38,284 nt of DNA from an uncultured Clostridia bacterium. GTDB lineage: Bacteria > Bacillota > Clostridia > Oscillospirales > Acutalibacteraceae. Each line of letters starts with the position of its first letter. The stretch's first letter is position 1. Location of the stretch: contig CAMHJC010000011.1 in NCBI GenBank assembly GCA_946185345.1, forward strand, positions 1-38,284, in the 5' to 3' direction. A program made the translations under genes and the position numbers. Shown here piece after piece: positions 1 through 38,284 of this stretch. A model generated the notes under the pieces. That model did no database searches. It was not told where the DNA came from and saw nothing but the letters and a program-made list of their open reading frames with translations.

Positions 1-52
1 CACAAAATATTCTCGCAAATAATTGTCTACTTTCAACCGAAAATTAGTATAA

Positions 53-97
53 GAAAAAAAGACAGGGTCAGGCATCCGTCAATGCCTGCTCCTGTCA
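53..97 (-). terminator. Intrinsic terminator of the glycopolymer operon
   Basis: Read on the minus strand, a stem of about 15 bp (arms GACAGGAGCAGGCAT and ATGCCTGACCCTGTC, two mismatched positions, 5-nt loop) is followed at once by a run of U residues. It starts about 20 nt past the epimerase stop codon, so it closes the long leftward operon. Confidence 0.88.
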
Positions 98-116
98 TTC
101 CGATTGAATTGTTCCT

Positions 117-1115
117 TTACTTTTTCTGAAGGGACGCTATCATCCGCCTGTACATCTCGACCAGTCCTACCTTCGGTTCCCAGCCGAGTGAACGAAGCTT
201 TGACGTATCGAGATTCATGTGAAGTGTCGGCGCATAGCCCAGCTTTGCCGCATCGGCACGCTCCCGGATCTCCACTTCAATGGCGCCGTCCGCGCACACA
301 TCGGCCACCGTGCATGCCATTTCGTATATCGAACAATAGGTGGATTCATTGGCGGCGTTGTAGGCCTCGCCGGCGGTTCCTCCGGCAAGCACCGTGAAAA
401 TGGCCTCCGCCGCATCCTCGGTGTAGAGGTAATTGCGCTTTGTCTCCCCCTTGGTGTTGAGCACGATATTCCTGCCTTCGATGGCACAGCGGGCAAACTC
501 GGCAAATACTCTGCCGTCGCTGTATTCCACTCCCGGGCCGAAGGTCTGGGTCAGACGCACAACCATTGCCGGAACACCGTATTCCGATGCGTACGAAGCG
601 CAGAGGCTCTCGCACAGTCTCTTGCTCTCGGGATAGCATGTGCGTACCGACATCGGGTTGAGATTGGTGGAATGCTTTTCGTCAATTTTTTCATCGGTTT
701 CGGGTGTGCCGTAAACTTCCATGCTCGAAAGGTAGACAAAGCCCTTCACGTCGTTGACACGTGCGAATTCCAGCATGTTCACGGTTCCCTTGACGGCGGT
801 CATGACCGTCTCCACCGGCGTCTCGATGAATGCCTTGCTGGAGGTCTGGCTTGCGGCGTGAATGATGTAATCCGCCCCCACATTCTCCGGCTCAACGCTG
901 AGAACATCGGCGACCATTACTTCGAGTCCTTCCGTGAGGTACCCGGCGAATACCGCCTCCGCCTTCTCTCTGTTCCTGACCATGGCAATCGCCCTGATGG
1001 GACGGCCGCCCTGTCTGTTCCACTCGAAAATCTGTCTGATCAGGGTTCTTCCTATCAATCCGGTTGCTCCGGTGATGAGTATGCTCGACCCTTCCAGCTG
1101 CTTCCATGTATTCAT
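117..1115 (-). CDS. NAD-dependent epimerase/dehydratase (SDR family) of the surface polysaccharide operon
   Basis: This 332-residue protein is an extended short-chain dehydrogenase acting on nucleotide sugars in the cytoplasm. The N-terminus carries the Rossmann dinucleotide motif GATGLIGRTL (about residues 16-25). An SSMEVYG segment and a YPESK catalytic Tyr-Lys pair follow near residues 129 and 161. Length fits UDP- or dTDP-sugar epimerases and dehydratases. The ATG is preceded by GGGAG at 9 nt. It is the last gene of the operon, 17 nt after glf, and is followed by a strong terminator. The family is clear. The exact substrate (UDP-glucose/galactose, UDP-glucuronate or a dTDP sugar) cannot be read from the sequence. 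A role in supplying an activated sugar for the polymer is inferred from context. Confidence 0.88.
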   Translation of the reverse strand: MNTWKQLEGSSILITGATGLIGRTLIRQIFEWNRQGGRPIRAIAMVRNREKAEAVFAGYLTEGLEVMVADVLSVEPENVGADYIIHAASQTSSKAFIETPVETVMTAVKGTVNMLEFARVNDVKGFVYLSSMEVYGTPETDEKIDEKHSTNLNPMSVRTCYPESKRLCESLCASYASEYGVPAMVVRLTQTFGPGVEYSDGRVFAEFARCAIEGRNIVLNTKGETKRNYLYTEDAAEAIFTVLAGGTAGEAYNAANESTYCSIYEMACTVADVCADGAIEVEIRERADAAKLGYAPTLHMNLDTSKLRSLGWEPKVGLVEMYRRMIASLQKK

Positions 1116-1132
1116 TTCCGTTCACTCCCGCT

Positions 1133-2248
1133 TCAGTCTAGCTCCTGCTCAGAACATCTGAGCGCTTCGGCAATGACCTGATCCATGTCGTAATATCTGT
1201 ACTGTCCCAGTCTGCCGCCGAATATCACATGGCGCTCTTTCTCGGCCAGCTGCCTGTACTGCTCATAGAGTCTGCCGTTTTTCTCGTTGTTGACCGGATA
1301 ATAAGGCTCGTCTCCCGGTTTCCATTCTGAGCTGTATTCACGGCTGATGACCGTTTTGGGCAAATCGTTGCCCTCGGCATCCCTGCCGAATTCAAACCAC
1401 TTGTGCTCGATGATTCTCGTCCAGGGCGTCTCCCTGTCGGTGTAATTGACGGCGGCGTTTCCCTGGAAATTCGGCTGATCCAGCAGCTCCGTCTCAAAAC
1501 GCACGCTGCGGTATTCCAGATAGCCCAGCCTGTAGCCGAAGTAGGCGTCAATCGGGCCGGTGTACACCACCTTTTCCGCAAGCGAATCCAGTTCCGCCTT
1601 GTTCTCGAGATAATCCGTATTCAGCCTCACTTCAATGCCTTCCAGCAGCTTCTCAATCATCCGGGTGTAGCCGCCCATCGGAATGCCCTGATAGAGCGCA
1701 TTGAAGTAATTATTGTCAAAGGTCAGTCTGACCGGCAGCCGCTTGATGATGAACGACGGAAGCTCGCTGCAGTCTCTTCCCCATTGCTTCTCGGTATAAC
1801 CCTTGATGAGCTTTTCAAATATGTCGCGTCCAACCAGCGAAATGGCCCGTTCCTCGAGATTTTTGGGAGTGCCTGTGATCTCGCTGCGCTGCTCGTTGAT
1901 CTTCGCCTCCGCTTCTTCCGGAGTGACCACGCCCCACATTTTGTTGAATGTGTACATGTTGAAGGGCAGGGAGTAAAGCTCACCTTTGTAATTGGCTACC
2001 GGCGAATTGGTAAACCGATTGAATTCGGCGAACCGGGTGATGTAATCCCATACCTTCCTGTCGTTGGTGTGGAATATGTGCGCGCCGTAAACATGCACAT
2101 GGATGCCCTCGACATTTTCGGTATAAACATTGCCGGCAACATGCGGGCGCTTGTCTATCACCAGCACCGATTTGCCGTGTGCCTTGGCTTCATGGGCGAA
2201 TACCGCTCCGTAGAGTCCGGAACCTACTACCAGATAATCGTATTTCAT
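1133..2248 (-). CDS. glf: UDP-galactopyranose mutase
   Basis: This FAD enzyme converts UDP-galactopyranose to UDP-galactofuranose, the donor of Galf residues in surface glycans. The N-terminal FAD motif DYLVVGSGLYGAVFAHEA and the following VIDKRPHVAGNVYTE are typical. The body shows VYGAHIFHT, the hallmark HxxxxFHT-like segment, and the C-terminus has GRLGQYRYYDMDQVI, the conserved substrate/FAD region. The ORF track starts eight codons earlier, but the methionine before KYDYLVVG has AAGGGAG about 12 nt upstream, while the earlier ATG has no ribosome-binding site. With this start it is 371 residues, normal for bacterial Glf. It sits between the polymerase and the epimerase. It strongly suggests that the polymer contains galactofuranose. 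Confidence 0.95.
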   Translation of the reverse strand: MKYDYLVVGSGLYGAVFAHEAKAHGKSVLVIDKRPHVAGNVYTENVEGIHVHVYGAHIFHTNDRKVWDYITRFAEFNRFTNSPVANYKGELYSLPFNMYTFNKMWGVVTPEEAEAKINEQRSEITGTPKNLEERAISLVGRDIFEKLIKGYTEKQWGRDCSELPSFIIKRLPVRLTFDNNYFNALYQGIPMGGYTRMIEKLLEGIEVRLNTDYLENKAELDSLAEKVVYTGPIDAYFGYRLGYLEYRSVRFETELLDQPNFQGNAAVNYTDRETPWTRIIEHKWFEFGRDAEGNDLPKTVISREYSSEWKPGDEPYYPVNNEKNGRLYEQYRQLAEKERHVIFGGRLGQYRYYDMDQVIAEALRCSEQELD

Positions 2249-2305
2249 ATTGGAAAATAACTCCCTTGTCATTGTAGTTGTATACTCATACTCATTGACG
2301 CATTT

Positions 2306-3529
2306 TTACAGAAGAGATAGGAAGAAATAGAGCGGAAGCATCTGGAATGTTACTACGGTGAAGATAAACATCAACAAAAACAGCACAACAAACGTCAGTT
2401 CGTTCCAATCCTTCTTTCTGACCAGTTTAAATATTCCGTACGCGGCCGAACCCGCAAAGGGCAGCAGTAGGTATAATCCACCATATGCCAGCATCTGCAT
2501 GAGAGAATTGGAAAATCCGGTGTTTTTCATGCGGTATGTGCTCATGTACTGCATATAGGAGTTGTTGTAATAGCCGTTGCCCATAAACGGGTGATCCATC
2601 CATGCCCTGAATCCCGCGGAAAAATCGTCGATACGTGTGGATCCGGATGTCGATTCCAGCTTGGACTGCAAAAGTCTGTCCGCCACAATCACCAGAATAA
2701 TCAGCGCGACAGGGATAACGGCCATTCTGATGACCGAATACACCCTGTTGTGAGACTGTGACAGGAGATATTTCATAAACACGGCGGCAATGACCACAAC
2801 ATATCCGGTTGTGGAGAAAGTGGATACAACAGCGATGATCAGCAGAACAGCTTTTTTGTAATCGGTGTCCTTCTTTTTGAATAACTCAACCAGCAGCGCC
2901 AAACCAAACATAAAGCTTGCCATGGGAGCTTCGGTAAAGATCGAACTGTTGCGCACGATGGATACGCCGCCGAAATTCTGAACCTGTGTTTCAAAGTAGA
3001 GATTGTAATACTTATTGATCGCCACTTCGGAACCGTCATTGGACCATGTGGTGTATTCCACACCGTTGGGATGAAGTATTCCAAGCAATGAACCTGCCAC
3101 CCAGAACACAAGTGAAATCACGGCGATCACGAGAATGATATTTTCGATGATCTCATACAGCTTCTGCTTGTGTTCATCTCTCATGGCAAAGCACACAAGG
3201 CATATCACACACATACGCAGTATCAGACGCACTACCAGCTGCGAGTAAACGCCGTATATGAAATTGTCGCGCAGATAGTATAAAAACAGGTAGACAAGCA
3301 GCGCTACCGAGGTGATTATGCCGTTCAAAAAATGTCTCTGGTAATTCTTTCTGGATAGAATATAGGTGCCGGCTCCCACCAGAAGCAGTCCGGTAAGTAA
3401 ATCGGCGATCCTGCCGTATTTCGGCATGGCAGTCCATACCGTACGCAGATCAATGACATAGGTAATGGCCAGTAAATACAAACCGACCACCGGAACAGAG
3501 ACATTTACAACCAGTTTTCTGTCATACAT
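2306..3529 (-). CDS. Polytopic membrane protein, probable Wzy/O-antigen-ligase-type polymerase
   Basis: This 407-residue protein is almost entirely hydrophobic, with roughly ten to twelve predicted membrane segments. A larger extracytoplasmic loop lies between about residues 155 and 205, and another near residues 290-340 contains FMGNGYYNNSYMQYM followed by NSLMQMLAYGGL. That arrangement resembles the Wzy_C/O-antigen ligase superfamily, where a G-x-G-x-x-x-N/H-N segment precedes the last helices. These proteins polymerise lipid-linked repeat units on the outer face of the membrane. Sequence divergence in the family is high, so the call leans on topology and on position between the flippase and glf. 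The start has AGAGAGGA 8 nt upstream. Confidence 0.72.
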   Translation of the reverse strand: MYDRKLVVNVSVPVVGLYLLAITYVIDLRTVWTAMPKYGRIADLLTGLLLVGAGTYILSRKNYQRHFLNGIITSVALLVYLFLYYLRDNFIYGVYSQLVVRLILRMCVICLVCFAMRDEHKQKLYEIIENIILVIAVISLVFWVAGSLLGILHPNGVEYTTWSNDGSEVAINKYYNLYFETQVQNFGGVSIVRNSSIFTEAPMASFMFGLALLVELFKKKDTDYKKAVLLIIAVVSTFSTTGYVVVIAAVFMKYLLSQSHNRVYSVIRMAVIPVALIILVIVADRLLQSKLESTSGSTRIDDFSAGFRAWMDHPFMGNGYYNNSYMQYMSTYRMKNTGFSNSLMQMLAYGGLYLLLPFAGSAAYGIFKLVRKKDWNELTFVVLFLLMFIFTVVTFQMLPLYFFLSLL

Positions 3530-3547
3530 CGGATCAGTCCTCTCTCA

Positions 3548-5035
3548 TCACGCTTTTGCGGGTTTTCTTTTTTTCATTTTTACATACATCATTTGCGCTT
3601 TTTTGATCAACTGTCCGACCAGATCGCAAGTCAGCCATTCCTTTGTCATCAGCAGCACAAGGGCATATGAGCCAAAGAACAGCAGTGTGGTAAATGTAAG
3701 CGTAAGGAAATTGCTCAGATTCAGGAATACCACCCAGAATGAGCAGGCGGTTCCCATGGCCAGTCCGGCGATTATTTTCCAGTAGGACACCGTCCGGAAT
3801 GCCTGCTGAATTTCACTTCTCAGGGCAATAAACTGAACCAGCAGCACGGCCAATTCCGCCACCAGTGTGCCGATGGCCGCACCTGTGGAGGACAGACGGG
3901 GAATTAACGCCGCATTGATGGCAAGATTGATGACCAGTCCGACAATCTCGGACAGCAGCACCGATTTTTCCCTGCCCATCGGCACCATTATCTGGATGCC
4001 GGTGATATTGGTCACGCCGATAAAAAGCAGTGTGGGCATTATGATCTGCATCGGCAGGATGGACGCCGCGTAATAACCGCCCGACAGCAGCATGATGCCG
4101 TACCTGGCGTACAGAATAAAATACAGCATAAATGCCGACGCAATAATAAACACGAAGTCTAGCGCCTTCCTGCTCACCACGCGAAACTGCTTCCACATGC
4201 CTTTCTCGATGTAAAAAGAGGATCTCGGCAGCAGAACCGCACCGAGCGATGTGACGATGCTGAGCAATAACGACTTGATTCTGACGGCGGCATTGTAATA
4301 GCCTACGTCTTTTTTGGTCAGCATAAATCCCAGCATGAGTGTATCCATATGGGTATAGATGGTAGTGGCACACGCCATGGCAAAGAAGATCGCCACAGGC
4401 TTCAGGTGCCTTTTCATGTTGTAATTGCCGACCGGCTTCAAATCAATATACTTGTGTACATTGATAAAATTGAAGATATTGGAAGCCGATGAGGCAAATA
4501 TGGAGATAAAACCGTAAATCAGGTAATCATTCTTGGTGTGAACCAGCAGGAACATGGCCGCAAGCGAAATGAATTTGAATATGATGGAACGCACCGCGAT
4601 GTACCGGTACTGTTCAAGCGCCTTGTACAGCCATTCCATACCGATGGAGGTGAGGAGTATCGTGGCACTCACGATTACATAGAGAATCCTGTCCTGACGG
4701 AGTGCCGGAACAAAGATCAGCGCCAGAGCGAGCAGCAGGTAGGAAATAACGCTCATGATCAGATTGATGCCCAGCAGTTCATGAGCCGTCCGGGTCAGTT
4801 CCTGGCGGTTGTTCCGCACCTTGGAACAGGTGCGTATGCCGTAGGTAGGCATTCCGAGCTGCGAGAGCATGGTGAAATAGGAAATAAGCGATATCGCAAA
4901 CGACACCCTTCCGGTTCCTTCCGGCAGCAGTATGCGGGATACATACGGGAAGGTGATCAGCGGAAAGATGAAGCTCGACATCGTGAGAAAGGTGTTGTAT
5001 ATAAAATTCTTTTTGATGGATTTTTGTTTTTTCAT
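3548..5035 (-). CDS. Polysaccharide flippase, Wzx/MATE-like (MVF superfamily)
   Basis: This 495-residue protein has about fourteen membrane helices. Its N-terminus, FIYNTFLTMSSFIFPLITFPYVSRILLPEGTG, is typical of the polysaccharide biosynthesis/RfbX family, which moves undecaprenyl-linked repeat units across the membrane. The Lys/Arg-rich C-terminus (VKMKKRKPAKA) faces the cytoplasm. It lies directly upstream of the Wzy-like gene, giving the usual Wzx-Wzy pair. The start has AGGAAG about 6 nt upstream. A 68-nt gap separates it from the cytidylyltransferase gene. The family assignment is firm and the cargo is unknown. Confidence 0.9.
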   Translation of the reverse strand: MKKQKSIKKNFIYNTFLTMSSFIFPLITFPYVSRILLPEGTGRVSFAISLISYFTMLSQLGMPTYGIRTCSKVRNNRQELTRTAHELLGINLIMSVISYLLLALALIFVPALRQDRILYVIVSATILLTSIGMEWLYKALEQYRYIAVRSIIFKFISLAAMFLLVHTKNDYLIYGFISIFASSASNIFNFINVHKYIDLKPVGNYNMKRHLKPVAIFFAMACATTIYTHMDTLMLGFMLTKKDVGYYNAAVRIKSLLLSIVTSLGAVLLPRSSFYIEKGMWKQFRVVSRKALDFVFIIASAFMLYFILYARYGIMLLSGGYYAASILPMQIIMPTLLFIGVTNITGIQIMVPMGREKSVLLSEIVGLVINLAINAALIPRLSSTGAAIGTLVAELAVLLVQFIALRSEIQQAFRTVSYWKIIAGLAMGTACSFWVVFLNLSNFLTLTFTTLLFFGSYALVLLMTKEWLTCDLVGQLIKKAQMMYVKMKKRKPAKA

Positions 5036-5103
5036 TTAATACTTCCTGACATTTACAAACTCAAATGATTCTCAACGGCGAATCAATGCCCCACAATGCC
5101 GCC

Positions 5104-5844
5104 TTAATCTTTGCCCGAAACATGCAGACCGTGGATCTGTTCATTCTCCCGGGCGTCCAGAATGGCGCGCATGGTGTAAAAATCGTCCGGAGTGGTTATT
5201 TTGATGTTTTCATAAGGGCCGTCTACCATGTGAAGCCGGTAACCGTATGACTTCATCAGTGTGCAGGAATCAATGGAATTGTCTTTTCCCTCACTCATTG
5301 CCTTCTCGTGAACCGCCAGAATGTCATCAAGCCAGAAACTCTGGGGCGCTTTGGCCACTCTGGATTTTTCCCTGGAAGGTACCTGCTCAACCATTCCGTT
5401 CTCGTCCACCACCACGATGGTTTCCTTTACGATGCCGGAAGTAATCGCCGAGCCGTATTTCTTAACGCTCTCGATGTTGGACGAAAGCAGCTCTTCGCTG
5501 ATGAGCGGGCGCACTCCGTCGTGGATCAGTACAATGGATTTTTCGCCGCCGGACACTTCCCTGGCCGCCAGCAGGCCGTTGTAGATGGAGAGCTGCCCCG
5601 AAGCGCCGCCCTGCACCACCTTTCTGACCTTTTCGATGCGGAATTTGTAAAGCAGCTGTTCCAGATGCGGTATCCATTCGCCGACACACGAAATAACAAC
5701 TGCGTCTATTTCATCATTGCGCTCAAAATACTCGAGCGTGTGAATGATAATGGGCTTGTTGTGTATCTCCAGAAACTGCTTCGGCACGTCCTTGCTGTGC
5801 ATGCGGCTGCCGACTCCGCCGGCAAAAATTACGCCAATATTCAT
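5104..5844 (-). CDS. IspD/TarI-family cytidylyltransferase, probably polyol-phosphate (ribitol-5-P) type
   Basis: The enzyme transfers CMP from CTP to a phosphorylated alcohol. The nucleotide-binding signature GVIFAGGVGSRMHSKDVPKQFLEI begins right after the start, and HDGVRPLI and KITTPDDF occur in the expected places. IspD (MEP in isoprenoid synthesis) and TarI (ribitol-5-phosphate in teichoic acid) share these motifs. The TarI reading is preferred because the gene sits in a glycopolymer operon with a TagF/TarL-like transferase. No TarJ reductase is present in the window, so this is inference. The chosen ATG has GGAGG 10 nt upstream. The ORF-track start overlaps that ribosome-binding site and is not credible. 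The protein is 246 residues, normal for the family. Confidence 0.85.
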   Translation of the reverse strand: MNIGVIFAGGVGSRMHSKDVPKQFLEIHNKPIIIHTLEYFERNDEIDAVVISCVGEWIPHLEQLLYKFRIEKVRKVVQGGASGQLSIYNGLLAAREVSGGEKSIVLIHDGVRPLISEELLSSNIESVKKYGSAITSGIVKETIVVVDENGMVEQVPSREKSRVAKAPQSFWLDDILAVHEKAMSEGKDNSIDSCTLMKSYGYRLHMVDGPYENIKITTPDDFYTMRAILDARENEQIHGLHVSGKD

Positions 5845-5890
5845 AGAGCCTTTACCTCCGAGAATCAAGAATAAGGTAAATCATTCCGCT

Positions 5891-5929
5891 AAGCCTCCCT
5901 AAAAAGATGTTTTTAAGGAGGCTTTTTTT
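5891..5929 (+). terminator. Hairpin with plus-strand U-tract between two minus-strand genes
   Basis: AAGCCTCC and GGAGGCTT, extended by A/T pairs (CTAAAAA against TTTTTAAG), form a stem of about 15 bp with a 4-nt loop. On the plus strand it is followed by a T run, making a textbook intrinsic terminator. The flanking genes are all on the minus strand, where the hairpin starts a few nt after the GT2 stop and is followed by AGCGG, not U. It may block antisense transcription or act as an RNA-processing or stability hairpin in the operon transcript. Confidence 0.7.
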
Positions 5930-5932
5930 GTG

Positions 5933-6925
5933 TCAATATCTGTATTTTTTCAGCATAAAGCTGTGAAGAAAGCCATACGCACTGTACCGGCTCAATATCA
6001 ACAGCTTTACAAACCTCGATCTTTTCATCAGGTCGCTGTAAATTTCAGGCTGATTTGTCTTGAGATAACCGATAAATTCGATCAGTTCACGCTTGTGCTG
6101 CTTCGACTTGGATATGATCAGGTAAGTTCTTATCTGGAAACGTGTGCGCTTGACAAAATATTTGTAGATATAATTGTCCTTTTTGGTCTGCTTCCTGTGC
6201 ACATCGGCATAGACTCCGTAGAGCTTCTTAAGCACAATCGTCTGCTCGTTGTAGTGTTTCTCCAGTCCCTCAATGCTGACGCTCTGCTCTCCCCTGCCGA
6301 TGCGATAGCAGTACACCGTCACCGGAGCGATGCGAACGGTATTGACCCAGCGCAGAGGAAGCAGGTCGTATTCCTGATCGGTGTAAAAACAGTGCTCCGT
6401 GATGGTAACGTTGTTGTCTCTGAGTATCGATGTGCGATAGGTCACGGCGTGCATGGTAAACCACGCATCATCCGGCAGCCGGTCAAACGTGCCGGTGACA
6501 AATGAAATGTTTTCACTCTCATCCCGATCCTCGGTGTGGCCGTCGGACTCAAATACCCGGCGGAAACGGGCGACGATCATATCTTCCTTTGCACCTTCGA
6601 GAATGCCGATAAATTCCCTGAGTCCGTCCTTATCGAACCAGTCGTCGCCGTCAAGCAGACGGAAATATCTGCCGGTTGCGACTTTGACCGCCGCGTTCAC
6701 CGTGGAGCCGTAGCCTCCGTTTTCCTTATCCACCAGCACAAATGTATCCGGCCACTTGGCGACATATTTCTTTGCGACTTCCACAGTGCCGTCCCTGGAG
6801 CCGTCATTGACAATGATGACTTCCAGCTTGTCCATTATTTCGGGAACCAGACATGATTCCAGGGTCTGGTCAAGATATTTTTCTACATTATAACATGCAA
6901 TTGAAACACTCAGTATTTTTTCCAA
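5933..6925 (-). CDS. Family 2 glycosyltransferase
   Basis: This 330-residue cytoplasmic GT-A-fold transferase adds a sugar from a nucleotide donor to the lipid-linked repeat unit. It opens with LSVSIACYNVEKYLDQTLES. VIIVNDGSRDGT (about residues 37-48) and the metal-binding region YFRLLDGDDWFD (about residues 87-98) follow. The C-terminal third is Lys/Arg-rich and probably membrane-associated. The initiation codon is TTG, with GAGGTG about 5 nt upstream. It follows the TagF/TarL-like gene by about 30 nt and is the only clear GT2 enzyme in the window. Donor and acceptor are not predictable. Confidence 0.9.
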   Translation of the reverse strand: MEKILSVSIACYNVEKYLDQTLESCLVPEIMDKLEVIIVNDGSRDGTVEVAKKYVAKWPDTFVLVDKENGGYGSTVNAAVKVATGRYFRLLDGDDWFDKDGLREFIGILEGAKEDMIVARFRRVFESDGHTEDRDESENISFVTGTFDRLPDDAWFTMHAVTYRTSILRDNNVTITEHCFYTDQEYDLLPLRWVNTVRIAPVTVYCYRIGRGEQSVSIEGLEKHYNEQTIVLKKLYGVYADVHRKQTKKDNYIYKYFVKRTRFQIRTYLIISKSKQHKRELIEFIGYLKTNQPEIYSDLMKRSRFVKLLILSRYSAYGFLHSFMLKKYRY

Positions 6926-6955
6926 TTCAACACCTCGTCATCCGCTGCGGAAGCC

Positions 6956-8146
6956 TCACATTTCCGGCAGCCTGTCATTTATCAGGTTGAGTACCGTTTC
7001 GGCGGCTCTCTGGGAAGCCATGCCGTCATCAACGCAGCCCTTTCCTTCCAGGAACTGCCCTACGTCTTCAATGTATTTATCCATGTCAAAGCCGCCAATC
7101 AGCTCCCTGACCGATGAATTGTCGGTAGCCAGAGGAAAAGGTGTGGCTGTGATAGGATAATAAAAACCGGTGCTGTTCTGGTATTCCTCGAGATCAGGCG
7201 CGTAAATCATTCCCGGCTTTTTGGTAACCACATAGTCAAATATCCAGCTGGAATAATCGGTGACCGCAAAATCAATCGCCACCATCAGCTCCTGAATATC
7301 GGTGTAAAGATTGCCGTCAAGAATAAAATCATCGCAGGCACTTACCTTCCGGTTTCTGGCGTCTCTCGGATGCAGCCGCTTGAGAATGAACCACTCCCCG
7401 CCGAACCGCTCGGCAAGACAGTCCCTGAGAAGCCCCGCGTCAAACTCCTCAAATTCCTTGGAAGCCTCACGCGCAAATGTCGGGGCGTAGAGGGCAAGCT
7501 TCGCGTCATGCGGCAGTCCGTAAAAATCGCGCACCCTGGCGCTGAGGTTGTTGTTGCCGTCGGGCGAATCGTCCCTGCCGTTGATCAGAATATCGTTGCG
7601 CGCATGGCCGTACATCAGCACCGGCGTTTTCTCCCAGAAGGAGCTTTTGTAAACATCGGTCTCAAAATCGCTGTTGGAAATAATATAATCCGAAATCTCT
7701 CCGCAGCGGCCGCCGATCCTGTTGCGCTTCGCATTCGGATTCGAGGAAGCGTCGATTCTCTTGATGCCGAGCGAACCATGCATGGTTTCGATATAATACT
7801 GTCCCTTTTTCTTTTTAAACGGCTGCTTGACAAAGTTGAAGCTGTTGTCCACCAGCACCTTGGCCGAATAAAGCGCCCTGTAATAGTCCGGGGAACCAAA
7901 CTCCACCGTTTCGGCGTATTCCGGAAAACCGGCTCTGTCGCCGTCTACCGTGACCCACACGCACTTCACATCGGGAGAAAGTTCGTGAAGCCTGCGGCAG
8001 ATGTATTTGGGATTGCAGGTATACTTGCCTTGAAAGGTGAAGAAAAGCACTTTATTGCCGTCGATTTTTATGCTTTTACGGATTGCCTTGTACCAGTAAG
8101 CCAGTACACGGCGTCTGGATTTTATCAAAAATTCTTTTAAATTCAT
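6956..8146 (-). CDS. CDP-glycerol/ribitol glycerophosphotransferase family protein (TagF/TarL-like)
   Basis: Proteins of this family transfer glycerol- or ribitol-phosphate from the CDP-activated form onto a membrane-linked acceptor. Visible family segments include KVLFFTFQGKYTCNPKYI near the N-terminus, YYIETMHGSLGIKRI in the middle, ALYAPTF, and the late VTDYSSWIFDYVVTKKPGMIYAPDLEEY, which holds the conserved D-Y-S-S donor-binding region. At 396 residues it corresponds to the catalytic core without a long N-terminal extension. The chosen ATG lies 4 nt after the stop of the pyruvyl transferase gene. The ORF-track start would overlap that gene. Together with the TarI-like cytidylyltransferase it suggests polyol-phosphate units in the polymer. 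Confidence 0.9.
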   Translation of the reverse strand: MNLKEFLIKSRRRVLAYWYKAIRKSIKIDGNKVLFFTFQGKYTCNPKYICRRLHELSPDVKCVWVTVDGDRAGFPEYAETVEFGSPDYYRALYSAKVLVDNSFNFVKQPFKKKKGQYYIETMHGSLGIKRIDASSNPNAKRNRIGGRCGEISDYIISNSDFETDVYKSSFWEKTPVLMYGHARNDILINGRDDSPDGNNNLSARVRDFYGLPHDAKLALYAPTFAREASKEFEEFDAGLLRDCLAERFGGEWFILKRLHPRDARNRKVSACDDFILDGNLYTDIQELMVAIDFAVTDYSSWIFDYVVTKKPGMIYAPDLEEYQNSTGFYYPITATPFPLATDNSSVRELIGGFDMDKYIEDVGQFLEGKGCVDDGMASQRAAETVLNLINDRLPEM

Positions 8147-8150
8147 AGCC

Positions 8151-9152
8151 TTATTGATTGCTCCCAACAAACTGAGATTTAAACGCCGCAATGGCTTCGC
8201 TGTCGATGCTGATCTCAGTGGCAAATTCGCTGTGGATCACGCTTTCCAGCTGATCCTCCACTTCCGTGCGCCGCAGAATCGGCAGGTGATTGCTCCTGTG
8301 GAATCCTTCTGCGCGGTGATCGATGCTGATCACCAGACTGCGGCAGAAATGCTGCATGGCAAAAACGCCGCCGTGAAGCCGTGTGCCGACATAGTCGACA
8401 TCACCGTTTTGCAGCACATCACGGAATCTGCTCAGCGAATAGATCCTGGCAAAAGGCTCGATGCCGGCCTGCTTTTCAAGTGAGGCTAGATAGCTCTCGT
8501 CATCCGTGGTCTGAATCCACGCCCATACGGTTTTATAATTGCGCCTGAGTATCTCCAGCATCTTCAGGTCACGCATTCTGTCTGTCTGCGGACTGTAGCC
8601 GCTGACACTCATAACGCAGTTGGGGGCTTTCTTTGTCGGGATTTTTTCGCAATGTTCCGGCGTCAGCTTCCAGAGCGTCGGACAGCCGGTATTAATCGCC
8701 CGGCAGCCGAGTGATTCCACGACCCTTCGGGTCAGATCGTCACGCACGCTGTGGACATATTCCTTTGACAGCACCTTGCGATACAGATGCCTTGCGTAAA
8801 AGTCGAGCTTTTCGGTGGCCTGAGTGGTGCCGGCGCCGATCAGAACACAGTTTTTGTAAATGGACAGATTCGATGGGTAAAGCTGCCACTGGGAATTGAT
8901 TTTTCCGAATCTGGTCTGGGCGATCAGATTGGTCCCGCAGATGAATTTCCAGTCGGCGTTCTGAAAATATCTGATTTTGGTATTCCGGTGAAGCACCTGC
9001 TTCATGGAGAAATTATTGACATGCGTCGCCAGACGCAGGGAAAAGTGTTCGTCAAAGACATCGGACATATTGTCATATATGGAGTCAAGAATGATCTCGT
9101 CACCGACATTGCTTGTGCCGAGAGCCGTATCAAACACAACAATCTTCTTCAA
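8151..9152 (-). CDS. Polysaccharide pyruvyl transferase family protein
   Basis: Members of this family (CsaB/WcaK type) transfer a pyruvyl group from phosphoenolpyruvate to sugars in surface polymers, creating a negatively charged ketal. The N-terminal VVFDTALGTSNVGDEIILDSI carries the N-x-G-D/E-E segment typical of the family. VLIGAGTTQ, HSVRDDLTRRVVESLG and YVGTRLHGGVFAMQ (the R-x-H segment) follow in the expected order over 333 residues. Translation starts at TTG: AAGGAG lies 8 nt upstream, and the nearby ATG is out of frame and stops after three codons. The 5' side of the gene is separated from licD by the MITE-like element. Confidence 0.88.
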   Translation of the reverse strand: MKKIVVFDTALGTSNVGDEIILDSIYDNMSDVFDEHFSLRLATHVNNFSMKQVLHRNTKIRYFQNADWKFICGTNLIAQTRFGKINSQWQLYPSNLSIYKNCVLIGAGTTQATEKLDFYARHLYRKVLSKEYVHSVRDDLTRRVVESLGCRAINTGCPTLWKLTPEHCEKIPTKKAPNCVMSVSGYSPQTDRMRDLKMLEILRRNYKTVWAWIQTTDDESYLASLEKQAGIEPFARIYSLSRFRDVLQNGDVDYVGTRLHGGVFAMQHFCRSLVISIDHRAEGFHRSNHLPILRRTEVEDQLESVIHSEFATEISIDSEAIAAFKSQFVGSNQ

Positions 9153-9169
9153 TCGGGCATCTCCTTTCC

Positions 9170-9500
9170 TTGAGGATACTTAGGTGATTGTATAATTACT
9201 AAAATGGCGTAAATCGGGGAATTTACAGATTTGTATCAATCAGTTTTTTTTCCGATTCGGGCAAAGGCTGATTGGAAAAAATCAACCCTATCCATGCGCC
9301 TTACATTGTTTTACGTCGAAGTGCGTTGTAGCGATGGGCTCTGCCCCTGACTTTTTGCCGAAGGCAAAAAGTGCTGCCCCGCAAGGGCGCTGCCCTTGAC
9401 CTGCCAAAGGAGCCATGCCCCTTTGGCATCCCACGCTCGCTAATTATGACGCTGCGCTTGCTTTTTCATTTTGCTTTTACAATCGCCTATTGAGGATACA
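9170..9500. mobile_element. MITE-like non-autonomous element with terminal inverted repeats and target duplication
   Basis: The element spans about 9180-9490 and has no coding capacity. Its ends are imperfect inverted repeats: the left end reads TAGGTGATTGTATAA and the reverse complement of the right end reads TAGGCGATTGTAAAA. The sequence TTGAGGATAC occurs directly on both sides (9170-9179 and 9490-9499), as expected of a 9-10 bp target-site duplication. Inside are three hairpins in a row: CTTTTTGCC/GGCAAAAAG (9351-9371), CAAGGGC/GCCCTTG (9382-9398) and TGCCAAAGG/CCTTTGGCA (9402-9428). This accounts for the 349-bp gap between the licD and pyruvyl transferase genes. A related left end lies at 38191. 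The transposase that mobilises it is not in the window. Confidence 0.82.
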
Positions 9501-9501
9501 T

Positions 9502-10497
9502 TCACCGCTTGTCGGGCAAATAACCGTCCGCATACCGTGAATTCTGCTCCCCCGGAAGTCTCAGTTCAAGAATGACGTGTTCCTCACGGTCCTGCTCTTC
9601 CGGAATCGTCATGTAATCGCCGTACATGTGTGTGAGATAGGCGTCATAATCCTTCGGCACCTGCCACATATGTCCTTCGTACTCCATCGGCACGGTTTCG
9701 ACAAAGCTCTCACGCCTGTACAATTCGCCGAAATAATGATTGCGTCCGCCCGGAACGGATACGTATTCCGAGCGGCTGTTTTTGCAAAGACCGTAGCACG
9801 TCTGGGTAAGAATCGCCCAGCGCCGCACCGTCATAAAGCAGAGCAGTCTGCCGATGCGAATTTTGGTTTTAAACACCTTGCGTATATCCTTCAGCTTTTG
9901 TCTGTCGTCAAAATCAGGATTGTTTTGCAGTAAACGGACAAGATCCATCATAAGACGGCGGTTTTTGTAAAAATTCCGGCAGGAAAGCAAAAATCCCATG
10001 CCCATACAAAAAAAGCCGTGTACCTTACGAAGCAGGGAATTGTCAAAGGTGTTTTCTATGCGAATCAAATCCACAAAAATGCCGCAGTCCTCCCGGCCGA
10101 CGTCCTCCTTACCCCTCACAATGCTGTCTCTGAGACGGACTTTGTTGATCATGATGCCGTACCCGGGAGTGCGGCAGGTTTCCAGCGTGTACTTGCCGGG
10201 ATATTTTTTCTCAAGTGCTTTGGCAAAACGGTCAAAATCACTGCCGAGAATGTCTATATCTATGTCATCGTCCCACGGAACAAAGCCATGATGTCTGACC
10301 GCTCCCAGCGCAGTGCCTCCGGTAAGGTGATAGGTGATTTTTTCTTCATCACAGATCGCTATAATATCCTCTGCGATGGACAGTACAACCTGTTGGTACC
10401 GCTCAAGCAGATCACCTTCTATTTTGATCACGCCTTTGGTATATTTGCTGATCAGCTTAAAGAGATCAAATGTAGAATAATTCTTTGATCGTCCCAT
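9502..10497 (-). CDS. LicD family phosphotransferase
   Basis: LicD proteins belong to the nucleotidyltransferase fold and attach phosphocholine or a related phospho-group to teichoic acids and other surface glycans. The signature THLTGGTALGAVRHHGFVPWDDDIDID (about residues 55-83) contains the G-G-T-x-L-G and W-D-D-D-x-D metal-binding residues, and YGIMINKVRLRDS follows. At 331 residues the length is normal. AGGGG precedes the ATG by about 6 nt. The MITE-like element begins immediately after the stop codon, with the target duplication only 2 nt away. The transferred group is inferred only from the family. No choline kinase or CDP-choline gene is present here. Confidence 0.9.
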   Translation of the reverse strand: MGRSKNYSTFDLFKLISKYTKGVIKIEGDLLERYQQVVLSIAEDIIAICDEEKITYHLTGGTALGAVRHHGFVPWDDDIDIDILGSDFDRFAKALEKKYPGKYTLETCRTPGYGIMINKVRLRDSIVRGKEDVGREDCGIFVDLIRIENTFDNSLLRKVHGFFCMGMGFLLSCRNFYKNRRLMMDLVRLLQNNPDFDDRQKLKDIRKVFKTKIRIGRLLCFMTVRRWAILTQTCYGLCKNSRSEYVSVPGGRNHYFGELYRRESFVETVPMEYEGHMWQVPKDYDAYLTHMYGDYMTIPEEQDREEHVILELRLPGEQNSRYADGYLPDKR

Positions 10498-10533
10498 AAA
10501 ATTCCCCTTAATTTCAATTGGCGGATATCTGCG

Positions 10534-11373
10534 TCAAAGGCTGCCGTCATATTTTACTCCCAGAAATTTCGCCCTGAGGAAGCCTGTGATTTTCCTGAAC
10601 CAGCTGACTTTTTCCATAAATCTGCACGGTATCTCGCAGATCTGATGTTTGTTCAGTCTGTCTGTACGCAGACAGTGATCCAGCCACACATTGAAAATAA
10701 TCTCGCTGACGCGGCCGTAAAATCTCGCATGAAAGGCCGAAAGCTCCGGCATGTCAACCTTTCCGGCATTCACACGGTTTTCCAGCTCAAAGAGTATATC
10801 AAAAAGCCATGCGCAGTATTCGTTCAGCAGCTCACGTTCCATGATGAACATGTTGAACATATAGCCGTAGGTGCGGTTGACCACCTTGTCGTAGGAGGAA
10901 ATGTATTCGGGGTATTTCTCCTGGATAATCTGGCGGGTTTCATCGAGCTGACTGATATAGTGAGTGTGTTTGTAGTGGCTGTATAAAGTCTCGATGTAAT
11001 ACTTTCTCTTTTTGGGAACAACCAGCTTTGCCTTGTCGAGCAGAGGCTCAAGCTCATTGTATTTCAACACGCCGTCGAAAGGATCCTTGGTTTTGTGACG
11101 GCTGAAATGTCTGCGGTAATGAACCAGTCCTATATAATCGGCGTCCAGATTTTTCCACGCCCAATAAATCCCGGTCAATTCACAGAAACCGGGATTTTTG
11201 AGTGAGATGTTGTCTCCTGTATTATCCTTGACATAGCCCAGATCCAAAGCATTGCCATCATCGTCTTTTTTGCCTTCGGCTCCCACATGAAGCGGAATAT
11301 ACATTTCATCCTCCGGCATTCGAAACGCCTTGTGTGACGCAACTATAATCTTTACCGTTTTGCCTTCTACCAT
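10534..11373 (-). CDS. DUF4422 domain protein, probable glycosyltransferase
   Basis: This 279-residue protein matches the DUF4422 family, found in capsule and exopolysaccharide loci and thought to be glycosyltransferases. Supporting segments are KIIVASHKAFRMPEDEMYIPLHVGA at the start, then DNTGDNISLKNPGFCELTGIYWAWKN (about residues 51-76) and DYIGLVHYRRHFS (about residues 79-91). The C-terminal part is basic and lacks obvious membrane helices. It is the first gene of the operon, with GAGGAG just upstream of the ATG and a promoter about 240 nt further upstream. The biochemical activity remains inference. Confidence 0.87.
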   Translation of the reverse strand: MVEGKTVKIIVASHKAFRMPEDEMYIPLHVGAEGKKDDDGNALDLGYVKDNTGDNISLKNPGFCELTGIYWAWKNLDADYIGLVHYRRHFSRHKTKDPFDGVLKYNELEPLLDKAKLVVPKKRKYYIETLYSHYKHTHYISQLDETRQIIQEKYPEYISSYDKVVNRTYGYMFNMFIMERELLNEYCAWLFDILFELENRVNAGKVDMPELSAFHARFYGRVSEIIFNVWLDHCLRTDRLNKHQICEIPCRFMEKVSWFRKITGFLRAKFLGVKYDGSL

Positions 11374-11611
11374 GTCTTCTCCTCTCAGGCGCAGCCGCTT
11401 CAGGGTAATTCCGCAGCGATCAGCCTAATTGATTATTCAAACACTGTTACAAACCATAAGGTTACTTTTACTAAAATCCCAGATAAAAATCAACCTGCCC
11501 GACCAAAAAAGTACTGAAAACAAAAAAAATCTGTCATTCGACTATTTTCAGCAGAGGTCAGTCAAAATATTTGTACACATTCGTTTCTGACTGCATTGCA
11601 TATCTTTTTAT
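11374..11611 (-). other. Long 5' leader of the glycopolymer operon
   Basis: About 235 nt of transcribed leader separates the predicted start site (about 11605) from the DUF4422 ATG. It is A/T-rich over most of its length and has no ORF with a ribosome-binding site. I could not identify a known riboswitch or attenuator in it. Confidence 0.4.
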
Positions 11612-11640
11612 AGTATACCACATCTTTTTTAAAACTTCAA
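11612..11640 (-). promoter_or_regulatory. Sigma-A promoter of the glycopolymer operon
   Basis: On the minus strand TTGAAG (11635-11640) and TATACT (11612-11617) are separated by exactly 17 nt in A/T-rich DNA. It is the only good promoter found between the Na/Pi cotransporter terminator and the first gene of the operon. Confidence 0.72.
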
Positions 11641-11712
11641 CACGCTTTGCATACATATTAAATTGTTTTTTTCTTTAAATTTTTGATGATTATGTGAGTG
11701 TCACCTTCATCA

Positions 11713-11759
11713 ATAAAAAGCTCCGGGCGGAATGATTGCTGCAATTCCGTCCGGAGGCT
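11713..11759 (-). terminator. Intrinsic terminator of the Na/Pi cotransporter gene
   Basis: On the minus strand AGCCTCCGGACGGAAT pairs with ATTCCGCCCGGAGCT, with one mismatch and one bulge around a loop of about 10 nt, and TTTTTATT follows. It starts about 28 nt after the stop codon. Confidence 0.88.
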
Positions 11760-11786
11760 GAATAACATTCAATTTGTGTGAAAAAT

Positions 11787-13592
11787 TTATGCTGTTACAA
11801 CAGCGGAAACCTTTGCTTCCGTTGAATCCTTTTCGGTCTTTTTCAGGGAGTATTTCTCCCGGTACTGTTCTATCAGTTCATCCGAAAGGCTGTTTTTGAG
11901 TTCATCGCCGAGATTGTCAACGTGAATGCTGTAGCTTTCGTCGTGAGCCTCAATCATGGCAAATATCACCTTGGAACAGTGTACCGCAATTCGCTCGAAA
12001 TTGGTGAGAAGCTCATTGAACTCCGTACCCTGTTTGATGGTGCAGACGCCCGATTGCAGGCGTTCCACGTGATGCACTTCAGCCTTGCTGCAAAGAGAAC
12101 GGATCACCATGGTGAGAGCCGAAACTCTGCCGTCAGTGCGCCAGCGATTGTGAATGAAATCGTCCACGGTAATGCCTACGATCTCGTTCACGGCCTTCTC
12201 CATCACTTCCAGCTCCGCCTGAGCGTCCTCGGAATAAACAATGCCGTTTTCGCTCTTTTCACGTGCCACAAATGTGATGATCATGGCGTGGTCGGTGAGT
12301 CTTTCGAGATAGGAAAGCGAATGGAGATACTTGAAGACATTGGCGCTCTGTTCCTTGGTCAGCTCGCTTTTGGAGAGTTTCATCAGGTAAGTGCCGATGG
12401 AATCCTCGTAAAGATCGCCCAGCTTCTCATAACGCTCGACCTTATGGAATTTTTCCTCATCGTAATCCCTGAGCAGGTCGAAGCAGGCGTGAATACTCTT
12501 CTGCGCAGTAAGCGCCATGTCATACACGGCCTTCTGCGACTGGGAAATCGCCAGCGCCGGATAAGGCAGGAAACGCTCGTCCAGTGCGATCGGTTCAAGA
12601 ACCTGCGCATCGTCGCCCGACGGCTTATCCTTGATCAGCATACAGGTCATTTTGTCGATAGGCCCGATAAACGGGAACAGCACGACGACATTGAAAAATC
12701 TGAAGATGGTATTGACCAGTGCGATTGTCACGGTGCTCATGGTCATCGTGGTGAAGGAAAAATGAATAAACGCATCCAGAATATAGAACACCGGAGCGCA
12801 GACCACAACGCCCAGCACCGAAATAATCAGATAAACCCAGGCCGTGCGCCGTCCGTCCGTATTGGCGCTGAAGGCCGAAAGCAGCACCGGCAGCGCAGCA
12901 CCTATGGAAATGCCCAGAATAATGGGCAGCGCCGTATGGAAGTCAATGGCGCCCGTCACGGTAAGCGCCTGAAGGATACCGACCGAGGCCGATGCGCTCT
13001 GGAGAACAGCCGTCACCAGAATACCCACAAGAATTCCGATGACAGGATCGGAAAACATCGTGAGGATGCTGAGAAAGGCTTCACTTTTGGCAAGAGGAGC
13101 GACCGAACCGCTCATCGTCTCCATACCGACCATAAGCACGACAAAGCCAAGCATGATGTCGCCCACATTGTCATACTTCTTTTTGAACATGCGAACAAAA
13201 ATACCCACAAGCGCAACTATGCCGGTAAGGGTGGCGGTGGACAGGAGCGACACCCAGCCGTCGCCGCCTCCGACCTCGGAGAGACAGATGACCCAACCGG
13301 TAACGCTCGTACCCAGTATCGCGCCCAGAATAATCGGGATCGACCGGCGAAACTTCATCATGCCGGAGTTGACGAAGCCGACCGCCATAACAGAAGTAGC
13401 GGAAGACGACTGGATAATGGCCGTAACGCCTGTACCCAGCAGCAGTCCCTTCAAAGGAGTATCGGTCAGCTTGGCAAGCAGAAGTTCAAACTTGCCTCCC
13501 GCGGTTCTCTTCAGTCCGTCGCCCATAAGGGACATACCGAAAAGGAACAGCACCATTCCGCAAATAAGTTCAAATAGATTTGAAATATTCAT
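11787..13592 (-). CDS. Na/Pi cotransporter family protein with PhoU-like C-terminal domain
   Basis: This 601-residue protein combines a sodium-dependent phosphate symporter with a cytoplasmic regulatory domain. The first 320 residues are membrane helices containing the two inverted family repeats: the first carries GVTAIIQSSSATSVMAVGFVNSG and the second carries VLQSASASVGILQALTVTGAI. The QSSSATS motif is diagnostic of the family. From about residue 345 onward the protein is a soluble helical bundle resembling PhoU (AQKSIHACFDLL, LSYLERLTDHAMII). The domain order matches YjbB/NptA-like proteins. It is monocistronic, with its own promoter and terminator. Import or export of phosphate cannot be decided from sequence. 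Confidence 0.94.
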   Translation of the reverse strand: MNISNLFELICGMVLFLFGMSLMGDGLKRTAGGKFELLLAKLTDTPLKGLLLGTGVTAIIQSSSATSVMAVGFVNSGMMKFRRSIPIILGAILGTSVTGWVICLSEVGGGDGWVSLLSTATLTGIVALVGIFVRMFKKKYDNVGDIMLGFVVLMVGMETMSGSVAPLAKSEAFLSILTMFSDPVIGILVGILVTAVLQSASASVGILQALTVTGAIDFHTALPIILGISIGAALPVLLSAFSANTDGRRTAWVYLIISVLGVVVCAPVFYILDAFIHFSFTTMTMSTVTIALVNTIFRFFNVVVLFPFIGPIDKMTCMLIKDKPSGDDAQVLEPIALDERFLPYPALAISQSQKAVYDMALTAQKSIHACFDLLRDYDEEKFHKVERYEKLGDLYEDSIGTYLMKLSKSELTKEQSANVFKYLHSLSYLERLTDHAMIITFVAREKSENGIVYSEDAQAELEVMEKAVNEIVGITVDDFIHNRWRTDGRVSALTMVIRSLCSKAEVHHVERLQSGVCTIKQGTEFNELLTNFERIAVHCSKVIFAMIEAHDESYSIHVDNLGDELKNSLSDELIEQYREKYSLKKTEKDSTEAKVSAVVTA

Positions 13593-13654
13593 CTTGTCAC
13601 ACTCTCATCGGGTTAAATATTATTCTTAATTATCAAATAGCCCTTGTCCTTATG

Positions 13655-13683
13655 ATTGTAACATAACGATGTGGATATGTCAA
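13655..13683 (-). promoter_or_regulatory. Sigma-A promoter of the Na/Pi cotransporter gene
   Basis: On the minus strand TTGACA (13678-13683) and TACAAT (13655-13660) are separated by 17 nt, a near-consensus promoter about 60 nt upstream of the ATG. Confidence 0.85.
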
Positions 13684-13740
13684 GAAAGATTGCATTTTTT
13701 GGCTGATTTATTAAGGAATACAAATGCGCCTTCCGGCCGC

Positions 13741-17373
<3,633 letters not shown>

Positions 17374-17421
17374 TTATCCTGCCTCCGTTCCTGTCGATGA
17401 AGAAAAAACGCTGTAAAGAAC

Positions 17422-17450
17422 AGTATAACCTATTTTTCGGCTGACATCAA
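17422..17450 (-). promoter_or_regulatory. Sigma-A promoter of the SNF2 helicase gene
   Basis: On the minus strand TTGATG (17445-17450) and TATACT (17422-17427) lie 17 nt apart, about 50 nt upstream of the helicase ATG and just past the upstream terminator. Confidence 0.72.
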
Positions 17451-17454
17451 GTGT

Positions 17455-17503
17455 AAAAAACCGTCTGCATATCGTTTCTCATAAAAAAACGATATGCAGA
17501 CGG
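17455..17503 (-). terminator. Intrinsic terminator of the zinc-ribbon protein gene
   Basis: A perfect 17-bp inverted repeat (CCGTCTGCATATCGTTT and its complement, 9-nt loop) is followed on the minus strand by TTTTTTA. It starts about 30 nt past the stop codon and insulates the helicase promoter. Confidence 0.93.
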
Positions 17504-17532
17504 TGGATCAAACGTTGTCAGACAGCGGCGGA

Positions 17533-18513
17533 TTACTGATAGATAATCTCACTCAGGCATGTATCGGAATAACTGTTGCCCTGATAAACGCCGTTGATCG
17601 TAAATCTGATATAGCAGGTCTCACGGCTGTCAAAAGTGAAGGTCTGAGGCGATTTGGTATCAGCCAGTGTAAAGCTCTCGGTAGAACCGTCGTCAAATTC
17701 CAGCGTGAATTCCTTTACTCTGGAGTTAAGCATATAGAAATCCCTGGAAGATGTATTGTACGATGTGTTCTGATAACCGTTGTAAACCGTAACGCTGCTC
17801 ACATTTCTGGCGGAAGCGTCCGAATTATACACAAGCAGCCATTCGCCTATGCCGTAGTCGTTTTTGGCGCTCTTGCCGTCCTGCCAGCTGGAATTAATGT
17901 TTCCGTCGAACACTTCGTAAGGCAATCCCCTGGTTCCGCGCCAGTCAGCGTAGGAAGAAGCCCTTACTTTGCCGAATGTCTGTCCGTTGAGTGCGAATTC
18001 CCGATAGCTGCTGTCGGAAGCGTCAGCCGGCAGATCGTGCCGGATAACGACAGGTTCTTCGGAAGACACCTCAAAAGAAGCATCGCCCTCGTCACCGTCA
18101 TCGGTATTATCTTGGGTATAAGACGTCTGTCTGTCACCGCCGCCTTCGCCGTTTCCGCCGAATATCATGCCCAGCCTGTCGCCGTACATAATCAGGGCGA
18201 CCGCTCCGACCGCCACCAGAAGGATGACCAGCGCCACGACAACCGAAGCGATGAGCGCGCCCGCATTGGACTTTTTCTTCTTTTCCTTCTGAACGCCGGC
18301 AGCGCTGAGAGGACTTCCGCAGCTCACGCAGAACCGGCAGCCCTTGGGCGACGGCTTCCCGCATCGGCCGCAGATGATCTGATCCGGATTGGGTGAAGGA
18401 CGATTCACGACCGAAAGATCACGGCTTCCGCAGCCGGTGCAGAATCTTACATTGGGCGGAAGCAGACTGCCGCAGCTGTTGCATTTTAAACCGCTGTTCG
18501 TTTGATTGTTCAT
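17533..18513 (-). CDS. Double zinc-ribbon membrane protein with extracellular discoidin-like (NADase-type glycan-binding) domain
   Basis: This 326-residue protein has three parts. Residues 10-75 hold two zinc-ribbon units (CNSCG...CTGCG and CGRCG...CVSCG). After a Lys-rich stretch, a single hydrophobic segment (AGALIASVVVALVILLVAVGAVALIM, about residues 88-113) should span the membrane. An acidic linker follows, then a beta-rich domain from about residue 170 (SSYADWRGTRGLPYEVFDGNINSSWQDG) to the end. That domain resembles the discoidin-like NADase-type glycan-binding fold. The ribbons would be cytoplasmic and the binding domain outside. AGGAGG precedes the ATG by 7 nt. It is monocistronic. 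Ligand and function are unknown, and glycan binding is inferred from the fold. Confidence 0.82.
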   Translation of the reverse strand: MNNQTNSGLKCNSCGSLLPPNVRFCTGCGSRDLSVVNRPSPNPDQIICGRCGKPSPKGCRFCVSCGSPLSAAGVQKEKKKKSNAGALIASVVVALVILLVAVGAVALIMYGDRLGMIFGGNGEGGGDRQTSYTQDNTDDGDEGDASFEVSSEEPVVIRHDLPADASDSSYREFALNGQTFGKVRASSYADWRGTRGLPYEVFDGNINSSWQDGKSAKNDYGIGEWLLVYNSDASARNVSSVTVYNGYQNTSYNTSSRDFYMLNSRVKEFTLEFDDGSTESFTLADTKSPQTFTFDSRETCYIRFTINGVYQGNSYSDTCLSEIIYQ

Positions 18514-18604
18514 AATTATTCCTCCGATAAAATTTCATCAATATACAATCAATCACAATTATCACATAACCACCGCACGCATTAACCCTCAAATCACACG
18601 TATT

Positions 18605-18632
18605 ATTATAACATGTTTAATCAAATTGTCAA
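18605..18632 (-). promoter_or_regulatory. Sigma-A promoter of the zinc-ribbon protein gene
   Basis: On the minus strand TTGACA (18627-18632) and TATAAT (18605-18610), both perfect hexamers, are spaced by 16 nt. The promoter is divergent from the degV promoter about 50 bp away. Confidence 0.85.
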
Positions 18633-18678
18633 TAATTTATGTAAAACTAAAGAATTGTCGCATAAAAAACTAAACTTC

Positions 18679-18708
18679 TTGACATTTGCCGTGGTCAGGG
18701 ATTATAAT
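18679..18708 (+). promoter_or_regulatory. Sigma-A promoter of the DegV-family gene
   Basis: TTGACA (18679-18684) and TATAAT (18703-18708) are perfect hexamers separated by 18 nt, giving an mRNA leader of about 80 nt. Confidence 0.87.
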
Positions 18709-18796
18709 CAAACTGTCGGAGAAATGACGTACACACCCGAATCAGGCATTCCCGGCAATCTTAGAATTATCCCCTGTCAAGGAGGACGTTTGAATT

Positions 18797-19618
18797 ATGA
18801 TCAGAGTATTTGTTGATTCCGGCAGCAGTATTAAGCAGGACGAAAAAAAGCACTATAACGTAGAGATCATTCCCCTTAAAATCTTGCTTGGTGACAAGGA
18901 GTACAGCGACGGCATAGACCTTTCGATGGACTTTTTCTACTCTCAGCTGATTGACGAGGGAATTTTCCCGAAAACCTCTCTTCCTTCTCTCGAAGAAACA
19001 GAAAAGAAAATAATGGAATTTGTCGAGAAAGGCGACGAAGTGATTATTCTGCCTATTTCCTCCGGCATTTCCGGTACATACAACACATTCCGCATTATGT
19101 TTGAGGAGTGTCCGCAGGTTCGTGTGGTTGACACCAAAACCGCTGTGGGCGGCGTCAGAATTCTGGTGGAGGAGGTCAACAAGTACAGGGACAAAGACCT
19201 TGACTTCATCGTGGAAAAACTCAACGAGCTTATTCCCCGCATCAGAGTGGCCGCCATTCCCGAAACGCTTGAGTACCTGCACAGAGGCGGCAGACTGAGC
19301 AAAACCGCCTATGTCGCCGGCAGCCTGGCACAGGTCAAGCCGCTGATCACCTTTGAGGACGGCTATGTGAAGGTGCTGACCAAGGCCATCGGCCTCAAAC
19401 GCGCCATGATGACGCTGGCCAAGCTTGTTGAAACCGAGTGTGATCCCGAATACTCCATTATTCCGTCATACACCTATTCCAACAAGAACCTTGTGGAGCT
19501 CATCAAAATGACGAAGCATGAATTTCTGCCCTCCATGGGTCATCAGGACAATCTCGACCCGGCCATCGCCTGCCACTGGGGGCCGAATGCATTTGGCTAC
19601 ATCTTCGTGCGCAAATAA
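18797..19618 (+). CDS. DegV family fatty-acid-binding protein
   Basis: DegV/FakB-type proteins bind one fatty acid and present it to a fatty-acid kinase for phospholipid synthesis. This 273-residue protein begins IRVFVDSGSSIKQDE, an early Asp-Ser segment of the family. It also has IILPISSGISGTYNTFRIM (about residues 79-97, the conserved S-S-x-x-S-G-T-Y-x-x segment) and ETLEYLHRGGRLSKTAYVAGSLAQVKPLITFEDG (about residues 155-188, the lipid-headgroup region). GGAGG lies upstream of the ATG at about 11 nt. It is monocistronic with a strong promoter and terminator. No FakA kinase gene lies in the window. Confidence 0.94.
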   Translation: MIRVFVDSGSSIKQDEKKHYNVEIIPLKILLGDKEYSDGIDLSMDFFYSQLIDEGIFPKTSLPSLEETEKKIMEFVEKGDEVIILPISSGISGTYNTFRIMFEECPQVRVVDTKTAVGGVRILVEEVNKYRDKDLDFIVEKLNELIPRIRVAAIPETLEYLHRGGRLSKTAYVAGSLAQVKPLITFEDGYVKVLTKAIGLKRAMMTLAKLVETECDPEYSIIPSYTYSNKNLVELIKMTKHEFLPSMGHQDNLDPAIACHWGPNAFGYIFVRK

Positions 19619-19653
19619 TCCGGCATATCCGATCATTCCATACAAGAAATTTA

Positions 19654-19692
19654 CCGCCTGAGGGAAATCGCTTCTCCCTCAGGCGGTTTTTT
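19654..19692 (+). terminator. Intrinsic terminator of the degV gene
   Basis: CCGCCTGAGGGA and TCCCTCAGGCGG form a perfect 12-bp stem with a 9-nt loop, followed by TTTTTT. The same stem is the only hairpin seen after the converging TIR gene, but on that strand no U-tract follows. Confidence 0.92.
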
Positions 19693-19698
19693 GACGGG

Positions 19699-22182
19699 TC
19701 ATTTTTTCTTTTTCTTCTTCTGATTTTTCTTGTTGTCGCCCGCTTCGCCAAACAGTATCTCGCTGAGATTCATGCTGCTGTAGGCCGACGGGTCGAGTTT
19801 GAGGCTGGGAAGATTTTTCGCCGGCATGTCGATGAGACTGTCGTCGTCCACATCCGCAAATGCCGCAGCAGCGGTCTGCTGCGGAATATTCCCGGACTTT
19901 TGCTCCTCCTCCTGCTTTTTGTTCTTGCCCTTCTTGTCGCCCTTTTTGGACTCGGCCTTTTTCTGGGCGGCTTTTTCGGCCGCCTTTTTCGCTGCCTTTT
20001 TGGCGGCTTTTTCGTCCTTCTTTTTGGACTTCTTTTCGTTCTGTGTCTGCTCGGCAGCCGCTTCCGCTCTGGCGCCGTACTGTCTGTGGGATTCCTCCGT
20101 CTCGGTGTTGACGGGCGTTTCCATATTGGCCAGGAGCGACTTCTTGATGCCGCCTTCGTGTGAGAATTTATGCTTGCGGGCAGGCTGACTGTCCGATTCC
20201 GTCGGGACGGGCTGATTTCTGGAAGGAGTCTGCGTCTGGGCCTGCAGGGCCGCCTGATTTTCTTCCAACTGCCTGATGGCCTCGCTGCGGCGTATTTCAT
20301 GCCGTTCACGCAAAGCGCTGCGCACCTGCTCGGGAATGGACTCGCTCATTCTGGAAGACGGCGTGAAGAATGTATTGACCGCACTGTGAAGCCGGCTGTC
20401 GTTATTCAGCGGAGCGGCGGAATTGGGTCTGATGCTCTGAATCTGTGCCGGATCGGGCTTTGAAGGTCTGCTGATACGGCGGATGGCGGTGTATTTCGCA
20501 TTGGGCATCAGCCTGTGATAAATATGTCCCGGAATCCAGCGGCCGTTTACCTCGTACATCTCATCATCGTATTCGATGTGGCGGATTCCTCTCCGCACGG
20601 CCACGATGTATCGCCTGTGCGGCTTGGAAAGGGTGCGCTTCGGCGGCTCGGGCGGAACGGGTCTGGGTCTTTCGGGTTCGATATCCTCCACGGGCATCCG
20701 TTTCGGTTTTTCAAAACTGAGGGCCGGCAGCGGAATGTCGTCATCCGTAAATCTGACCGGTGCGAGGTCAACCGGGTCGGCCTTCGGCGGCTCCGGTTTG
20801 GGCGACTCCGGTTTGGGCGGCTCCGGCGTCACGGGTTCGTCCTGAATATAGTCGTTTTCATCAAAGCCGTCAAAGGCGCTGCCCAGATGATAGGTCAGCT
20901 TGGCGCCGTCCATGTTGTCCTCGGTGGATTTGATGAATTTGCGGTCGTCCACGATCTTTTCAAACACCATATCGGCAGGGTCCGCCGGTTTGCTCTCGTT
21001 CTTCTGCAATGAAACGGGTCTGGGCGGAGCTTCCTCTGAGGATACGGGGGGTTGGCTGTGGTTGTCGGCCACCTCGTTGTAATCCTGCTCCGGCTGGCCG
21101 CGCAGAATACTCGACGAATAATACATGATTTCCGACACTCGTTCGGCACGTCCGGAACTGCGTGTCATGCTGTAGGCGGCTATTTCGGCTTCCTCGCCGT
21201 AATCCAGCGTGATCGGATCGGGAGCGGAGGACTGGGTAATGACCACGGGAGCGGACGAAATATCCTTCGTCATATCAACCGCGTCAAATTCATTCCTTGT
21301 CACGGGATGATATTCCTTATAGGTATTTTTTGAAACAGGATATGCGGGGGGCTTGTTTTCCTGCGCCGACAGGTCGAGCGCACGCTGAAGCTCCTCCTCC
21401 TTGGTGCGGCTGCTTTTTTCCATGAAGCTCTCGATGAGTCCTATCATGCTGTCATACTGCTTTTTCTCAGGCGAAATCGGCATGGGAGAATTGTCAATGA
21501 GATTTTCTATGGAATAATACTCCTGCTCCTGGGTAGGTTCACTCTTTTCCGGCCACTTGAATTGATCCTGCTGGGCGTAATCCTTGCGGAAAAGCGAGAT
21601 ATTGTTAATCTCATCGTCGTCCAGACCCGCACCGAAGGACGACATCACGCTGTTGAGATCGGTCAGCTCGCCGGTAATATCTTCCTCGTCCACCGACACA
21701 TTCACCTGGGGCTTTTCCTCATAAGGCTCCGGCATCGGACGCTTCGGCCAGGCGCCGCGGCATTTTTCCAGCGTGTCGGAAGAATTGATACGCAGCCACA
21801 GTCCCTGCGGAACATCAGGATTGTAGCGGATTCCGGCAGGATAATCCACCGTATTCCAGTCGGTTCCCAGCGGAGTATCGTCCAGGCAGACGACAATCTT
21901 CTGTTTCGGGCTGTTCATCACGGCACGAGGTTCAAATTCGTTATACGAAGCGTACTTCAGGTAGCTTTTGGACAAAAAGACCATCGCCACTTCGGAATTG
22001 CTAAGCCGCTCGGCTATACGCATATTGGAAGGATTCCCGCAGGCAGCGCTGCTCCAGAGCCTGAACCCCTCGTTATACATTTTCACGGCAATAGCGTAAG
22101 CGATCCTTTCGTCCTGCTGCGCATAGGATATAAACACATAGGGCGATCTCCCCTCATATTCGGGGATAGGTGCAAATGCCAT
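19699..22182 (-). CDS. TIR domain protein with long proline/charged linker and lysine-rich tail
   Basis: An N-terminal TIR domain covers about residues 12-150: PYVFISYAQQDERIAYAIAVKMYNEGFRLW, then VAMVFLSKSYLKYASYNEFEPRAV. The Glu in YNEFE (residues 82/84) occupies the position of the NADase catalytic Glu in bacterial TIRs. About 600 residues of low complexity follow, rich in Pro, Glu, Ser and Asp (PEPPKPESPKPEPPKADP). A short folded-looking patch, RRYIVAVRRGIRHIEYDDEM, lies in the middle. A Lys/Ala tail and a closing KKNQKKKKKK end the protein. No effector, sensor or membrane domain is evident. The ORF-track TTG start is rejected because the ATG ten codons later has AGAGGTG 9 nt upstream. 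The protein is 827 residues. Whether it acts in defence or signalling is unknown. Confidence 0.85.
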   Translation of the reverse strand: MAFAPIPEYEGRSPYVFISYAQQDERIAYAIAVKMYNEGFRLWSSAACGNPSNMRIAERLSNSEVAMVFLSKSYLKYASYNEFEPRAVMNSPKQKIVVCLDDTPLGTDWNTVDYPAGIRYNPDVPQGLWLRINSSDTLEKCRGAWPKRPMPEPYEEKPQVNVSVDEEDITGELTDLNSVMSSFGAGLDDDEINNISLFRKDYAQQDQFKWPEKSEPTQEQEYYSIENLIDNSPMPISPEKKQYDSMIGLIESFMEKSSRTKEEELQRALDLSAQENKPPAYPVSKNTYKEYHPVTRNEFDAVDMTKDISSAPVVITQSSAPDPITLDYGEEAEIAAYSMTRSSGRAERVSEIMYYSSSILRGQPEQDYNEVADNHSQPPVSSEEAPPRPVSLQKNESKPADPADMVFEKIVDDRKFIKSTEDNMDGAKLTYHLGSAFDGFDENDYIQDEPVTPEPPKPESPKPEPPKADPVDLAPVRFTDDDIPLPALSFEKPKRMPVEDIEPERPRPVPPEPPKRTLSKPHRRYIVAVRRGIRHIEYDDEMYEVNGRWIPGHIYHRLMPNAKYTAIRRISRPSKPDPAQIQSIRPNSAAPLNNDSRLHSAVNTFFTPSSRMSESIPEQVRSALRERHEIRRSEAIRQLEENQAALQAQTQTPSRNQPVPTESDSQPARKHKFSHEGGIKKSLLANMETPVNTETEESHRQYGARAEAAAEQTQNEKKSKKKDEKAAKKAAKKAAEKAAQKKAESKKGDKKGKNKKQEEEQKSGNIPQQTAAAAFADVDDDSLIDMPAKNLPSLKLDPSAYSSMNLSEILFGEAGDNKKNQKKKKKK

Positions 22183-22226
22183 ACAATCAAACACCTCTAA
22201 AAGCTTTCTCAAAGAATATTATTTTT

Positions 22227-22255
22227 ATTATACATTAATTAACCTGAGTGTGCAA
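22227..22255 (-). promoter_or_regulatory. Sigma-A promoter of the TIR protein gene
   Basis: On the minus strand TTGCAC (22250-22255) and TATAAT (22227-22232) are separated by 17 nt, about 45 nt upstream of the preferred ATG. Confidence 0.75.
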
Positions 22256-22312
22256 GAGAATCGGCCAATTGTTGAACAACAGTTTACAATTTAGGCAAAT
22301 GACGGTTTCCGC

Positions 22313-22341
22313 ACATAAATTCGGAAAAACGGCAGATACTA
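22313..22341 (+). promoter_or_regulatory. Possible forespore-type (sigma-G/F) promoter for spoVAE
   Basis: ACATA (22313-22317) and GATACTA (22335-22341) lie 17 nt apart and resemble the sigma-G pattern GnATR / CATnnTA with one mismatch in each box. No vegetative promoter with good spacing was found here. Expression from a forespore sigma factor would fit the gene. Confidence 0.33.
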
Positions 22342-22379
22342 AACGCAGATCACTATGAAAGGACGGTTCAGCAATCAAA

Positions 22380-22748
22380 ATGGAGATTTTTTGGGAATAC
22401 CTTAAAGTCTTTGCTGTCGGAGGAGCGCTTTGCGTCATCGGACAGCTGCTCATAGACAAGACCAATCTCACTCCCGGCAGAATACTGGTAAGCTTTGTGA
22501 CGGCGGGAGTATTGCTCAGCGCGGTCGGACTTTACAAGCCGCTGGCAGACTTTGCCGGTGCGGGAGCAAGTGTGCCGCTCACGGGATTTGGCCATTCGCT
22601 TGCCGAGGGAGTGCGGGAAGGCGTCAGGGAAAAGGGCCTGCTGGGGGCATTTACCGGAGGAATCACCCAGACCGCCGGCGGAATTGCCGCCGCGGTGATT
22701 ATCGGATACGCCTGCGCTCTGCTGGCAAAGCCAAAGGAAAAAACCTGA
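22380..22748 (+). CDS. spoVAE: Stage V sporulation protein AE (SpoVAE/SpoVAEb)
   Basis: SpoVA membrane proteins move dipicolinic acid into the forespore and out during germination. This 122-residue hydrophobic protein carries ALCVIGQLLIDKTNLTPGRILV (about residues 16-37). It also carries GLYKPLADFAGAGASVPLTGFGHSLAEGV (about residues 50-78) and GLLGAFTGGITQTAGGIAAA (about residues 86-105), all strongly conserved in SpoVAE. It is about the usual size and has about four membrane segments. The nearest purine-rich stretch, GAAAGGA, is unusually far (about 15 nt) from the ATG, so initiation may be weak. spoVAC and spoVAD, which normally sit beside it, are not in the window. Confidence 0.93.
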   Translation: MEIFWEYLKVFAVGGALCVIGQLLIDKTNLTPGRILVSFVTAGVLLSAVGLYKPLADFAGAGASVPLTGFGHSLAEGVREGVREKGLLGAFTGGITQTAGGIAAAVIIGYACALLAKPKEKT

Positions 22749-22803
22749 ACGCCGCACGCTTCGGACAGGTGAAATCATTTTTCGGATCAGAGGAACATGC
22801 GGA

Positions 22804-23007
22804 ATGAACGGAATGAAAAAACTGACTCAGCTGCATGTGGACGTTTCGGCGTTCTTTTTCGCCTTGACGCTCACAATGATACTTTGCTTCTTCGCAGCCG
22901 CTCTGTGCCGTGTGGAAATCTGCGCCAACGACACGCTTCTTTCGGCCGGAGGAATTCTTTACGGGCTGCTCAACGCTGTCGTGGATTTTATTGACGGCTA
23001 TTTATAA
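22804..23007 (+). CDS. Small membrane protein of unknown function, downstream of spoVAE
   Basis: This 67-residue ORF is co-directional with spoVAE, about 55 nt downstream, and ends just before a strong terminator. That supports it as a real cistron. Residues 13-35 (VSAFFFALTLTMILCFFAAALCR) form one clear membrane segment, and a second hydrophobic stretch, LLSAGGILYGLLNAVVDFI, follows a short Cys-containing loop. AGAGGAA lies about 8 nt before the first ATG. A second in-frame ATG three codons in is also possible. I do not recognise the family. Position suggests a sporulation-related role, which is inference only. Confidence 0.6.
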   Translation: MNGMKKLTQLHVDVSAFFFALTLTMILCFFAAALCRVEICANDTLLSAGGILYGLLNAVVDFIDGYL

Positions 23008-23024
23008 CGGCATCCTATGGTCAA

Positions 23025-23070
23025 AAGAGCCTTGCAACATCTGACTCACAGTCGTTGCAAGACTCTTTTT
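23025..23070 (+). terminator. Intrinsic terminator of the spoVAE unit, possibly bidirectional
   Basis: AGAGCCTTGCAAC pairs with GTTGCAAGACTCT (one mismatch) around a 15-nt loop and is followed by TTTTT. On the minus strand the stem is followed by TTTTGA, so it may also stop transcripts of the converging lipoprotein gene. Confidence 0.85.
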
Positions 23071-23114
23071 GCTGTAATACTATTGTAATACTGTATCGTA
23101 TTGATTCCGGACGG

Positions 23115-24308
<1,194 letters not shown>

Positions 24309-24364
24309 CAGCCTTCACTCCTAAAAAAAAGAAATTTGTCGGCATTATTTCTTTTGCCGGTTTC

Positions 24365-24393
24365 ATTATAACATATACATTCATAGAAGTAAA
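24365..24393 (-). promoter_or_regulatory. Sigma-A promoter of the lipoprotein gene
   Basis: On the minus strand TTTACT (24388-24393) and TATAAT (24365-24370) are spaced 17 nt apart, about 55 nt upstream of the ATG. The -35 box matches at four of six positions. Confidence 0.65.
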
Positions 24394-24494
24394 GGTGTAT
24401 TCCTTCATTTTTTCCGGATAATTAAATTGACATGGCCGGTTTGCTTCCGCCGGTGAGACAATGATGAAAAATAATCAAATATTTTAAAAACCTC

Positions 24495-24523
24495 TTGACA
24501 TCTTGTGTTCACAGTGCTATAAT
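24495..24523 (+). promoter_or_regulatory. Sigma-A promoter of the Trp T-box/trpB unit
   Basis: TTGACA (24495-24500), a 17-nt spacer and TATAAT (24518-24523) with a TGC extension in front make a near-perfect extended -10 promoter. It immediately precedes the T-box leader. Confidence 0.92.
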
Positions 24524-24530
24524 CACCACA

Positions 24531-24845
24531 TTAAAACCTGAGATTAAGAGTAGTATCCGTGAGGATTGCATTGTCAGAGAGCGGCGGCCGGTGGAAAGCC
24601 GCAGTGTAATTCACGGCGAATGGACTTATGAGGGCGAACGAAAACAGGGTCTGTATTGCGGGCCTGTGAGTAGCAATCGACGGGAATTCGCACCCGTTAT
24701 CAAGGCGATGCGCATTGTTTGATTGCATGTGCGTAAAGGTGGTCGGTTTCCGCAAGGAGGCCGGCAAGCCGGGTGGTACCGCAGGTGTCTGATGATCATC
24801 ACTCCTGTCCCAGCAGTAAGCAGTTGGGACAGGGGTGTTTTTATT
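24531..24845 (+). promoter_or_regulatory. T-box riboswitch, tryptophan-specific (UGG specifier)
   Basis: This leader senses uncharged tRNA and allows read-through when the amino acid is scarce. The antiterminator box AAGCCGGGTGGTACCGC (about 24766-24782) is canonical. Stem I is recognisable from AGTA ... CCGTGA pairing with TCACGG, followed by GAA-TGG-A. That places the Trp codon UGG in the specifier position at about 24619. The terminator follows at 24800-24842: CACTCCTGTCCCA with TGGGACAGGGGTG and a U-run. The Trp codon agrees with the TrpB-type gene downstream. The roughly 600-nt gap between the lipoprotein and trpB genes is filled by this leader and two promoters. Confidence 0.93.
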
Positions 24846-24902
24846 TCCCTGACCAACGTCACACCGATTGAGTTTTTCAAAATAACCGAAAGGAAGATCG
24901 CA

Positions 24903-26282
24903 ATGAAAACAGACAACAACATTCCCTACAAAATCTATCTCTCTGAGGACGAAATGCCCAAAGCATGGTACAACGTCCGCGCCGACATGAAAAACAAGCC
25001 GGCTCCTCTGCTCAATCCCGGCACAGGCAAGCCGCTTCAGGCCGAGGAACTGTATCCCATCTTCTGCGAAGAGCTTGTCAAACAGGAGCTTGACAACGAC
25101 ACGGCTTTTATCGAGATTCCGGAAGAAATCAGACAGTGCTACAAGACCTTCCGTCCTTCTCCGCTGGTCAGGGCCTACTTCCTCGAGGAAGCGCTCGGCA
25201 CTCCGGCCAAGATCTACTACAAATATGAAGGCAACAACACCAGCGGCAGCCACAAGCTCAATTCCGCTATGGCGCAGGCGTATTACGCCAAGAAGCAGGG
25301 TCTCAAGGGCGTTACCACCGAAACAGGCGCCGGCCAGTGGGGTACGGCTCTCTCGATGGCCTGCTCTCTCTTCGGCCTCGACTGCAAGGTCTACATGGTC
25401 AAGGTCTCCTATGAGCAAAAGCCTTTCCGCCGTGAAGTCATGCGCACCTACGGCGCTTCGGTCACGCCTTCTCCCTCTATGGAAACCGAAATCGGCAAAA
25501 AGATTCTCGCTGAGCATCCCGGCACGACCGGAAGCCTTGGCTGCGCCATCTCCGAAGCGGTAGAAGCCGCCACCACTCACGAAGGCTACCGCTATGTGCT
25601 CGGCAGCGTGCTCAATCAGGTGCTGCTGCACCAGTCTATCATCGGTCTGGAAGCCAAGACCGCTCTCGATAAAATCGGCGTCAAGCCCGATATCATCATC
25701 GGCTGCGCCGGCGGCGGTTCCAACCTCGGCGGTCTGATTTCTCCCTTCATGGGCGAAAAGCTCAGAGGCGAAGCCGACTACCGCTTCATAGCGGTTGAAC
25801 CGGCCTCCTGCCCGAGCTTCACCAGAGGTAAATTCGCCTACGACTTCTGCGACACAGGCAAGGTGTGTCCTCTGGCCAAGATGTACACGCTCGGCAGCGG
25901 ATTCATTCCCGCGCCCAATCACGCCGGCGGTCTGCGCTATCACGGCATGAGCACCATTCTGTCGCAGCTCTATCACGACGGCTACATGGAGGCCACTTCG
26001 GTCTGCCAGACAGATGTATTCAAGGCGGCGGAGCAGTTTGCCAGAGTCGAGGGCATCCTTCCCGCTCCCGAAAGCTCCCATGCCATCCGCGTGGCGATCG
26101 ACGAAGCGCTCAAGTGCAAGGAAACCGGCGAGGAAAAGACCATTCTCTTCGGTCTCACCGGCACCGGATACTTCGATATGTTCGCCTACGAGAAATTCCA
26201 CAACGGCGAAATGACCGACTACATTCCCACCGATGAAGAGCTTGAGGCAAGCTTTGCCACCCTTCCGGTCGTCAAGGAATAA
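24903..26282 (+). CDS. TrpB-like PLP-dependent enzyme (tryptophan synthase beta, TrpB2 type)
   Basis: The enzyme condenses indole with serine to give tryptophan using pyridoxal phosphate. The Lys of NTSGSHKLNSA (about residue 115 of 459) is the PLP Schiff-base residue. ETGAGQWGTALS carries the catalytic Glu region, and GCAGGGSNLGGL is the phosphate-binding loop. The long N-terminus and ending place it in the TrpB2 group, which often works without TrpA. No trpA or other trp gene is in the window. The chosen ATG has AAAGGA upstream. The longer ORF-track start runs through the T-box terminator and is not credible. Control by the Trp T-box supports a role in tryptophan supply, perhaps from salvaged indole. 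Confidence 0.94.
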   Translation: MKTDNNIPYKIYLSEDEMPKAWYNVRADMKNKPAPLLNPGTGKPLQAEELYPIFCEELVKQELDNDTAFIEIPEEIRQCYKTFRPSPLVRAYFLEEALGTPAKIYYKYEGNNTSGSHKLNSAMAQAYYAKKQGLKGVTTETGAGQWGTALSMACSLFGLDCKVYMVKVSYEQKPFRREVMRTYGASVTPSPSMETEIGKKILAEHPGTTGSLGCAISEAVEAATTHEGYRYVLGSVLNQVLLHQSIIGLEAKTALDKIGVKPDIIIGCAGGGSNLGGLISPFMGEKLRGEADYRFIAVEPASCPSFTRGKFAYDFCDTGKVCPLAKMYTLGSGFIPAPNHAGGLRYHGMSTILSQLYHDGYMEATSVCQTDVFKAAEQFARVEGILPAPESSHAIRVAIDEALKCKETGEEKTILFGLTGTGYFDMFAYEKFHNGEMTDYIPTDEELEASFATLPVVKE

Positions 26283-26333
26283 CGGTTCCGCTTCCGTCCG
26301 CTGAAAAAATATCATAATTCTTTAAAAAAACAC

Positions 26334-26362
26334 TTGATTTTTGCGCTGCCGTGTGGTAATAT
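26334..26362 (+). promoter_or_regulatory. Sigma-A promoter of rpmE
   Basis: TTGATT (26334-26339) and TAATAT (26357-26362) are separated by 17 nt. The predicted transcript starts near 26369 and has a leader of about 70 nt. Confidence 0.75.
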
Positions 26363-26389
26363 TATTTGGTAAATTTATTGCACGGCAGC
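26345..26389. promoter_or_regulatory. Perfect inverted repeat spanning the rpmE promoter
   Basis: GCTGCCGTG (26345-26353) and CACGGCAGC (26381-26389) are exact complements 27 nt apart. They flank the -10 box and start site. Because the left arm lies upstream of the predicted transcription start, it would act as DNA rather than as an mRNA hairpin. It could be a repressor operator. Confidence 0.55.
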
Positions 26390-26438
26390 CGTTATTATTC
26401 CGGGCGGCTGTACGGAATTCTTGAAAGAGGTGACAACC

Positions 26439-26639
26439 ATGCAGGAGAAGATGCATCCCACATACGAGGATACAACCATTACATGCGCTTGCGGCAATGT
26501 CATTCACACACGTTCCACCAAAAAGGACATTCGTGTTGAAATTTGTTCCAAATGTCATCCGTTCTTTACGGGCAAGCAGAAGTTGGTTGATACAGGCGGA
26601 CGTGTTGACAGATTCAAGAAGCGCTTTGGCCTTAAGTAA
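26439..26639 (+). CDS. rpmE: 50S ribosomal protein bL31
   Basis: This 66-residue protein of the large ribosomal subunit begins [11 protein letters not shown] and ends [22 protein letters not shown], both closely matching bL31. Cysteines in TCACGN and ICSKCHPFF make it the zinc-binding (C+) form. The ORF track begins six codons earlier at a TTG. The ATG chosen here has AGAGGTG 6 nt upstream and gives the normal family length. It is monocistronic, with its own promoter and a terminator. Confidence 0.96.
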
Positions 26640-26680
26640 GCGTTTTTGGTTCCCATACGGACACAACATTCTTCGTTAAA

Positions 26681-26731
26681 AAAAAATTGACCGCCCTTCG
26701 GGTCGTTTCCGGCTCGAAGGGCGGTTTTTTT
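26681..26731. terminator. Bidirectional intrinsic terminator between rpmE and the SdpI-family gene
   Basis: ACCGCCCTTCG and CGAAGGGCGGT form a perfect 11-bp stem. TTTTTTT follows on the plus strand and CAATTTTTTTTT on the minus strand, so it can end both converging transcripts. Confidence 0.9.
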
Positions 26732-26773
26732 GGTTGAAGGGAGATTCCACGCCGAAATGACTGCTTCGCTCCC

Positions 26774-27472
26774 TTATGCTTTTTCTTTGGCTCGCTCCTT
26801 TTGATAGACCTTGCCAGCATAGATCAGCAGGCCTACCGTGGCCAAAAGAAGATATCCCAGCGACAGCAGCACAATGCTGATGGCAGGCGCCAGCGACGCT
26901 GTCACGATCATCAGCAGACCGATTATCATAAAAACGATTCCCGCCATGCGGTTGCATTTGCGCCAGGTGTTTTCGTTGTACATGCTCCACGTCACACGGA
27001 AGCCGAAGAGATGGTTTCGTGGAACCTTGGGCATGTAATTGCCCATAACAATGCACATCACGCCGATCAGTATAAAGGAAAGACGGACAATCAGATCGGA
27101 ATTGACGCTGACATCCTTCGCCTGAGCGTTGCGATAGGTCATGTACAGCACACCGCATTGCAGCACACCGAATATCACCGGGACGGCCAGGGACGAAATA
27201 TTCAGCACCTTCATGTTCGTCCTTGCGGTATTGGCCTCACTGTCATCGGAAGATTCCGCTCTCTTTGCGTAATGCTTCACTGAAATTGAACTGACCGCCA
27301 CGATCACAATTATCAGCAGCGGCAAAAGCAGCAATTCATACCTGCTGCCCATGCGGTCAACACTTCCGTTGATGTCATAATGCATCGGCACGCTCTCCGG
27401 CATAAACGGCAGCACTACCGCTGTAATCACCAGCGGAAGCAGGGCGATCAATCCTTTTACCTTTTTCATCAT
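26774..27472 (-). CDS. SdpI family/DUF1648 membrane protein
   Basis: SdpI-type proteins are membrane proteins first known as immunity factors against the SdpC toxin, and many homologues have no known toxin partner. The N-terminal part has the DUF1648 signature (LPLVITAVVLPFMPESVPMHYDINGSVDRMGSR). The C-terminal part has GNYMPKVPRNHLFGFRVTWSMYNENTWRKCNRMAG, the SdpI signature. Six membrane segments are visible in 233 residues. The start is at MMKK: GGAGG lies 5 nt before the first and 8 nt before the second ATG (27469), so either may be used. The ORF-track start 14 codons earlier has no ribosome-binding site. No adjacent toxin or SdpR repressor gene is present. Confidence 0.92.
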   Translation of the reverse strand: MMKKVKGLIALLPLVITAVVLPFMPESVPMHYDINGSVDRMGSRYELLLLPLLIIVIVAVSSISVKHYAKRAESSDDSEANTARTNMKVLNISSLAVPVIFGVLQCGVLYMTYRNAQAKDVSVNSDLIVRLSFILIGVMCIVMGNYMPKVPRNHLFGFRVTWSMYNENTWRKCNRMAGIVFMIIGLLMIVTASLAPAISIVLLSLGYLLLATVGLLIYAGKVYQKERAKEKA

Positions 27473-27512
27473 CTTTTCCTCCCTGAATCTATTTAGATAT
27501 TTGTTTAAATAC

Positions 27513-27541
27513 ATTCTACCACATTTTTGTTAAAATGTCAA
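27513..27541 (-). promoter_or_regulatory. Sigma-A promoter of the SdpI-family gene
   Basis: On the minus strand TTGACA (27536-27541) and TAGAAT (27513-27518) are spaced 17 nt apart, about 40 nt upstream of the ATG. The A/T-rich leader contains a rough palindrome (ATTTAGATATTTGTTTAAAT) that might be an operator. Confidence 0.8.
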
Positions 27542-27580
27542 TACCTGCCGGATTTTTGCCGATTTTTTCTTTATCACCCC

Positions 27581-27609
27581 TTGACCTTCTCAAAAAAATG
27601 TTGTAGAAT
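27581..27609 (+). promoter_or_regulatory. Sigma-A promoter of the proS T-box unit
   Basis: TTGACC (27581-27586) and TAGAAT (27604-27609) are separated by 17 nt and lie directly upstream of the T-box leader. The promoter is divergent from the SdpI promoter. Confidence 0.82.
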
Positions 27610-27615
27610 ATATCG

Positions 27616-27945
27616 GTACATTCATTAAAAGCAAAATGCCAAGACGGGAAACATGCGATGCTCCTCACCGACTTCAGAGAGAAGCCGCCTGCTGCAAGGC
27701 TTTGTCGGACAGTGTATCGTCCCATTCCCAGAGCATCGGAGAGAATGCCGCCCCTTCACGGGCGCAGTAATTTCCGCCGTCCGCCCTGCGTTAAAGGGTT
27801 TCGAGAGCATCATGGTTTTTTTGAGCCGAAAAACCGGGTGAATTCGGGTGGTAACACGGTTTTTTATTCCGGTAAGAAATTCGCCCCGAGCCGCTTTGAT
27901 TATGTTGATTATCAAGGTGTTTCGGGGTATTTTTATTGATTATTT
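27616..27945 (+). promoter_or_regulatory. T-box riboswitch upstream of proS
   Basis: The conserved antiterminator box GAATTCGGGTGGTAACACGG (27840-27859) is a textbook T-box. The terminator follows at about 27884-27935: CCCCGA pairing with TCGGGG, plus inner CTTTGAT/ATCAAGG pairs and TATTTTTA. In the 5' domain, GGGAA pairs with TTCCC and GCGATGC with GTATCGT. That leaves UCCCA in the presumed specifier loop; both CCC and CCA are proline codons. The specifier assignment is less certain than the T-box itself. Leader and promoters fill the roughly 490-nt gap between the SdpI and proS starts. Confidence 0.88.
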
Positions 27946-27962
27946 TCAGGAGGATTTGAAAA

Positions 27963-29684
27963 ATGAAACTTGACAAGCTGGTTGGAGACAGATTCAAAGA
28001 AAGACCCGCCGAGTGCTCCATTGACAGCCATGCGCTGATGGTGCGCGGCGGCTACATGAAATTCATGGCAAGCGGCATTTATTCCCAGTACATGCCCTTA
28101 AAGCGTATTCTGCGCAAGATTGAGAACATTATCCGTGAGGAAATGGACGCCATCGACGGTCAGGAAGTGCTTTTCCCTGTGGTTATGCCCGGAAGCCTGT
28201 GGGAGGAATCCGGCCGCTACAATTCCATTCAGAGCGAGCTGCTCCGCTTCAAGGACCGCAACGGCACACCGATGGTGCTCGGCATGACCCATGAGGAGGC
28301 GGCCGTTCATCTGGTGAGAGATTACGCCACCACCTACACCAAATATCCCTTTATGATTTATCAGATTCAGACCAAGTTCAGAGACGAAGCACGTCCCAGA
28401 GCCGGCATGATCCGTGTGCGTGAATTCACCATGAAGGACGCCTACTCCTTCCACACGTCGCAGGAGGATCTGGAGCAGTATTACGATCGCTGCCACAAGG
28501 CCTACGAACGCATCTTCGCCCGTGCCGGTATTCCCGAAACCATCTCGGTCAAGTCCGACTCCGGCATGATGGGCGGCAGCGTTTCGCATGAATTCATGCT
28601 GCTCACTCCCGTGGGTGAAGATTCCATCGTACTCTGCCGTGACTGCGGCTACAGCGCCAATATGGAGGCCGCCGACTGCATTATCGAGAATACGCCGGAC
28701 GCTGAGCTGAAGGAGCTGGAGCTGGTTCACACTCCCGGCGCCCACACCATCGAGGAGCTTTGCGAATTCCTCAAGACCGCTCCCGAAAAGACCTGCAAGG
28801 CGGTTGTTTATCAGCGCAACATGGACGACAGCTACATTGTCATCTTCCTCAGAGGCGATCTGGATGTCAACGAGACAAAGGTCACCAACTTCCTCGGCTG
28901 CGACATTCACCCGGCAGTCATTACGGAGGATTGCGGCATTGTGGCAGGATTTATCGGCCCGAAGGGTCTGCCTGAAAACGTCACCGTGCTGTACGACAAT
29001 TCCCTGATCAATCTCACCAACTTCCCCTGCGGCGGCAACAAGGTCGATTATCACTATGTCAACTTCAACATGGAGCGTGACTTCGGCGAGGTGGAATATC
29101 ACGACTTTGCCAAGGCTTTTGTCGGCGGAATCTGCCCGGTCTGCGGCAAGCACACACTCGACGTCTCCAGGGGCATCGAAGTCGGCAATATCTTCCAGCT
29201 CGGCACCAAGTACACCGAGTCGATGAACATGCAGTACGTCGACAGCGACGGAGAAATGCATTACCCGATCATGGGCTGCTACGGCATCGGTGTAGGCCGT
29301 CTCGCCGCCTCGGTCTGCGAAGCGCATCACGATGATTACGGCCCGATCTGGCCCATGTCCATCGCACCGTGGCAGTTGAGTCTCTGCTGCGTGCGCTCCG
29401 ACGACGAACAGTGCAAGGCCTTCGCCGACGCTCTCTATGACGAATTGCAGAAGCGCGGCGTGGAGGTCATTTACGACGATCGCAATGTGCGCCCCGGCGT
29501 GATGTTCTCCGACAGCGATCTTCTGGGAATTCCTGTCCGCGCGGTCGTCAGCCCGAGAAACATGAAGGACAACGCCGTGGAAATTTCCACCAGAGACAAG
29601 TCGGTACAGAAAAAGGTTCCCACCGAGACTGCCGCCGATGAAATTCAGGCGCTTGTAAACGAGCTGCTCGCCCAGTGCAAGTGA
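27963..29684 (+). CDS. proS: Prolyl-tRNA synthetase (bacterial type with editing insertion)
   Basis: This class II synthetase charges tRNA-Pro. Of its 573 residues, the first 200 hold the class II core with VLGMTHEEAA and motif 2, RDEARPRAGMIRVREFTMKDAYSFH. About residues 225-390 form the INS/YbaK-like editing insertion that removes mischarged Ala-tRNA-Pro. Motif 3, GCYGIGVGRLAASVCE, precedes the C-terminal anticodon-binding domain (WPMSIAPWQLSLCC onward). AGGAGG lies 9 nt before the ATG. Length and order are typical of the bacterial form. It is controlled by the upstream T-box and ends at a strong terminator. Confidence 0.97.
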   Translation: MKLDKLVGDRFKERPAECSIDSHALMVRGGYMKFMASGIYSQYMPLKRILRKIENIIREEMDAIDGQEVLFPVVMPGSLWEESGRYNSIQSELLRFKDRNGTPMVLGMTHEEAAVHLVRDYATTYTKYPFMIYQIQTKFRDEARPRAGMIRVREFTMKDAYSFHTSQEDLEQYYDRCHKAYERIFARAGIPETISVKSDSGMMGGSVSHEFMLLTPVGEDSIVLCRDCGYSANMEAADCIIENTPDAELKELELVHTPGAHTIEELCEFLKTAPEKTCKAVVYQRNMDDSYIVIFLRGDLDVNETKVTNFLGCDIHPAVITEDCGIVAGFIGPKGLPENVTVLYDNSLINLTNFPCGGNKVDYHYVNFNMERDFGEVEYHDFAKAFVGGICPVCGKHTLDVSRGIEVGNIFQLGTKYTESMNMQYVDSDGEMHYPIMGCYGIGVGRLAASVCEAHHDDYGPIWPMSIAPWQLSLCCVRSDDEQCKAFADALYDELQKRGVEVIYDDRNVRPGVMFSDSDLLGIPVRAVVSPRNMKDNAVEISTRDKSVQKKVPTETAADEIQALVNELLAQCK

Positions 29685-29704
29685 TTTGAAATACACACCC
29701 GAAA

Positions 29705-29751
29705 AAAATACGCCCTGCCGTGTCGGTTGATTTGACACGGCAGGGCTGTTT
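29705..29751. terminator. Bidirectional intrinsic terminator between proS and the flavodoxin gene
   Basis: GCCCTGCCGTGTC and GACACGGCAGGGC form a perfect 13-bp stem with a 9-nt loop. TGTTTT follows on the plus strand and GTATTTTTTTC on the minus strand, serving the two converging units. Confidence 0.9.
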
Positions 29752-29776
29752 TGCTGTCCGGAATGGTTCTAATTGA

Positions 29777-30274
29777 TTACTGCTTCAGCTGCCCGGCGAA
29801 TTCTGCGAGCTTCTTTTCGTTGTCGGCCGAGAGAGAATTGGTATTGCCCAAAAGGGAAACCGTTGCGGCGATCTTCGGCAGCATCGTTTTGAGATCGGCA
29901 ATGCATTTGGTGTTGTCGCCGCCGCCGCTGAGGGTGAATACCGCCGTCACTTTATCGGAAAGGTTATGCTGTTTGGCGTATTTCCTGGCGAAGGTGCGCA
30001 CGAAGGAAGCGCATTTTGCATTCCACACGGGAGTGCCGAGGATGATTCTGTCGTATTGGCTGAGATCCGCGGAAAAGTCCTTCAATTTTGGACAGAGTCC
30101 GAAGGCGACCTGTCCGCCGCCCTGCATGATCGTGCGGAATGTGGGCTTGCCGGCGGATTTGATCGGCTTCACCGGCTGAATTTCGCAGATGTCTGCTCCG
30201 ATGGCCTTTGCGAGCGTTTCGGCGGCCTGTTTCGTGTTGCCGTCGAGAGAATAATAGACGATGATGGTTTTCAT
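29777..30274 (-). CDS. Flavodoxin family protein
   Basis: This 165-residue FMN electron carrier or oxidoreductase begins KTIIVYYSLDGNTKQAAETLAKAIGAD, in which S-x-D-G-N-T is the phosphate-binding loop of flavodoxins. ILGTPVWNAKCASFVRTF gives the second FMN-contacting loop, and TLSGGGDNTKCIADL the third. The chosen ATG has GGAGG about 12 nt upstream. The ORF-track start 13 codons earlier would overlap the preceding gene. It begins 4 nt after the stop of the small Cys-rich gene, so translation is probably coupled. Partner enzymes are not visible here. Confidence 0.93.
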   Translation of the reverse strand: MKTIIVYYSLDGNTKQAAETLAKAIGADICEIQPVKPIKSAGKPTFRTIMQGGGQVAFGLCPKLKDFSADLSQYDRIILGTPVWNAKCASFVRTFARKYAKQHNLSDKVTAVFTLSGGGDNTKCIADLKTMLPKIAATVSLLGNTNSLSADNEKKLAEFAGQLKQ

Positions 30275-30278
30275 TGTT

Positions 30279-30572
30279 TTATTTACCCTCCTGTTTTTTA
30301 AACAATTCTTCAAGCTGCTTCATGCCGTTTTTGTCAAAGCAGCAAATAAATGTTCCGTGATTGGGGTCAAGAGAATAGATGATTGTGAAAGGAATACAGC
30401 CTATGCTGCACTTGAAATAATCACAGTCAGGAGCAATTATAGGCTCACTTACAATACAACCTGCTCCTTTCAGTATGGAAATGATTTCTTCCAGTTCTTC
30501 CTCGTCCGACCGGTTTTCATAATTAGTAAAGTGCAAGCGATCATAATCGCCGTTAAGATGATATGCTTCCAT
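30279..30572 (-). CDS. Small cysteine-rich protein of unknown function, coupled to flavodoxin
   Basis: This 97-residue acidic protein has no membrane segment. Six cysteines stand out, three of them in APDCDYFKCSIGCIPF and two adjacent in FICCFDKNG. The spacing could suit metal binding or redox chemistry but matches no motif I recognise. GGAG lies 7 nt before the ATG. A near-consensus promoter is about 30 nt upstream of the start. The stop is only 4 nt from the flavodoxin ATG, and both share one transcript. That linkage supports a real gene and hints at a redox or metal role, which is inference. Confidence 0.72.
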   Translation of the reverse strand: MEAYHLNGDYDRLHFTNYENRSDEEELEEIISILKGAGCIVSEPIIAPDCDYFKCSIGCIPFTIIYSLDPNHGTFICCFDKNGMKQLEELFKKQEGK

Positions 30573-30602
30573 TCGTTTGCTCCATCAATTACTGTTTTAT
30601 TT

Positions 30603-30631
30603 ATTATACACCGTCCCACGCCAAAAGTCAA
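30603..30631 (-). promoter_or_regulatory. Sigma-A promoter of the Cys-rich protein/flavodoxin unit
   Basis: On the minus strand TTGACT (30626-30631) and TATAAT (30603-30608) are separated by 17 nt, just downstream of the transketolase terminator. Confidence 0.85.
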
Positions 30632-30633
30632 AA

Positions 30634-30681
30634 TGAAAAAGCCGCATTTCCTTTTATCATCTGACACAGGAAACGCGACTT
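30634..30681 (-). terminator. Intrinsic terminator of the transketolase operon
   Basis: On the minus strand GTCGCGTTTCCT pairs with AGGAAATGCGGC, using two G-U pairs, around a 15-nt loop, and TTTTTC follows. It starts about 30 nt after the stop of the C-terminal subunit gene. Confidence 0.82.
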
Positions 30682-30711
30682 TGTTTCATTGGAATAAATT
30701 TAATAAAAAAA

Positions 30712-31659
30712 TTACTTCTTCAGCGCAACAGCCTTCTTTGCGGTCGCAACGATGTTGGCTGTGCTCAGACCGAATAATTCAAGCAGTTCTACAGCCGGGC
30801 CGCTCTTGCCGAATTTGTCGTTCACGCCGACACGCAGCACCGGAACGGGATTTTCTTCGCAGACGACCTCGCAGACCGCGCTGCCCAGACCGCCGATGAT
30901 GCTGTGTTCCTCGGCTGTAACGATGGCGCCGGTCTTTGCGGCACTTTCCAGAACAAGCTCTCTGTCAATCGGCTTGACGGTTGCCATATTGACAATGCGT
31001 GCGCTGATGCCCTCGGCGGCAAGCTGCTTTCCTGCTTCAATCGCCTTCTCGACCATCAGACCGTTGGCGATAATGGTCACATCGGTGCCTTCGCTGAGCA
31101 CAACGCCCTTGCCGATCTCGAATTTGTAGCTGCTGTCGAACACTACCGGAACAGCCAGTCTGCCGAAACGCAGATAGCAGGGACCGTACATCTCGGCAAC
31201 CGCTCTGGTGGCGAGTCTTGCCTCGGTGTCGTCAGCCGGAACGATAACTGTCATATTCGGAATGGTGCGCATGAGCGAAATATCCTCGCAGCACTGATGG
31301 CTTGCGCCGTCCTCACCGACCGAAATACCGCCGTGAGTCGCGCCGATCTTGACATTCAGCTTTGGATAGGCGATGGAATTGCGGATCTGCTCAAAGGCAC
31401 GTCCCGAAGCGAACATCGCAAAGGAGCTTGCGAACACGATATTGCCGCATGCAGCCATACCGGCGGCAATGCTCATCATGTTCTGCTCGGCTATGCCGCA
31501 GTCAAAGAATTTTTCGGGGTGAGCCTTTTTGACCTTGGCGGTCTTGGTGGCGCCGGCAAGGTCTGCATCGAACACATACAGGTTCGGAATTTCGCCCGCC
31601 AGTTCCACCAGTGTATCGGAATAACCCTCACGGGTTGCAATCTTTTTAACGTCTGCCAT
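30712..31659 (-). CDS. Transketolase, C-terminal subunit (split type)
   Basis: This 315-residue polypeptide carries the pyrimidine-binding and C-terminal domains of transketolase. It works with the neighbouring N-terminal subunit to move two-carbon units between sugar phosphates in the pentose phosphate pathway. FDCGIAEQNMMSIAAGMA (about residues 53-70) contains the Glu that activates thiamine diphosphate. ATHGGISVGEDGASHQCCEDI follows and GKSGPAVELLELFGL lies near the end. The preferred ATG has GGAGG 8 nt upstream. The ORF-track ATG two codons earlier is too close to it. It lies 16 nt after the N-subunit stop. Confidence 0.95.
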   Translation of the reverse strand: MADVKKIATREGYSDTLVELAGEIPNLYVFDADLAGATKTAKVKKAHPEKFFDCGIAEQNMMSIAAGMAACGNIVFASSFAMFASGRAFEQIRNSIAYPKLNVKIGATHGGISVGEDGASHQCCEDISLMRTIPNMTVIVPADDTEARLATRAVAEMYGPCYLRFGRLAVPVVFDSSYKFEIGKGVVLSEGTDVTIIANGLMVEKAIEAGKQLAAEGISARIVNMATVKPIDRELVLESAAKTGAIVTAEEHSIIGGLGSAVCEVVCEENPVPVLRVGVNDKFGKSGPAVELLELFGLSTANIVATAKKAVALKK

Positions 31660-31675
31660 ATTCATTTCCTCCCGA

Positions 31676-32527
31676 TTATTCAGCCTGTGCGGAAAACTCG
31701 TTGTATTGAGCCTTCAGCTCGTTCATGGCGTTTTCGTACTGCTCTGCGTTGGGTGCGACGCCGTGCCAGCCGACCTGGTTCTCCATGAAGGAAACGCCCT
31801 TGCCCTTGACGGTCTGCATAATCACCGCTGTGGGCTTGTCCTTGACGCTCTTTGCCTGCGCAACGGCGTCCTCGATCTGATCGAAATCGTGACCGTTGAT
31901 CTCGACTGTATTCCAGCCGAAGGCCGCAAACTTCTCGGGAATCGGATAGGGGGAATTGACCTCGTCCATGGTGCCGTCTATCTGGAGGTTGTTGTTGTCA
32001 ATGAATATCGTGAGGTTGTCGAGCTTCTTGTGGGCGGCAAACATAGCGGCCTCCCAGACCTGACCTTCCTGAATCTCACCGTCACCCAGCACGGAATAGA
32101 CTCTGTAATCCTTGCCGGCGACTTTGCCTGCCAGAGCCATGCCAACGGCGCAGGAAACGCCCTGACCGAGCGAACCGGTAGACATATCCACGCCGGGAGC
32201 GCCCTTCATATCGGGATGTCCCTGGAGGAAACTGGTCGGCTTGCGGAGGTTCTTTATCTCATCTTCCGGGAAAAAGCCTTTGACAGCCAGCGCACCGTAA
32301 AGTGCGGGAGCGGCATGTCCCTTGGACAGCACGAAGCGGTCCCTGTCCTCCCACTTGGGATTGGAAGGATCCACCTTCATCTCTTTGAAGTAAAGGTATG
32401 TAATCACGTCAGCCGCAGAGAGAGAACCGCCCGGATGGCCGCTCTTTGCGTTGAACGTACCCTCAATAATATGCTGTCTCACCCTACAGGCTTTCAAGGA
32501 AAGCTGCTTTTTCTCGCTGAAATCCAT
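31676..32527 (-). CDS. Transketolase, N-terminal subunit (split type)
   Basis: This 283-residue subunit binds the diphosphate of thiamine diphosphate and completes transketolase together with the C-terminal subunit. Family segments are SGHPGGSLSAADVITYLYF (about residues 28-46), LSKGHAAPALYGAL, STGSLGQGVSCAVGMALAG and the ThDP/metal motif GDGEIQEGQVWEA with NNNLQIDG. The chosen ATG has AGGAGG 7 nt upstream. The ORF track extends 28 codons further without a ribosome-binding site. Splitting transketolase into two genes is common in Clostridia and archaea. Confidence 0.95.
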   Translation of the reverse strand: MDFSEKKQLSLKACRVRQHIIEGTFNAKSGHPGGSLSAADVITYLYFKEMKVDPSNPKWEDRDRFVLSKGHAAPALYGALAVKGFFPEDEIKNLRKPTSFLQGHPDMKGAPGVDMSTGSLGQGVSCAVGMALAGKVAGKDYRVYSVLGDGEIQEGQVWEAAMFAAHKKLDNLTIFIDNNNLQIDGTMDEVNSPYPIPEKFAAFGWNTVEINGHDFDQIEDAVAQAKSVKDKPTAVIMQTVKGKGVSFMENQVGWHGVAPNAEQYENAMNELKAQYNEFSAQAE

Positions 32528-32603
32528 TTGTGTGCCTCCTAATTTTTTATGTAAAAACCAAACAACGCCATTAAGACGCTGTAAATTAACAAGTCCAATG
32601 TAT

Positions 32604-32632
32604 ATAATCACTCATTTGAAGCGATTTGTCAA
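32604..32632 (-). promoter_or_regulatory. Probable promoter of the transketolase operon
   Basis: On the minus strand a perfect TTGACA (32627-32632) is followed after 17 nt by GATTAT (32604-32609), a four-of-six -10 match. A better-looking TATATA lies at a less suitable 20-nt spacing. Confidence 0.55.
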
Positions 32633-32688
32633 GCTTATTCGGCATGATTTAAACCGCCGGGCAGCAAAATCTACAACAGCGGCAAATT

Positions 32689-33624
32689 TTATTGAACACT
32701 TCGATTTAATTTATGCAAAACAGCATTGAAATAATCCGGCAGGTCACTGGTCAGGTAAATGCTCCTGCCGTCTCTCGGGTGAATAAATCCTATCTCGCAT
32801 GCGTGAAGGCATTGTCCCTCGCAGCAGGCAAATTGCTGTTTTGCGCCGCCGTAAACGGGATCGCAGACGACAGGATGGCCAATATAAGCCATATGCACTC
32901 TGATCTGATGCGTTCTGCCGGTTTCCAGCGTCAGCCGCACATGGGTGAAGGTACCCATGGAACCGCTGTATCTGCCCAGCACGTCGTAATGCGTTATCGC
33001 TTCCCGGCTGTTTTTGTCGGTGACCGCCATCTTTTTGCGATCGGTAGGATGACGTCCTATGGGAGCGTTCACCGTTCCGCTGTCATCACGAAGATTGCCG
33101 ACCACCACCGCTTCGTAACGCCGCATGAAGCTGTGTTCCTTGATCTGTTCGGCGAGAGATTTGTGGGCAAAGTCATTCTTGGCGACAATCAGCAGTCCGC
33201 TGGTCATCATATCGATACGGTGGACGATGCCGGGACGTTCCACTCCGTTGATGCCCGAAAGGGAATCGCCGCAGTGATACATCAGGGCGTTCACCAGCGT
33301 TCCGCTGTAATGCCCCGCAGCCGGATGAACCACCATTCCCTTCGGCTTGTTGACCACCAGAAGATCCTCGTCCTCATAGGCTATTTCGAGCGGAATGTTC
33401 TCCGGCTCGATTTCGGGTCTTATGTTTTCGGGAAGTTCCACGGCGATTTCATCGCCTGCGGAAACCTTGGTCTTTTTGTCGGCAGGTTTGCCGTTCACCG
33501 TGACAAGTCCCTGCTCAATGATCTTTTGCAGATAAGAGCGTGAAGTGTCAGGCATCAATACGGCGAGTGTTTTATCCAAACGCCCGCCGTCATTTTCCGC
33601 TATTTTTTTAATGATTTCCGCCAT
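32689..33624 (-). CDS. rluD: RluD-family 23S rRNA pseudouridine synthase
   Basis: This enzyme converts uridines in RNA, most likely 23S rRNA, to pseudouridine. Of its 311 residues, about 15-75 form an S4 RNA-binding domain (RLDKTLAVLMPDTSRSYLQKIIEQGLVTVNG). The catalytic domain carries LLVVNKPKGMVVHPAAGH and GIVHRIDMMTSGLLIVAKN, whose Asp is the nucleophile. The usual HRLDxxTSG reads HRIDMMTSG here, with the Asp kept. LETGRTHQIRVHMAYIGHPVVCDPVYG follows. It begins 5 nt after lspA and ends the divIVA-ileS-lspA-rluD block. Which rRNA positions it modifies cannot be deduced. Confidence 0.94.
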   Translation of the reverse strand: MAEIIKKIAENDGGRLDKTLAVLMPDTSRSYLQKIIEQGLVTVNGKPADKKTKVSAGDEIAVELPENIRPEIEPENIPLEIAYEDEDLLVVNKPKGMVVHPAAGHYSGTLVNALMYHCGDSLSGINGVERPGIVHRIDMMTSGLLIVAKNDFAHKSLAEQIKEHSFMRRYEAVVVGNLRDDSGTVNAPIGRHPTDRKKMAVTDKNSREAITHYDVLGRYSGSMGTFTHVRLTLETGRTHQIRVHMAYIGHPVVCDPVYGGAKQQFACCEGQCLHACEIGFIHPRDGRSIYLTSDLPDYFNAVLHKLNRSVQ

Positions 33625-33629
33625 GGCTT

Positions 33630-34205
33630 TTAATTTCCGCTCAGTGATTCGGAATTCTGCGGTTCGGAAGAATCGGCTTCCTCCCCGGCATCCGCTGCGC
33701 CGTCAGGCTGTCCGTCGGCAGCGGATGCGGTCTGCGGGCGAAGCTTTTTCTCATCGAGGAAGAAAAGCACATAGACCGCCATCATCACGGCTCCTACCGT
33801 AACGCAGCAGTCGGCAAAATTGAACACCGCAAAGTCAAACAGAGGACTTACGTCAATAAAATCAACCACATAGCCCAGTGCGATACGGTCGATCATGTTG
33901 CCGATGCCTCCCGCAACAATCAATACAGCCGAGATCCTGCCGGTAAAATGTTCGATATGCCCCTTGACCCAGAGCCAGCAGATTCCGATGATGATAACGG
34001 TAGTCATCACGAGGAAGATCCAGCGCTGGTTGGACAGCATCCCGAAGGCAGCTCCCTTGTTCTGCACATAGGTGAAATCGAGCAGTCCGCCGATGATGTG
34101 CCTGCTTTCGCCCAGTCTGAAATGATTGGAGATAAGCAGCTTGGTGATCTGGTCGGCAGCCACCAGCAATGCGACGGCTGCCAACGCAATTAATGTTGTG
34201 ATCAT
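33630..34205 (-). CDS. lspA: Lipoprotein signal peptidase (signal peptidase II)
   Basis: LspA is a membrane aspartyl protease that removes signal peptides from prolipoproteins, such as the lipoprotein encoded at 23115-24308. Four membrane helices are visible. The catalytic Asp residues lie in GGIGNMIDRIALGYVVDFIDV and FAVFNFADCCVTVG. The conserved FTYVQNKGAAFGML is present near residue 45. At 191 residues it is longer than usual because of an acidic, Ala/Ser-rich tail of about 35 residues after the last helix. AAGGA lies 9 nt before the ATG. It sits 12 nt after ileS. Confidence 0.96.
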   Translation of the reverse strand: MITTLIALAAVALLVAADQITKLLISNHFRLGESRHIIGGLLDFTYVQNKGAAFGMLSNQRWIFLVMTTVIIIGICWLWVKGHIEHFTGRISAVLIVAGGIGNMIDRIALGYVVDFIDVSPLFDFAVFNFADCCVTVGAVMMAVYVLFFLDEKKLRPQTASAADGQPDGAADAGEEADSSEPQNSESLSGN

Positions 34206-34217
34206 CAGATCAAATCC

Positions 34218-37019
34218 TTATCCGAGAGATTTGACTACCTCTGCGCAGCGGCGGCAGAGTGTGGGATGTTCGTTGTCAGAGCCGACATCTTCGGTATTCT
34301 TCCAGCAGCGCTCACACTTGGCACCGTCGGCCACTTCGACAGAAACGCCCAGGCCTTCCACATCGCAGGGATTGTCGGTGCAGGGCTTGGTGGAAATTCT
34401 GACGCCGGAAACGATGAATACATCCTCCAGGCTGTCCTTGACCGATTCGATGAAGTCCTTGAGTCCGCCGTCGCAATGCAGCGTGACAACGGCTTCAAGC
34501 GACTTGCCGATGAGCTTATCCTTGCGGGCGACTTCCAGCGCGCGCTGAACGTCGTCACGGATGGCATGGATTCTGTCCCATGTGATTTCAAAGTCGGCAC
34601 CGCATTCGACGCCTGTCACTTCACGAGGCATATCGTTGTAAAGCACGGATTCCTTGACGTCTGTCCAGGTGTGCGGCATGAACTGCCAGATTTCCTCGGA
34701 GGTATATGCCAGAATAGGCGTAAGCAGACGTGTCATGGCGTCGAGAATCATATACATGACGGTCTGGGCCGCACGGCGGCTCATGCCGTACTTGAAGTCA
34801 CAGTAGAGTCTGTCCTTGATGACATCGAGGTAGAAGTTGGACATATCCACCACGCAGAACTTGATGATGGCGTGATAGACCTGATGGAATTCGTACTTGT
34901 CATATGCTTCACGGCAGGTGCGTTCCAGCTCGTTGAGCTTCATGACTGCCCAGCGGTCGATCGGACGAAGCTCCCACATCTGTGTCATGTCGCAGTCGGG
35001 ATTGAAGTCATAGAGGTTGCTGAGCATAAATCTGGCGGTGTTGCGGATCTTTCTGTAGGATTCGCTGAGCTGCTTGAGAATGTCAGGTGAAATTCTGATA
35101 TCCACCTGATAATCGGAGGAAGCCACCCACAGACGCAGAATATCTGCGCCGTACTTGTCAACCACCTCACGGGGAAGAATTCCGTTGCCGAGCGACTTGG
35201 ACATCTTTTCGCCCTTGCCGTCGACGACCCAGCCGTGAGTAAGAATCGCCCTGTAGGGTGCGACGCCTCTCCATGCCACGGATGTCAGCAGCGAGGACTG
35301 GAACCAGCCTCTGTACTGGTCGGCGCCTTCGAGGTAGAGATCGGCCGGCCATTTGAGCTCCGGACGCACGTCGCAGACCGCCGCATGTGTTACGCCGCTG
35401 TCGAACCAGACGTCCATGATGTCTTTTTCTTTATCAAATTCCCTGCCGCCGCAGAATTCGCAGACGGTGCCTTCGGGAATGAGGTCTTTCGCCTCACGTG
35501 CGTACCAGACATCCGAGCCGAATTCACCGAACAGCTTGGCAACGGCGAGAATGGTGTCCTTATTGATATGCGGCTTGCCGCAGGATTTACAGTAGAAGAT
35601 CGGAATCGGCACGCCCCAGCGTCTCTGGCGGCTGATGCACCAGTCGCTTCTGTCGCGCACCATCTGGGTAATTCTCTCCTTGCCCCAGGCGGTGACCCAA
35701 TCGACGTCGTTGATGGCTTCGATCGCCTTGTCCTTGAAGCTCTCTACCGAGCAGAACCACTGCTCCGTCGCGCGGAAGAGCACAGGATTCTTGCAGCGCC
35801 AGCAGTGAGGATACTTATGCTTGATCTTCTGGGAGGCAAAGAGACTGCCGGTTTTGTCCATATGGATAGCGATCTTTTTGTTGGCCTCGTCAGTGGTAAG
35901 ACCGGCAAACTGACCTGCCTCCTCGGTCATCTTGCCGTTGGCGTCAACCGAAACGACAATGCCGATTTCGGGGTAATTGTTGCAGACATTGAAGTCGTCG
36001 AGACCGAAGCCGGGAGCGGTATGGACGCAGCCCGTACCGGATTCCAGCGTGACGTGATCGCCCACGATGATGAGGGACGTTCTGTCGAGGAAGGGATGTT
36101 GCGCCTTCATGTACTCCATTTCGCTGCCCAGCATTTCGCCGACGATTTCGTAATCCTCGATACCTGCGAGCTTAAGGGCTTCCTCATACAGGCCGTCCGC
36201 CATGATGTAGACTTCATCGCCGGCCTTGATGAATTTGTACATATATCTCGGGCCGAGGCAGATGGCCAGGTTGCCGGGAAGTGTCCATGTGGTGGTCGTC
36301 CAGATGACAAAGTAGGTGTTGTCCTTGTCGATGCCGAGGGCAGCGAACTTGCCGAGGTCGTCGGCCACCTTGAATTTGACGAATACGGAAACGCAGGGAT
36401 CCTCGGAGTATTCGATTTCGGCTTCCGCCAGAGCGGTCTGACAGTCAGGACACCAGTAAACCGGCTTCAGGCCCTTGTAGATCTGACCGTTGCAGGCCAT
36501 CTCGGCGAATATCTCGATCTGCTTTTCTTCGAATTTCGGAAGCAGCGTGATGTACGGATCTGCCCATTCGCCGACGTTGCCCAGACGCTTGAACTGATTG
36601 CGCTGGTCGTCAATATAACCGCTCACGAATTCACGGCACATGGCTCTCAGTTCGAGATCGCTCATCTTGGAGGCCTTCTCGAAACCGGCGGCCTTGCGTG
36701 CCTTCAGCTCGGTCGGCAGGCCGTGGGTGTCCCAGCCGGGAACGAAGGGAGCGTTGAACCCGGCCATATTCTTATATCTTACGATAATGTCCTTGAGCAC
36801 CTTGTTGAGGGCGGTACCCAGATGAATGTCGCCGTTGGCGTAAGGAGGGCCGTCGTGAAGCACGAACTTCGGCTTGCCCTCATTCTTTCTGAGCATGTTG
36901 TGATAGATGTCCTTCTTCTCCCACTCGGCAAGCATATCCGGCTCACGCTTGGGAAGATTGCCCCTCATCGGAAATTCGGTTTCGGGGAGATTGAGCGTGC
37001 TGTTGTAATCCTGGCTCAT
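34218..37019 (-). CDS. ileS: Isoleucyl-tRNA synthetase
   Basis: This class I synthetase charges tRNA-Ile and edits Val-tRNA-Ile. In 933 residues the HIGH-type signature reads [16 protein letters not shown] (about residues 58-73). A large CP1 editing insertion follows, with [17 protein letters not shown]. The KMSKS motif is [13 protein letters not shown] (about residue 600). A C-terminal zinc finger, [12 protein letters not shown] ... LCRRCAEVV, is characteristic of the bacterial enzyme. The start has AAGGAAAG about 10 nt upstream. Only about 70 nt separate it from divIVA, so no T-box fits there, unlike proS and trpB in this window. Confidence 0.97.
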
Positions 37020-37045
37020 GGGTAATCTTTCCTTCTTTCAAATAA

Positions 37046-37080
37046 TAGCAAATTTATATCAGTTAATTGATTCTGTCAAT
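37046..37080 (-). promoter_or_regulatory. Weak candidate promoter in the divIVA-ileS gap
   Basis: On the minus strand a TTGACA sits 15 nt upstream of TATAAA in the short gap before ileS. The spacing is below optimum, so ileS may instead be transcribed mainly with divIVA. Confidence 0.35.
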
Positions 37081-37088
37081 GCGGCTGT

Positions 37089-38162
37089 TCAGTTGAATCT
37101 CCTGCGGAACGCTCTGTCGTCACTGTCCGGCATTCCTCCGCGTCCCTGATCAAAAGGCTGTGCGCGGAAATCATCTCCGCCGCCCATCAGGGAATCGGTA
37201 TCGGCATACCTGCCGCCGTCAAAGCCGTCCGGGTTGTCATTGCCGATCGGCGTCCGGTCAAAGCCGCCCATCTCCTGCCGTGCATCGCCGTAGGACTGCT
37301 GCGCATTGTTGTCAAAGGCGGAAAACTTCTTCTGCTCACGCATCGGAGGCGGCAGAGTGGTGGTCTGCATGGGAGGCATGCTGTCGTCGATATTCACCGT
37401 GAAGCCGCCTCTGGACTGATTCATTCTCTCTCTGGGCAAAACAGGTTCCTGTCCGCCCTGACGAATATCTCCGTACATATCGTCGCCGGAGCCTTCAGGC
37501 TGGAAGGAATTGACGTCTTCACGGGCGAAGCGTCCGTCGTCCTGCTCCTGAGGGGCGAAATCGCCCCGGCGGTCGAACGAATCGGCGCCGCGTCTGTCGT
37601 TGAATGAAAAATCGTCCTGCGGATAGTCTCTGCGGGAGGCCTGATAGGCCGACGAGTCACGGTCGAGCATAGGCACCGACGCAACCGCATCACGGGTATC
37701 CTGACGCATAATATCATCATTCGGAATACTGTTGATGAGAGTGAGATGCTCCTTGTAAGCTTTGAGCAGACGCGCCTTGAAATCGGCGATGTCACGCTGC
37801 ATTTTTTCTATGACATCACGCTCGCGGTGAATTTCTATCTGAGCGTTGGAAACGATCTTTTCCGCCTTGATGGTGGCGTCCTTGAGAATGATCTCGGCTT
37901 TGTGCTTTGCGTCGCGAAGTGAAGCGTCGCCAACCTTCTGGGCATTCATCAGGGCATTGCGTATGGAATCTTCTTCTCTCTGATATTCCTCGAGCTTGCC
38001 GGTAAGGCTTTCAAGTCTCTTGAGAAGCTCCGCATTCTCCTTGAGCAGTGAATCATACGAAAGCTGTACCTCATCAATAAACGCTTCCACGTCCTCGGCC
38101 CTGTAGCCGCCGAAATTGGACTTTCTGAAGTTGACGTTTCTTATTTCGTTAAGGGTAAGCAA
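37089..38162 (-). CDS. divIVA: DivIVA domain cell-division/polarity protein
   Basis: DivIVA binds negatively curved membrane at septa and poles and recruits division or sporulation partners. The N-terminal domain reads LTLNEIRNVNFRKSNFGGYRAEDVEAFIDEV and contains the conserved membrane-binding start. A long coiled coil follows (about residues 35-165, DSLLKENAELLKRLESLTGKLEEY onward). The last 190 residues are a low-complexity, Asp/Gly/Arg/Gln-rich tail, much longer than in B. subtilis. The start is a TTG with AGGAGG exactly 8 nt upstream. The ORF-track start reads into the repeat element at 38191 and is rejected. Order divIVA-ileS-lspA-rluD is conserved in Firmicutes. Confidence 0.93.
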   Translation of the reverse strand: MLTLNEIRNVNFRKSNFGGYRAEDVEAFIDEVQLSYDSLLKENAELLKRLESLTGKLEEYQREEDSIRNALMNAQKVGDASLRDAKHKAEIILKDATIKAEKIVSNAQIEIHRERDVIEKMQRDIADFKARLLKAYKEHLTLINSIPNDDIMRQDTRDAVASVPMLDRDSSAYQASRRDYPQDDFSFNDRRGADSFDRRGDFAPQEQDDGRFAREDVNSFQPEGSGDDMYGDIRQGGQEPVLPRERMNQSRGGFTVNIDDSMPPMQTTTLPPPMREQKKFSAFDNNAQQSYGDARQEMGGFDRTPIGNDNPDGFDGGRYADTDSLMGGGDDFRAQPFDQGRGGMPDSDDRAFRRRFN

Positions 38163-38189
38163 CGTACCGTCCTCCTTTAAACATATTAA

Positions 38190-38284
38190 ATAGGTAATTG
38201 TAAAAGTGTAGGAATAGCGTAAATCGGGGGCTTTACAGAATTTGCAAAAGCAGGCTTTTCTCCATTCGGAGCAAGGCAAATTTT
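38190..38284. mobile_element. Left end of a second MITE-like element, cut by the window edge
   Basis: From 38191 the sequence TAGGTAATTGTAAAA matches the terminal repeat of the element at 9180-9490. The shared core GCGTAAATCGGGG and a following TTTACAGA lie at the same offsets. About 38 of the first 50 positions agree without gaps. Only 95 bp are visible, so the right end and target duplication cannot be tested. It lies 28 bp upstream of the divIVA TTG. Confidence 0.75.

Follow-up and report, generated by a model that had tools for sequence, protein, structure and literature searches.

The window analysed here, a stretch of 38,284 nucleotides, carries a licD-family gene and a downstream gene encoding a polysaccharide pyruvyl transferase, and the two are separated by a short element (Table 1). 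A reading made from the sequence alone (the sequence-only reading) had described this element as a MITE of about 310 bp with 10-bp border repeats, lying 2 nt from the licD stop codon, and the boundaries found here agree with it: TTGAGGATAC is present exactly at both ends of the element, between licD and the pyruvyl transferase gene. The ends had been read as 15-bp imperfect inverted repeats, and TAGGTGATTGTATAA (9181–9195) and TTTTACAATCGCCTA (9475–9489) are indeed 87% complementary. A single base, 9180, lies between the MITE and the duplication on the pyruvyl transferase side. On the minus strand, the junction is laid out as TGA-AT-GTATCCTCAA-[element]-A-GTATCCTCAA-GGA-AAGGAG-ATGCCCGA-TTG. 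The body, taken to be non-coding with three hairpins, has stems at three sites and accommodates no ORF of at least 90 aa within 9181–9489. The element had been assigned to no named family; an Rfam search returned sub-threshold matches, none at the gathering score, and searches of plasmid and phage databases gave no match. The window holds a second family copy at its far end, with AAAGGAGG found 12 nt past the gene-side end and ahead of a minus-strand ORF.

Table 1. Coordinates of the element, its hairpins and the neighbouring features in the window
Feature	Position	Strand	Remark
MITE, 309 bp	9181–9489	-	minus-strand reading: hairpin side (9489) first, gene-side end (9181) last
Distal (hairpin-side) terminal inverted repeat, TAGGCGATTGTAAAA (minus strand)	9475–9489	-	
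Proximal (Shine-Dalgarno-side) terminal inverted repeat, TTATACAATCACCTA (minus strand)	9181–9195	-	
Target-site duplication, upstream copy, GTATCCTCAA	9490–9499	-	licD stop codon 2 nt before
Target-site duplication, gene-side copy, GTATCCTCAA	9170–9179	-	AAGGAG 3 nt (GGA) past its edge
Shine-Dalgarno AAGGAG of the pyruvyl transferase gene	9161–9166	-	proposed target motif
Start codon TTG of the pyruvyl transferase gene	9152–9150	-	
licD-family gene, upstream of the MITE	9502–10497	-	Pfam
Polysaccharide pyruvyl transferase gene	8151–9152	-	Pfam; its ribosome-binding site is the putative target
Hairpin A, stem TGCCAAAGGGGC / GCTCCTTTGGCA	9402–9428	-	stem pairs covary between copies
Hairpin B, CAAGGGC AGC GCCCTTG	9382–9398	-	stem pairs covary between copies
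Hairpin C, ACTTTTTGCC TTC GGCAAAAAGT	9350–9372	-	unrelated palindromes instead in other copies
Second family copy, gene-side end only	38191–38284	-	cut by the contig end

The hairpins of the window copy are perfect or near-perfect, and on each strand the element has a more stable predicted fold than any of 100 dinucleotide-shuffled versions (z -4.1 and -3.3). Conservation of the stems was assessed by counting pairs and counting stems. One pair is C-G in 19 copies and G-C in 8, a second is C-G in 31 and G-C in 5, and a third is A-U in 22 and C-G in 11. Among 56 sequences there are 161 stems of at least 6 bp (64 in mononucleotide-shuffled sequences), with 75 different arms, and whole hairpins are swapped for unrelated palindromes between copies. 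RNAalifold found almost no structure in the full alignment because palindromes of unlike sequence do not align. Judged by these stem-preserving changes, hairpin pairing is maintained between copies, either at the level of RNA or of single strands or through correction of imperfect palindromes. A role as intrinsic terminators was rejected, since in the leader orientation no U-tract follows the hairpins; it is possible that they tune operon expression. A GC-rich hairpin core is also found apart from these terminal repeats (L095, L111, L113 and L104, in genomes G008, G006 and G001), in some cases right after a stop codon, and since G006 and G008 contain it with no such ends, it may be a separate module. 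In two congeners the element stands at one and the same gene (L108 and L109), its body measuring 314 bp in one and 438 bp in the other, so internal hairpin modules appear to be gained or lost in place.

A dispersed family and its empty sites

The sequence-only reading had proposed that the host genome be searched for the terminal repeat and that orthologous operons be compared, and both checks were run. The draft host genome (2.5 Mb) gave 61 matching pieces in a BLASTN search with the element, and the terminal-repeat pattern, with up to 2 mismatches, gave 77 matches versus 1 for the reversed pattern. In a first search of relatives, 16 of 17 congeners had family matches, and outside the genus only one genome did, with a weak match; the exact end pattern has matches in 15 of the 17, several of them with just one. 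Matching named GTDB records consist largely of rumen 'Ruminococcus sp.' and Clostridiales MAGs, and since the scan behind them demanded AGGAG near the end, they were left out of the targeting evidence given below. Exact flanking repeats of 9–14 bp border 10 of the 32 paired copies in the host genome, and repeats of 8 bp or more occur in 0.1% of mismatched flank pairs used as a control.

In eight congeners licD and the pyruvyl transferase gene are adjacent, 19–49 nt apart, without the element, and the closest of them (LicD 80% identical) has TGACCTTAGCCTATTACTGTAAAGGAGCGTTCCCATTG as the intervening sequence. Within this sample, the window insertion is therefore confined to its own lineage. Because the family is dispersed and these eight junctions are empty, relatives do not all carry the segment at the same place, nor are its terminal repeats confined to this site. 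The hallmarks of a MITE are thus present: terminal repeats common to an autonomous element, a target-site duplication with an empty site, and dispersed non-coding copies. The copies share ancestry, but their insertion sites are separate events, since both the duplications and the genes differ from copy to copy. Element length varies widely, from 53 bp (L138, little beyond the two terminal repeats) and 76 bp (L069) to 721 bp (L136), and each of these three adjoins a Shine-Dalgarno-like motif. At L025 (contig G000:C2, approximately 1566–1904) two gene-side ends stand in tandem before one Shine-Dalgarno sequence and are separated by the same duplication, as though one address had been used twice. 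Terminal-repeat pairs 0.8–4 kb apart, as would mark autonomous copies in the genus, were absent among the matches listed.

The Shine-Dalgarno motif as the probable insertion address

In 30 of the 32 paired host-genome copies, a Shine-Dalgarno sequence and an ORF follow 12–21 nt beyond one end, and this is always the same end, except in one copy whose hairpin orientation is doubtful. The pattern persists in 80 copies across the genus. When 59 copies were oriented by their hairpins alone, without use of the Shine-Dalgarno sequence, the motif lay 11–19 nt past the gene-side end in 49 and past the other end in 3; at random positions (200 kb of the same genome), 1.8% meet the Shine-Dalgarno criterion. 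Three terminal-repeat pairs in GTDB loci, picked without reference to this pattern, are all adjacent to a Shine-Dalgarno sequence, and one of them (L189) has a duplication and the exact register described next. The sequence-only reading was right about a MITE with a target-site duplication and an unnamed family, and it missed the Shine-Dalgarno address and the single orientation.

The spacing is tightest when measured from the duplication. Among 28 MITEs with an intact duplication, GGAG begins at +6 past the duplication in 18 and at +7 in 5; thus, AAGGAGG usually lies 3 nt past the gene-side edge. The opposite flank has no GGAG in 26 of the 28. In autonomous copies, GGAG is at +6 in 13 of 18. 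Across the family the register is not absolute, with deviations in L297, L348, L349, L351 and L160. The duplications of the MITEs are 9–14 bp long, and since their edge on the Shine-Dalgarno side is held in register, one cut would be nearly fixed relative to the motif and the other variable.

Two features of the insertion sites bear on what is being recognized. Some copies (for example, L009 and L096) sit just past a sigma-70-like promoter when the flanks are read by eye, and targeting of promoters or transcription starts was considered; it was rejected, as 38 of the 80 copies lie within 60 nt after the end of a same-strand ORF. The common factor of the insertion sites is the Shine-Dalgarno sequence and not a promoter. 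In addition, L290 and L314 lie within open frames of at least 404 and at least 291 aa, at TTGGAGG and TGGGAGG, respectively, in the same register. These insertions inside frames at GGAGG indicate that a start site is not needed and that the motif itself is read. L148, which at first gave the impression of a further coding insertion, was dropped as ambiguous. In the literature we found no report of Shine-Dalgarno targeting by any transposon; a curated entry for the group may exist.

Autonomous elements and the proposed insertion mechanism

The sequence-only reading dealt with a single element, and the autonomous transposon behind it is not visible from the window alone. Insertion sequences with the same terminal repeats, 1699–1794 bp long, occur at four loci: L186, L198 and L223, which are GTDB loci matched by end sequence (1.70–1.72 kb, with a DDE transposase), and L262, which comes from the same family as the host. 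The repeats TAGGCGATTGTAAAA / TTTTACAATCGGCTA are borne by the 1.7-kb transposase elements L186, L198 and L262. The full-length transposase frame, of 475 aa, is that of L223; the sequence of L198 is partly masked and the frame of L186 is cut short. At L186 the duplication TACTACCAAAA is followed by ACA-AAGGAGG. The link between transposase and MITEs is thus one of terminal-repeat identity and a common address. Across the autonomous group the repeats are the same or related, and address and register are kept down to 32% identity. The boundaries of these copies were located by seeking inverted ends and direct repeats around transposases, without use of the Shine-Dalgarno sequence. Past the duplication, this blind search found AAC-TAGGAGG (L318), AGA-AAGGAG (L294), AAG-TAGGAGG (L320), CTA-AAGGAGG (L315), TAT-AAGGAGG (L296), GCA-AAGGAGG (L299), AAT-AAGGAG (L308, the copy at 32% identity) and GAT-TAGGAGG (L353), among others. 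The L186 site and, in the same register, the GGGAGG or TTGGAGG sites of L290 and L314 also came from this search. The direct-repeat search found no intact duplication at L291, L287, L223 and L288.

The transposase matches DUF772 and, weakly, DDE_Tnp_1. Residues D148, D285 and E417 (L223 numbering) are conserved in 16–17 of 17 sequences and invariant across a 10-sequence alignment, and the four cysteines C330, C356, C372 and C376 are conserved as well. No relative was found in the PDB, and the predicted structure (mean pLDDT 56, from 7 input sequences) is of too low quality to be searched against known folds. Among 391 genomes of the class, 26 carry relatives, and others lie on one Butyrivibrio and one Roseburia plasmid and in nine IMG/VR contigs; no transposase of this type was found in 18 genomes of the genus, most of them fragmented MAGs. 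A DDE_Tnp_1 (PF01609) element of the genus was rejected as the mobilizer, as none of 20 loci examined has these terminal repeats. On plasmid pCY360 of Butyrivibrio proteoclasticus (L286), end segments recur in a way that suggests a relative of the insertion sequence in tandem copies, and PLSDB gives no gene under the transposase there. Compared with other members, L299 may carry its transposase gene in the opposite direction with respect to the ends; the Shine-Dalgarno sequence remains with the same end type.

Known elements resemble this family in part. IS4-group elements (IS4, IS231) make 10–13-bp duplications by DDE chemistry, both similar to what is found here, but their target motifs differ and the genus DDE_Tnp_1 loci (0 of 20) do not share these ends. 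The IS1182 family (for example, IS1272) provides the best NCBIfam model for the transposase (80.6 bits) and shares with it DUF772 and a DDE domain, a length of approximately 1.7 kb and terminal inverted repeats. However, eight scanned transposases of the group score 50.7–82.9 bits against a cut-off of 270, and in a tree they and canonical IS1182 transposases fall into two groups with a 100/100 branch between them. In this phylogeny, the transposases described here stand beside IS1182 as a group of their own with full support. IS1272 replaces inverted-repeat targets (PMC5678879), and the canonical IS1182 controls L322 and L324 have palindromic targets, whereas the group described here makes 9–14-bp duplications beside AAGGAGG. 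No such register emerged when the same boundary procedure was applied to canonical IS1182 elements and to other DDE elements from the genus. The BOX, RUP and SPRITE repeats of Streptococcus pneumoniae are likewise short, structured, non-coding and dispersed, and are thought to be parasitic and moved in trans (PMC3049150); unlike the MITE, they have no ribosome-binding-site address reported in the parts of that account consulted, and their ends and hairpins differ.

With a probability of roughly 0.8, we interpret 9181–9489 as a non-autonomous copy of an insertion sequence whose DDE transposase takes the Shine-Dalgarno motif as its address. Visible in the sequences are the target duplications and their register, a single orientation, an orthologous site that is empty, and autonomous elements that share ends and address; from these we infer how the motif is read and the steps of pairing, capture, cutting and joining. 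The transposase would pair the two unlike ends and capture DNA containing (A)AGGAGG, making one cut approximately 3 bp 5' of AAGGAGG and the other 9–14 bp further upstream. Once the element is joined to the cut target, repair would duplicate those 9–14 bp between element and ribosome-binding site, and the element would become part of the 5' leader. Because ribosome-binding site and start codon are kept, such an insertion should be survivable even within an operon. At the window site, the gap from licD to the pyruvyl transferase gene was approximately 30 nt before insertion and is 352 nt now; with this widening, translation of the two genes is probably no longer tightly coupled, and conserved hairpins would now lie between them.

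The same proximity could arise by survivorship, if insertion were random and selection left the copies that lie between genes with an intact ribosome-binding site. Genes are dense, coding insertions are usually harmful, and nearly half of the copies (the 38 above) do sit in short operon gaps. Selection would not, however, set the duplication edge 3 nt from AAGGAGG, nor place coding insertions in this register at GGAGG. Under survivorship, copies would also be expected between convergent genes and in either orientation, and the pattern is absent from canonical IS1182 elements and from other DDE elements. We consider this explanation improbable.

Guidance by the ribosome or mRNA is quite improbable as well. 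The 3' tail of 16S rRNA ends ...CCUCCUUUCU-3', and this tail, paired with the Shine-Dalgarno sequence, or an RNA intermediate could position integration; the 3-nt offset equals the overhang that such a 16S tail would have past AAGGAGG, and the motif is on the sense strand in both clear coding insertions. Yet the three bases beside the duplication are mostly not complementary to the tail, insertion at GGAGG within coding sequence needs no start site, DDE transposases work on DNA, and two sense-strand cases are no evidence for a strand bias. Because of the coding insertions and the DDE chemistry, direct reading of the motif in DNA is favoured over the translation machinery.

The covarying stems and the constant leader orientation would also suit a fixed regulatory RNA held by selection in 5' leaders of many genes, and not mobile, but this is very unlikely: it is contradicted by the empty orthologous sites, by the target duplications and the identical terminal repeats on transposase-bearing elements, and by neighbouring genes that are unrelated. 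A site-specific recombination cassette (integron-like or of the tyrosine-recombinase kind) with att direct repeats, which the hairpins and border repeats might recall, can be set aside, as the direct repeats differ in sequence site by site and the partner enzyme has conserved D, D and E residues with DUF772/DDE_Tnp_1 matches.

On the best reading, these elements form a family of insertion sequences and MITEs that addresses the Shine-Dalgarno motif and leaves the ribosome-binding site intact. Transposons usually spare their host by chance or by using rare landmark sites; a family that targets the Shine-Dalgarno motif would land at a signal carried by many Clostridia genes, in a single orientation and register. 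Such a family would parallel, in bacteria, the retrotransposons found beside Pol III genes. The yeast elements Ty1 and Ty3 insert upstream of such genes, an address that is likewise safe and linked to a gene-expression signal, but they are retrotransposons guided by protein contacts and have no homology to the elements described here. A broader view, which we offer as tentative, is that an insertion-sequence family of Clostridia has evolved to use the ribosome-binding site as a universal address, through a protein domain reading AAGGAGG or through the translation machinery, and that its MITEs supply the whole genome with interchangeable structured 5' leaders and thereby rewire the translation of operons. 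A Shine-Dalgarno address would explain why a structured repeat stands in front of so many genes, and an element with this specificity could serve as a tool for placing leaders before genes.
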